A stretch of 64,000 nt of DNA from Naegleria lovaniensis. Taxonomy: Eukaryota; Heterolobosea; Eutetramitea; Acrasida; Naegleriidae. Made by a program: the position numbers and the translations under genes. A model generated the notes under the pieces. That model was not told the DNA's origin. It saw only the letters and a list, made by a program, of their open reading frames with translations, and did no database searches. Shown here in pieces: positions 1-64,000 of the stretch. Location: contig NW_025407849.1 of assembly GCF_003324165.1 (NCBI RefSeq), forward strand, positions 526,980 through 590,979. The letters run 5' to 3'. The stretch's first letter is position 1; each line of letters begins with the position of its first letter.

Positions 1-885
1 TTTGCTAGAAAATTAAAGTACTTTGATGATATGAAGGAAGCTCAAGACAGAGCTGAGAAGGCCAAGAAGGGTGCTTGGAAATCAGCTGAACCATTTTCTC
101 TGTTCCCACAAAGAAAGAAGAAGGTCCGAGAACAAGAAGAAGAGGAAGTTGAAAGACCAATTTCCCAACGTTTCTCTGTTTCTTCAGCAAGAAATGCTCA
201 AACTATTAGAGTCACTGATTTTGACGATGTCACTACCTTCTATTACCATGGTGCTGATGTTGTGAATAGATTGAAGGATATTGACCAATTAATTCAACAA
301 CTCAACCCAGAATCACTCCCAACTCTTTCCACTCCATCTGTTGGTGCTTTGTGTCTTTCACAATTCACTGAAGATAACAATTGGTACAGAGCCAAGATTG
401 TTTCTATCAATGATTCCAACTGCATTGTTTTGTATTCTGACTTTGGTAACAGTGAAGAGAAGCCACTCTCCTCCCTTAAACAAGTTCCAGCTGAAAGTGA
501 ACTCTTAAAGATGAAGCCATGTGCTCAAAAGGCTCGTTTGGCTTTCGTTAAACCACACAGACAATTGTTCAGAGTTGATTTGGAAACCCTTTTGAGAGAT
601 ACTTTAATGGAAGGTGAATGGTTATTAACTGTTGAGTATGCTGATAATGGTATTGAATATGTCACCTTGCAACCAAAGAATGCCAAGAATCAAGATACCA
701 TTAACTCTCAAATTGTGCGAAGTGGTTTGGCATTTATTGACCGAACAGTTCTTCAAAGACATTTCAAGAATTTATTGGCATCCTATGAAGAGGACAGAGA
801 ATATGCTGCCTCCAAGCATTTGAACCTTTATGAGATGGGTGACTTTGGTGAAGATGATGCTGAATATGAGGAAGAAGAACTCTAA
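1..885 (+). CDS. Tudor-SN (SND1-like), C-terminal part
   Basis: The reading frame is open from the first base of the window and ends at TAA 883-885, so the start and the N-terminal repeats lie to the left. The fragment begins in the tail of a staphylococcal-nuclease repeat (charged helix to about residue 40). It continues into a Tudor domain at about residues 70-160, with the WYRAKI and YSDFGN strands that build the aromatic cage, and then a C-terminal half SN repeat. That order (SN, Tudor, partial SN) is the known tail of Tudor-SN/p100, an RNA-binding co-regulator of splicing, RNA decay and stress granules. A very acidic tail (DAEYEEEEL) closes the protein. Family assignment is firm; the role in this organism is by analogy. 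Confidence 0.9.
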   Translation, partial: FARKLKYFDDMKEAQDRAEKAKKGAWKSAEPFSLFPQRKKKVREQEEEEVERPISQRFSVSSARNAQTIRVTDFDDVTTFYYHGADVVNRLKDIDQLIQQLNPESLPTLSTPSVGALCLSQFTEDNNWYRAKIVSINDSNCIVLYSDFGNSEEKPLSSLKQVPAESELLKMKPCAQKARLAFVKPHRQLFRVDLETLLRDTLMEGEWLLTVEYADNGIEYVTLQPKNAKNQDTINSQIVRSGLAFIDRTVLQRHFKNLLASYEEDREYAASKHLNLYEMGDFGEDDAEYEEEEL

Positions 886-1091
886 ACTCATTTAGTTTTT
901 TCAAATCACAAATGTTTTGATGCTTTCATAATGACATTAAAATTTTAATATTATTATCATTTGCCATACACACTGCGTCACATAATGACGAACACTTGCA
1001 GTGAGGCATTCTTTTTTGTCTAAACTCCGTTTAGGAGAAAAGGAGTGTCAAATTGAACGTTGATCTATTTCGTGTTTGTTGCGACAAAAAA

Positions 1092-2926
1092 ATGTCTCTA
1101 TGGATCTGGTTACTCATTCTCACCATTCTTGTCGTTGCATTCTTTGTGGTGTTTTTCACAGACTATGTATTCTATTGGACAGATCCTGTCAATTGTCCTC
1201 CATCCGAATTCCCCTATCAATACGACATTAAAAAGTATGATGAAATCTTTTGTGATAAACCATTCGAAAAGACTGAAAAGAAAATTCTAATTGTCGGATG
1301 TGGTTTCAGTGGATTGTCAACAAGTGCAGCACTCACTCGATATGGTATTCCATTTGATGTGGTCGGTAAGTTTTTCGTATTTTCATGATTCAATGACAAG
1401 TGTGAAATTTAATAATTTAAATATTTTGTGAACGACATATTTAATCCTATTCTTTTACACTTTTCAAATATAATGATAAACATGTACAATTATGATATAT
1501 TATTTTGAATATTCAAGAGGTAAACAATCAAATCGGAGGAAATTGGTTTTCTGGAGTTTATGAAACGGTTCACATTATCAGCAGCAGAAAAACTACAGAA
1601 ATGAAAGATTATCCAATGCCTTCTTCATATCCCGATTTCCCATCGGCAAAACAAATGTTAGAATATTTTCTTGATTATTGTCAACATTATCGAATCAATG
1701 AACGATTGGCACTCAATACAGAAGTGACAAAAATTTCTGAAAATGGAGATGCCTATGTTGTGGAATTTAAACAAGGAGATCAAACGTTTTCAAGAGTATA
1801 TAAGGGAGTGATCATTAATAATGGACATCATTGGTCTCGAAGAATGCCTAAATATGAAAATCAAGAACAATTTACGGGAAAGATTATTCATAGTAAGGAT
1901 TATAAGGAGCCTTCACAATTAAAGGGACAACGCGTGTTAGTAATTGGTGCTGGAAATAGGTATGTGATTGGATTATATTTTGTGCATCTGATTTTGTTCA
2001 TATTGTAAATGGTATTTGACATGTGTGAAATTGAATGTCATTCCTTTTTTCAACAATTTGAATTGAAACCCCAAACCAAATTTTTCAATCCAACAACAAC
2101 AACACACAGTGGTTGTGATGTTGCTGTTGAAGCTGCTCGCTTTGGTGCTGAGAGTCACATTTCCATGCGTAGAGGATACTTCTTTTTACCTCGTACCTTA
2201 TTTGGAAAACCAGCAGTAGAGCTCATTCCAGCATTCCTTCCGGTCTTTATCCAACAAATAATGTTTAAACTCATTCTTCTCGTAGTTACTGGAATTGACT
2301 ATCAAAAAGAATACAATTTACCAAATCCAGATCACAATCTTTTCGAATGTCATCCAACCATTAATTCTGAATTGTTGCAATTTGTGAAATTAGGAAAAAT
2401 TCAACCTCACAGAGACATTTTGCGCTTTAAAGGAGGTAAAACCATCGAGTTCAAAAACGGAGAACAAGTTGAAATCGATTTGATTGTGTGTTGTACTGGT
2501 TATAACACTTCCATTCCATTGCTCGAACCATTTGTAGAAAAGAGTGAATTTGGATATCCAAAATTGTACACTGGAATTTTTGTTCCACACAAAAAGTTCT
2601 TGTACTATGTTGGACTTGGTCAACCCAGATATGGAGCTGGTCCATTATTGACTTCATCCTGTGATATGCTTGCTAAATTAATCCAATTACAAGACTCAAT
2701 GAAATATCCAGTAGGAGATGTATTGGCAAGTGTGGTCGGAGAGAAATTCCCTACTCCCCAAAAACCACACGTTTCTAAGGATTTGCTCATTGATCCCCAT
2801 GTTGCATGGAAATCTTCTCGATTCTTTTCCTTACTCCTCATTCATTTGATGCCCTTGTTTGAAAAGTTATCCATTATGAGAAAGAAACTTCCATTAGCAC
2901 AACAGGAAAAGAGGAAACAACAATAA
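1092..2926 (+). CDS. Flavin-containing monooxygenase, membrane-anchored
   Basis: Three exons by reading: 1092-1365, 1518-1959 and 2110-2926, with GTAAG and GTATG donors and in-phase AG acceptors, giving about 510 residues. The ATG at 1092 follows an A-rich stretch; the upstream in-frame codons have no ATG. Residues 5-27 form a hydrophobic N-terminal anchor. An FAD Rossmann motif (VGCGFSG) lies near residue 68. The FMO-identifying motif FTGKIIHSKDY is at about 209. The second NAD(P)H Rossmann motif GAGNSG is at about 233 and is formed exactly across the second splice junction. CTGYNTS, the C-terminal FMO motif, is at about 366. Length matches eukaryotic FMOs, which oxygenate soft N or S nucleophiles with NADPH and O2. 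The substrate cannot be told. A signal anchor suggests the ER membrane. Confidence 0.92.
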
Positions 2927-3072
2927 AATCTCTTGAAATAGGAATGATTATTGTTCTTCCTAAGTATGTGTTACTTCTCTTTCCTTTGAGTAATCCATTC
3001 CGAAAACCGTTTTTGAAGAATTTGGGGAATAGTTTTGATGGTAATTTTTATTTTGAAATTCAGAAAAAAAAA

Positions 3073-3716
3073 ATGTCCGTTCAAAAAGGAATCAAAGCAG
3101 CCTCCGAATACGTGAAAGAAGCCATCGCAACAACCGAGAAATTCAATAAGAAGGGAGCAAATTTGTTTGATTTGCTTTCAAGAACACCAAAGAATGGAGT
3201 GGATAGTTGCTATAAACGTAAAAATTGGAGATTTGATACTTATTATAAAATTACCAAAGTGATTTTGAGTGCTGTAGGTGTTATTGTTGTTATTATTTTG
3301 GATAGAGATGATGATTGGAATTCATCATTTTATTATTTATGATTTGCTGTGATGATAATTGTGTTTGGATGAATTGGAATTTTCTCTTCGGAACTTGGTC
3401 ATGATGATGACGATAATATATTTTCAATTTTTGCAATAACAATAATAATTATGGAATGAAATGCATTGCAATTTTTACACAATAGGATGGTAAACATGGT
3501 ACTGCTTGGGGCATTCATTATTATCATGGCAAAGCAAGATCTGAAACACACGAAAAGATTCACGGAGCCTTGAAAAAGGATTTATGGAAACATATTCCAC
3601 AAGAAAAACTTCAACAATATGCCATCTCTAGGGAAGTTCACGAATATGACCAGTGGATTCTTGAAAATGCCATGAAACAAAACGAAGAAGCTGTGAAGAA
3701 TGTTGCTCAACAATAA
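3073..3716 (+). CDS. Mitochondrial small ribosomal subunit protein mS34
   Basis: Two exons, 3073-3273 and 3486-3716, joined in phase 0 by a 212-bp intron with donor GTAGGT and acceptor ATAG. The product is 143 residues. The joined protein shows the mS34 hallmarks: a NLFDLLSRTPKNGVD segment, a conserved YYKITKV strand, and DGKHGTAWG just after the splice, the counterpart of the HGKAWG motif of mS34. The K/R-rich N-terminus could serve for mitochondrial import. mS34 is a mitoribosome-specific protein that binds rRNA in the small subunit body. No homology search was possible; the match rests on the shared motif order and the short length. Confidence 0.75.
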
Positions 3717-3920
3717 TCAACGAGCATTGAATAGTAGTTCTCCTCTGCTCATTCCCTAATTTTTGAATGGATACCATCAACTTGCTTTAATTAAATCATG
3801 ATTATTTCTCTACTTTGGTGAATTTTCAAATGGATTTCAAACTCTTGATTTGGACATTTTCATTTGGCGCCTCTTTCGTTCGTTACCAAAATTTATGTTT
3901 TTCCAAAACAAAAAAATATT

Positions 3921-5213
3921 ATGTCCTCAGAAGAACCCACACACGAAGAAAGCAGCAACTCTCCTTCAACCACCACCACAACGACGAGTAGTAATTTGGG
4001 AAAACGAACATTGGAAGAAGCATCTCCAACTTCTACAGAAGCAAGTTCCGAGAGCAACAAAAATCAAGCAACCTTGCAAAATTTGGCTCAAGATGTTCAA
4101 CAATTGATCAACGCCATTCCGAAGGGTTGGTATTTTACTCCGTTGGATCCTATACGTCCTGGACAGAATGAATATTCGACCTATGAACGTTTTCCATATC
4201 ATGAATTACCTAGTGCTGAGGATGTTCATAAAAAGACTGGACAAGATCCCGAAGAATCAACATTTACATTTGATGGAGTATTTAAAGGTGTGTGTGAAAA
4301 TTGTTATTCTGTGTTGACGATCATTATCACAATATGATTTGGTTCATTTATTATTATTCATGTGTATTCACATTATTGACGATCATCATGTAGGTGATTG
4401 GAAATGGAAGCTTGATAGTATGAAGAAAGATATCGAACAATATCAAGAATTGAGAAAGAAAGAACTTGAAGAAAAGGAGGAGCAAGAAGAAGGCGACAAT
4501 AGCAAATTTGGATTGATAAATGTCGATTCAGAATTTGAAGAAGGTGATCTTGAATTAATTCCTCCAGTGATTAGAACATTATTTGATAGTGTTTATCACA
4601 TGTTTTTGGTACGTATCGAGTTGGAGGTGCTTTATAACTTTATATCTTGTGACATTAATGCAACATTGGATCTATTCACATATGAACATTATGACAATTC
4701 TCATGTCTCACACAAACCCATTAGACCGTGGACGCAGAATCTCCAACAGCTTGCTATTTCAATTTAATGAAACCCATTGGTCCACTCAAAAAGTATTATC
4801 CCAAACATGAATTTTATTTATTACCATTCTTCAATGACCAACAATCATGTTTAACTTGGTTTGCATTATATGACAACAAAGTGAAAATGTCTGAATTAGA
4901 TCCAACATCTCCACCAATTCTTGGATCGTTTGATCATCCAGTCGTTGTGAGTGGCATTTCAATTTGTGACGAAGATTTGGAAAATATTTCCTTCTCCGAT
5001 ATTGAATATCAATCGAATGGAGTTGAAGAATTTGTGTGGAGAACAGTACTAGAAGGAAAACTATGGATGTGTTTACACCCAAGCGTTGGCAAAATGCAAA
5101 TCAAAGACATTAAATTCCTTCCTGCCAAACGTTATGCCATGCACTTGGAAAAATTAAACAATGAAAAAAAGAACAAGCAACAACCACAATCATCATCGAC
5201 TGATTCCAAATAA
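3921..5213 (+). CDS. Uncharacterised acidic protein, three exons
   Basis: I do not recognise this protein. Exons are 3921-4287, 4394-4608 and 4725-5213 (donors GTGTGT and GTACGT, acceptors TGTAG and ATTAG), giving 356 residues. The start at 3921 is the first in-frame ATG. The first 50 residues are Ser/Thr-rich and disordered-looking. Residues about 120-165 contain an acidic Lys/Glu coiled-coil-like helix. The C-terminal 160 residues look globular (LTWFALYDNK, EFVWRTVLEGKLWMC) and end in a Lys/Gln/Ser tail. There is no signal peptide or membrane segment, so it is probably nuclear or cytosolic. Exon boundaries are my reading; the third exon has two other AG choices, which are out of phase. Confidence 0.7.
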
Positions 5214-5289
5214 ACTCTGAAGTATTTATTGACAAGTGGATTGATCAGTTGGTTGACAAGCTTAATGAAATTTGAAAACAACAAAAAAA

Positions 5290-7536
5290 ATGAAAAAACA
5301 ATTCCACAAGATCATTCATCGACTCGAATTTCTCCAATCACGATCGATCATTTCTGATCGTCAAATTTCCTTCCTTTCACGATCATCCTTACTGAATCTT
5401 TCATCACCGGAGAATCTCACATCATCTCTGAATGATCATCATGGCCACGATCGTTTCTTTTCCTCTTGTAATATCATTTCAAAACAATTTTCTAACAATT
5501 ATGAAAGAAAAGACTTTCGAGGAGAAGATTCTCGTCATGATGATCATGATCAAAAAATTCATTCATTGGGATCGAGAAAAAAGATTCTTTTCGCATGGTT
5601 GATTGCTATTGGAATTGGGTCTACTTTATATTGGATTGAAACGGATGATCAAGAGGAGAATGGTTTATTGTTGTTGTCGGTTCAGGATTCAGCGGCAACG
5701 ACCATGACACCTCGAACCACACGTCATCATGGAGTGATTAATGAACATCATGGAACTGGAAAGAAGAAATTGGTTGTGTTAGGTAAGTGATCATGATCTT
5801 GATTTTTCACACTTTACAACACACTTTACAACACACTTTACAATGAATGCCTAACACTTTTTGAATGTCCAATACTTTTATAAATTCACACAGGAAGTGG
5901 ATGGGGAAGTGTTTCTTTGATTAGTGACATTGATCTCAATTTATACGATGTCTATGTCGTCTCTCCTCGAAATTATTTTTTATTCACACCCATGCTTCCA
6001 TCAGCATTGGTTGGAACTGTTTCATTACAATCCATTATTGAACCTATTCGACGAGTGTTGGAACGAAAACGTCGAAAATCTCAATCTCATGACAATATTG
6101 GTTTGATTGAGTATTTCGAAGCTGAATGCTTCGACGTCGATCCCATTTCTCAAACTGTCAAATGTCGAGACATGTCCAATTTTGTCGTGGAACATGCCCA
6201 TCATGGAGCCAATCAATTTGAATTGAAATATGATAAATTAGTGATTGCTGTAGGAGCTCAACCTAATAGTTTTGGAGTGAAGGGAGTTGAGGAGTTTAGT
6301 GTTCCCATGAAACAACCTGAACACGCTCAAATGTTGAGAGAACGATTGTTGGATGCTTTGGAATCGGCTTGCTTACCTCATTTGACTGAAGAAGAGAGAA
6401 GAAATGCGTTGAAGATTGTTGTGGTTGGTGGAGGACCAACAGGAATTGAATCAGGTAAGTTGTTGGAAAGATGAACTGTTGAGATTTAATTTTTCACACT
6501 TTACAAAAATATAAAAAACATTGAAAAATTTCACACAGTGGGTTATTTGGTGGATTTTATCAAACAAGATGTGAGCAAGTTATTTCCAAAAGATATTGTC
6601 GACAAGATTCAAATTATCATGATTCACAGCTCTGACCATATTCTCAACATGTACGACGCTAAAATTGTTGAATTAACTGAAAAACAATTCAAACTTAATA
6701 ATGTCGACGTGAGAACAAATGCACGAGTCATTGAAGTTCGAGAAAAGGATTTACTAGTTGCTAATAAGGTCGATGGTGGAAACAAATCAGAACCTTATTC
6801 GTTGCCTTTCAGTGTTTGTATTTGGACGACTGGTATTTCACAAGTGCCACTTGTCAAAACACTTGTTGACAAGATTCCTGCTCAAAAGAATGAAAAGTCA
6901 CTGGTCATTAATGGATATTTGCAAGTCATTGGTTTGCAACATGTCTACGCACTTGGAGATTGTAGCAAAATTCAACAACCTCAACTCATCAAAAAATATG
7001 AATCATTCTATGAAGAGGCAGACACCAATCACGATGGAATTTTGACGTATGAAGAATTAGAAGCTCTTATCAAGAAGAAGGAAAAAGAATATCCACATTT
7101 TGTGATTATTAATCAAAAATTGAAAAAACTGTTCGAGAAGGCAGATATCAATCATGATGGCGTGTTGAGTAAGGAAGAATTCAAGACTTTATTAGAACAA
7201 ATTGATAATGAATATTATTCTCCATTGCCATTGACAGCTCAAGTGGCCTCACGTCAAGGAAAATATTTGGCTGAATGTTTGAATCAAATAGAGGAACAAA
7301 ACGAGGAAAATGTCAACCTTACACCATTCATGTACAAACATTTGGGATCGTTTGCATATATTGGAAGTAATCATGCTGTGGCAGATTTGGGTGCAATGAA
7401 AATGGGTGGTTTCACTACTTGGTGGCTTTATCGAGCTGCTTATTTCTCAAAACAGGTGTCATGGAAGAATAGATATTGTTTGGCATCAGATTGGATTCGA
7501 ACGACACTTTTTGGACGGGATGTTAGTCGATTTTAA
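5290..7536 (+). CDS. Alternative (type II) NADH dehydrogenase with two EF-hands
   Basis: Exons are 5290-5782, 5894-6454 and 6539-7536; both introns are phase 1 and the product is 683 residues. The N-terminus is Arg/Lys/Ser-rich without acids, as in a mitochondrial presequence, followed by a hydrophobic span at about residues 102-120. FAD motif GSGWGSVS is at about 165 and NAD(P)H motif GGGPTGIES at about 342; both are cut by introns. Two canonical EF-hand loops, DTNHDGILTYEE (about 513) and DINHDGVLSKEE (about 554), sit where plant and fungal external NDH-2 enzymes carry their calcium insert. The C-terminal LASDWIRTTLFGRD is the NDH-2 membrane-binding tail. The enzyme oxidises NAD(P)H to ubiquinone without proton pumping. 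The EF-hands suggest calcium control and an intermembrane-space-facing location (inference). Confidence 0.93.
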
Positions 7537-7643
7537 GTGTCGAAACAAAATTCTGATTTCATCTTAAATCTCCGTTTGATGAATGCTGCCGAATTGTGTA
7601 AAATAGTAAAAATCGTTGAGAAAGCAGTTCCTAATTCTTGACC

Positions 7644-10600
7644 TCAAAGATCCATGTTGAAAATGTCAGTCAATTTGAGAAGAATTCTTTCAAAAGAAGG
7701 TCTTTCTCTGGGATTCGTTGACCAACACTGCTTCATCAATTTGATATACATGTCAAATCCAATTAAGAAATCTTCGTTGGTTGCGTCATCGTTTGTCATG
7801 AATTTTTCACACCAAATACACATTTCATCCACATTGGAAAATGGAATCAATGGTCTTTTCTCATTGTTTGCAACGTGATACAGCAAGTTGAACATTTTGA
7901 TTCTTTCTTCAGAGCTGTCGTCTTCGAGAATTAATTCAGGACTCATGTATATTAACGTACCAATGTTGGCTGTGAGAGAGTTCGTCTGGGTGTTAATGGA
8001 AACAGCACGACTTAGACCAAAATCACAAACTGGTATGTTGTATTTTCCATCGAAACACAAGTCATGTTGATTCCAAAATAAAAATATAAATTCAAAATAC
8101 CCTTGATAGAAACACATACCTTTGGGAGTATTTGAATGATCAAGAATGATATTTCCTGGCTTCAAATCTCTGTGAATCAAGCATTTGGGTTGAATACTAT
8201 GGAGATATTTCATTCCATTCGATATTCCAATTAATATTTTCAATTTTTCTTTAAATGTCATTTTCATCTTTCCTTTTTTCATTTCCTTAATCATTTCTTC
8301 CAAACTTCCATTTTGGCCCAACTCGACGACCATACACATTTGGCTTTCAGAAATGCAAATACCGTAAAAACTGATAATATTAGGATGTCTGAGTTGCACA
8401 AGGAGCATAACTTCTTTTTCAAAATTTTCATGAGTGTCATCACTCCTGACAATACTCTTCACAGCAACGTCCATCATGTTGTACTTGGCCTTGTAGACGC
8501 TGTTAGTGATTCACAAGTTATTTTGAAATTAATAAAATGTTTGTTCGTGACATTACATACCTTCCACTCGAGCCTTCTCCAATTTTCTTTTTAATTTTCA
8601 ATTCGTGAGCTGAAATGATATAGTAATCATTGTTGTGAGTTGCAGCTGACCTATTATGTTCGTCAGAGTTCACAGAACCATATTCTTCAATTGGTATATT
8701 CTGTTGTAATAATTTTTCCTCAATTTCTTTTTCAGATCTTTGTCTTACATAGACACCTCTTGCAACTTTTATCATTTTCCAGGAGCAAAGGCCACAAAAG
8801 ACACAAATAAAGGCACCTCCAACAATGGCCAGAAACGTCAATACAATAGATGTTGCAATGATGGCTGGAATGACCTTGCTTAGTGGAAATCCGCTCACAC
8901 ATTTGCCATAGCTGACGACAAAGTCTTGTGGACATTCGTCAATTAAAAAAGGTATGACTATAGAAAAATTCGTTTCTGAAAAAGAAATGCTGATGGAAAT
9001 TGGTGCATGGTAATTTGTCAAATCAACCGTGCTCGTTTGTTGAATGGCTATTTGAATTTCAATGAGGTTTTCTTTGTGCTTGGAATAATTTGTTTCCAGC
9101 ACAAAGTTGTTATCTGAAATTTTGATTGAGGGTAACTCATACAACACTGGAATATTGTTTCCTTGTCTGTCGAGCATGTGATTGAATTGCAGTACCATTT
9201 TCTCTCCTGGATAATATTTGAAAATTCCTCCGTCTGTCATCTTTTCAACAATGGACGCTGAAAAGGAAACAATTGGTGATGAAATGTTTGAGCCGTAAAT
9301 TGCGGCTCTATTCTCTTCCATTAACACATTGTCCAATAAAACTGGGAGTGTTTGGTTTACATAATCAAACTCACTACCAAAGGAACTTGCATAGAATATT
9401 GCTCCTCCAGTATCGAATGCAAAGTTATTCTTGAACAGTGAATCGCTAATGGCTGTAGCATCTCCAGTGTATAATGCACCACCACGGTTTGCTTGATTGT
9501 TGATAAACTTGGTATCCGTAATTGTTGTCGCTTGGCAATTGAACAAGGATATTGCACCTCCACTCGAAAGATAAAATGATGAGTCGTCACGAATTATGTA
9601 TTCTACTGTGTTTCTCTGAAAAGTGGTTAAACTAATCTCCAGATGATGAACATGCATGGCATGCAAAGCACCACCTGATATTTTGGCTCCATTACTTGAA
9701 AAATCGTTGTCCATCAGATACATCTTGTTTCTGCCTCCAAGTACCGACATTGCTCCTCCACTGCCTTTCAGTGCATGATTATTTGTAAAAACTGAGCTAT
9801 AAACGCTAATTGTGTCACAAATTTCTGCAAGAGAAATTGCACCATTCTTGATAGCAGTATTTCCATCGAGTATTGTGTTACCTATAGTGACAGAATCTGA
9901 TTTCATGACAATCATTGCACCACTATGAGATGCGGAGTTATTTGATAACAAGGAATTCGATATTTCAACAATCTTGCACAAATAGAAATAGAAGATAGTT
10001 TCTGCTTTTGTACAAGTGTTGTTAGAAGCTGTCAGAGCTGCAAATACTTTCCCTACCGAAACCATCTTGATCCATCCACCTCCTTTCTTGTTTTTAAACA
10101 CGCTCCCTAAAATCTTCATGTTAAATACTAAGGAAACCGTGATTGTGTACTCGTCTTCATCACCATCCTCTGTATGTATGTATTCGAACTCTGACGACGA
10201 AATAGCAACATTGATGGTTGTCTCAAAAATGATTGCAGTACGTTGTGCTATATGGAATTTTGAGTTCTCCATAAGCACCGTGTTACAGTTTGTAAATTTT
10301 AAACGAGACCTATTGTTCTCATGATACCATAGGTTATTGATGTAAACTGTTTTACAGCCATCGATCAGCAAGTAGCCAGAGAATGTCGTATTTTCAAGAA
10401 ATACTTCATCTGTTTCAGGTAAAATGATTGAAGAATCAATTAGCTTGGAGTGTTCAGCTTTGAAAAAGTCAGTGTTCACATGGTTGTCCTGAATAATGAC
10501 GTCTTGCAAAATTGTACGGCGTATTCCATGAGCACGCAAAAACATATTGTGAACCTTAACATTGTCAATAATGATTGATGTCATTGGTTGAGGCTCCAAT

Positions 10601-11187
10601 AGAAATGGTGGATGTGAAAGAATGTGCCTCTCCTCTTTAAAGCAAGAGATGACTTTGGGAGTTAGAGCATCTGTACTCGTAATTGTCAAAGCAATATGCA
10701 CTCGGTTCACTGTAAGATCAACATCTGGAAGATTGTTGTAACAAGCTGTACGCCGACCTCTATTCTCAACCATGTCACTGACTACATTGATGGTTACAGT
10801 GTAATTAAGGCATACATAATCAGTAGAATTTGATTTTGGTAATCTGTTAAGGATATCTATTGAAAGATGTGTAAAAATTTCATTGAAAGACCAGCACGGA
10901 TTTTGCTCTGTCCTGTTCAGTGTACAAGAAATATTGCTCAATGATGGATTTTGTGGCGTCCCAACAAAATATACCCAGTTTATGCTTGTTGTGTGATCCG
11001 TGCAGTAGGAATCTGCTGATGATTGTTCCTTTGCCGTTGATGAGAGCTGTATTACTTTCTTCATTTCTGATCTTGGTGTTGCACCCATGATGATTGTCGT
11101 CATCATACATGCCAATATAATCACTCCCAAATGAGTACCTATCACTGCACCATAAGCACCACGAAACAACCGATTCATCATGATCAT
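7644..11187 (-). CDS. Receptor-like protein kinase with beta-helix ectodomain
   Basis: Transcribed right to left: exons 11187-8561, 8499-8120 and 8029-7644, about 1,130 residues. A signal peptide (about residues 1-35) leads into a long ectodomain rich in SGGAI, RGGALYTGDA and NNFAFDTGGAIFYA motifs, typical of right-handed parallel beta-helix or polymorphic outer-membrane-like repeats. A membrane span lies at about 772-800. The tyrosine-kinase-like domain starts near 860: glycine loop IGEGSSGSVYKA (built across intron 1), VAVK lysine about 886, HRDLKPGN about 983, and V-C-DFG about 1005 (restored by intron 2). After the SPE motif the usual alpha-F segment with the invariant Asp (DVYSFG type) is absent; the text goes straight to NEKRPLIP and CWSTNPRERPS. 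The core catalytic residues are present, but activity is doubtful. Confidence 0.85.
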
Positions 11188-11441
11188 GTTGTTTAATATT
11201 TTGAAAAATAGCTGTGTTTTTTACATGTGCAAAATTTGAAGAGAATCAAAATTATCATCACGTATCAGTATCGGTCTCTCGGTTATTTTCGGCATTGAAT
11301 CATCAAGCCTCATCATGAGAAAAGAAGGTATGCATTTTTTTTGTAACACTGAATTTCGAGATAATGAACAAATTGAATGTCCAATCAACTAGGTTCTAGG
11401 CTCTCCAAATTTCTAATAGTATTGATTTGAATTTCATCATA

Positions 11442-12602
11442 ATGAATCTTGACAAAAGAAATCATTTTCGGATTGGATTGAAATTATTTTCAAAAAAAAT
11501 GCAAAATCATATGGATACAGCTCATGATCGGATGAAATTTAATAATACTCATGATTATCATCATGATCATCCTCATCAGCCAGACGTGAAATTAATTTTA
11601 TGCTCGTTAGTAGAGAATTTTACATGCTCAATGGAATTGAAAGATGAGGATGATGAATGGATGATGATGAAAAAATTAAAAGAAACGATGAATATAACGA
11701 AAAACAAAAAGAAAAAGGGATTTTTAATGAATTTCCATTTTGTTCAAGAGATAGTTCCGAAACCAAAGAGCACATACATTCCAGAACTTATTTACATTTC
11801 ATACAATCATTCTTGTATATTATTGAAAGTCTATGATATGAATAGATTGTATAACGAGGCTTCCATGAAGGATGTCATTCAAGTGTTCGATCTATACACA
11901 AGAGAATTTAAAACAACAATTGATTTTTCAATTTCTGAAAACGATTCCATCGAATTTGCATTACAGGAAAATTATGATGGGCATAATAATGATGCAATTA
12001 TTATGCATTCAACCTCTAAGCATGTTTACAAATGTGACTTGAGAACAATGCTATTACAGAGTGGAAATGAATTCAAATTTATGGAAAATTATGTTTGGAA
12101 GAGCGAGTCATGCTTTCTTTCTCCAAGAAGAATTACGATTTTAAATTCAACCAACCAATGCTATATTTGTGATTCAAACTACTCATTGGTTGTGTTAAAT
12201 TTACATTTTGGAACATTTATTCAGAGAATTGACTTGGGATCACAGTTATCTAGTTTCTCCCACATTGATTTTGTGGACTCTTCTACAATGGTTCTCTGTG
12301 ATGACCATGGTGTTTCCATCTATAACAGGAAAGATGATTCTTGGGTGAAAATGAAAACTATAAACAATGGTCATCGATATCATAGCATATTATGTGACTC
12401 AATTTCACACCATATCATCATTTCAAACCAACTAGCCGCTGGATATATTCAAATTTTCACCTCCTCTGGAGAATTAGTGAAAACCTTTCAAGCAATGCTA
12501 AACGAAGATTTTATCACTCCCCGTGCAATGTGTATCAATTATTTGACAGGAGAGTTATTAATATGTGACTCAAGCTCTCAAAGGGTTGTTTTTTTCCAGT
12601 AA
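11442..12602 (+). CDS. NHL/beta-propeller-like protein
   Basis: Single exon, 386 residues, with ATG at 11442. The first 40 residues are basic and His/Asp-rich. The rest is made of short beta-strand repeats with the sense of a propeller: about 45-residue spacing of hydrophobic strands, and a C-terminal TPRAMCINYLTGELLICD unit like an NHL repeat. There is no signal peptide, membrane span or catalytic motif. It is transcribed away from the receptor-like kinase, which starts 254 bp upstream on the other strand, so the two may share a regulatory region. A decayed relative with the same ending lies at 49569-50048. Function unknown; NHL-type propellers usually bind protein or RNA. Confidence 0.7.
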   Translation: MNLDKRNHFRIGLKLFSKKMQNHMDTAHDRMKFNNTHDYHHDHPHQPDVKLILCSLVENFTCSMELKDEDDEWMMMKKLKETMNITKNKKKKGFLMNFHFVQEIVPKPKSTYIPELIYISYNHSCILLKVYDMNRLYNEASMKDVIQVFDLYTREFKTTIDFSISENDSIEFALQENYDGHNNDAIIMHSTSKHVYKCDLRTMLLQSGNEFKFMENYVWKSESCFLSPRRITILNSTNQCYICDSNYSLVVLNLHFGTFIQRIDLGSQLSSFSHIDFVDSSTMVLCDDHGVSIYNRKDDSWVKMKTINNGHRYHSILCDSISHHIIISNQLAAGYIQIFTSSGELVKTFQAMLNEDFITPRAMCINYLTGELLICDSSSQRVVFFQ

Positions 12603-12938
12603 TTGCATAAATGTAATTATAACAGAACAAGTCCTATAATAATTGGGTTTCAAACTGTAAAGTTTTGTAAATAATTATTCTGGACACTCTTGTCTCAACA
12701 AGCGTCCAGCGTCCAGACAATCACTCGTTTGGATTCACTTTGGAATCTTCAGATAGATCCAAGATCTAAGACAGGTTTGGAAAATTTTTATCCGAACTGT
12801 AACTTTCAGTGTCAACATGTAGCGAACTCGAGATGACCCATGCAACCAATTTCAAAGGACTTTTGACGGACAGAATATCAAGTGCTATTTTGCATACGTT
12901 CTCTTTCTCGCTCATTTCTCGTTCACAACAAAAAAACA
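12603..12938. other. Intergenic, no gene seen
   Basis: Upstream region of the peptide precursor. It contains a short tandem duplication of gcgtccag near 12701-12716 and no convincing open frame. The antisense frame here overlaps the real gene downstream and looks like a shadow. Confidence 0.5.
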
Positions 12939-13361
12939 ATGAAATTACTTTTCGTAGTTGTGTTGGCACTTGCAGTAGTATGGTGCATGTGTGCTGGTCA
13001 TTCAGTACAAGCAAAACGTCATGACCTTGAAGAACAAGCTTATAGATCTCAAGATTGGTCTCCCAAACCACTCTACAATCGTCTTCCCAAGTATGTTGAA
13101 GAACAAGAAGATTGGTCATTGGCAAGATTCACTCACGAAGAGACAAATGAATTGAAAGAACGTCATAAAAAACACTTGAACAGAGTAAAACAACTCATTC
13201 ATTCTGCTTTGGAGGAAGTACTTGAAGAGGAATCAATGGATGAAGAATTTGAAGAAGTACCAATGTCTGACAGTGCACGTCGTCGTCCTTGTGTTCCTAC
13301 TGGAATGTTTTCATTTGCAAGATTGATGGGACAACAATGCAGAACAGGAACTGGATATTAA
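12939..13361 (+). CDS. Secreted precursor with two-cysteine C-terminal peptide (copy 1)
   Basis: A 140-residue protein starting at the ATG after an A-rich leader (12930s). Residues 1-25 are a clear signal peptide (MKLLFVVVLALAVVW, then AGHSVQA). The middle is charged and helical, ending in an acidic run (EEVLEEESMDEEFEEV). It is followed by an SDSARRR basic site and a C-terminal segment with only two cysteines, 15 residues apart: C-VPTG-M-FS-F-ARL-M-GQ-Q-C, then RTGTGY. The gene at 18247 has the same plan and nearly the same cysteine segment. Seen: shared signal peptide, acidic spacer and cysteine motif. Inference: a prepropeptide from which a disulfide-looped peptide is released. Family not recognised; role (signal, defence or other) unknown. 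Confidence 0.8.
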   Translation: MKLLFVVVLALAVVWCMCAGHSVQAKRHDLEEQAYRSQDWSPKPLYNRLPKYVEEQEDWSLARFTHEETNELKERHKKHLNRVKQLIHSALEEVLEEESMDEEFEEVPMSDSARRRPCVPTGMFSFARLMGQQCRTGTGY

Positions 13362-13440
13362 TGATGTATTTTAAATTATGTTATTAGTAAACGAGAGCAA
13401 TATGATACATCAATTTCATGAGCGTTGGATATAATTTCGG

Positions 13441-13590
13441 TAGTAGCACCAGAACTTTGGTCCAATAATAGTAGATGTACCTCAAGGTTTTGATCGCTGT
13501 CATTTCATGGCTGATGGGAGCCGCATGTTATAGTACTGTAACATGAAGTGTGACAGTCTCCATGTTCAGGTCCAAAGTTACAAACCAGAT
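13441..13590. ncRNA. Candidate structured RNA or 3' UTR fold
   Basis: Three nested inverted repeats lie between convergent genes: 13453-13463 with 13569-13579 (10 of 11 pairs), 13497-13502 with 13551-13556 (6 pairs), and 13524-13530 with 13539-13545 (7 pairs, 8-nt loop). They are co-linear and could stack as one long irregular hairpin. It may be a non-coding RNA, part of the 3' UTR of the peptide gene ending at 13361, or of the gene on the other strand ending at 13614. No known RNA family was recognised. Confidence 0.3.
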
Positions 13591-13613
13591 ATAGATTGCA
13601 ATGTCAACATGCA

Positions 13614-15571
13614 TTATTGAAATTTGACTCGTTCAATAGTGGCAATCATTTCCTCAATTCGAGAGGAAATGTTATTAATCCATTTGTTCACTGCTTTGAA
13701 TTTTGGTTTCATCACAGTGAAAGCACGTAAATCCTTTTTTAAAATGCTGCAATAGTCGACTCCATTATGTACAAAGTCATTCCCTCCCTGTTGTAGTATG
13801 GAGTTGCATATTTCTAAATGTTTTTCGACTGCTTGTTTCACACAAAACACAACATCAATTGGGAATAGTGGGTAAAGAGGATTTTCGGTGTGATTGGTAA
13901 TGCTAAGTGCACTCTGTTCAATAACTTCTCGTGTGATGGATGATTGAGATTTTGACAATATTGCTATCCTCAAACTGTCCAATATCATTTGATAAAGAGG
14001 TTCAACAAATTCAAGCCTATTCACTGTGTCAGGTATTGAAAGCATGTCTGATTTTTCGATATTTTTGAACTTGTTCACAAGTAATTCAATAATGCTCCAA
14101 ATCTCAAAACAATTTTCAGGTGTCACTTTGCTAGTCATCAATTGAATCCATTCTTGAGGCAATGGTTCTTGACAAAAAAAAGAATATATTTCAGGAATGC
14201 AAGACAAAAAATTTTCAACAGATACCTTATCGAAATCTTCTATAATACCCAATTTTAGAGCAGCATTGTAGCTATAGATCCATACTTCCAAATTCTTTTC
14301 ATAAATAGTTGGTTGGGATGGAGTAACACTCTCAGAGTCTTCTGGTGCAAATAATTTCTTTGATAAAAAGTCGAGAATTGTAAAATAGAATTTGGCTTGT
14401 TCTGTCTTTCCAGTGTATAATTCATACATTACCAAATGTGCATATACTGCAGCTACGGTGATTGATGTTCGATCAAATACTTTGGAAAGACAATCTTTAG
14501 ATTTTTGAATGCTTTTTTCTGATTGTTCAAACAATCCATTTCGAGATTCACACAATGCCCGAACACTAAAATACATGGCAAACATTTCACAATTTTGCAA
14601 CTTGTTAGTGTCATTTCCAACATCATCACAATTTGGAAAATGTGTGATAAAATTTTCCAATTCTTCTCGTGACACCAACGGATAGCCTTCACATGCCACA
14701 TCAAAATAAAGATCAAAGACAGCTCGTGAGCTCAATGACTCGGAAGTTTTCAACTCTTCATTAACTGACTTTTTCCCAAGAGGATAAGGTGAGAATAATG
14801 GGTTCATGGAATGGGTCGATGGATTATTTACATTTCTTTGGTGTACGTTCGATGAGTGATTTCTGGAGTTTTCTGGAGTCTTTACATTGTTATCATGATT
14901 GGTTTTCTTGTTTCTTCTAGGTTCTCTATAGACACATTCAACTTTTCGTTGGGTGCACAAGTAACATTTTGGTAATCGTTTATCACACCTTCGATGCTGT
15001 TGTCGGCACTGTCATTTCATAAATAATGTTATTTAATAAATTCATTACTACTACCATAAATAAATGCTTAATTGCATACCTGTTCACAAGCAATTGGAAA
15101 AAATTCCGAACTGTTCTCGTCACTACTGTTTGATAAATTATTTACATTATTGCTCTCGTTATTACTAGTGATATTAGCCTGTGCAGTTGTACTTGAAGAA
15201 AACGAAGGTATGATAAAGCTACCGATGAAACTCTGCAAGTGTTGGAGAGGGTCGTTATTATTGTCTGTCCAATGTTGTCCCGATGGTATGAGTTCATTTC
15301 CATCTCCATCCCGATGAATGAATGAACCTAAAACTTGTTGTCCAGAACTGAATGATGAATATCCGTCATCATTTGCATTCCGTTGTGATTTGGACTCATC
15401 CACCAGAAAATCCTCAAGATTTAAAAATTCATTGTCCGTGTATGTAACACTATTGCTTTCTTGATGATGTTGGTTGATGACTCTAGCACACGGCCGTGGT
15501 TTTTGTTGTTGTTGTTGATATTGGTCGTTGTTGTTGGTATAACAACTCTCTCCATGATTATTTGGAAACAT
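13614..15571 (-). CDS. Zn(II)2Cys6 zinc-cluster transcription factor
   Basis: Two exons on the minus strand, 15571-15080 and 15008-13614, with a phase-0 intron (GTATGC to GACAG); 628 residues. The intron falls inside the DNA-binding domain. The joined protein reads C162-x2-C165-x6-C172-x6-C179-x2-C182-x6-C189 with basic residues between, which is exactly the fungal GAL4-type binuclear zinc cluster. The N-terminal 160 residues are Asn/Gln/Ser-rich, like an activation region. The C-terminal 430 residues are helical, resembling the middle-homology region of such factors. Expected to act in the nucleus on CGG-type half sites. The target genes are unknown; neighbours are the peptide precursor (convergent) and the F-box/LRR gene (divergent, 124 bp). 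Confidence 0.85.
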
Positions 15572-15695
15572 TTTTTATGAATGATAAACCGATTTCCCAA
15601 CGTTTTCTTCCATCAAACTCCGAATTCAGAATAAATCACGCCCATGTCATCCTTGAAAATAGAAACTGAAACTCTATTTTGTAGTTACTAATAAA

Positions 15696-17703
15696 ATGCT
15701 CCAACATGATGAACTTTTTGCAGATGATATGCTTTTCCATATTTTTCAATACGTGGAAGACCGAAGCCTTATTGTCGTGTGCAGGCTTGTTTCCAAGCAG
15801 TGGTATGGGGAAGTAATGGAAATGCCTTTGAATTTGGATTTTTCAAAGAGTCGTTTGCGTCCGAGAGTTGATCATCATTCATTGTTGTTGGAGCAAGAAG
15901 AAGAAATTTCAGAAACTGGTTCAACAATGATCAAACAACAACAACAACCTTCAACAGAGCTACGAGAAGCAGAAACAATTTCGGAAGCAACACGAATTTA
16001 TTCTATCCTAAGTCCTCCAATTTCCAATATTACTTGCTTGAATTTATCCAACAATTTATTGGGACACGATCAACTGAATACTCTAGCCTCGTGCGAAAAC
16101 TTGAAAAATTTGAAATCATTGGATCTTTCTGCAAACGATTTCAGTCGGAATAGTTCATCTTCATCGTCGTCTTGCAGTGCAATTTTTTCACTCGTATGGA
16201 GTAAATTCATGTCTAACTTGACAAGTTTGAATGTAAATGCTACAACACTGGAATAATAGCTATTGCAGCAAGCCCAGTCATGTCCAACTTACGCGAGCTT
16301 TATGTACAAACAAATTCGCTCACCAGAGCAAGTGTTGAAGCAATTGGAAATAGCAAGACTCTGACAAATCTTACAATATTGGATCTTGCTTATAATAAGA
16401 TTCAAGCCTGCGATGTTGAATGCTTGACACAAAGTAGCAACATGAAAAATCTTACTCTATTGGATTTAAGCCATAATGCTGTTCGTCTTGTGGGTGCAAG
16501 ATGTATTGCCTCAAGCAAATATTTGAATAACATTAGAACGTTAAATTTGGCAAATGCTATTGATGATGAAGGGGTGAAGGTGCTCATTACAAGTCGCTCT
16601 ATGAGCAATTTAACACAATTGAATTTAGAAGGAGTTTATTCGCCAAGAATAACTCCAAAACATCCCTTTCCAATGTTTGCCTCCAGCGTTTTCAACAGTA
16701 GTTTAACCCACTTATCCATACAGATTCGTTTTGTCGTACCCAAGGCGTTTATGAAGGATATTACCGTACTTCACAACTTGCAGTACTTGAAACTTTCGTT
16801 TTCTCCAATTGACATTGATGGAGCAAAGGAATTGGCTGCCCACGAAAGTTCGAAACGTATCAAAACGCTTCATTTGATCTGTTGTAAAATCAGCGAAGAA
16901 GCGGGTGCTTTACTCATGCAGAGCCCACATTTGGTAAATTTAACTAGTTTAAATTTGAGTGGGAACCAATTAGATGGCACCTTATTATTTAACTTATCCA
17001 TGTACACTACAATTCATTTCGAAAAATTAACATCTTTAGATCTAAGCTCGAACGGTATCAAGTCTGACGGAGCTGTTCTGATGTCCCAATGCTCTCGATT
17101 ATTAAGGAACGTTAAAGAATTGAATTTAAACTACAATACCATTAACGACCAAGGACTCTCAGCATTGGCGTCCAGCAAATATTTGAGCAATTTAACTATT
17201 TTAAAGCTGAGTAGCAATGGAATTGGTGACTATGGAGTTGCTTCTCTTTGTGAGAGCGAATATTTGAAACATCTGACACATCTCAATCTTTTTGCGAATT
17301 CACAAATTTACAGCGAAGGTGCAATCTCTATTGCAAACAGTGTTAATATGAAGAATTTAACATTTATAATGTTGAATAATTGCAATATTGGATCGAAGGG
17401 TGCCGTGGCATTAGCCTCAAGCGAATTGATGCAAAACTTAACAGGTGTGTTGTTTATTATTTCATTGGATTTTTGTCACACATGCTTGATCTAACAATAA
17501 TAGGGTTACATGTGTCCTGTAATTGCATTTCATCAACAGGAGCTCTTGCTATTGTGTCAAGCAAGTACTTGACCAAGTTGCAAGAGCTCGACATGCAAGG
17601 CAATGTATTTGGGGGAAATACATACGAAGAGATTACCACACGACTATCCACATTCAAATATTTGACAACAGTTGTCATACAAAGGCAGAGACATTTTATA
17701 TGA
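15696..17703 (+). CDS. F-box/LRR protein, frameshifted
   Basis: The N-terminus (ELFADDMLFHIFQYVEDRSL...VCRLVSKQWYGEV) is an F-box-like domain that would dock to Skp1 of an SCF ubiquitin ligase. It is followed by cysteine-poor LRRs of about 24-28 residues (LTSLDLSSNGI, NLTILKLSSNGIGDYG). The frame stops at 16254, then LRRs resume in another frame from about 16262 (IAIAASPVMSNL) and run to 17444. A 59-bp intron (17445-17503) joins them in phase to the last repeats, ending at TGA 17701. The break fits a net loss of one base (modulo 3). A splice-based rescue does not keep phase. It is either a recent pseudogene or an assembly error; the rest of both halves is clean. Confidence 0.75.
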
Positions 17704-18246
17704 ATTATGGTTCACTTGTTTTCGTTGGAGTACTTTCAGCCAGTAGTAGCTGTTCACTTTACGGAGAATTTTATATCATAATCTCAGCATGTTCATCACC
17801 CCAATTGATTTCCAACCTTATTTTGGAGAATATCACAATTCAATTTACCTGGAAGAGAGGAAAACTAGGATGGACACAATAATTCAATTATTCGACCGCT
17901 CGAGAATTGTGTTTTCAAATGTAACTTGAAACTAATGACAGATGGAAAGATTGCAACTTTTTGGACAATTTATATTTCTTTGGGACTTGGTCTTTTTAAT
18001 TGTTGGATAGGACAGGAATCTTATCAACTACTGTATTATCAGATAGATAATCAAAGTTGATGTTCAAGCAAATCATTGTTGTAATAGAGCCAGATTTGGA
18101 AGTGTTGAATTGGTTACAGTCACTTCCATTAACTGAAAACACGAACTGAACTCCCCCACAACCATGCAACACATCAAGAAATTTCAAAGCACGTATTTAA
18201 AGAGTCCTTCTTCCAACGTTATCAACCTGAGACCATTGAAAAAAAC
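17704..18246. other. Intergenic, possible antisense relic
   Basis: No supported gene. The minus strand has a 63-codon open stretch at 17996-18187 that lacks an ATG and reads like an extracellular domain end (FVFSVNGSDCNQFNTS). It could be a relic of a surface protein, or chance. Confidence 0.4.
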
Positions 18247-18822
18247 ATGAAATCCATCGTCGTGTGTAGTGTTTTGGCACTTGTCATCATTGCCTTGTTG
18301 AGTTTGAACGTTTCACATGCACAACAACAAAATGATATTTTGCCAGCTGTCCATCCACAAAACAACCTTGCATCCGAGTTGAGACGTCTCCTTTCTCAAC
18401 TTCGTAGATCATCTCCACAAGCTGATTTATTACCAACCGATGCATCTCTTGAAACCATTCGTCAAAATCTCGAACAAGAACAACGTCAAAACAAACGTTG
18501 GTTGATTCAACCAGCACGCAAGTCTGCTGAGAAGAGTGTGGTCGAGATGGCTGATTTGAGAATTGTCGAACAACTTGAAAGAATGAAAAAGAATATGGAA
18601 ACTCGTCATAAACAAGATTCCGTATTGTTGAAACAGAAATTAAAGGAAGAATTACAAGTGCTTCGTGCTGCTTGGAAGGAATTACTCGAAGAAGATGCCT
18701 TTGAAGAAGAGGAGCAAGAAGAGGACGCAGAAGAATTGGCAGATTCTGAATGGGGTCCTCGTTGTATTCCAACTGGTGCTTTTTCATGGGCAAGATTGTT
18801 TGGTCAGAAGTGTGTTTATTAA
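18247..18822 (+). CDS. Secreted precursor with two-cysteine C-terminal peptide (copy 2)
   Basis: A 191-residue protein, start ATG after an A-rich leader. The signal peptide is residues 1-25 (VLALVIIALLSLNVSHA with cleavage before QQQ). The middle is Arg/Gln/Leu-rich and coiled-coil-like. An acidic run follows (EEDAFEEEEQEEDAEE), then the C-terminus WGPR-C-IPTG-A-FS-W-ARL-F-GQ-K-C-VY. Between the two cysteines 11 of 15 positions are identical to copy 1 at 12939, the spacing is the same, and the tail again ends in Tyr. The precursors are otherwise very different in length and sequence, so selection acts on the C-terminal loop. It lies 4.9 kb from copy 1 in the same orientation, which suggests old tandem duplication. 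Function not recognised. Confidence 0.8.
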   Translation: MKSIVVCSVLALVIIALLSLNVSHAQQQNDILPAVHPQNNLASELRRLLSQLRRSSPQADLLPTDASLETIRQNLEQEQRQNKRWLIQPARKSAEKSVVEMADLRIVEQLERMKKNMETRHKQDSVLLKQKLKEELQVLRAAWKELLEEDAFEEEEQEEDAEELADSEWGPRCIPTGAFSWARLFGQKCVY

Positions 18823-19212
18823 GAAGCACACAATGATTTGGAAATGAGTTGATTGTTGTTGTAACATGTGAAAGTAAATTGTTTCAGAAATTGACTCTTT
18901 TTCAATGAATTATTGAAGGTGTTTATTTTTCATCAACCAGGATTCTAAGGAACAGCCGATAAGGTCATGACATTGTAAAGTTTGATAAATAAATATATTT
19001 AGTGACCTGTTAAACCATCTATCGCTCCAACAGCATTGTTCTGACTGTGTTCACAAAGATCGACCTTCCATTTTACACATATGTTTCAAAAACACAAAAA
19101 CGCTCTTTCTTGATTCCACTTTCGAATTAAAATGAACTTTTCCCATCACAACATCAAAAAAAAATCATTAAAACATTTGGATTCCTATTGATTCCTTTTA
19201 ACATCACTCAGC
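18823..19212. other. Intergenic, nothing seen
   Basis: 390 bp between the second peptide precursor and the C2 gene. No open frame, repeat or RNA fold stood out. Confidence 0.5.
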
Positions 19213-20303
19213 ATGCCTTTCGCCTTCTTAGATTCTCTCTCAATAACTGTAAAACGTGCTGCCGATCTTGAAGCTGCAGATTTCAATGGTAAAAGTGATC
19301 CCTATGTATTGGTTCAAGCCAAATCTCTTTCAACCGATGCCATTCCATCCTATCTGAAAGATATTGCTAAAGGATGGAAACAAAAGACGAGCGTCAAGAA
19401 AAAGAATTTGAATCCGGAGTGGAATGAAACCAAGACTTTTTATCATTTGGATTATTTGGATAAGAAGAATGAAGGAATCAAGTTGTTGTTCAAGGTCTAT
19501 GATTGGGATATGCTTTCCCGAGATGTACGTGAGTTCATCATTGTTTTTATTTCTTCTTTCTGATGCAATAATTCATGAATTCCTGATTTGGATTTATTGA
19601 TCTCGGATGATGATGAAAATATCTGAAATTTCTGAAAAATATATATTTCAAAAAGGATTTCATTGGCAAAGCCGAATTGATCCTTCACAACGACAAACTC
19701 GAACACGAAAAGGTCTATGAAGAAACTCTAAAATTACAAGATGTCAAAAGTGGTACCTTGTACATTTCGTACAAATTATGTCGACACGAACAATACGTGT
19801 TGGATCATGAGTACAGTTACATTCCACTCGGAACCAACCCTAATTTGGCTGCACAATTATGTGTCCCCAAAGATTTCACCATGCTCTCCTCAAGTGAAGT
19901 TTCCGGATCTCATGCAGCAGTGTTGGCCAACATGAACACTGGACATGTCATTGTAGTCACTTATTGTAAAATTGGTGAATTGAATTGGGATCAAGTTTCC
20001 AAGAATTTGACAGAAGAACGTTTTCGTGAAATGAAAAAGGAATATTCGAAAGTGGAAATTGGAGAAAAGAAGGATCTTGTGCCTGAAGCTCATGCAAAGA
20101 ATAAGGAAATTACACACATTTTGGAAATACCACTTACAGTTGAAAAGAAGGGATTGGCCATGTTTGCCACAATGAGAATGGTCGGCCATTCGAATGGTGT
20201 CTTGATGATCTATGTGTATACTGAACCAAAAACTGGCTTCGGTAGTTATAGAAAGGGAGAGGATTATGTGAAGAAAGTTTCTGAGAATTCTACTGTGTAT
20301 TAA
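19213..20303 (+). CDS. C2-domain protein
   Basis: Two exons, 19213-19524 and 19656-20303 (phase 0, donor GTACGT), 319 residues. Residues about 6-150 form a C2 domain: [24 protein letters not shown] with the first calcium-loop Asp pair (DFNGKSDPY), [12 protein letters not shown], and, just before the intron, [12 protein letters not shown] followed in exon 2 by DFIGKAEL. These are the loops that bind calcium and phospholipid. The remaining 170 residues are beta-rich and not recognised. No membrane segment is present, so reversible membrane recruitment by calcium is the likely behaviour. It is not a copine: no VWA domain follows. Confidence 0.85.
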
Positions 20304-20427
20304 TGTGTGTATGATAAGGAGATCGATGCTTTGGTTGTGTTGGAGCGTGGTATTCATTGATTCAGGTATTGCTTGTTCATTAATATCATTTCAAACTAAA
20401 AGCTATTTTTTCACACTTTACAAAAAA

Positions 20428-21039
20428 ATGTCCCAACATCAAGCATCTTCATCGGGTCTGAACACATCAGCAGCATCGTCCTCGACAACATCCTCGGAAA
20501 TAGTCATTAAAACCGTCGACATGACCGAAGAAATGAAAGACATGGCAGTAACGGTCACAAAACAAGCCATGGAAAAATATACAATCGAAAAGGATATTGC
20601 ATCGTTTATTAAAAAACAATTTGATGAAGTGTATGGAAAATATTGGCATTGTATCGTCGGAAAGAGTTTCGGAAGTATGGTATGTTTTTTTTGGAGTGAG
20701 TTCATGATCGGAACGAAAGAATTTTGTTGAATATTATTGGAATGATCATTGGTTGAAAAAACAAAATTAATATTATGGACAAAATTAATGATGGTATTGA
20801 AAATGAACAAACACATGCGCAATTGATTGATGTAACCATGATTTTAAAACGATTGATTTGGATTGTGTGCTTTATATTTGGGAAATGTCATGAACGACAC
20901 TTGTCAACCGTTGGAAACGTACAATCAAATGCAACTAACATTGCGATTACTACATCATTACCAGGTCACATACGAATCCAAGTGTTTTATTTACTTTATT
21001 TTCTCTGGCTTAACAATATTACTATTTAAATCAGGTTGA
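20428..21039 (+). CDS. Dynein light chain LC8
   Basis: Exons 20428-20679 and 20965-21039, joined in phase 0 by a 285-bp intron; 108 residues. After a Ser/Thr-rich extension of about 27 residues, the protein follows LC8 closely: [45 protein letters not shown], then in exon 2 [11 protein letters not shown] and a final LLFKSG. LC8 is the dimeric hub that binds peptide motifs and serves dynein, myosin V and many scaffolds. The small second exon (24 codons) was found by the conserved C-terminus. A TTTTTCACACTTTACAA motif ends 4 bp before the ATG; the same motif occurs in both introns of the NDH-2 gene. Confidence 0.95.
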
Positions 21040-21182
21040 GAGATAACAGAATAATTCGTGAGCAAGAGCATGCAAATAAAACAAAAAAAGAAAATATGAG
21101 GAGACCAAGCATTAGAAGATGTTTTCGCACTCATTCATTTCAAAACAATACCGAACACTATTTTATCGACACGGATGAATTC

Positions 21183-21977
21183 TTATTCAAGTATATGCTT
21201 CTTGAACGCTTCAATATTATGTGTCACCTTTTGCAACACTTGGCCGATTTTATCTTGTAAGTGCATTATTGCCTTCTCTGATGAAAACAATTTCCAAAGC
21301 TGTTCAGAACCCTCCAATGCAGTCATGGTCTTTTCTACCTCGAACAATGGTCCACCTTTGGAAAACAATTCATTTGCAATATTCCTCGCCCGAATGATAG
21401 CAGGACGTGTTCGCAATGGAAACCTCAAACAACGATGAGCTGACACATAATTATAACTTCCGTTTCCTGATAAAAAGTATAAAAAGTCTACTTCCTCCAA
21501 CTCATGAAGGTTGTATCTGAAATCTACCAACTTTACAGATCCTCTTGGTAAAATTATCAGGATTTCCAAACACGTCAGATAACACTAAATTCAACAAAGT
21601 ACATCCACCATTGTGACCTGCTTCATGAAATCGCGTGCCTGTTCGTTCAACACGTCTTCCATTTAGAGTTCTAAATTGTTATCGAATTCACCTCGAACAG
21701 GTTCATGGCTTGTTAAATATTCTTCCAAATTTCCCCAAAAGCTCTCAGATGTGTGAGTGTATGAAATGTCTCTTTGGGATGGACGTTCTATTTTACTGAA
21801 CTCCACAAACTGATGACCGTAAGTCATGGCATCCGTAGTGGCAATATAGAATTTTTGGGCGTCTTGTAAAACGAAATGGACTTTAGGAATTAAGTTCTGA
21901 TTGGATCCGTTACTATGTGTATTAACAAAAAAGCGTTTTGGTTGGGAAACATCGCTGGCTGTCAAAACACACCCCAT
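21183..21977 (-). pseudogene. Broken unknown gene
   Basis: Two minus-strand open stretches (21977-21663 from an ATG, and 21569-21183 without an ATG) are separated by about 90 bp that is open only in a third frame, where it reads RFHEAGHNGGCTLL. The three pieces read as one protein with frame shifts, so I take this as a decaying gene. The last part is helical and charged; the first part is beta-rich. The family is not recognised. The HEAGH string resembles a zinc-protease HExxH motif, but without supporting context I do not call a protease. Confidence 0.35.
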
Positions 21978-22180
21978 TTGAACACCTATTAGCTTACGAT
22001 GGAGTCTACCAACAAGGCAGAAAAGTATTCTTGTGTAGGGAATTGTAATCGTTGCAGCATTACCTCTGGTAATTTCTTAACATGAAACTATTGATGTTTT
22101 GTTCAGATCATGCCTTTTCATGTAATCGTTCGGGACTTTGAAATTCCATTCTTTTCGAGAAAAAAAAATATACCAACACC

Positions 22181-24061
22181 ATGAAACGACCCTCGGATCA
22201 AGTCTCACTCACTTCGACCACCAACAACCACGACCTGAATACCTGTACTAAAAAAGTGAAACGCACTCCTCCTACTGTTCATGAACAAGACCCCTCCGTG
22301 ATTGTTTCTATCGATTCGGATCAACAATTACAAACTCATCATCATGATGGAATGGTGAGTCTTTTGAAATTAGATGATGACTCGTTGGCTCATGTTTTTT
22401 CATTTCTTCATCCGCTCCATGATCTTCTCGGAAGTATCATGAGAACTTGTCGACGATGTTATGAACTCACCGGAGGAATTGCTTTGGATGCTCTGGACAA
22501 CAAGGTGTTGATTCCGAATGATCAACAATCTTCTCATCATGATGATGGAAAGAACAGCATACTCGTGCACAATGAAAAGGAACAGAAGAATGAAAAACAA
22601 GATGGCCGTAATTTCCATTCACTCTATGAAAAGGTTTCGTTAGGATTCAAACCCACAGGATGTCCCACACGATACTATGCCACTAAAAAGAATATTCAAT
22701 TCTCGAGTGATTTCATGTTGAGATTATTTAAAATCATTCACAAGTGCAATCCAGTGAATGGATGCAAATATTTGGATTTGGGAAGGGAAGGTGATTGCAA
22801 TGATCTGGTTAAGATGAATTTCTCGATGGAAATGTTTCAATTTGCATTACAAACTGGAATATTCACGGGACTGAAAAGATTAAGATTTGGTTGTTCCTTT
22901 CACACTTTTGTGAAAAACTTGAAACAGGACGAAATGCAAGTGCTGTTGGCTTGGTTTTCAACTTTGAAGAATTTGGAACATTTGGAAGTACCGTCGTTGG
23001 ATTCGTGGGAAGACTACTCCAATGAAATGCCGCCTCAGTCCTTGACATACATGCTCTACAAGACTCTTCTCACCAATTGCACAAAACTCAAGTCGTTGAA
23101 ATGTGGTCTCTGTTGTACACAGCCATTTGGAGACCACCTTGTTTTTGACAGCTTGGAAGAATTGGATCTGTTGTACTACTTTCCCGAAGAAAATTTTGAT
23201 TATCTGTTCAAGACCATTCCAAACTTGAAAAAGCTCACTATGGGGTATCACATGTGCTATTCTAATGAGCTGTTTCAATCGATTGCCACCAATTGTAAGA
23301 AATTGTTGGATTTCAAATTTGGTGAACGATATTTGCATGAAAGTGGAAATGTGCCAATAATTTTCAACTCAATGACTCAACTTGAAAGTTTACATTTCGA
23401 TGGAGGCATGCCCTACGAAGAAGACTTGAGAGAGATTGCTGCAAAATGTACAAATCTTGTCTATTTCTCAACAAGTGAGGAATATGAAGGCGATGATTAT
23501 TCCATACAGGACTTTTTGAATGACATGAAACTAAGACTGAGAAATTTTGACTTGAACTACTTGTTCAATACAGATGAAGAAGGCGACGATCAAGAAGAGA
23601 ATGAAGAAGATGGCGATCAAGAGAATGATGAAACGGGAGATGATAAAGTAAATAATGAATCAAAGAGAGCTGAAAAGACCTTGCATTCTATTAACAAGAA
23701 ATATCCTTGCATTGAAGTTTTAAATGGCCACTCTGAATCACTCCCAGCAAATATGACTATTCAACAATTATTCCAACATTTACCAAATTTGAAAATTGTG
23801 AATATCAACATTATGGCTGAGGGATGCGACAAGACATTTGAGGACGTTGAGCAGGATGTGAAAACAAGATTGGAAGCAACCAATACTTTATTGAAATTGA
23901 TTCATGGAGAGAATAGAGAGCTGTGTGACCATCTCATTGATGATCGTTTCACATTCACAACCATTCGCATCGATGAAGGTGCCACTGTTCGCTTGAAAAT
24001 CAAAATTGTAGAAGTGAATTATGACGGATTTGTTTCTTTCAAAGTCATGAAACTTGAATAA
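22181..24061 (+). CDS. F-box/LRR-like protein
   Basis: Single exon, 626 residues, ATG at 22181 after an A-run. Residues 1-55 are disordered and contain a basic KKVKR stretch. An F-box-like segment follows at about 60-95 (MVSLLKLDDDSLAHVFSFLHPLHDLLGSIMRTCRRCYEL). Then come irregular leucine-rich repeats of 25-30 residues (FTGLKRLRFG, LKNLEHLEVPSLD, IPNLKKLTMGY, MTQLESLHFDG). Near residue 465 an acidic insert (DEEGDDQEENEEDGDQEND) interrupts the repeats. Likely a substrate receptor of an SCF ubiquitin ligase; the substrate is unknown. It is a different subfamily from the LRR gene at 15696. Confidence 0.75.
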   Translation: MKRPSDQVSLTSTTNNHDLNTCTKKVKRTPPTVHEQDPSVIVSIDSDQQLQTHHHDGMVSLLKLDDDSLAHVFSFLHPLHDLLGSIMRTCRRCYELTGGIALDALDNKVLIPNDQQSSHHDDGKNSILVHNEKEQKNEKQDGRNFHSLYEKVSLGFKPTGCPTRYYATKKNIQFSSDFMLRLFKIIHKCNPVNGCKYLDLGREGDCNDLVKMNFSMEMFQFALQTGIFTGLKRLRFGCSFHTFVKNLKQDEMQVLLAWFSTLKNLEHLEVPSLDSWEDYSNEMPPQSLTYMLYKTLLTNCTKLKSLKCGLCCTQPFGDHLVFDSLEELDLLYYFPEENFDYLFKTIPNLKKLTMGYHMCYSNELFQSIATNCKKLLDFKFGERYLHESGNVPIIFNSMTQLESLHFDGGMPYEEDLREIAAKCTNLVYFSTSEEYEGDDYSIQDFLNDMKLRLRNFDLNYLFNTDEEGDDQEENEEDGDQENDETGDDKVNNESKRAEKTLHSINKKYPCIEVLNGHSESLPANMTIQQLFQHLPNLKIVNINIMAEGCDKTFEDVEQDVKTRLEATNTLLKLIHGENRELCDHLIDDRFTFTTIRIDEGATVRLKIKIVEVNYDGFVSFKVMKLE

Positions 24062-24152
24062 CACTCTTCACGTGGGCAATAGAATTTTTAACAGGTCATG
24101 ATTTGAACTGTTTTGATAATTTATAATTTACAAAATTGTATACCAATATTGA

Positions 24153-25349
24153 TCAATACAATGAGATTCCTAAGGACTTGCTCAACTCATCCAAATTCCA
24201 ATACACAATTCTTCCGTCTAAGGCAGCTGTTGAGAACTTTTGAATGCAGAACTCTTTTTGAGAGGAACTCATGGATGATAACGAACAAATGGATGTGATT
24301 GATCGGTAGTGTCGAGTCGTTGGAAGTTGTAAATTTTGCAAATTATGTAATCCAACGACATTTTGTGCTTGGATACGACCAATAACCGTTTTGACAGATG
24401 GCACTGATTGTCCAGATGATGATTGAGGAGTTGTCACACCTTTTCCATCGTCACACGATCCTTTGAGAATCCATTGAGAAGTTCCTTCTTGCAAAGCAAA
24501 AGCATAAGGTACACAATCATGACCAACAGCAATGAATGAATGATCCGATAAAAAGAGACCTCTCGTGAATGGTAATTTGGAATGTCGAACAATTTGAGCT
24601 AATTGGTTTTTGAAATCAAAATTATTCAAATCCACAAACTGAACCGTAGAATCATGAGCCACTAATGCAATCCATCGTCCACTGGGTGAAAATTGAACAT
24701 CATGGAGCCAACCTTTGGAGTGGAATTCTGCCAAACAATCTCCAAATTTTTGATCTTTGTTAGGGTTTTTACCATCCAATTCATTCATATGCACCTTAAA
24801 TAATCGACTTTTGAAATCACATGATCCGGTCAAAAGCAGTGTTGGATCGTGTGGATGCCATGCGAGACAAGTGACAGTACTTTTATGTTTGGTAAATCGT
24901 TTCGAATAGTAAAATCTATTTTCCTTATCATAGCAGCAAATAGAAACAGTTTTCGAAGAGCTTCCCACAGCAAAACGAGATTCATCGGGAGACCATTTAC
25001 AACATGTTGCAGATTTTGAAATGTATATTAACACAGGAATTGGTTTCCATTCTCCTTTGTCGTTGTTTTCAGATGAATGAAATTCCCAAACAAAGCAATT
25101 TTTATCTTGGGAGCAAGACAAGAGCTTGTTGGAATTTGGAGCCCAATCGAGTGCAGTAATGTAACTCGCATGTTCGGAAAGGACATGTTGCAGTGTCCAA
25201 TGTTGAAAACTTTCAGAGTGACAAGTGTCATAAATATGAATTTCAGAATTTGCTGGAGATAAGGCTGCAAGTGAACGATCCTTATTGAAGCAAAGACAAG
25301 AAATGGCAGGAACTAGAGGTGGTTGTTGAGAAGAAGCGACCAAGGACAT
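24153..25349 (-). CDS. ARPC1: Arp2/3 complex subunit ARPC1 (WD40)
   Basis: Minus strand, single exon, 398 residues; the ATG is at 25349 (the frame extends three codons further only through a TTG). The protein is a WD40 propeller with ARPC1-specific text: ISCLCFNKDRSLAAL, ITALDWAPNSNKLLSCSQDKNCFVWE, CCKWSPDESRFAVGSSSKTVSICCYD, CLAWHPHDPTLLLTGSCDFKSRLFK, GWLHDVQFSPSGRWIALVAHDSTV. ARPC1 is the p40 subunit that contacts the mother actin filament and nucleation-promoting factors. Length is slightly above the usual 370 because of a loop near residue 330. It is tail to tail with the F-box gene, 91 bp apart. Confidence 0.93.
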   Translation of the reverse strand: MSLVASSQQPPLVPAISCLCFNKDRSLAALSPANSEIHIYDTCHSESFQHWTLQHVLSEHASYITALDWAPNSNKLLSCSQDKNCFVWEFHSSENNDKGEWKPIPVLIYISKSATCCKWSPDESRFAVGSSSKTVSICCYDKENRFYYSKRFTKHKSTVTCLAWHPHDPTLLLTGSCDFKSRLFKVHMNELDGKNPNKDQKFGDCLAEFHSKGWLHDVQFSPSGRWIALVAHDSTVQFVDLNNFDFKNQLAQIVRHSKLPFTRGLFLSDHSFIAVGHDCVPYAFALQEGTSQWILKGSCDDGKGVTTPQSSSGQSVPSVKTVIGRIQAQNVVGLHNLQNLQLPTTRHYRSITSICSLSSMSSSQKEFCIQKFSTAALDGRIVYWNLDELSKSLGISLY

Positions 25350-25450
25350 TGTTTTCAAAATTTTTGGTTTTTTTTTATTGAATCAAGCAAGAAGAAGAAG
25401 AATTTATTTGCACAAGTTCTCAGTTCCTTCATTCATTGATTTCACTGAAT

Positions 25451-26986
25451 TCACTTGTGTTCATAGAGAGGAATTTGCAGTTGATCACTCACTTTCACTG
25501 TCTTTTCTTTCAACCTAAAATATTTGGGCTCAAACTCTTGATTCTCTTCCATTCGTTTTTCTCGTTGTACTTGTTCAATTTGGTGTTTCTCTTGATAGGC
25601 ACCATCCAAATCTCCCATTTGAAGAGCATACGTAAGGGGATGCCATACTTTTCGAGATTCATTTTCAGCTTGTTCATGCAAAGGTTTCACACAAAGTTCG
25701 TTTGAAAATTCTGGGATGGCATTGGTAAATGAAGCTTGATAGAATAGCCATCGATGGTTGTTCGTCTTTTTTGAGGAATGTTTGAAATCATCATTCAATT
25801 CGGTAATTGTGTCATGGATGAATGGTAGTAGTTCACTTTGTTCACATAACACGTCGAAAGGTTGACATGGTGTCATGAAAATTTTACCTCCAACGTTTCC
25901 CTTAAAAGTAAATAATTTCTGATTCTTATATTGTACAAGTTCTCCCTTAATATCATTTTGTCCACTAAAGGAAATGTTCGCCTCTAATCCACTCTGTGGA
26001 CATGAAATTTTCAACACATCACCATTCGAAACATGGGACGAACCAAAAAACAGTCCATTGACAACCATATTTGGTAATACAAATGAATACTCTTCTTCCA
26101 AATCCTTTTGCACTCCACATTTGACATTCAACACATGACTTCCAGCAATACATGTTGCAACGGAATTTCCTCGAAATTTCACTACAATTTGAAACGTGGA
26201 TTCCATTTTAAAGTTTGCTTCCGAGTTGTCCATATAAAACGCACTCACTGGTGGATGATGAGAAATTTGTTCGGCCAAAACTGAAGTATTCGATTGGACG
26301 AGACAATGACGGAGAGTAGAGAAATTATGTGAATTTGATTGAGAGGACAACCATTTAGAAAACCAAGGGAGAGTTTGAGAGGGTTTTGAACAGCTGTCAG
26401 TTGCCAAATCATGTTCGAATGGATTCAAAGGTTTCCATTTTGCTTTAAAAATTTCTCCTAAAATTGGGTTATACGGCTTAATTCCTTCAAAACTATCTCC
26501 CCTCGTATTCGAACAGGATCCTAACGCAAACATTAAACACATCAACATTCGATCCAATTTCTTGTCCAAAAAACTCAATACTTTCAAACCAGCGGTCGGT
26601 TCACAATAATAAGTAAATAATTCTAGAGTTGAAATGGGTCTTAATAAGAACACTGGCGAACACATTTTGAGCAAATCAGTCTGAGGAGAAAGCTGTTTCA
26701 GAAACTGCCATAAAAGGGAATGATTGGATTTGGAGTCGGAATTTAATGATGGTTTTTTGTGAATCATACCACGATGGACATAGGGAGCTTGTTCATAAAT
26801 AAATTGTTCCGAAGTGTTGTTTTCAGAATATTGTTCTTGGAAAGAGTTATGGTCGACAGTTCTTTCACAATTTTTATGCTCATTGACAGATGTTTCCAAA
26901 GGCATTAGAAACAGTTGGTCAAAGAAAATTGGAGAGTCGGAGAGAAGGATTCGATGAACTTTTTTTTTGATTTGGCACTGAAACAT
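25451..26986 (-). CDS. Oxysterol-binding protein-related protein (ORP)
   Basis: Minus strand, 511 residues as an open frame. The ORD lipid-transfer domain starts near residue 90 (SLLWQFLKQLSPQTDLLKMCSPVFLLRP), carries the signature EQISHHPPVSAFY at about 238, and ends with the ORD C-terminal helix (EKRMEENQEFEPKYFR). The family swaps sterol or PI4P at membrane contacts. There is no PH domain, ankyrin repeat or FFAT in the frame, so it is of the short ORP type. Start uncertain: TTTCAG at 26978-26983 looks like a splice acceptor, so the ATG at 26986 may be intronic and upstream exons may exist at 27.0-27.3 kb. Confidence 0.9.
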   Translation of the reverse strand: MFQCQIKKKVHRILLSDSPIFFDQLFLMPLETSVNEHKNCERTVDHNSFQEQYSENNTSEQFIYEQAPYVHRGMIHKKPSLNSDSKSNHSLLWQFLKQLSPQTDLLKMCSPVFLLRPISTLELFTYYCEPTAGLKVLSFLDKKLDRMLMCLMFALGSCSNTRGDSFEGIKPYNPILGEIFKAKWKPLNPFEHDLATDSCSKPSQTLPWFSKWLSSQSNSHNFSTLRHCLVQSNTSVLAEQISHHPPVSAFYMDNSEANFKMESTFQIVVKFRGNSVATCIAGSHVLNVKCGVQKDLEEEYSFVLPNMVVNGLFFGSSHVSNGDVLKISCPQSGLEANISFSGQNDIKGELVQYKNQKLFTFKGNVGGKIFMTPCQPFDVLCEQSELLPFIHDTITELNDDFKHSSKKTNNHRWLFYQASFTNAIPEFSNELCVKPLHEQAENESRKVWHPLTYALQMGDLDGAYQEKHQIEQVQREKRMEENQEFEPKYFRLKEKTVKVSDQLQIPLYEHK

Positions 26987-27460
26987 AAAATCTCAAGTTC
27001 AATTTGTGTACTTGAAGTAAATATGATTTCCAGTAACCCGCCTTAAATGTCCTCAAAAAAGATTTTCATCATCCTCCTTGATTGGAACAATGTACACAAA
27101 GGCTAATACATTCATCTTTAATACCTCCTTTTTGTTTCTTCTTACCATGCCGATCTAAGGATTTGATGATGAGAATGTTTCTTCCAAGTTGGAACCTTGT
27201 CGAGCATGTTAAGTTGTTTTTAGAAAAAAAATTGTTGATACAGAATAGGAAGCATACGGAGATTATTTTCAACGTTAACAACTGCTGCACCTGTAACAGT
27301 TAGATTCATCATCTCTCGCTGCTCACTCGAGTATCATCCAAGTGGACATCTTTGAGAGAGATTTTGGGCACTCACTCTCCGTGATGTTTTAGAAAAGATC
27401 TCACCCACAGAGTCAATTCCTTTCATCATCGTTGTGTTTATTTTGTGTGTGGATATCATC
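26987..27460. other. Gap between divergent genes
   Basis: Shared upstream region of the ORP (minus) and CCCH (plus) genes. The minus strand is open at 27069-27290 and has GT donors that could belong to 5' exons of the ORP gene, but I cannot build a convincing model. Confidence 0.3.
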
Positions 27461-29122
27461 ATGAATATTCCGTTCAGAAAGGATCAACACCATCATCATC
27501 ATGGAAGTTTTGATCATCATATCACGGCGGAGAGGAATACGTTAGGATCATCTTCCTACATGTCGGATGGTGCTGGTTTACTTTCATCAAGTTTTTCCAA
27601 CGCTTCCGATTTGAGTAGCAGCAGTATTGGGAGTTATAATAGCGTGAACAGCACCAATTCATCTCTACTGAGCACGAGTACGGCTGCAACAGGATGGATG
27701 GGAATGAGTCCTCCGAATTATGTGATGGGTTTCAATGGAGGAAATCATTCATCATCATCTCCTCAACCTAACGGTTATCATCACACCAAGAGTAAAAGTA
27801 TGAACAGTGCGAATAACAACATGACCACATGGTTATCCTCTTCGGGCGGTAATCATCATCATTCCCAACAACATCCTAACAATACCATGCCGCAACAAGA
27901 TCATCATCAACATTTCGGTACTTCTCTTCTTTCCAACAGTCATCATCACCAACTCGGCACCCACCAACGCAGAATCACCACAGGTTCCTCGTCTTTTGAC
28001 TTTTCATCCTCTATGGATGACATATCTCTTATGGGACACAACTCGTCTGTGAGAGGCAGATCTGCTGCCACCAGTACTTTCAACTCGGTGTTTGGACCTA
28101 CTCAAACGAATTCAGTGCCAACAGAGCTTGAAATTCCCTCTCGCACTAGTGTTTGTTCAAATAACGTCATGACAAATATGGCTGAAGAACACGTGGATCC
28201 CACCATGCTATTACTTGATTCTCCCAAGGTGGGTCACAATCACAGTCGTTCTCAACATCTCAGTCATGACGATGGAATCAATGTGAACATGTTTGTTCGA
28301 TCAGTTGTTGGCAAGGTACTGTCGGATGACATGGAAGAATTCAACTCCTTCCATCATGTGAGTGGTCAACAGAATCATCATCATCATCACCACAACTACC
28401 AACAACAGCCAGCACTAAACAATAATCTCAACATGTCACCACAACCATCATCACCATTGTCACGTCGGTTCATGTCCATGTCCTGTCCAACTGTTCTAAA
28501 TTCGTTCCAAAATAGTATTGGATTCCAACTCTTTCAACAACAGCAACAACATCCTTTACAGCATGACAGTCATAATGGAACCAACAATTCATCAGTATCC
28601 TCAATCGATTTTGACTTAATTGAGTCTGTTATTGCTGGTGATGAATCCACAAGTGACCACACATTGCAAGGCAAAAAACCTTGTAAATACTTCTTCTCGG
28701 CAGAAGGTTGTACTTACGGAGATAGCTGCACTTTCCTACATTCACTCACTCCAAACACACGAAACAATCCACCAAATTTTGTATTAGGAGTTTCAACAAC
28801 CACAACAGCACCACCTTTGAATGGTAACTTGCATGGTTTTTCTTCTCATGCACCTGAACATGAAGATTTCCATCAAAATGGTTTTGTCATGAATAAGAAT
28901 GAACAACTTAATGCATACCAATACCATACGATGCAACAATATCCATCTAATAGCTCAATGGTGTCCACTACCCATGCAGTACATGGTGATGTTGCATCAT
29001 CTGTAAATAATGTCGCTAATCATTCAAACTCCTCTCTGGTATCTCATCAACAGCAAACATCCAATTCTCCTCCACAACAGCAACAGCAAATATGTCAATT
29101 ATGGCGGCGCATCCGACGTTGA
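27461..29122 (+). CDS. CCCH zinc-finger protein, 5' part, cut by transposon
   Basis: ATG at 27461; host codons run to 29101 (547 codons). The frame then enters the transposon and stops after seven foreign residues at 29122. The N-terminal 400 residues are low-complexity (His-, Ser-, Asn- and Gln-rich runs), as in RNA-binding regulators. A first CCCH finger is intact near residue 408: C-KYFFSAEG-C-TYGDS-C-TFL-H. A second finger begins as QQQQIC-QL and is broken here; its remainder is at 31335. As it stands the gene makes a 553-residue product lacking two C-terminal fingers. CCCH proteins usually bind AU-rich mRNA. Codons on both sides look normal, so the insertion appears recent. Confidence 0.85.
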   Translation: MNIPFRKDQHHHHHGSFDHHITAERNTLGSSSYMSDGAGLLSSSFSNASDLSSSSIGSYNSVNSTNSSLLSTSTAATGWMGMSPPNYVMGFNGGNHSSSSPQPNGYHHTKSKSMNSANNNMTTWLSSSGGNHHHSQQHPNNTMPQQDHHQHFGTSLLSNSHHHQLGTHQRRITTGSSSFDFSSSMDDISLMGHNSSVRGRSAATSTFNSVFGPTQTNSVPTELEIPSRTSVCSNNVMTNMAEEHVDPTMLLLDSPKVGHNHSRSQHLSHDDGINVNMFVRSVVGKVLSDDMEEFNSFHHVSGQQNHHHHHHNYQQQPALNNNLNMSPQPSSPLSRRFMSMSCPTVLNSFQNSIGFQLFQQQQQHPLQHDSHNGTNNSSVSSIDFDLIESVIAGDESTSDHTLQGKKPCKYFFSAEGCTYGDSCTFLHSLTPNTRNNPPNFVLGVSTTTTAPPLNGNLHGFSSHAPEHEDFHQNGFVMNKNEQLNAYQYHTMQQYPSNSSMVSTTHAVHGDVASSVNNVANHSNSSLVSHQQQTSNSPPQQQQQICQLWRRIRR

Positions 29123-29154
29123 AGCGCACTAAAAACCTGTCAGATATTCGTCAA
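29102..29154 (+). repeat. Left terminal inverted repeat
   Basis: Two-part end: 10-bp tip 29102-29111 and 22-bp inner block 29133-29154, matching the right end in inverted orientation; the 21-bp spacer does not match. Confidence 0.85.
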
Positions 29155-29186
29155 GTCAAAAATGAACATGAAAGCACAAAATAAAT

Positions 29187-31253
29187 TTATTCGTTAGCTG
29201 TCATGCAGCAGAAGAGGTAATAGTACTGGTTTAGGGTTGCAAGGTATCTGTCTTCCACAAGCTGTTCGTTGGAAGAGGTACGATAAATTCTCGTGGGATT
29301 TCCGTTCCCTCCAAACCTCATAGTATGAGCGAACATATCTTTGCCATACTTGTTCAGTCGTTCATGCACTGTCATGGCAAATGGGTACAATGTTCTGTAA
29401 ATAAATAAATACATGATCACATGTTCTTGGAGAATGTGTAAATAATAAGGCATTTTCCAATACGTGCCTATTGTGTCTCCAATAACAGGGACAATGACAG
29501 AAATATAATGGTCAATTTTCTTTGCAACGTTGTGTAAATCATTGTCTGAGCAAAATGTTGGTTGTACCAATAATTTAACGAGTTCAGATCCTGCTTGAAA
29601 TATTCTTGTCACCTTTCCAATCCAAACGTATGCAAGAGTAGAGAGTTGTTGATTACTTGCGTGCTTTTCCATGATTTGAGTGATATCTTCAATAATTTTG
29701 TTGCCATATGTTTCCCATACATCGTCTCCCATTAAATTAATTTTGTCATTTTGGCCATAATATCCTTTGTCCTTGTAGTATTGTTTCAACTCTTTTTGAC
29801 ATTGCTTTGAAATTTTCAATGCAGCATGCAATGCAATCTGTAAATGATTTTCTCCCAATCTCATGAATTGGTGCAAAATGTCAGGAATTCTTCGTAAAAT
29901 GGAAATATTGGCGAAAATAATATCACCTAAACCAGGGTGTCGGTGTCCCTTGTCAGTAAAAAGTTCAGTGAAACAATCCCAGGTTTCAATTTGGATTTTG
30001 CCTTCAATTGTCTCTCGTAATGATTTTCGTGTGTTTTCTTTGGACTGAAACAACATTTTCAGTATTTCTTGAGCTCGATTATTGTTTTTCCACTTGAGCG
30101 AAAACAAGAATTGTTTGTGTGTTTCATAATCAATAGGGCATACAAAACATATTCTATTCTTATCATCCGTTTGCAATGCAAGCATGTTTTTTAAATCTCC
30201 ACCCATTGCTACATTAAATTGCAACCGAATAATAATTTTCTCTGAGGTACAGGTTTTCACAAAATTTTTCAAAAACGAATCTTTCTGAAATAGAGCAATT
30301 GGTAATTCAAATATAAACCGATGGCTTTCAAATTTTGCAATCAATGATTCAATTGGCTTGAATGAGCTCAATAATGTACAATGATTGTCGCTGTTTTTAG
30401 GTAACGCTGCCAATAATTTGTAATTACTATGATGTTGTGCAGCATCGCAAATAACAAGCCCTAAAAAGCAAAGTATTTCATTCACTTTCCTACTTAATTT
30501 ATGGGCATCAGTGGACACTCTTGCCATTGAATAAACTTTAAATTCTCCTTTTTTGTTAAATCCAAATTTTCGGCTTCTGAATCCAGAAATCGGAGCATGT
30601 TCCAACCATTTTCCTGTCGAGCGTATCACTTCTATTACTTTTGTATTTGTTAATAATTTTGAAAAAGACTGAATTGGATCAATCGCAAAGCCTTTGATAT
30701 CGTTGTTGCTTTTGATGATGATCATCTCTTTTGCTATTTCATCCTTAATCCCTTTCCGATATTTCGAAATGGTTCGGTCACTGAATGGAATGTATTTTGT
30801 TTCATACAACTTTTTAATTTGTTTTTTGCTTAAACCAGTGTTGATGATATTACGTTCAACTTCTTCAATGGACAATCGATTATGTTTCTTTTCGACCATG
30901 TTGTTGTTTTCGTCAAGTGTTATGATTCGGAATTTAGTGTACCGCATTGTTGGGTGTATTGGATCAGAAAGCGTTAACGAGATATTTAATTCTGCATTAG
31001 TTTGATTGATGTAATTGAATTCCTGTAATTGCTTTGTAATTGATGAAATGATGGAGGACCATAATTGAGAACAAGCTGTTGTTTTACTAGCTTCAGCTAA
31101 AGCGAATAATGGTGTACGTTTTTTCTGAGCTAAATCCAGTCCTAGGACCTCTATCTTTCGTTTCAGTTTGTCTGTTGTTGCTTCAGTCAGCACTACTTGT
31201 TGCTTCGGTTTCCCTCTGCCCTTGTTGAACCAATCAGGAAGAGACTCACTCAT
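29187..31253 (-). CDS. Putative transposase of unclassified family
   Basis: Single frame of 688 residues on the minus strand, ATG at 31253, filling the element between its inverted ends. The N-terminus has a basic WFNKGRGKPK stretch and a Lys-rich segment with a helix-turn-helix-like look (SKKQIKKLYETKYIPFSDRTISKYRKG, in separate parts), as expected for end binding. Candidate catalytic acids include LVICDAAQHHSNY, CFVCPIDYETHK and RRIPDILHQFMRLGENHL. I cannot align them to a known DDE/D family with confidence. The frame is undamaged, so the copy may be autonomous. Placement inside inverted repeats is the main reason to call it a transposase. Confidence 0.65.
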   Translation of the reverse strand: MSESLPDWFNKGRGKPKQQVVLTEATTDKLKRKIEVLGLDLAQKKRTPLFALAEASKTTACSQLWSSIISSITKQLQEFNYINQTNAELNISLTLSDPIHPTMRYTKFRIITLDENNNMVEKKHNRLSIEEVERNIINTGLSKKQIKKLYETKYIPFSDRTISKYRKGIKDEIAKEMIIIKSNNDIKGFAIDPIQSFSKLLTNTKVIEVIRSTGKWLEHAPISGFRSRKFGFNKKGEFKVYSMARVSTDAHKLSRKVNEILCFLGLVICDAAQHHSNYKLLAALPKNSDNHCTLLSSFKPIESLIAKFESHRFIFELPIALFQKDSFLKNFVKTCTSEKIIIRLQFNVAMGGDLKNMLALQTDDKNRICFVCPIDYETHKQFLFSLKWKNNNRAQEILKMLFQSKENTRKSLRETIEGKIQIETWDCFTELFTDKGHRHPGLGDIIFANISILRRIPDILHQFMRLGENHLQIALHAALKISKQCQKELKQYYKDKGYYGQNDKINLMGDDVWETYGNKIIEDITQIMEKHASNQQLSTLAYVWIGKVTRIFQAGSELVKLLVQPTFCSDNDLHNVAKKIDHYISVIVPVIGDTIGTYWKMPYYLHILQEHVIMYLFIYRTLYPFAMTVHERLNKYGKDMFAHTMRFGGNGNPTRIYRTSSNEQLVEDRYLATLNQYYYLFCCMTANE

Positions 31254-31289
31254 TTTATTTTTGATTCCTTGTGATCAGCTGACGTGGGA

Positions 31290-31332
31290 TTGACGAATAT
31301 CTGACAGGTTTCTAGTACCAATTGCGCCGCCA
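31290..31332 (-). repeat. Right terminal inverted repeat
   Basis: Tip 31323-31332 and inner 22-bp block 31290-31311, inverse of the left end; spacer 11 bp here against 21 bp on the left. Confidence 0.85.
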
Positions 31333-31334
31333 TA

Positions 31335-31559
31335 AAAGGTGAATGTCGTTTTGGAGACAAGTGTCGCAATCTTCACCTTAAAAACAAATCAAAACTTGAT
31401 GAACACACCAAAAAGAAGCTCAAAACAATTCGTTGTAGATTTGGAGTGAATTGTCCTTTCGGTCACGAGTGCTATTATTTCCATGAGCAGTCTGATTTTG
31501 ATGATGACAGCAACAACACTTCCAAACCACCCTCTTCCTCAACTCAAAAACAACAATAA
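31335..31559 (+). pseudogene. CCCH zinc-finger protein, severed 3' part
   Basis: Seventy-four codons plus TAA (31557-31559) with no start of their own. They hold the rest of the second CCCH finger (GE-C-RFGDK-C-RNL-H) and a full third finger (IR-C-RFGVN-C-PFGHE-C-YYF-H), then an acidic and Ser/Gln tail. The frame joins that of 27461-29101 in phase 0 across the transposon. The fingers are undamaged. Expression would need excision or an unusual splice. Confidence 0.85.
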
Positions 31560-31823
31560 GGACTTGTGTAAATTTTGTGACAAAATGTAAATAACACCAA
31601 AACTAAATGTAAATAAATTCGTCTTCATCATGGCATGATTCATTGGTAGGACTTCAACAATGAATTGGATGTGTTGCGAACAAGGTAGTCAAATTTGATC
31701 GTCAAAACGCAGCGCAACGATTCCTTGAAGAAAAAAGTCCCAACATGTCGTTCACATCCTTGAATTGTGTTCACCAAGATCGGAGCCAAGGCATCAAGAC
31801 TGTCACCCTGTCAACGCAAAAAA

Positions 31824-34800
31824 ATGAGTCAATCACCCAACAATAATGAGAAATCATCATCCAAGGGTAGCAAGATCCAACTTCGTCTCAAGAGCTTCTT
31901 TTCCAAAGTATCATCTTCGTCATCGAGCGGCGGAGGATCTTCATCCACACCATCGTCATCGGGAACCACTTCACCCAATCGCTCACCAAGCTTGACGAAC
32001 ATTCATCATGATACCTCACCAAAAACAACACCAACAACAACAACTCAAACCCTACTCAATTCTAACATTTCCTCTGTGAATAGCTCTCCAAATATTACCA
32101 TTACCAATGTTGCAACTACACCAAACCATTCGACGACCAATCATCTCGATATTCCCTTCCGTAAAAATAGTTTGAGTAACAATGATGATGGTGATCTGAG
32201 CTCAGCATCTTCCTCTACGGTCAATACCTTTACCAATAATTCCTCCCTGACTCTGATTCCAAATCAGCAGCAAATTCCTCTTCATCCGTCCTTGTCATCA
32301 TCCCCACCTAACTCGCCCTCTCCCATTTCCAAGAGTCCAATTCCCAAAACACCAACGCAAACACATAAAAATAATGCATCCTCTCCTCCTCGTGTCATTG
32401 ATCCATGCGTTTCGGAAGAGGCTCATGAAGAGGATGATCATCCTCTCACGCCAATGAAAAATACTAGTGGTGGTGGTATTTTTGGAAAAAAGGTAGATTA
32501 TGTATTGGGATCATCTCCACAGAAAAGTACAGCTCATGAATTATCAGCCGCCTTATCAATGAGTCGGACAGAAGTACCAACGTTGGACGATGAAAGTCGG
32601 CAAAAAGGTGTATTGAATGAAGAGGAAGAGGATGAGTTTTCATTGGAACCACCTCCTCATCCAAGAGGTTCCAATGCAGCTCGAAAAACTTTTGATTTTG
32701 CATCATCGGTTGGATCTTCCCAGCCTTCTTCGAATTTTGACAAGTATGGAAGTTTAGGAATGGTTGGCTTGGGAAGTAGTTTAGGAAGTTTACAAAGTAA
32801 CATTTTACATCATGGTTCAGAAGATCATTACTTACATCAACATCATCATCAACATGATCCATCCTTTAGTACAACAGCCTCCTTTGACTCCACAAGGTCA
32901 ACACCTCAAGTACATAGTTTTCGATTAGCTCATCGTTTGACATTGGACCCTAATGCAATGAGTCACTTCAAAGATTCTCATCATTTAGACGCCTCATTTT
33001 CAGATGATGCAAGTACACAAGAGGAAACTTCGTCGTCACCAACTCCTCTCAATATTGAAGAAATTTTTCAGGTTCAATCATTGGAAAATAACTCGACAAT
33101 TTCCATGACTGGCTATGCTGAAACTTTTCTTTCTTCATTTGGAGAATTTATATCGTCGAACGAGACAAAATCGTCCACAACATTTTCAGTTCAGGGATTG
33201 CCCAACATATTCATTCCAGTCAATTATTTAGAAACGAATGGAAATGATCAATCTCTTTACGGTTTTTCTCAACAAAAAGCTGCAAAATCCCCTTTATTAT
33301 CTCATCTCTATGAAAGCGAAGTTGCAGAATTGCCACTTCATGCAAGAAAAATGATTCGTGACAAATTCGAATCAAACTTCCAAGTACTATTATCCAATTC
33401 TAAAAAACAATTTCACCTCTCTAAGAGTACAATGAAAAAGTTATTCATTCTCTCATCCAAGAAACACATTGTAGAGGAAAATAAGTGGAGAATGTTCGAA
33501 GAAACCTTATTATCAAGAGATATTCGCTATCATAATGATCCAAAAAGCATCATACCTTCGAGCACGCACTTGACAGACTATATTTTCCCAAAAGAAAAAG
33601 AGAGACCACGGAGCAGATCCAATTCTGGTATTGCAACCTTGAAGCCTTACCAAATAGATGTTGATAAGCAACGAGCTTTATCGCCTCCTCCTTCATTGTC
33701 TCCTCTGTCTCTCACACCCATACCAAGCCCTTCACTGACCAATGAACCAATGTTTAGAAGAAAGGGTTCTGACACTTTTACAAATTCTCCTACTGACGAT
33801 ACACATTCAAGTAAGGGATCTGCTTATGATTCTAGCGATTCTGACGATGAAGAACGTGAATATATTACAAACTTCAATCCTGCACTGGCCCATGAAATTC
33901 CTCACGGATTTCTCTCAACAAAAATTGAAAATTTAAAGGAATTTCTGCGCGAATCTAGCGACGAAATTGGTGGTTCTCGAAAAAACGTGAACAGCAACGA
34001 GTACAAAACTTGGAAGAAGGAACATTGCGTTCTAGAATTTTTAACTGACGAATTGCTGAATACGCAAGAACTTAAAACAAAAATGTTTCCCTTCTTGTTC
34101 AATTCTAATGAATGTCTGAAAGATGGCTCAACTGATTTACTCTTACAAAGTTTTGAAGTCATGAAGCCAGATATTGACAATAGAGCGAAATTGATTATTG
34201 AGATTGAAAAATTTAAACTTGATTTTATTGAGGAATATTTAAATGGAGTTGCCCTGGAGCAATTCTATGGCGCTATAACATTGTATGAAACAAAGCCTCC
34301 TGATGGGTCGCATACATCTTTCGTATCAGGAATCAAGAGATATAGTGAGACATTCACATTTTCTTTGGCATCAGGTGTGAATAGCAAAAAAGCATTGTTT
34401 TATTTGAGTCCTCAAAATCTTCCAAATTATGCTGGCCAAAAACCAAAAGAGAAGGTCTATGTGCTGCTGCGACTTTTCAGAAACTTTAAAGGCAATTACA
34501 CAGAGTATTTTGATGATCTTTATGTGAAGGGGAAACAGGCTATGAAACCAGGAGACAAGATCAACAATGTCAACGAATTGAAAGAGATGAAGGCAATTCG
34601 AGCTGTAAAATCAAGCTTTTTCGAATCATTGAAAGATGTCTATGCTCCATTCGCTTGGTCTATAATGGAACTTGACTCTATGCTTTCATCATTACCAGCA
34701 CTGCAATTCCCAAGTCTGTACGTGAATTACGAAGGTCTATCAAATCAATTTCTTGTGAAGAACATTTATAATGTACCTGCTAAATTAGTGGGTGAAGTGA

Positions 34801-37800
34801 GCGATGAAAAGCTATTTGAGGTTTATTTTGCCAACAATTTGAATCAATCCTCAAATCTAGTAGAGCTTTCCACAACTGAAACTGGCTTTTCACAAAACTT
34901 ATCCTTGCTTTCATCAAGCACAAACCAACCAGAGAAGACAGTTCTCAATAGCTCCAAAGACATTGTTAGGCAATTGTCGAAAGTAATACTTCGTACTGTA
35001 CCAAGTCAATTCTCATTCAAAGTATCGTTAATACCGCCAAACAAAGTCAACCCTTTTACAAAATCTCTCTATGGAAAAGAAAAGCAATATCAATATGTGC
35101 AAAGAAAATACCTTCCAGAGAACAACTTGTTGGTGCTTCAAAAAGAGCCAACAACTGCCGAGCATGTCACTGATAAGAAATCGAAACGACAACAAAAAGA
35201 TATTGATATCAAAGACCCTTTACAGACAGATCTTCCTGTGACAGAAATGGAACAATTTTATTCCTCCAATACCATGCCAGAAACCACTTTCAGACATTTC
35301 AATTTACGTAATGATCTTTTCATATATCCTCAAAGTGGTTCATTTTCTAAATTTTCTGCCAAACATGATAACGTGCATCTTACAGTCTCGCTCTATGATA
35401 ATGATACCAACTTCTCACTAAACACGATGGAGCAAAGAAGCAGAAACATATTTTCCAAAGCATTTTCTGGGGATAATCCAAGTACTCGTACAAATGAGGG
35501 AGAATGTGTCTCGGTTTCTTTAAAGGCAGAGAAGCCTGAGTTTAGTGGTGAGATTAAATGTGCTGTACCCTGCTATTATCCTTCTGACGGTGAAGATAGT
35601 CGACAACATTTAGTGTTCAAATTTTACAATGTGCAACACAAGGAATCTGTTCAACAGGGAAAGAAAGGCGATACAGACACAAATACGGTACAGTCAAAAA
35701 CACTCTTTGGAGTTGCCTTTTTGAAAATCTACAAAAAAGTAACAACTACAATCGACAAGAGGAAGGTTATTCTAAAAGATTTAATCAATGGAGATTTTGA
35801 ATTGCAGGTGTTCAATGTTTTGCACATTCCAAACTCCAATTACTTAAGACTCTGTGATGAAGTAATAGATCCTTCTCTGTCACATATCAAGTCCTCAGGA
35901 ACTTTAAAAGTACGAATTATGCCGTACAGTTTTATTTTCCCAAATATTGCTCTCTCATTTCCATATACCACCTCTAATGTGATTAATTTATTCTTGTTAA
36001 AATTTTTCAGATTGATTAATAATCAAAGTAATTGCAATGGCGCAATTCCACCACTAGAAGAAATATCTGATGCATACAAAACACTGGTTCAAACATATGA
36101 GTATGAGAAGCAAGTCGTGTTAAATACCATATGGTTTGAAATGCACAATTTATATCTGCCCATGATTATTAACACATGTTTGGAGTGGATTATTGACTCG
36201 TTCGATCAGAACAAGCATTACTCTGCAGAGCTATGGAAGATTATTTTATTCTTTATTGAGAAGTATAATCAACACTCGGCCTACACAGCAACAGTGCTTA
36301 ATATTTTCCAGAAATACCATTTCAGACTCTATGCAGAAAAGGAGAAAAATGTTGTCACCAAATTGTTACTTTCATTTGTTGAGTCTATCAGAATTGAGAA
36401 CACCAGACTCGGTACAAAAGGCAACATTTTTGAAGAGTTATTTATAAGGAACAACCAAATCTTGTTTGGGCTTTTTTTGAAAGCCATCATTTGTTCCATG
36501 ATCGAAACGCCTGTACCAAATTCAGCATTGGAAAGTAATTTTGACAATTCTCACCTATTATCCAAAACAATGATGTCTGCTATTGAACAGTTCACCGTGA
36601 TGGTTCTTGAAGTTACCGAAAAGTTGGCATACGCAAAGACTGAAAAGCATGGTACTCTTAGAATATTTTTAAAGAACTTTTCAACTTTCTATGCTCACTT
36701 GGTTTCAATATTTGGCTCAGATATTGGTAGCTCCAAAGTGAAATCAACACCTTTGGCTGGAGAGCACAGCATGTACAAGCTATTTGCAAAGCAAGATATT
36801 TTACAATTCTTTTTACGTTTTGTTGAATCAATCGGTTATTTCCCATCACTTTTCAAGGTCAAGAACAATGAAACCGTGACACCTTCTGCAGATAACAAAC
36901 GATCAAGAGAAATGTCTAATTTGGCTGCAGAGGTTCAACTCATAATGCTGAGCGAATTATTACTTCATTTTCCAGCATATGAACTTTCATTACCACCTTC
37001 TATTCCATTTATTGAATCAATCATTTTACGTGACAACTTCCAAAGTATTCAAAATTTCAGGGATATTCACCACTTTGTTTTTTCATCATTTGCCGAGTAC
37101 TTTATCCGATGTGTTTATTTGAACGAAGATAAGGAACAGCGAACTAAAGCGATTTTATTGTTCAAGGAGTATGTTGAGAAAGTTAGTAGAGAGTGCACCA
37201 CAATGCAGCATTCAGAGGAACCCAGTCATCCAATTACAGATCCTCAAAAACTTTCCGAGTTACGTCTTCGAATTTTCACTTCTCAATTTTTATTAGAGCT
37301 ATTTGCGAAACACATGATTGATCTATTACCAGAATGGAAGAAAAATGCTGATTCCAACCAGAAGAAGATAACACTCGCTATTGAGGAGTTAAAAAGAAAG
37401 ATTGCTCAAGTGGAAAGAGACAAACTCAGTATTGCAGAGTCTGCTAAACAAGGCTATAAATCCAAGAAAGAACCAGAGAAAAAGCTTCCTCATCTCGAGG
37501 TTCAATTAACGACTCTCAAACAGCTATTAGCAGCAAAAGAAAAACAATTACTTGAAGAGTTTGAAGCAACTAAAACTGAAAAACGCATGCTTCTCTCCAT
37601 ATTCATCCAAACGATCACAAATTGCGATGAGAAAATACTGAGAGCTCTATGGAAAATGAATCATGAAGAGACTGACTACAACACAGATAATACCATTCAT
37701 TTTAGCTCTAAATTATTAATGGCATTTCAAATGTGTTTGCAAAGCTTTGAGTACAGTGGATACACACCCTTGTATCATTTTTATGAGAGAGTTTTTGTCA

Positions 37801-40800
37801 AGCAAACGACAACAAGCGGCCAATCTTCTTCCAATACTGGAAACGTTGCCAAGCAAACAAATCCAACCTCAGCAGCCCATAGTAGTTCAGGAAGCATTTG
37901 GAAAGCCAGTTTAACACGGTCGCAGTCCAAAAATTCGACCAAAACCAGCCTGGACGGTCAAGGAAGCGAAATTCAAGTTGATGACTCTCTTCCCAAGTCC
38001 AATTCCGCTAATTCGTTAGTGACACATGTTTCCAAGACAGATTTCATTGAACGAAAAATTAATATGGAACGACACATCTCACACGAAACAGGAACAATAA
38101 TTTTCCAAATGTTTTTAAAGTTTATGGAAGACAATTGTAGTTATATCGAGAATGCACTGCCAAAGGGGAATATTGATCCAAAACGTTTACCTCCTCTCAT
38201 TGAGAACATTGTAAGAACAGTGCTCAATTTGTTACGATCCAACCTCAGCGAGACTCTCACTGTTTCAGTACTCATGTACATGAGACATGCACTTTGTCAA
38301 TATCCATTTACTGCTGTTTTCTATCATCCACAATCCGAGTACGGTCTTCTTGTTGCAGAGGAACTGCTTAGATTGAGTCACTCCAAATTGGGATCAATTC
38401 GAAAGCATGCAGCTGCTTGTTTTTATTTGTGGATACGTTTTTGTTTTGAGGAAAACAAGGGCATGACAGTTCCTCAAATTATGACAACTCTCGCTCTTTC
38501 CAGAAGACTCCAAACATATACCAATATTAACAGCTTACAAAACATTTTGAACAATGATACACTCGATTCATTCGACGATTCACAAGTTTCAGATGCACTT
38601 CGTTTCATTGAAGAATGTATCAAAATGTTGCCTTACTTTGCATTGAAAGATGAGGCCGCACCTGGATCCAAATTCTTCAAAATACGAAACAAGTATGGAA
38701 AACTGAAAGGTCAAGACGATTTGGAAAATCCAAATCTTCCACTCGATAAAATTGGAACGGATAAAAAACAAGAGCATCAACAGGCATCCACCTCCATCAT
38801 GGATGCGTCGAAACCAAAAGGAGAGAGGTTTCACAATGCAATGGTATTCTTCAAAAAGATTGAAACCAAAGCAGATCAGAAGAAACATGGACAAAAAGTT
38901 CTCGAAGTGTATGAACACTTTCATGAATTACTTGCTGAACTATCTAGAAAGTTATTAAATCTAGTTCAGGACACTGTGGCTATTCGAGCCACAATGATCA
39001 AAAGAAAACAAAGTTCTGTTGAGGAAAGTTTTACCTATGATCCATTCAAAACTGAAGAATTACTTTACAGAATCTCTGAGAATTACTCCAAGCTTCCTGA
39101 ACTTAGATTAGCTTGGCTTGAACAATTGGCTTCCTATCACAAAGGACTAAACCAATATGAAGAGTCTGCACATTGCTATTTGAGAATTTTATCACTTGTC
39201 TTTGATTATTTAGATCATGCCAATCAAAGGTTCAATGCAAAGAATGATGTTTCGTTGTTGGATATTTTACCTCTTTCACAATTTTATGGTATTTCTCCAA
39301 TGTTGAATGAATTTAAATCGAACCAAACAGGTTTTCAGACTCAAACATTACTTGGAGGAGCCAATACTCAGTTAGATTACATGTCTGATCACTCCATTGT
39401 CAAATATATTCTGAGAGCTATTGATTGTTTGGAGTTGTCCGAGTGCTACGAACATTGCATTTTGTTGTACAAGATGCTAATCCCAATATTCGAGTCCAAA
39501 TATGCAAACTATGCTCAACTTCATGCAATTTATGAGCGACTTACTCAACTCTACAAGAAATGTGCCTCCTTCCAAGCCTCTACCAATGCTGGAAACACAA
39601 CCTCATCGGTTCCAAGCTCTCCAAGAAACAACAGTACCTCTGAATCGAATGATGCTTCGAGCTTACTTGCAAGACTGTCCTCATTCTCCTCTTTGAATTC
39701 TTTGACAATGAAAGTGGACTCATCAGAGACAGACACGAGAGTTTATAGCTTTTATTACCGTGTGAAATTTATTGGAAGAGCATTTGGAGAGCTTAATGGA
39801 CAAGTATTCATTTACAAAATGCCAAAATTATTCAAGCTTTATAAAATGAAGAACAAGATGATTGAGATTTATGGCAAGGATATTGAGGTGGTTTCAAAGG
39901 AAGAAGAAGGAGTTACCAATGGTATGTGATTAGTTTTTAAATTGTTTACAAAATTTCGACAATTATAACCTACTACCTAATTTAAACATTTTATTCAACA
40001 GAATCTGAAGATGATTTATCCTCCATATCCGTAGAAAATAAGAAAATCATTCAAATTAACCATGTGAAACCCTTCTTACCAACAGTCGACCAAATGAAAG
40101 TTCTCAAGAGAAAATTCGATGATCTGAACCGAATCAATAGTTCATCATTCGGAGTGAACAGTGCGCCAAGCTGGAGAGGAGGACTGGAACGAAAAGCAAT
40201 TGGCAAGAAACCCATGCATACCTCAAGCGCTTCCAAACTTCCAACCATGATTAGTGACAGCTTGAGTCCAAGATCTCGGTCGAGCTCCAATCCAAAGCTA
40301 GAGCTAACTCTACTAAATTTCAGCGATCCATCCAGAAGACCCACCATTTCTCCAATGACGCCAACTTCACCCACTACTAATGGTTCTCCATCGGATCGAG
40401 CATTGTCTCCTTCAAAGGTCACCATTCCTAAACTAAATTTATCCAAGTCCTCATCGTCATCTGAAGCTCCTACCTCTTCAACCAGTGGTGGTATGAACAG
40501 CAGTGTATCGAATAGCAATGCATTCCAAGAGTTGGAGAGATTTCTCTATGATAGAACTCTGTCCTTGACATTTTTCATTCCTCGAGAGACAGAATTTGAA
40601 CGTAACATGAATATCAATCAATTTTTCTATGAATATTCTGTAAGCAAATCGAAAAATGCCGACATTACACAAACAGAAAAGAAGAAGATTGTCATCACAA
40701 CTGAAGAATATTTCCCCAATGTCACTACCAGAGTTCCAGTTGTAGAAGAAAAAGTTTTCACACTCTCCCCAATTGAAAATTCTATTGAAATGATTGATAC

Positions 40801-41956
40801 TCAGGTGAAGAAATTAGAAGGAGCTATGAATTTAATTCTTTCAGGAGCTGTTGGAGATGTCTCACACTATTCTGTGTTGGCAAATTTATTTAATCATTCA
40901 GTGGTGAATACATCATCCTCCTCGACTTCAGGTGGAGGCCTAAATAATAATAATTCTTCGATGACCAATCTTACAAGCTCCATACCCACACAGCACAAAC
41001 GTCGATCCACCGTTGGTACCAACATGGTGATCAACTTGAATATTACGAGCTCGTTGGGAAATATTCCCTACTTGAACGAAATGAACATTACACCCCATAC
41101 CTTATCCAATCTTCAAATGATTTTACAAGGGAGTGTTCAAGCACGTGTTGGAGAAGGACCTAAAAAAGTTGTTGAGGCCTTCCTTAATAAGGAATATCGA
41201 GAATTTTGGAAAAAGCATCACAACACCACAAGTAATGATCTTGTTGAACGATTGAACGAGAGATGTTTCCGATTTTTGCTGTTATGTGAACGAGGTGTCA
41301 AACTTCATTCTCTCATGATTCATTCACAAGCTCCAACAGCTGCTAGCACCAACAAGGATCGAGTGTTACATGCCGAGTTGGAAAAGGGTTATCATGAAGT
41401 GAAATCGTTATTTGAGAATTATCTCGTTGTGCCACGAGTGAGAACATTGATTTCGTCAAATTCTTCCTCTGGTGCTATTTCACCTCCAGAGCGTGTGACT
41501 AATTTGAAAAATAAGGACAACTCGAATGCCGTTGTGGAAACCTATTTTGATGTGAGTTTGCAAGATGCACTGAATTATCCTGAACTGTTCTACAAGCATA
41601 ATCACGTGCCATATTCTCTGATTCAAACGGTGATGGGTAAAATTGGAAGTACTAATAGTGGACTTGGAACGAACAATGATAATAGCAATATGGGACAGCA
41701 ACATGGTCAACATTCAATTGCTGAATCACCAAGGAACAACACATCGTCACAGCACTCATCATTGTTATTAAGTGAAAAGGATTTGAGCAGTGGAATGTCA
41801 AAACTTTCGGTGCATCATAATCCGAGATTATCCATTCCTTCCACAAAAATGAAAGAATATCTAGAGCAATTGGGAAGTATTGATTTTGATCAGAGTAAGA
41901 TGGTGAACGAAGTGCTTTCTCGTTCTTCCGTTGACCATTCGAATTATTTATTGTAG
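31824..41956 (+). CDS. Giant DOCK-family Rho/Rac/Cdc42 exchange factor
   Basis: Two exons, 31824-39921 and 40002-41956 (phase-1 intron, GTATGT to AACAG), about 3,350 residues. The ATG at 31824 is the first in frame. The first 450 residues are Ser/Pro/Thr-rich and disordered. A DHR-1 (C2-like) domain begins near residue 1160 (NDLFIYPQSGSFSK). Armadillo-like helices follow, with a Lys/Glu coiled coil at about 1845-1920. DHR-2 starts near 2410: SIVKYILRAIDCLELSECYEHCILLYKMLIPIFE, then VYSFYYRVKFIGRAFGELNGQVFIYK before the intron. Exon 2 continues with KKIVITTEEYFPNVTTRVPV and LQGSVQARVGEGPKKVVEAFL. A Ser-rich insert of about 130 residues interrupts DHR-2 after DQMKVLKRKFDD. No SH3, so zizimin-like. 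It would drive actin remodelling. Confidence 0.93.
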
Positions 41957-42099
41957 AAAGAAAATCAATGTCCACTGCAACGAATAATAAATTGACACTT
42001 AGATAAGGCCATTTCTGAAATAAATTAAGGTTGTTTATTGTTCAAGAATTCGGAGTGTGTTGTTGGAACAATTCCATAACAACAGGTTCAAAGGTTTCT

Positions 42100-44285
42100 T
42101 TAAGGAAAATCATTGTCAGATTCTTCCATGTAATCGTTGTCTGATGTGAGAACGCTATCCTCACCATTGTTACTACTACTAGGATGTAATTGATTAGTGG
42201 CTCCTTTCTTGCCACCTCCAAGATAGTCCATATCATCAATTTCTTCATCTTCTTCATCGTCACTTTCAAAATCATCTTCTTCGAGTTGATTGGCATGATG
42301 CGATTGATGATGGTGTTGTTGTTGATTATAGTGTTGTTGCTGTTGCTGTTGATAATAAGCAGTATTGTTTGGCTGTTGTTGTTGTTGAACAGCTGTTGAC
42401 ACGGGAGGTTTCATTGCTGTTTGAAGTTCATAGAAGGTCATGACCTCTTCACGGTCACTAGAATGATCATAATTTCTCACAATTTCATCATAGAGCATGT
42501 GTCGAATCACAGGAATACTTGTAGCTTCATTTTCAAAACTGTAGTCAAATGTTGATGCTGCAAAATCACATTCATTAAATGTGTGAATATCTTCAAAATA
42601 TGGATGTTCTAATGCTTCATAGGCAGAGATTCGTTGTTTTGGAGAAAAACAAAGTAATTTTTCAAGTAAATCAATGGCTTCACTTGTGGCATTGGGATAT
42701 AGCGAGGAAAACTCTGTTTTGGATTTTACCTTAATTTGCTGGAGAATATTATAACTGGCATCCGATAACTCGATACCATCAAAATCTTTCTTGTCTTTAG
42801 GTGTTCCAATAACGTCAAATATTTTAACAATTTGATCATAGGATGATGTTCCTCGAAATAGAGGTTCTCTTCCCAATAGCTCAGCAAATATACATCCAAC
42901 ACTCCACAAGTCCACTTCCTTTCCATAGGTTAATGATTGAAGAAGAAGCTCTGGAGCTCTGTACCATCTAGTCACAACATATTCTGTGAGTTTTGGTTTG
43001 GCTCTTTGTTGTCCTTTGAAAACTCCTTTTAACATTGAATCGGATTGTGAGGATCCATTGAGAGGATTAGTTCCGTCATTGTATCCACGAGCTAGTCCAA
43101 GATCACATATTTTTATATTACAATCGCTGTTGATCAATATATTGCTTGGTTTCTTTGAAAATTACAAGTCAAAATCATTATGTTAAAATAATGTTGTTGT
43201 GAAGTGATGTTGAGTGTTGGTGAATTATTATTGTCATCAAATGTATGTATCATATTTCATAATATTACCCAATAGTTTTCATATTGTTGAAGAAACCATT
43301 CCGATGATTGTCAAATACCATATTCAATAAATTTTAAATCCAAGAGAGAGTGGTATCATGATGACAATTTTTACATGAAACCATCCATCTCCAAAAACTT
43401 TCACATTCGGAATCATCTACTTACTAAATCTCTATGAATAACATTTCCACTGTGAATATAATTTACAGCTTTCAGTATTTGATACATGAAGAATTGTATG
43501 TGATCGTTGGTTAATTCTTGTGGAGATTGAATAATTGTTTTCAAATCGGTATCCATCAAATCTGTATACATGTAAAGTTCAGTGTAGGAATCCTTGTCGG
43601 GATATGGTAATTGAACATGTTTCAGATCAATGACATTCGGATGTTTGAGAAAACCAAGAATTTTCACTTCCCGCAACAAACGAACAGCAAATATGTGATG
43701 ATCAAAACATCGAATGACCTTCTTGATGGCCACTTTGGTATTGGTTTGTGTATCCAAAGCGCTACAAACAATGCCATAGGACCCTGTTCAGATGTGATGT
43801 GTGTGAATAATGTTGTTGTGGGATAGTACGAGATGATAATGAACAGAAAACCCAATGGCATACCATGAAGAAATCAAAATGGTAGTATTGGAAACATTTG
43901 ATGGAGATGATGAATTGGGTGTGAGTCGATTATGTACCGATGATGTGTGTTGTTGTTGACACCAACGAGCGTGTGAAATTACATGAAACCAATTTTGTAT
44001 TTGTTCGAGTGCCATACGGATGTAATTATTTGTTAGCCGTGATGTTGTTGTTATTTCATATTGAAATTTGGAGGGGACCGAAAATTTAATCATCATCATC
44101 ACGGATCGGAAAATCCGTAAATAATCAACAAGTCCCGATCGCCATGAAATTTAATGATCAATACAATTCAATCACATTACAATTCACTCACCTTTTCCAA
44201 TGACATTCAACTCCTGGTATCGATCAGGAACGTGAAAGCTTATCCCATATTGCTGCTCGATTTGCTGCCGTGAGGTGGGTTGCAT
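42100..44285 (-). CDS. MAP kinase of the TEY (ERK) type
   Basis: Three exons on the minus strand: 44285-44192, 43783-43425 and 43152-42100, giving 501 residues. Intron 1 (408 bp, phase 1) splits the glycine loop GKG|SYGIV and intron 2 (272 bp) falls right after HRDL, before KPSNILI. The ATP lysine is in VAIKKV (about 50), HRDLKPSN about 149-156, DLG in place of DFG (ICDLGLA, normal for MAPK), and the activation lip TEY about 207-209 in LTEYVVTRWYRAPE. The lip has an extra 20 residues of Ser/Lys/Gln before TEY. The C-terminal 120 residues add Gln/His runs and an acidic DDEEDEEIDD stretch. Both phosphorylation sites and all catalytic residues are intact. Confidence 0.94.
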
Positions 44286-44665
44286 ATTTTTTTTAATGAA
44301 ATGCGTTTACTCGATTGGGAAACTTCTTTAGCGAGGCGAATTGTTCCTTTTATTGTATGATGATGAGATGATTACTTGTATTCATCATCATGCACGCTCA
44401 TCACCATCATTCTCTCACATAAAAAAATAAAAGAACGACTATGGAGTGATTTGGCTTTGGAACGGGTTCAAATGTTTTAACCTCAACATGCTTGGTCGTT
44501 TACTCTCCTTCCGTTCCTTGGAAGGGACAGACGCAGCCACCTCCGCAACTACCAGTGCTGTGATTATGGAATGTTATGAGCAACTATATAGCTCTCAAAG
44601 AAATATTGGAATTCATATTGGTCAACCAACTCTTGCTTTTTCAAAAAAAATGTTTTCATGCGGTG
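44286..44665. other. Spacer left of importin-alpha relic
   Basis: Upstream of the MAP kinase. An open stretch at 44488-44757 with an ATG (MLGRLLSFRSLEGTD) overlaps the pseudogene in another frame; I see no reason to call it a gene. Confidence 0.35.
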
Positions 44666-46199
44666 AACTGCCAACTGTCCAACAGTGGTCATCGTACGGA
44701 AACGCATCAAGCCATGATCAAGAAAACTCTATTACGAGAAGAACATTTAGCAAGTAAAAGGGAAAAGTATTGTCGGCATGATCAATTCAATCAAAAACAA
44801 TTTATTATTCAATCTCAGGACAATTGTACACTTTCCCATGAATTGAGAAGAAAGGGGCTTCCACTCACAGAAATGGTTGTGAACTTGCCTCGATTATCGC
44901 AAGGTTTGATTTCGCTTTTCCACAATTTTGAAAACGACTGTAATGTTTAGAAAGATTTTGTCTGAAACAAATCCTCCAATCACTTCGGTGGTAGAATCAG
45001 GTTTGTTTGAAGAATATGCATATTTGTAATAATGTTAATAATTTCATTCATAATTGATCTTTGTTTCCTGTCAACCTGACGAAGTATAACGAATCATGGC
45101 TTTCAGGTGCCACTATACATTTTGTGAAAATGTCTGAACTTGAAAAATATTTTTATATTTACAATGATTCTAATCACAGTTTTGGGTTGAATACTCATTA
45201 TTTTCATGATATTCCAGAGAAAAATGTGAAAAGACTTGAAAAAGTGGATTTACATAGAATTTATCATTATCAATATGAGTTTTATTTTGTACCATTCGTG
45301 CTTCGAATTGATTGTGATAAACAATATTGAACTCATAGGGCAATCATAAATGTTGCATCAAGAACTTCAACCAAACACGTTGTTGACCTTGGATGCATCT
45401 CTCCAATTGTTCAATTACTGACACCATGCCAACAAGTCAATTATTGGAGATCAGTTGTTGGGCATTGGGAAATATTGCAGGAGATTCCGTTGATATGAGA
45501 AATTTGGTACTTTGCATGGTGCAATGCAAAATATTGTAAATGTGATACAAGCCAGCCAACACTTATCTGTGTTAAGGTGTGGTAAGTTTGGAACGCTATT
45601 GACACACTTAAATTTTTGAAATGACCAGCGACATTGGCAATTTCAAACTTATTGAGAGGAAAACCTGCACCTTCCGAATGCTACGCCATGGAAGCACTTC
45701 CTATACTGAATCGATTGATATTTTCTACTGACATGAACAAGTGCTCACTGATGCAGCATAAGTAGTTTGGCATTCTTTGTGTTATATTTCGACAATACTG
45801 TTGATTTGTTTTGCATTTCGATACTACTGACGATTTGTTGCATTCAATATTTCGGCCGACTATGATGTTGAGGACTACTATACAGATGGGCTCTTACTTA
45901 TGTGACAGATGGATCCAATGATAAAATTCAAGCTGTTATTGACAGTGGCTGTTTGAAACGAGTAATCATGCTCCTCTCTCATGAATCATCATCAGTAGTG
46001 GTTCCAGCAGTAAGGTAAGTACAAACCCAAATCGCTTATTATTACAATTCCATATACGAAAAATATTATTAACAACAGAATCGTTGGTAACGTTCAATCC
46101 AGAATGGTTGCATCACCCGAGATAACCTTACACATTATTTTCATTCAAAACCACCCTTACTTCACAACACTTTTGAAGCCTAGTTACATATTTGTAGTT
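44666..46199 (+). pseudogene. Importin-alpha pseudogene
   Basis: Pieces of importin alpha appear in order but in shifting frames with stops. An IBB-like basic helix (HRTETHQAMIKK, EEHLASKREK) is at 44684-44770. RKILSETNPPITSVVESG follows at about 44950. The ARM text INVASRTSTKHVVDLGCISPIVQLL is at about 45345, then SCWALGNIAGDSVDMRNLV at about 45460, RGKPAP with LPILNRLIFSTD at about 45660, and VTDGSNDKIQAVIDSGCLKRV at about 45900. An intact phase-2 intron (46018-46078) joins to RIVGNV. Retention of an intron shows it is a DNA-level duplicate, not a processed copy. A functional paralogue must exist elsewhere. About 300 bp near 45030-45340 carry an unrelated open stretch and may be an insertion. 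Confidence 0.75.
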
Positions 46200-46216
46200 T
46201 AAAAAATCAAAAAAAT
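46200..46216 (+). repeat. Target-site duplication of SINE, left copy
   Basis: TAAAAAATCAAAAAAAT, identical to 46413-46429 across the SINE. Confidence 0.85.
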
Positions 46217-46412
46217 TTGATATTTATTAGACTTTGCGCCAGTGGCACGGAACAGGGCTGAGCAGTCTCCTTCGCAGGCACTCCAGGATCAGAGCGTAGA
46301 AACTTCGTAACGAACAGAAGCCACCTTCAACAATTCGGTAGGGGACCGGAACTGAACCCTCGACCAGAGGTTGCCGTAGTCGAGGTTTGACTACTGAGCC
46401 ACACTTGGCAAC
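46217..46412 (-). mobile_element. tRNA-derived SINE, about 196 bp
   Basis: Read on the minus strand from 46412, the first 75 bases look like a tRNA gene: A box TGGCTCAGTAGTC (complement of 46389-46401), then 30 bp on a B box GGTTCAGTTCC (complement of 46348-46358, two mismatches from consensus). A tRNA-unrelated body follows, then an AT-rich tail ending near 46217. It is flanked by a perfect 17-bp direct duplication, the sign of target-primed reverse transcription. The A-rich duplication fits an endonuclease nick at T/A-rich DNA. No partner LINE is in the window. Internal Pol III promoter boxes imply self transcription away from the gene at 46428. Confidence 0.75.
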
Positions 46413-46429
46413 TAAAAAATCAAAAAAAT
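46413..46429 (+). repeat. Target-site duplication of SINE, right copy
   Basis: Second copy; its last two bases AT are the first two bases of the ATG of the next gene (46428-46430). Confidence 0.85.
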
Positions 46430-48262
46430 GCTTCCGCCCTCACCAACACCCAAAAAACGTCGTTTTCTTATTCCTCCCTTTCTTTCTTTCAACAGGCATA
46501 ACCAAGAAAACGGAAGTTCTTCGGAATTATCTGTTTCCCAATCATTTCCGAATTCTTCCTTATCTCAGGTTTCTGGATCTGTTCTCACCTCACATCAAGA
46601 AGAATCTCATTCCTTGGACTCTCGACCTTCTTATTCAAATTCAATTCCCCATTCTTCGGATCCATCTCCCCTTTTTACAAATCAGCCTGTAACAATTAAG
46701 GATCTGTTCCAGTATACTGTATCTATTGAGGGATTGGATGACTTTATATTGGATCAAATTCTCTCTGACTCCATTGTATGGCATACAGTAAATGCGGAGG
46801 CCCGTTCAATGACTAACAATATGAAAGAGATTTTGTCAACGTGTATGACTGCGCACCACAGCTTTTTTCGTCGAGCAAAAGCAAATTCGCATATTATTGT
46901 CGAAGGGTATGCAAGGACAGGAAAAACAACGCTTTCTAAAACTATTTTCCCTCATATGATGTCCCGCTTAATCGTTCACAAGCAAAAGTACCCAGATCCA
47001 GGGAATGTAACATCCTTCAAGCGTTTTAGACTCTTTTTCTTCAACTGCACTCTAATTGATAGAAGTAGAACTACTTTCTTAGAGGATATTTGTGTTGGAA
47101 CTTTGGGTATGTCTCAGGTTCCACATATTCAACAATTGGTCAACAAATTGAAAAAGCATTTTGAAGACAAAAGTGTTTTCAATTTTATAGTGGTTGATGA
47201 GGTACAGGCCCTCCTTCCTTCGGAACTAGCACAGTTGAAACTCTTGCTGAAGGATCCCACTCTGAACACAAACATTTTTGGAATTATTACTGGATCCACT
47301 CAAGCTGAGGTTGTAAGAAGAATCGCTCTTGTTCCAAGCAACTGCTTTGCGTGGAGTGATGCTCGTGTGAGATACACAATTCCTAGATGTTGCAGTGAGA
47401 ACCAACTTCAAGAGTGCCATCACTGGTTGAAAAAAGAGTTTCCCAACGTGCAACTGGATGATATCGATTTGATTAGGATACAAAACCATTTCGGAACGTT
47501 GCATTGGAGCTTTTTGACCCAGATTTATGACTCCCTTGCAAATGAGAAAACGTTCATCAAGAGACAATCCCTAAATGTGGTACTACAAGACATAACCAAT
47601 TCTTTATTTGAGATCTATGATAGAGACGTCATGCAAACCATTTTATCCATGCAACATCCGAACGCTATTGAGCATTTGCTGCAAGGAATTTTTGAAAAGA
47701 ACTTCTTCGACAACCACCCTTGCGAGAGGGAGTACTTTTTCGTAAAAGACTCCAACTCTCAAAAGTTTATTTTCAGAGACTTGATATTCTCAAGGGTAAG
47801 TTAATCAATGTCCATTCTCTATGAGAGAAAATGATAATCTTGTTGCAGTATTTGCGTTGTAATTACGAACACTCTGATGGCAGAATAAAGTACTGGAAGG
47901 GAGAGAAATCAGGGAAACGGATTTACATGCTTTTGCTACCTTTCATCGTAGCAAGTGAGCAGGCTAAAGGAAACAATTTCTCTAAAGCAGTTATTAAGGT
48001 TTTACAAAAACGAATTATTAACGAGAAAGCCTTTTTTACGTTGATGCCGGATCGATGTGAAAGAATCGACTCCTTTTCTGGAAAGAACAAAACACCAGAG
48101 GAGAAGCTTCGTATGTTCTTGATTTTCATACGAAACGTTTTGAGTCATTCGCATAACCAGGCAGCAGCAATTTATGAAATTATTATGGAGTTGTTCTGTA
48201 ACAATGATGAAGAAAACTTTCAAAGTCTGGTATTGGACATATCTCCTCATGTTGAAATTTAA
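46428..48262 (+). CDS. P-loop ATPase of unknown family
   Basis: Exons 46428-47795 and 47849-48262 (phase 0, GTAAGT to TTGCAG), 593 residues. The start ATG directly abuts the SINE duplication; the next in-frame ATG is beyond residue 125. Residues 1-95 are Ser/Pro-rich. A P-loop GYARTGKTT lies at about 160 with Walker B FNFIVVDEVQALLP at about 250 and a sensor-like GIITGST strand after it, so an AAA/STAND-type ATPase is likely. The C-terminal 200 residues are helical and not recognised. In this subtelomeric setting, next to a CRN/RHS-like gene, it may belong to the same broad class of mobile-associated NTPases (inference). The frame is intact. Confidence 0.75.
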
Positions 48263-48289
48263 GCCGAGATTATTTTAACTCCTTGAATT

Positions 48290-49235
48290 TCATATTTTGA
48301 CTGGCTTTGGGTACTTAGTTCTAAATCTCTAAATTTTCTTGTTGTCACCTTCTTGGTGCAATGCATGATCTATTCATTGAATAATCTCAAAATCTTTCCA
48401 ATAATTTGCAATAATTTGTTCAAGTTGGAATTGTTGTTTCCCTTCTGAACAGATCAAACAGTTCTTCACTTGCTGAGCAAAAAAAAATCACCGTGTTGAA
48501 CACAGCAGTATGTCCTGTCACTGTCTATGTGGCAGATAGTGGAAAAACCAGATATAGGCGCTTTGTCCAGCATACACAACATAACAACTTCTTGTTTGAC
48601 CCAAGCAAATCCATTTCTAAACTTTAACGACCATCATGATTCGAGTTTGTTACTCGTCAGCAAAAAGAAGACACAAGTACAACCGTTGTCCCTTTTACGG
48701 CCTTCTCATCAATGTTTCCAACAAGCCTTGCAAACCATTAAGTTAGATTCCAGTTCTCAATTTGAATCATTTTCCTTTTGAATGAATTGAATTTTCATTC
48801 CGTCTTAACATGCCCCAAATCTTGTACAATTGACACATGTCAATTTTAGCGGTACTTTTTGTGGAAGTGAAGGGGCTTTGTTACTTGCTACAAGTCCATT
48901 CATGAAAAATTTAGTAGCATTCAATTTGGAGGGAAATTTGAAAACCAAATATGAACAGTTGTGTTTACAGAGAACATGATCAAATTGTTCTCTGTTGGAA
49001 GTTATATGCTTGCATTTGGGAGTGAATTATTCCAATTAATGTCCATGAACACGACCAATGCATTACCTCAATATTATGAAATTGGAGGAAACGATAATGG
49101 AAAAATGTATTTTGATGAAAATTCCAAAACCCAATCCATACTGCAGAATTTCTTGAACTCGTTGCAGGCATGCTGAAGTTGAATCCTTCGGAAAGAATTC
49201 TGTCAACGTTTGTAATTTCTAAATTAATGAAATAA
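48290..49235 (+). pseudogene. LRR and kinase relics
   Basis: Short recognisable pieces only. An LRR unit (SEGALLLATSPFMKNLVAFNLEGN, in two parts) is at about 48850-48935, resembling the LRRs of the gene at 15696. A kinase subdomain XI end (LVAGMLKLNPSERILS) is at about 49155-49210. Stops and frame changes lie between them. A decayed LRR-kinase or two unrelated relics. Confidence 0.4.
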
Positions 49236-49568
49236 AATTCTTAAACCTTTGAGGTTGAGTAGTACCAACACCTAAAAATCCAACCTTGAAATTATAATTT
49301 CGAAGTCACAACATTAATATCTAGGTTGGGATTGTTTGGGTTTCATAATGTTGTCTACATCAGAATGTCATCAAACTTGACCAAATGCAAGTCCATACAT
49401 TGATCAAGCGCTGTGGTTAATTTCATCTTTTAGTGGATACTTGTCTTGTTGCTGATCAACGTTTGCTTGCTCATTGTTATTGGGTATCTTGTAATACTTT
49501 GAGCAAAATGCAATTAAAAATAGGTCTTGATTGTAGCATGATATTGTTCTCGATTAATAAAGAGTTCA
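49236..49568. other. Spacer, nothing seen
   Basis: No gene, repeat or RNA signal recognised. Confidence 0.4.
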
Positions 49569-50757
49569 TCATTGAAAGATTTCTATTGTCCTAATAAAAT
49601 TAAAATCCAATCCTTCACGATTCAACTCCGAATGAGGATTGATTAACAGTAACTCACCAGTACGCATATTTAAACAAGCACCCGAAGCACAAAAATCAAT
49701 TTTTCTTTCCAAAACAACTCTTCCGTTTGGGCTAAGTATTTGAATTACATCAAGTTTAGGATAGAGTTTGTTGCTATAAATCAATATCATATTATTGGAT
49801 GAGCGATCATGGAGAAGAAATTCAACATTATAGTCAGTCATTCTTCTAATCTTCATTATAACATGTCCATCTCTGGTTACGAGCGTATGGTTCTTGTAAT
49901 ATTCACAAACCAACAGATTTCTATTTCCATCCAATTCAATACGCTCTAAGTGATGAAAACCACGAATTATTTTCAATAAATTCCCATCAAAACCATTCAG
50001 CACTAAAATGATGTCGATACAAGCAACAAAATGACGCCACTTCCGCAATGATTCACTTGATTGTCATCGATATCAATGGTTAAATCTTTCATCGGACGAT
50101 CAGTAGCAGCGTTACTAATGTCCAAATATGTTGTAATATATTTTCATTACATCCTGCTAATATTTTGGTAACGTTGTATTAACTTTTCATTCCCGAGGTC
50201 ATAAATTGAATTGTCATTTTCACAAATCTTAAGTATGCAGTTGAAATATCTCGTTGGGGAGCTCACAGAAGCTTTGATTTCTTTTCTCAAGAAATTTGTG
50301 AAGACTACCGGGATGATGACCCAGTAATTCTTCCCCTTTGTTTTCTCGTTTTTTTCACTTCTCAACCGGTTGTATTGTTTCTGTAAATCAAAAATGATTA
50401 ATCGGGAAGTTATAAAATCTCAACAATAGGATTTCCCAAAAAACAATCACCACATGCTTTCATAAATCCACTCTCCACAACTGAGTACAGAACATCGTTT
50501 AAAGCTTTAGAAGTCCGTTTAATGATAAGAATTGTTGTTATTGTGTAGGGATCGTGTATTAGGGACATTGTGAAAGAACACCAATTAATAGAGCGGAGAA
50601 AAACGACTATAAGCCTCGTATTTGAAGTGTAAAAAACAAATCCCGCCCACTCTCCAAAAACCCTAACGAAAAAAAACTCTTTTTCCAGCAAGAAGTCTAG
50701 CCTTAATTGAAGGTTGATCATCATAACGCCCGAGAACCAAAAATCCTTGAATAACAT
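49569..50757 (-). pseudogene. F-box/propeller-like gene relic
   Basis: The minus strand has an open stretch at 50048-49569 without a proper ATG. It reads as propeller strands and ends ACLNMRTGELLLINP, close to the CINYLTGELLICD ending of the gene at 11442. Further up, 50365-50147 and 50757-50410 are open in other frames. The latter holds TSKALNDVLYSVVESGFMKACGDCF, with the rhythm of an F-box tail. Together they look like one broken F-box plus propeller gene. The 5' end overlaps the start region of the CRN-like gene on the other strand. Confidence 0.4.
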
Positions 50758-50767
50758 TGGTCATCAA

Positions 50768-53700
50768 ATGACTGAAACTCAATCCGACCCCAATACTACT
50801 TCTAATAACCCGGTAAGAAGACGATCTAGAGGAGGAAGAATATTATATCATAAGGCTTCATCGTCTCCTTCCACAAATACTCAACAGGCTGGAAACACAA
50901 GCCCACAGGGCTCAAACTCTTCTACAACCAGTGCTTCAGCCAATACTCCTTCCCATAACTCGTTAAGTAGAGGACAGAGAGGCAAACGAAGAGGTAGAAG
51001 AGGAGGATCATCATTTGATATAAACCCTGCGTCATCACCTCCTTCCACAAATCCTCAACAAAGCTCTGATGAAAAGCTAGAACTAAGAGTTCCAAAGTGT
51101 ATGTTGAATTAGTTATTGAATTTGGACCACAAATATTTCATCATTAATAGTCATCAAGGTAAAGGATGTTGTTTCCCCAATCTCCGCATCGCCTCTAATT
51201 ACCAAGAAGGAACTAACATCAACAAACGATAGTAATACTCCAATTGTTTCTTCATACTCCGAACCAATCACTGAATCTTTGGGTGCTGGTTTGTCAGCAC
51301 TTCGTTCACAAGAAGTAGAAACATCAAACGACTCAACATTGTCATCTTCAACTACATCCTTGCTCGAAACACCCACTCTCGATTTGACTGATTACGAGAG
51401 TTGGAATGCCGAACAAGTAGCTTCACTATTGATTTCTCCTAAATCTTTGGGTGGTGCTGGTTTGTCGGTTGAAAAGGTGAAGCCTTTGTATGAGGCTGGT
51501 TTTGATGGCTCATCTCTCCACAACATTGTTGAGAATATCAAGTTGGACGGTGTAAAGTATGCCATTGATCAACTGCAAAGTACTTATAACAAGAGTAGCA
51601 TTCCTCAACTCTCCGACACTTGTCAAACTGTTGTATTTTGGGTGCTCGATCAATTAATGACCAGACAATATTCACTATGGCAATTGGAGCCAGTGAGTAA
51701 ACAAATCAAAGAAAAATTGGGCGAACCAATTTCAAAAGGAGGTGCTGAGTTGAGTCTTGATCAAGTTTCTTCATTGGATGTCAAAACTCTCAGCAAAGTT
51801 ATTGCTGCCGTAGAGAAGGAAATAGTGAAAGGTGTAACAGAAGAAAAATGTATGCAATATGCCATCACGATTATGAAAAGCGACAAGGACTTTGCTTCAG
51901 TGTCAGAATATACTTGCAAAGCTGTTGCTGGGTGGATTACTACCAAATTGAGAAAGGCTGGCGAAGGAGGTTCTTTAATTAATATACCGTCCAAGTTGTT
52001 TGATCTTTGGAAGCACAAGTTGGAAGGAGAAATATCTGAAAATTTACGAAAGGAAAGAACAAATGCAAGATATGACCATCTCCGTAATTTACAAGATCCA
52101 ACGAACATGAAAAAACTGGAAACACTCATTGGAAAATTTATCGATCTTCCTGTATTTGGAACGGGAGAAAGTGATTTGTCTCCAAAAGGCTTTAATCCAA
52201 ATGCGAAATATCTTTTAACTCAGCAACGATTTGATATACTGAACAATGTTGTTAACGGAAAAACCACTGGATTGGTTTTATCGGGTCCTCATGGAGTTTC
52301 AAAATCATATACACTTTATTTGATAGTTGCCTACGCATTTGTAAATTCAATTCCAGTACTTTATGTTCCAAGATGTCGACTATGGCTCAGCAGTTACAAC
52401 ACAGATCAGGAGGCTGGTGCCAATAACTACTTGCGTAGATTGTTCTTTTCTCTGAATAGTGACATTCTTTCCACGACCCAAATTGTTGAATTACAGAAAG
52501 CAAGAAATGTGGTCCGTCATTTGAGCACACATTTTGGAAATGTGGGACCTATGTTCTATTTGTTTGATGAACATAATGAATTGTACAGACCTGACTATTA
52601 CAACAAGATTCCTGCTTCCCTTGCTTATTTCCAAGATTTTACCGGATGGACAGGAGATACATCAGAGAAGCACACAGTTACCGTATATTGCGGAAGTGCT
52701 CATAGTTCCTTTGAAGATAATTTACCAGGAGGAGACGAAGAAAGAGTGGTCAGAATAATTCCTCCAACAACAACAGAGTTTGAAACACTGGTAGCAGACT
52801 TTGGTTTGAATCCAAAGGATAAAAGAATAGCCCATGTAACAGGAAGAATTCCAAGAGAGTTGAGATACTTGGCAAACTATTTGAAGGGCAAAAAGGGTAC
52901 TGATGAAGATTTCAACCAATTTGTCATGAATATGCGTGGTGTATATGATCGAAGATTGGATTTATTAGTTAGTACATTGGACAAAAATAAGTTGGAAAAG
53001 TTTGAAAAGACGCTGGAAGATCTTTTTGCTCTTGGTATTTTAAATGGAAGACCTGATCGTGTTTCAGGGGTTGTATATGATAAGGGTTTATTGTACAAGG
53101 ATTCTCTTGGAAAACTTTTTATCATTAACGATCCAGCAAAGAGATGTTTATTCCATCACTACTGCACAAAACTTGACATGCCAAACATACCGAAGAATGT
53201 TCATAATTCAGCGACAGGAATAATGTTTGAAAAACACTTGGTGAGACAAGAGTATGGAATTGGTAAACATTTAGAAAGAAAATTCTATGTAACAAATAAG
53301 TTGAGCTCAAACCCCACAACATCCACGTTATCATATGAAATTAACCTACAAGAAAGTTTTGATCTAAAGGATTTAAGCACTCTCGATCGAAGGAATTTCT
53401 TGAAAGGAACGGGAGTATTATTCATTCCAGAATCCGAAACTTTCCCAAGCTTTGATTATGTTATTGTTATGTACAAAGAGAAGCCAGTGGAAGTCTTGTT
53501 GAAACAAGCCACAATTTCTACTATTGATTCTCATTACTGTGATCAAAAGGGTAAAACAGATATGGATAAATTATTGAAACGTTTTTATGTTTTAGATAGA
53601 AAAGGAAAGGCAATGAAAAGAAAACAAAAAGCTCCAAAGCAGTATCATTTCTCATTACTCGAATTGATACTTCATGGAATTGTTGGAACTGAAGAAAAAG

Positions 53701-53930
53701 TGGAAACGGAAACCCTTGGAAAGTTACAAGCTCGCAAGGACGATCTAAAGTTCATCAAAGATGGAAAGCTTGAAAACTCAGTAACCTATGGTGGTGTTCA
53801 ATTCACTTGGCATTACATTTATGAATCTGGTGCGGAAGAACAATCTGTAAAGAAGGTAAAGGAACATGGTATACTTTTTAGGAACCGGCAAGAAATTGAA
53901 GCCGATATGAAGATTTACTTTGAAAAATAA
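50768..53930 (+). CDS. CRN/RHS-like SAM-NTPase-nuclease protein
   Basis: Exons 50768-51098 and 51151-53930 with a 52-bp phase-1 intron, 1,036 residues. The first 180 residues are disordered, with an RG-rich basic patch (RGQRGKRRGRRGG). A SAM-like module starts near 194 (WNAEQVASLL...LYEAGFDGSSLHNI), with a second helical module after it. The NTPase core has a degenerate Walker A GPHGVSKSYTLY at about 488 and Walker B FYLFDEHNE at about 580, with the VLYVPRC strand typical of Crinkler and retrotransposon-hot-spot proteins. The C-terminus carries a restriction-endonuclease-like core (YVIVMYKEKPVEVLLKQATIST...H), matching the QxTxS..H signature of that class. Such proteins are subtelomeric and fast-evolving in many protists. 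Frame intact. Confidence 0.8.
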
Positions 53931-55010
53931 GTGCTGACGGGGTTTTGGTTTTGACCCATGTTTCGGAGACTAAAATTAGGTAGTAAAAGGGAGTTTTACT
54001 GAGGTTTATTGTGGTCAATAAAATCCTGGAAAGAGGCATTCCGCGATTTTCTCAATAACCAGACATAATCACACTATTTCTTCAAAAGAGACCCCCTAGT
54101 CGTTTGAGTTTATCTATCTTTTGATGGTATTCACTTGCTCTAACTCGTTGTGGTTCTTGAGATATGAACTCTTAAACTACAGGCGTTTTTCTTCATCGGT
54201 GATAGAGTGGTCAGAAAACCACTGTCGTTGGGACATGAGATATTTGCATGAGGTGACAGATAATGGCAAACAAACATACTTTTTTTGGGAGTCTGATCTC
54301 AATAACTACTTATCAAAAAAACATTGTTCTTTGGTGAGGATGGGTTGATTTGTTGGGTTCTAGGCCCATTATGGATGCCCAAACCCTTGCAAATAACAAT
54401 TAAACTGTTTAAATCGCTCTATTTGATCATGAAACGATGAGATCTAGCTGCGAATAAATGGCTGAAATCTCATTTTAGAGAAAAATGATTGTCGAAGATT
54501 TTCGCTGGAAATGTCTGATAGTAAATTTTATAACTTTCAGGTTGATATGGTCTAGAGTCTGTCATGGATGGCAACCTTATGATTGAACTTGGAATACGTT
54601 AGTACATCACAAGATCTTGCATTGGACCAATTTTGAAGGTTGGTGATAGCCTCTGACAGCCGTAGGGCGAATCCATATTTATGTGTCGATAGTAGCCTCA
54701 GCGAAAAAATGACTCTCTCAAAGGAGAGGCTCACCATTATCATTCTTCATCTACTTGAATCCAGATAATCACAGAGGATGTTGTACACATCATTGTAAGC
54801 ATGCTATGACATTTGTGGCTCCTAGGTACCTTCATGATCACCACCATGGTATGTTATGTGAAGAGGAAGTCCTGTGATAGTTATGGTTGTCGTCAAGAAA
54901 TACAATTTGATATATACGTCATTCATGAGTGTTTGTGTATGTATCTGTTGTTTGTGACGAGATATTCGAACCATGTGTTGAACAGAACAGCTCCTGTCTC
55001 AAGCAGTCAG
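53931..55010. other. Subtelomeric spacer
   Basis: No supported gene. Short open stretches (for example 54121-54348) lack any recognisable motif. It forms the left border of the recombinase unit. Confidence 0.45.
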
Positions 55011-55396
55011 GTTTTTGGGGACTTTGATATTTTTTTAAAAAATATTTTGGACTCAAAAAATTCCAAGTTCAAAATGATAGAGAGGTCCAGCGAAAATATG
55101 AAATATAGCTCTTTTTCAATAAATACTGATCAATTGTATCTCAAATTGATATATGTAGTGTTACTCACCATGTAGAACACTAATATTATGCTCGTGTGTT
55201 GATGACTGACTCCTGACGCGGAATTGTGGTACTCCTAACAGCTGAGTGTGTCCGTGAGGGTGACGCTGCTTGATATAATCCTCTCCTGCTAATTAAACGT
55301 AGAGTGTAGTGAGTATGTGACATTTGTAGAGTATTTGTATTGTTTGTGACATGAAAATCAGCTTCTATGTTGAAGAGTCGGTTTTTCGCTGGAGGT
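55011..55396 (+). repeat. Long direct repeat, copy A
   Basis: 386 bp that recurs as 59806-60212 in the same orientation. It begins GGTTTTTGGGGACTT and ends GGTTTTTCGCTGGAGGT, with similarity throughout and a small insertion in copy B near its end. It ends 59 bp before the recombinase ATG. Confidence 0.9.
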
Positions 55397-55455
55397 ATGA
55401 CTTTGACGGAAGAATCACCTGTCATTTGTGACATTCCCGCTCAAATTGAAAAAAA

Positions 55456-57831
55456 ATGTCTCAAAAACAATTACGCCAAGCAGAACTTTCATCATCAGAT
55501 GATGATGATGCCGGAACTGATACCGATGATGATGACGATCAGCTTTTTTGTTTTTTGAAGCGTCCATGTGCTTCCTCCAAACATAATTCAAGAATGGATC
55601 ACAAGCCATCCAATGACAACTGTGAGAAGGGAAATACCAAAAAATTCACTATGAAGGACATTTTAACGCCTTCTGAATTCCTTGTCAGATCCAACTCACA
55701 ACAATATGCTGTTCCGTCGAATGAAGTTCCTCATTTACTTACAGCTCTTCTAAAAATTGTTAACAATCCGAACAAAACACAATCTCGTGAAGAACTCAAA
55801 CAGTTGGCAGAAGTGTTTGAATAATTTAAAACTAGGACAGAAGAAAGTGACAAGGACTTTGAAAAAGACGCTATGGATCATATTAAAAAGTTATTGAAAT
55901 ACGATGACAAAGTACGGCCAAATATTGGTGGAAGAAATGAAACTCCAACCATTGTTCAAGTGAATGTCGGAGAGATGAAGAAACGACTTCATAATATGCC
56001 TCACCATGATCACGACAGACCCGAGACAGATCAATATGAATCGGAATTACTCTCAAGAAACCATGAAAAGATACAAGCAGTACTCAACAACTCAAAACCA
56101 TTGAAACCAAGGGAAAAGGAAAAGCCAAAAGATTTAATTCCATCCATCGAGCCACTAGATTTCACTAAAGATTTGGACGAGTTGTTCAAGGGACTAAAAG
56201 AAACTTTGACACTTAACTTCGCGAAAGGAACAGAGGAATATCAATTTTATGCAATGCGGACTTACGTCTATTTCTATAATAGTGTGGTAGCTGAAAAATT
56301 TCTCTTTTCCAAATATCAGCGACAACCATTTCCAGTCAAAAAGATGACCTTTTTATTATTTTTAATTTGGGCAAGACAGAATGGATATGCGTACAAAACT
56401 GTCAAAGATTGCTTTTGTAATTCTTTTTGTAGAGTAATTGAACTCAATCCAATTCTAGGAGAATCACCACGAAGTGCTCATCCTGAATTGGTGGGAGGAG
56501 TGCTTCGATCTTTAGTGAGAAAGTACGGAAAGAAAACATTTAAAGTTAATGCATTATTGAACACTCATATGTTGGCATGGATCGATGAGCTTGACATGAA
56601 CAAGTTTTCAGATATAATGGTGAAAGCACTAATTCTCGTTGGTAGATACACTGGATTAAGAGGAGACTCTCTTGTTCACATGAATTTGTCAGATATTGAA
56701 TTTAAAACGAAAGATCATGACGAAGATGAATTTAGCGTAAACCTTTACATGACCATTAGAAAAGAAAAGCATTTACAAGGATGTGAGACACGCAAAATAT
56801 GTGTTCATGGAAAGAAATCACAAAAATATTGTCCTGTGATCAGTTTACTCTATTATTTATACGTGAGAAACAAATCAATGTTTAAGAATGGAGTTAAAAC
56901 TTGGAAAGAATTTCTCACTTCGAAAGATTTCTCGTTTGCCGCAAATTATACAGATGAACCTTTGTTTGTTCAAATCACTAATAACCACCGAGTCACGTCG
57001 AAAGATTTATCTAACCTACTCAAATCTTCCTCTAAAACACATCTTGGAATAATTTATTCAATGAGAAGTCTTCGATCTGGATGTATTATCATGATTTTTA
57101 TTACATTAGTATTAATTTATGGACCTGATAGCGTCAGATCATTAGGAGCTATTCCAATAAGCGTTTGGATTGGTCATCTTCGACATGAATCAGCTGAATA
57201 TTACATAAGACAAGCAATCACCTTATGCTTCAATTACACTGAATTCCAACATGGAGTTATTGACAAAAATATTACTATTAATGAAATTGATATGATTTAT
57301 TGTTCAGGGTTAAAGAAAATTGTGAAAGATTCAACTATTAAGCGCTTCAAACCACCTCGTACTGTCATAGATGAGTTTAAATTATATCTACCAAGAGGCA
57401 AGAAATATTCTAATCCCGAATTGAAAAACAAGCCAGTGGTGATCCCCAGTTCAATTAAGGAACATATTAATGAAACTTACGAATTAGGTATTGAACAAGC
57501 TGAACGAAAGGATACTGCATGGTTTTCTTTTTTCATGAAATGTGCGGACGTGTTGCAATATACTCACAATATTAATTGGAATCAATTGAAGACCTCAAAG
57601 AAGAAGCTTACTAAGACTGTGAAATTTACATTGGTGAAGAAATGGATTGTTGAGAATTGGGAAAATCAGTCTGACATGTTGCACGAAGTGTTTTGTGCTG
57701 TGTCTGATTCGTGGGAAGTTCCTAATTGTGCCTTTCGTTACAAGAGAAGAAAATCAGATAAGGTTACTGTTGAGTGGGGTGGGTTTGGCTCCACCTACAG
57801 TAGTTCCTCGATTAGAGCAGTGTTCAAATAG
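55456..57831 (+). CDS. Tyrosine recombinase, one in-frame stop, 3' end altered
   Basis: ATG 55456. The frame stops at TAA 55822-55824 but continues in the same frame, with a fresh ATG at 55873 giving 652 residues. The first part is acidic (SSSDDDDAGTDTDDDDD). The catalytic domain shows box I arginine in RYTGLRGDSL (residue 263 of the second frame), a MRSLRSG arginine (401, with Arg in the usual His place), GHLRHES with His 435, and the nucleophile pair YY at 443-444. This is the R...R-H...Y order of tyrosine recombinases, close to Crypton-type enzymes. The last 11 codons are foreign: the pogo-like element enters at 57798 after GFGSTY. Without it the frame would run on to about 59330. Confidence 0.8.
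57798..57818 (+). repeat. Left TIR of pogo-like element
   Basis: 21 bp, exact inverse of 59232-59252. Confidence 0.9.
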
Positions 57832-57894
57832 AGCGGAGTGCTGATTTTTCAGAAAATTTTGAGTGTTATTTTGTGCTTAAATTGAACGGAGTCA

Positions 57895-59157
57895 CTAGTT
57901 GGAAGAACAGTGTTGTACCTGTTTCCATTGAACGTCATCGTCCTCTGAACCATCTTTAGCAAGACCTAACCCTGCTTTTTTGAATCCGTTCACCACAACT
58001 GAGTCAGGTACATCCTTCAACGCATTGGAAATCCATTCGAGAATAAGTTTTTTGGTTACGCTATAGAAATTTTCTTGAGTACCCTTCTCAATTCTGTCAG
58101 CCTGGTTGTCATACCACTCACCTTGTAGTTGCTTGTAATTTGATTTGAACGATCTATTCATGGAAAGATCACACATCTGCATAACCTCGCTAGCATTCTT
58201 TGGTAAAGGCAGAATGGTAATGTCTTTGACCTTATCCCTTAGTAGGTCAACTATTGGTAAGTGGACATGACTATCTAAATTATCGAATGTGAGGAGTTTA
58301 TGACCATCAAGGCTCTTTAGGAAAGGAATTAATACCATGTCACAATACTCTTTCATCCTAGGTCTATCCATCCACGCTTTCTCTTGTGCTGTAAACTTCA
58401 CGTTGGGCTTCATTACTAAGATGGCGCCTGCTTCTTTCCTTGGAACCTTTTTCTGTTTGAAAATAATGAAAGCAGGTGCTTTCTTCACAGTAAGATTCTC
58501 AACATTCATAGCGGCTGCCAGAACTGTGGTGAATCTGTCCCTTTCTCCCTTTGGTGCTTTACATTTGTTGTTGTCAGATTTATCTAAGGTGACACCTTTA
58601 CCATCCTCCATCCACTTCATGCAGTATGTTTCGTCATAATTAATTACCCATTTTACATCCTTTCTCTTTTCGATATCAATCACTTTGCATTGGAATTGTT
58701 CACAATCATTCAATACTTCTGTTGTGAGCTTGAGAGGCTTTAAATTTGGAGATCTTACATTAACATCATTTCGCTTCTTGAATTTGTCAAACCAGCCATT
58801 GGAGGCTTGAAGTATCTTGCCTTCGGATTCTGCCGCATCTCGTGCCCATTTCTTCACCTGCCTGGTTCTCACTTTCAATCCCTTGGTTCTACGTTCTCTG
58901 ATTTTTGATACTACTTTGGTTTCTGCACCGACATCAAGTACAGGCTTCCTTCCTCCTCCTTTCTTTCGTATGCCTTCAACTTTTTCTTTGGAGTTCACAC
59001 GGCTGTCTTTTCTCCACTCATAAAAAGATGACTCGGTGCATTCATACTTGTTGATTGCTGCAGTATTGCCATGTAATTTAGCGTAAGCCAGTACTTCTCT
59101 CTTCTCTTTGACGGACCAAACTTTTCTCTTCTGCTTGTGGCTGGATTTTGCAGGCAT
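57895..59157 (-). CDS. Pogo/Tigger-type DDE transposase
   Basis: Minus strand, 420 residues, ATG at 59157, no introns. An N-terminal helix-turn-helix (KVWSVKEKREVLAYAKLHGNTAAINKYECTESSFYEW, in parts) and a CENP-B-like second domain (ARDAAESEGKILQASNGWFDKFKKRN, in parts) bind the element ends. The DDE_1 catalytic domain has its acids in WVINYDETYC, LLTFDNLDSHV and VMQMCDLSMN. The D-D-D triad and the NLDSH context are typical of pogo, Tigger and Jerky proteins. The frame is undamaged and lies wholly between perfect inverted repeats, so the copy may be active. Confidence 0.93.
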   Translation of the reverse strand: MPAKSSHKQKRKVWSVKEKREVLAYAKLHGNTAAINKYECTESSFYEWRKDSRVNSKEKVEGIRKKGGGRKPVLDVGAETKVVSKIRERRTKGLKVRTRQVKKWARDAAESEGKILQASNGWFDKFKKRNDVNVRSPNLKPLKLTTEVLNDCEQFQCKVIDIEKRKDVKWVINYDETYCMKWMEDGKGVTLDKSDNNKCKAPKGERDRFTTVLAAAMNVENLTVKKAPAFIIFKQKKVPRKEAGAILVMKPNVKFTAQEKAWMDRPRMKEYCDMVLIPFLKSLDGHKLLTFDNLDSHVHLPIVDLLRDKVKDITILPLPKNASEVMQMCDLSMNRSFKSNYKQLQGEWYDNQADRIEKGTQENFYSVTKKLILEWISNALKDVPDSVVVNGFKKAGLGLAKDGSEDDDVQWKQVQHCSSN

Positions 59158-59231
59158 TTTTTTGATGGTGGGAAAAAAGTGTAACGAACACTCACTATTA
59201 GAGCGGAGTCCTCAAAAATTCCTAAAGCTCC

Positions 59232-59252
59232 GCTCTAATCGAGGAACTACTG
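59232..59252 (-). repeat. Right TIR of pogo-like element
   Basis: 21 bp, exact inverse of 57798-57818; followed by TA. Confidence 0.9.
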
Positions 59253-59254
59253 TA

Positions 59255-59805
59255 CTGTATGAGACATGGTTTTTTCCTAGAGTTGTTGCAATCATTCATG
59301 TGTTGATCTTGTTCTATTGTGTTATTATTGATGTTGTGGAGTGTTGTGATTCATTGTGTGATAGAAAGATTCGCTCATGTCACATTTGACAATTTTTCAT
59401 GGATAGCCTGTGTTGATTCATGATGGCTACATTGAAAATAAAGAATTAATTCAGTGATTTTCATGATCAGTGGGGTTTGGCTCCACCTACTCTTTTTTTT
59501 GAGCCATTTTAACGACTTTACTATCAAAAAAAAATTTTGTTTTCAATAAGTCCTGTCCACGGTCCGAAGTTAACTGCTGAGGACGAGATATACTCAAATC
59601 CTAGGCTATTTTTCATTTCCTTTCTAATGGTGTTGAAATTTCTAAGAGATGTGAAGTGGTTGTTGAGTTATTTCACTCTGAATTTTGAAGGTAAATTGGC
59701 CCAAAAAAAAATTTAATGTTGTAAATGAAGAGAGGATGATTATTTATTATCGGACTGGTGTTTCAAACTGTAAAACCAGAGAGAAGCAAGGACATTGGAA
59801 AACAA
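59255..59805. other. 3' remainder of recombinase unit
   Basis: Begins with about 25 codons in frame with the recombinase if the pogo-like element is removed. A block GGGGTTTGGCTCCACCTACT near 59470-59489 repeats the recombinase C-terminal coding text at 57778-57798. No other gene. Confidence 0.45.
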
Positions 59806-60212
59806 GGTTTTTGGGGACTTGGAAATTTTTTTTAAAAATGTTTTGGACTCAAAAATTCCAAGTTCAAAATGATAGAGAGGTCCAGCGAAAACATGAAATA
59901 TGGCTCTTTTTCAATAAATACTGATCAGCTGTATCTCAAATTGATATATGAAGTGTTACTCACCATGTAGAACACTAATATTATGGTTGTGTGCTGATGA
60001 CTGACTCCTGACGCGGAAATGTTATACTCCTAACCGCTGAATATGTCCGTGAGGGTGATGTTGCTTGACATGATATTCTCCTGATAATTAAACGTAGAGT
60101 GTAGTGTGTATGAGATCTTTGTAGAGTGTTTGTATTGTTTGTGACATGAACAGTGATGTACCTGTTGAATGAATCAGCTCCTATGTTGGAGAGTCGGTTT
60201 TTCGCTGGAGGT
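59806..60212 (+). repeat. Long direct repeat, copy B
   Basis: Partner of 55011-55396, 4.8 kb away in the same orientation, with an extra segment of roughly 20 bp near its right end. Confidence 0.9.
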
Positions 60213-60360
60213 GGAATATTTTTAAAAAATTTCAAAGTTCAAAATTCAAGCAAAAACTTGAAGTGAGGGTTGGCTCTATTTCGATAAATACTGATTGATA
60301 TCATCTCTTATTTGAATATGTTGTTTAACTAACTGTGTGGAATATTGTTATTAGATTTAA
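60213..60360 (+). repeat. Degenerate third copy of the repeat core
   Basis: Shares the order TTCAAAGTTCAAAA, GGCTCTATTTCGATAAATACTGA and TAACTGTGTGGAATATT with copies A and B but is much diverged. Confidence 0.5.
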
Positions 60361-61534
60361 ATTGAAGAAACTGACTTGTGAGGAAGTGCACGTTTCTCTC
60401 CAGAGGCTTTTTTCATGATGATCTTTGATTTCTAGGTTACATACTATATATCAACAATTAGGTATTTATGTTGTCTAGATGTACGTTTTGAAAATTTTAA
60501 TATTTGTGAAGTAGTTGTTGAGATATTAAGGATCAAAATGAGCTTTCCCGGTCAGATCACGTCAAATGTCCCTCTCGACCAAAATATCTAAAATAACGAT
60601 TCCATTTCTTGGATAGATATTAGGTTTTAATCCATAGAATATAGAGAGAGTTGAATTTTTGGTAGTTACTAAGTAGTTATTGAAGGGTTTGGCGGGCGGC
60701 ATGTCGTTTGGGGCGCTTGATTTGCGATAATGACATTCCAGCAAAATTGAAGATGCGGTCTTTGTCTCGAAAGTTTGTTCTCATGTAATGAATTCATCAA
60801 AAATGTCTCCATTTCTTCTTCTCTATCTGCTGAACTTGGAATTTTTCGAATTGGTGAAGTAGATGTTGTGGTTTCATATATCCTTTTTGTGGGAGTTGTT
60901 GCTCAGCGGACTTTTGATATTCTTCAAAAAAAAAATTGTAAAAAAAACGCGCCAAAACTCCCTGCGTTGTTGTGGCCGTCATCAGCAAGTTTCATCATGA
61001 ATTGACATGGTCGTTCATTGAAATTGATTGTATAGCATGTCAACATCATTTTCAGCAGTGATCAACACGTTTTGGGAGTATTCTCTAATTATTCTTCGAG
61101 TGATCTTCAACAGGTAATTTTTAAAAATTCTGTGAACTTTTCCGATTGGATGTGAAGATACTGGAATGAAACTGATGATGGAAGTATTGTTGTAGTGATC
61201 GGATACCATAGAATTGATCATTGATTCCATTCAAATTGATAAGGATTCCTCTCAGTAGGATTTTTAAAAAGATTCAATATAACAATATATAACTTGTTTT
61301 TAATATCAATTAGTCCCACGCAGAGAGGAAGGAGATATTAAGCGAAAGATTTCTTGTTGTTATAGTGGATATCGAGATAACCCCAATTTTTGTACTAAAA
61401 AATCAGGTCCTGTGGTGGTTGACCATCCTTTAAAATTATCGTTGAATGATCAAAACTTGAATATTTCCATCAATTAAGATATAAGGAAGTAAGGCGCTGC
61501 TGTTTCGTTCGAGTTGAACGTGAAAGTAGTCATA

Positions 61535-61620
61535 TATTTTGTGCGTCCAAGTAGGTGATATGTAACTCTTGAAGTTGGTCATAATTTAAACATGGACGAG
61601 CAAAAGTCGGTATTCCCTCG
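61535..61620 (+). repeat. Subtelomeric dispersed repeat, copy 1
   Basis: Shares with 62296-62384 the words GCGTCCAAGTAGGTGAT, TAACTCTTG, ATGGACG and CATTCCCTC or ATTCCCTC in the same order. Confidence 0.75.
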
Positions 61621-62295
61621 AAATTGGATACCGTTAACGTTGATTGAAGAATCGTTCAGTGATATGTTGGCCTTGAACAGCTTCCATGATTGATCTTCAA
61701 AGTAATTGTTGCTGTGAACCACTATAGATGATTATACACCCTCAATAAAATCAGCCATAATTCATGGATGCTGTTTTCATCATGGATGGAATATTGAATT
61801 ATCGTTGTTGAGTCCTATCCCGAAACATGGTTATGGAATCTTAATGCGAGTGAGTCTTTTTGATGACTGAATCATTGATATTGAGTTCCTGTTGGTAGTT
61901 GTGAGTGATGAGAGTTGCTACTGTTCTACATTATCATCGTAAAATGTTTACCACATGAGATGAACATTATTGAATTGATTTAATTGAGAGAGGGAGGTGT
62001 GTTCTTGTTTTTTGGTGTTTGGTTTCATTCAATGAAAAAGGCATGTATGTTCAAAATATTGCCTTGAATTCGACAACGCTTCATCAAGGGTGGTGATTTA
62101 TTTACTAAATGTCATGAGTACAAACCAGGAATTGAACAGACTCACCTATGGATCATACCTGATTGAAATGTGAACAGCTCTTTTTTCATGTATTAATTAT
62201 TGTGTGAATCCGATTGTTTGGTAGTTGTTGTATTGTTGAACATTGAGTGCTCTCATCTTCAAAGTGGTATGAATAGTCGGTGGACACATCTTGTG

Positions 62296-62384
62296 AATTT
62301 TGCGCGTCCAAGTAGGTGATGTTAACTCTTGGAGTTTGTTACGATTTTTAAATGGACGTGCAAAAATTCGTTATTACATTCCCT
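62296..62384 (+). repeat. Subtelomeric dispersed repeat, copy 2
   Basis: Partner of 61535-61620, 760 bp away in the same orientation, diverged. Confidence 0.75.
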
Positions 62385-63467
62385 CCAAAACGATTACGAA
62401 TGAACCATTCACAAACAACAGCAAGAATGGTTCATTGATATACTGTTAAGCAAGCAGATGACGGAATCTTAATCGATACAATTTAATAATTTGTACTTGT
62501 AGTCAACTTGGTCTGCAACAATGTTGAATCTATCATGTTGTTCATCGAATGGATTCAATGTTTAATGATACATTCATCATTATGACATCAGATTATAATT
62601 CTGATATGTGTCATCAGTATTGAGTTGGTGGTGCGCTTTCATCTGTTGTATGATTCATTGCAAGAAGTGACCTTGTTGTATTTTGCGTTTGTTTGCTGTG
62701 ATTCATTGTTGAAAACAAAGGTTCAATATGATGATTTTCATGATTTGTGCATGTACTACATGGATGGTGTGCAAGGTGTGTTCATGTTTGTGGTCGTCAT
62801 CTCATTTATTGAATTTTGTTCAGCAAGTGATCATGTTTATAGTTGATGGATTGTATTATTTTGAATAAATCATGATGAACTACAATGATAGTGATCATCT
62901 TTATGTGTGTTTCAAGTGTGTTGTTTGATTCATTTGACTAATCTCTACAGACTGTACTGACCATAACATTTGGCGGATGAAACATAAGATGAAAAGTGTG
63001 TGGTAGATTTCATGTTTTCCAAATTCTGATATTGGTTGGAATACATGTTGACCATGATGATGTCATGATATGTGATTGATTTCGAGGATCCATCTTTTAT
63101 GTTCATTGTGAACAATGCAATAAAATGTTAAATAGTTGATGGAGTTGTGCACCACAGATATGACATGAATTTTGATTATTCTATCATCATCATGAAGTAA
63201 TCATGGTATACTATATGTTACATCAATTTGAAGTGTTGTTCGTTGTTGTGTGCATGATGTGATATGAAGGTTTGAAAAAAATGTGACATGTTCTTTGTAT
63301 GTTGTGATAATGTACACTACTCCTTATGAAAGTGATACTACATCTTTACAATAGCTAGTACAACATATATATGAAGTTATATTGAATGTCTATTGATACT
63401 TGTGGAGATAATTGATAAATGTTGACTTTGAATGTTTTTAATTTGGTCTTGGTCTTGGACATTTCTT

Positions 63468-63572
63468 ATTGGGTTTATTGGGTTTATTGGGTTTATTGGG
63501 TTTATTGGGTTTATTGGGTTTATTGGGTTTATTGGGTTTATTGGGTTTATTGGGTTTATTGGGTTTATTGGG
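63468..63572 (+). repeat. Twelve TTTATTGGG units
   Basis: Twelve regular 9-bp steps of ATTGGG (63468 to 63567) with no variants. They form the junction between unique DNA and the telomere. Confidence 0.95.
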
Positions 63573-64000
63573 TTTGGGTTTTGGGTTTTTGGGTTTTTGG
63601 GTTTGGGTTTGGGTTTGGGTTTGGGTTTGGGTTTGGGTTTGGGTTTGGGTTTGGGTTTGGGTTTGGGTTTGGGTTTGGGTTTGGGTTTGGGTTTGGGTTT
63701 GGGTTTGGGTTTGGGTTTGGGTTTGGGTTTGGGTTTGGGTTTGGGTTTGGGTTTGGGTTTGGGTTTGGGTTTGGGTTTGGGTTTGGGTTTGGGTTTGGGT
63801 TTGGGTTTGGGTTTGGGTTTGGGTTTGGGTTTGGGTTTGGGTTTGGGTTTGGGTTTGGGTTTGGGTTTGGGTTTGGTTTGGGTTTGGGTTTGGTTGGGTT
63901 TGGGTTTGGGTTTGGGTTTGGGTTTGGGTTTGGGTTTGGGTTTGGGTTTGGGTTTGGGTTTGGGTTTGGGTTTGGGTTTGGGTTTGGTTTGGGTTTGGGT
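63573..64000 (+). repeat. Telomere, TTTGGG repeats
   Basis: A few variant units (TTTTGGG, TTTTTGGG) up to about 63600, then about 65 units of TTTGGG to the end, with rare one- or two-base losses near 63876, 63892 and 63986. The G-rich strand runs 5' to 3' toward the right edge, as at a chromosome end. Confidence 0.92.

What the first reader, a model, noticed from the sequence alone, without database searches (positions are those of the whole stretch)
12939..18822. Two secreted precursors share only a C-terminal two-cysteine loop peptide
The genes at 12939 and 18247 encode signal peptide, charged spacer, acidic run, then a C-terminal segment C-[IV]PTG-x-FS-[FW]-ARL-[FM]-GQ-[QK]-C and a final Tyr. 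Length and spacer sequence differ widely while the loop is kept at the same 15-residue spacing. This is the pattern of prepropeptides whose product is the last 20-25 residues, held by one disulfide. An acidic spacer before a basic peptide is known from antimicrobial and hormone precursors. I know of no described amoeboflagellate peptide family with this motif.
Basis: partly seen in the sequence, partly recalled or inferred. Interest (0 to 1): 0.8.

Follow-up and report, generated by a model that had tools for sequence, protein, structure and literature searches.

The report
Paired secreted proteins with disulfide ring
Two neighbouring genes of a single-celled eukaryote, probably an amoeboflagellate, encode related small, apparently secreted proteins that end in the same well-conserved 17-residue stretch bounded by two cysteines; they look like precursors of a new cyclic peptide, but release of that peptide is not shown.

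Summary
The observation largely holds. ORFs 12939-13361 (140 aa, P1) and 18247-18822 (191 aa, P2) each have a hydrophobic N-terminus, a charged helical spacer, an acidic run, and a C-terminal C-[VI]PTG-x-FS-[FW]-ARL-[MF]-GQ-[QK]-C with 15 residues between the cysteines, then a tail ending in Tyr. The ring is 12 of 17 identical; its cysteines are the only ones after the predicted signal peptide. "Share only the loop" is too strong: the spacers are also homologous (score 86; 0 of 2000 shuffles reach it; segments of other window ORFs reach at most 50). These are divergent full-length paralogues whose ring is the best-kept part. Pfam, NCBIfam, PDB sequences, viral contigs and prokaryote genomes gave no convincing relative; no eukaryotic genome collection was available, so the family's spread is untested. 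P1 has RRR just before the ring, P2 a single Arg, so common processing is not established. Best reading: a secreted precursor whose C-terminal ring is the active end and is released (0.4). Main rival: the ring stays attached as a sorting or binding head, as in granins (0.33). An antimicrobial role is weakly supported.

The parts
12939..13361 (+). P1: 140-aa protein, uninterrupted ORF
12939..13013 (+). P1 probable signal peptide (25 aa; V-x-A then KR)
   Evidence: 12-residue Kyte-Doolittle maximum 3.55; highest among 21 other ORFs 2.22, some of which may not be true N-termini; cut site read by eye, no signal predictor run
13014..13211 (+). P1 charged spacer (residues 26-91); long helix predicted from residue 49 to 99
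   Evidence: homologous to P2 spacer; AlphaFold2 block pLDDT 86-94 over residues 61-90
13212..13271 (+). P1 acidic run (residues 92-111, net -11)
13278..13286 (+). P1 Arg-Arg-Arg, candidate processing site just before the ring
   Evidence: not conserved in P2
13290..13340 (+). P1 17-residue ring C118..C134
   Evidence: 12 of 17 identical to P2; only two Cys after residue 25
13341..13358 (+). P1 tail RTGTGY
18247..18822 (+). P2: 191-aa paralogue, uninterrupted ORF
18247..18321 (+). P2 probable signal peptide (25 aa; S-x-A)
   Evidence: 12-residue Kyte-Doolittle maximum 3.45; cut site read by eye
18322..18678 (+). P2 charged spacer (residues 26-144); residues from 72 on align with P1, the 46 before that have no counterpart in the local alignment
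   Evidence: helix 65-165 predicted
18679..18741 (+). P2 acidic run (residues 145-165, net -13)
18763..18813 (+). P2 17-residue ring C173..C189, preceded by Gly-Pro-Arg
18814..18819 (+). P2 tail VY

Best explanation
P1 and P2 are diverged paralogues encoding secreted preproproteins. The signal peptide sends them into the secretory pathway (inferred from sequence). The two lone cysteines close a 17-residue ring (inferred). The helical, acid-ended spacer acts as a prosegment that keeps the mildly basic ring soluble and carries it to the release site (inferred). A trypsin-like or cathepsin-like cut at the arginine next to the ring (RRR in P1, single R in P2) frees a 19-24-residue cyclic peptide that ends in Tyr and acts outside the cell, most likely as a signal between cells or on other microbes (inferred). 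Shown here: paralogy, ring conservation, the cysteine count, the spacer homology. Not shown: secretion, disulfide, cleavage, activity.
For: Ring 12 of 17 identical against 22 of 80 in the spacer. Exactly two cysteines after residue 25 in each, at the same 15-residue spacing, and no N-glycosylation sequon there. Strongly hydrophobic N-termini (3.55 and 3.45; best of 21 other ORFs 2.22). Arg two to four residues before the first ring Cys in P1 and directly before it in P2. AlphaFold2 gives a confident helix that stops before the ring and no confident fold for the ring, as a flexible end would. P2 differs from P1 by extra stretches while the ring is gap-free. Arg codon CGT is used 14 of 25 times against 71 of 458 in 21 other ORFs, with only two CGT positions shared by alignment; this may hint at high expression.
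Against: P2 has no dibasic site before the ring. The spacer is itself conserved beyond chance, which a disposable spacer need not be. The tails differ in length (6 and 2 residues). Only two sequences were available. The structure models rest on two sequences (pTM 0.28 and 0.30). The codon hint is weak: Arg was picked after looking at six amino acids, there is no set of highly expressed genes for comparison, and overall codon typicality of P1 and P2 (-0.949, -0.997) lies within the range of the 21 other ORFs (-0.918 to -1.146). A cleaved signal peptide was not told apart from an uncleaved membrane anchor.
Confidence: 0.4

Rival explanations
1. The full-length proteins are the products. The long charged helix with its acidic end is a stalk or condensable body, and the C-terminal disulfide ring is a head that self-associates or binds a membrane or partner, sorting the protein into granules or the extracellular coat. 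This works like chromogranins and other disulfide-loop cargo. If the N-terminal segment is not cleaved, the ring would sit at the tip of a membrane-anchored stalk.
For: Spacer homology; one long predicted helix running through the acidic run in P2 (65-165); no conserved dibasic site; small disulfide loops of hormone precursors and the 22-residue loop of chromogranin B are reported to drive granule sorting (PMC8807871, abstract and passages seen).
Against: The ring is at the C-terminus, whereas the granin loop is N-terminal (CgA domain, CgB recalled); no Pfam match. Helix pairing was not tested; the hydrophobic periodicity peaks at 3.7 in P1 and at 4.9 (3.7 third) in P2, not at the 3.5 of a canonical coiled coil.
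Confidence: 0.33
2. The ring is an antimicrobial or prey-directed peptide released in phagosomes or outside, with the acidic run neutralising it until cleavage.
For: Acidic run (net -11 and -13) before a C-terminal part of net +4 (P1) and +1 (P2); Naegleria phagosomes are said to acquire antimicrobial peptides (PMC9928731, passage).
Against: The free peptides would carry only net +2; the 15 residues between the cysteines have a helical moment of about 0.24 and a strand moment below 0.1; no Pfam match for the ring segments at E up to 10.
Confidence: 0.12
3. A lineage-specific structural protein of the cyst wall or cell coat in which the ring is simply a folded end cap.
For: No relatives found in the collections searched; a weak codon hint of abundance.
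Against: No Pfam hit to a sugar-binding or other known family above cut-off, no N-glycosylation sequons; stage of expression unknown.
Confidence: 0.1

Closest known systems
Chromogranins A/B (granins)
   Same: Secreted, acidic, charged body with one single-disulfide loop (22 residues in CgB, PMC8807871 passage); that the body is poorly and the loop well conserved is recalled
   Different: Granin loop is N-terminal; no sequence match; here the ring is 17 residues and C-terminal
Natriuretic peptide precursors (ANP/BNP/CNP), recalled from memory
   Same: 17-residue ring with one disulfide at or near the C-terminus, Arg-rich site before it; ANP also ends in Tyr
   Different: The recalled ring signature with Asp-Arg-Ile is absent; the Pfam scans at E up to 10 list no natriuretic family. 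Treated as convergence or coincidence
BRICHOS-type precursors of disulfide-closed hairpin peptides (arenicin/alvinellacin), recalled; the alvinellacin paper PMC4002450 was seen only in the listing
   Same: Signal peptide, prosegment, C-terminal disulfide-closed peptide
   Different: No BRICHOS domain listed for P1 or P2
Naegleriapores and other saposin-like peptides
   Same: Amoeba effector peptides (named in the abstract of PMC7561387, listing); precursor processing recalled
   Different: Saposin-like proteins need six cysteines (recalled); the parts after residue 25 here have two

Membership tests
Prepropeptide with C-terminal cyclic product | N-terminal cleavable signal peptide | tested here: inconclusive
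   Hydrophobic cores 3.55 and 3.45, above the 21 other ORFs, and cut sites read by eye; no signal predictor run, anchor not excluded
Prepropeptide with C-terminal cyclic product | Conserved processing site before the product | tested here: inconclusive
   RRR in P1, single Arg in P2
Prepropeptide with C-terminal cyclic product | Conservation concentrated in the product | tested here: met
   12 of 17 against 22 of 80, p = 0.0014, though the spacer is homologous too
Prepropeptide with C-terminal cyclic product | Free peptide with closed disulfide | not testable with these tools
   Needs mass spectrometry
Natriuretic peptides | Pfam family match | tested here: not met
   Not among the hits at E up to 10 (HMMER filters drop most hits above about 0.1)
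Natriuretic peptides | Two cysteines bounding a 17-residue ring | tested here: met
   By sequence; family definition recalled, disulfide not shown
Granins | Sequence match to a granin family | tested here: not met
   No granin among the Pfam hits
Granins | Loop-driven sorting into granules | not testable with these tools
   Needs cell experiments
Saposin-like pore-forming peptides | Six-cysteine saposin fold | tested here: not met
   Two cysteines after residue 25; no such Pfam hit
Known enzyme or structural family | Significant profile or sequence match | tested here: not met
   Best Pfam E 0.04 and NCBIfam 0.034, both far below the curated score cut-offs; best PDB match for P2 E 0.029, none for the ring profile; P1 alone was not run against the PDB

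The most novel reading that the evidence does not exclude
A previously undescribed family of cyclic peptide signals in heterolobosean amoebae, made from paralogous acidic precursors, which independently reached the 17-residue disulfide ring with a C-terminal Tyr known from animal natriuretic hormones.
Probability: 0.15. Interest if true: 0.75.

Novelty: new member of a known kind. Interest (0 to 1): 0.42.

Why it matters
My paper searches turned up no described peptide precursor of this kind in Naegleria (open-licence papers only, mostly listings seen). A published N. fowleri secretome lists 208 predicted secreted proteins, 107 of unknown function, and mentions AprA and countin relatives as possible density sensors (PMC6831594, section 10 read). 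A short, conserved, easily synthesised ring is a directly testable candidate for a secreted signal or effector of such organisms.

Tried and rejected
Third copy in the window: none. Profile and single-sequence searches of six-frame fragments find P1 and P2, then nothing below E 0.42.

Shared promoter: a 25-column upstream alignment containing ATTTCAAAG looked suggestive, but 43 of 1000 shuffles reach its score over 150 bases (33 of 1000 over 110; over the full upstream regions the best match is a different one, 185 of 1000), and the pair ranks 6th of 136 pairs of upstream regions in the window. Rejected. The 3' 200 bases show nothing (588 of 1000).

Relatives elsewhere: two viral scans (600 and 16 pattern matches, none confirmed) and one prokaryote genome scan (27 pattern matches, none confirmed). 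The patterns lay in the spacer and acidic run, not the ring; searches used the ring, where a 31-aa query leaves little room for the E 1e-3 confirmation. The window's own genome is not held, so family size is unknown.

Known families: weak Pfam hits (P1: CDH1/2 linker 0.052, uteroglobin 0.8; P2: GDSL lipase 0.04, IL34 0.053, Piezo 4.2, FUSC 9) and three NCBIfam hits each (best 0.034) all score far below the curated cut-offs. For P2 the PDB gave four weak matches, best a syntaxin chain at E 0.029 over residues 17-94; the ring profile gave none. A cathepsin propeptide pattern (recalled ERFNIN) was considered by eye and dropped, as no Pfam hit supports it. N. fowleri has a cystatin-type inhibitor with a QVVAG motif (PMC8063937, passages); that motif is absent in P1 and P2 (sequences).

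Organism: one kinase ORF was compared with PDB chains in the hope of a Naegleria match (60 of 357 matches shown). The table gives molecule names only and did not help.

Structure library search was not done: the models (pTM 0.28, 0.30) are mainly long helices plus an unresolved ring, and a match would mean little.

Literature: six ring fragments searched in full text, 0 papers. 'Naegleria' with 'secreted peptide' (3 papers), with 'peptide hormone' (4), with 'antimicrobial peptide', 'genome' and 'amoeba' (53, 15 listed), and four further term sets. Listings and abstract starts were seen; passages were read in PMC9928731, PMC6831594 (also its section 10), PMC11589745, PMC8063937 and PMC8807871. 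None of what I saw describes such a precursor. Supplementary tables could not be read.

Full report
What is there. Two uninterrupted + strand ORFs lie 4.9 kb apart: P1 12939-13361 (140 aa) and P2 18247-18822 (191 aa). Between them are minus-strand ORFs (13614-14807, no Pfam hit; 15068-15571, not scanned) and plus-strand ORFs from 15696 on, of which 16280-17494 is leucine-rich repeat by Pfam. Both proteins start with a strongly hydrophobic segment (maximum 12-residue Kyte-Doolittle 3.55 and 3.45; the highest of 21 other window ORFs is 2.22, some of which may not be true gene starts). By eye both have a small-x-Ala cut site after residue 25; no signal predictor was available, and an uncleaved anchor is not excluded. 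Then come a charged spacer, an acidic run (net -11 and -13) and the C-terminal part. Acidic runs of this density are not special here: two other window ORFs have more D/E in 20 residues (15 and 14 against 11 and 13).

The ring. CVPTGMFSFARLMGQQC and CIPTGAFSWARLFGQKC are gap-free, 12 of 17 identical. The two ring cysteines are the only cysteines after residue 25 in each protein, so one internal disulfide is the natural reading, though an intermolecular one is not excluded. The C-terminal parts score 74 in alignment against a shuffle mean of 16.8, 0 of 2000 shuffles reaching it. The strict motif is found at these two places only in six frames of the window.

Not only the ring. BLASTP aligns residues 22-134 of P1 with 67-189 of P2 (26% identity, E 5e-9 for the single comparison). 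With the signal segment and the C-terminal part removed, the score is 86. Global shuffles average 38.2 and block shuffles 45.1; none of 2000 of either kind reaches 86. P1's spacer against 242 segments of 21 other window ORFs reaches at most 43, and P2's spacer against 267 segments at most 50; reversed controls give 37. With the acidic run removed too, the score is 58, reached by 1 of 2000 global and 2 of 2000 block shuffles; reversed it is 25. The two are therefore full-length paralogues with extra stretches in P2, and the ring is the best kept part (12 of 17 against 22 of 80, p = 0.0014; Asp-Ser to second Cys 14 of 24, p = 0.007). The segment boundaries were set after the alignment was seen, so these p values are descriptive. 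The signal segments themselves are no more alike than shuffles.

Structure. AlphaFold2 with the two-sequence alignment gives P1 a helix 49-99 and P2 a helix 65-165. Block pLDDT is 86-94 over P1 61-90 and 81-95 over P2 101-150; the ring blocks are at 47-51. Both models place a four-residue helical turn inside the ring (P1 126-129, P2 181-184), at that low confidence. Nothing firm can be said about the ring's fold. Hydrophobic periodicity does not peak at the 3.5 of a canonical coiled coil.

Processing. P1 has RRR-P-C before the ring. P2 has GPR-C with no dibasic site there; its dibasic pairs are all at residue 114 or before. A common dibasic processing rule is not met; a single-Arg cut remains possible. 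The last 24 (P1) or 19 (P2) residues would carry net +2.

Expression hint. Arg is CGT in 14 of 25 codons of the two genes against 71 of 458 in 21 other ORFs (Fisher p about 9e-6). Only three Arg positions align between the two, two of them CGT, so common descent does not explain it all. High expression is one explanation, but Arg was picked after six amino acids had been printed, the overall codon typicality of both genes is within the range of the other ORFs, and there is no reference set of highly expressed genes. Upstream regions are not convincingly alike against the window's other genes.

Relatives. No convincing Pfam, NCBIfam or PDB match (for the PDB, P2 and the ring profile were run, P1 alone was not). 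Two viral-contig scans and one prokaryote-genome scan gave no confirmed relative. The source is eukaryotic by content (DOCK, oxysterol-binding, WD40 genes).

Explanation and rivals. I favour a secreted precursor that releases the ring (0.4). The granin-like rival, in which the ring stays attached and drives sorting or binding, is nearly as likely (0.33) because the spacer is conserved and P2 lacks a clear site. PMC8807871 (abstract and passages) reports that small disulfide loops of hormone precursors drive aggregation and granule sorting, and notes the 22-residue loop of chromogranin B; it also says that not all prohormones have such loops. The two ideas can both be true, since in hormones the loop that is released can also sort the precursor. 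Antimicrobial action (0.12) and a structural coat role (0.1) are less supported.

Comparison with known rings. The ring size and the final Tyr recall atrial natriuretic peptide (from memory). The recalled core signature is absent and no natriuretic family was listed by Pfam, so this is at most convergence.

Verdict. A real, well-defined pair of paralogous, probably secreted proteins with a conserved, probably cyclic end, apparently undescribed within what could be searched.

Noticed in passing
window 57895-59157 -: DDE_1 transposase-like ORF with a Tc5-type DNA-binding domain (Pfam E 1.9e-17 and 5.5e-7), 420 aa, open throughout.
   Followed up: partly
window 46428-47804 + and 51657-53930 +: Two large ORFs with an AAA_22 hit (E 6.3e-7) and a DAP3 hit just under its cut-off (E 9e-5), about 10 and 4 kb from the transposase-like ORF; possibly mobile-element genes.
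   Followed up: partly
window 55873-57831 +: 652-aa ORF with only a weak, below-cut-off NDC10_II hit (E 0.0052); that fold is related to tyrosine recombinases (recalled), so it may be a Crypton-like recombinase.
   Followed up: no
window 7644-11187 -: Beta-helix ORF 8518-11187 (Pfam Beta_helix 5.5e-9) followed on the same strand by an ORF at 7644-8477 that reads kinase-like by eye (not scanned); perhaps one receptor-kinase-like gene with an intron between.
   Followed up: no
window 14930-15010 -: Cys-rich stretch that by eye resembles a Zn2Cys6 DNA-binding motif, upstream of the 397-aa ORF between P1 and P2, which has no Pfam hit.
   Followed up: no
window 29187-31253 -: 688-aa open ORF without any Pfam hit at E up to 0.01.
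   Followed up: no
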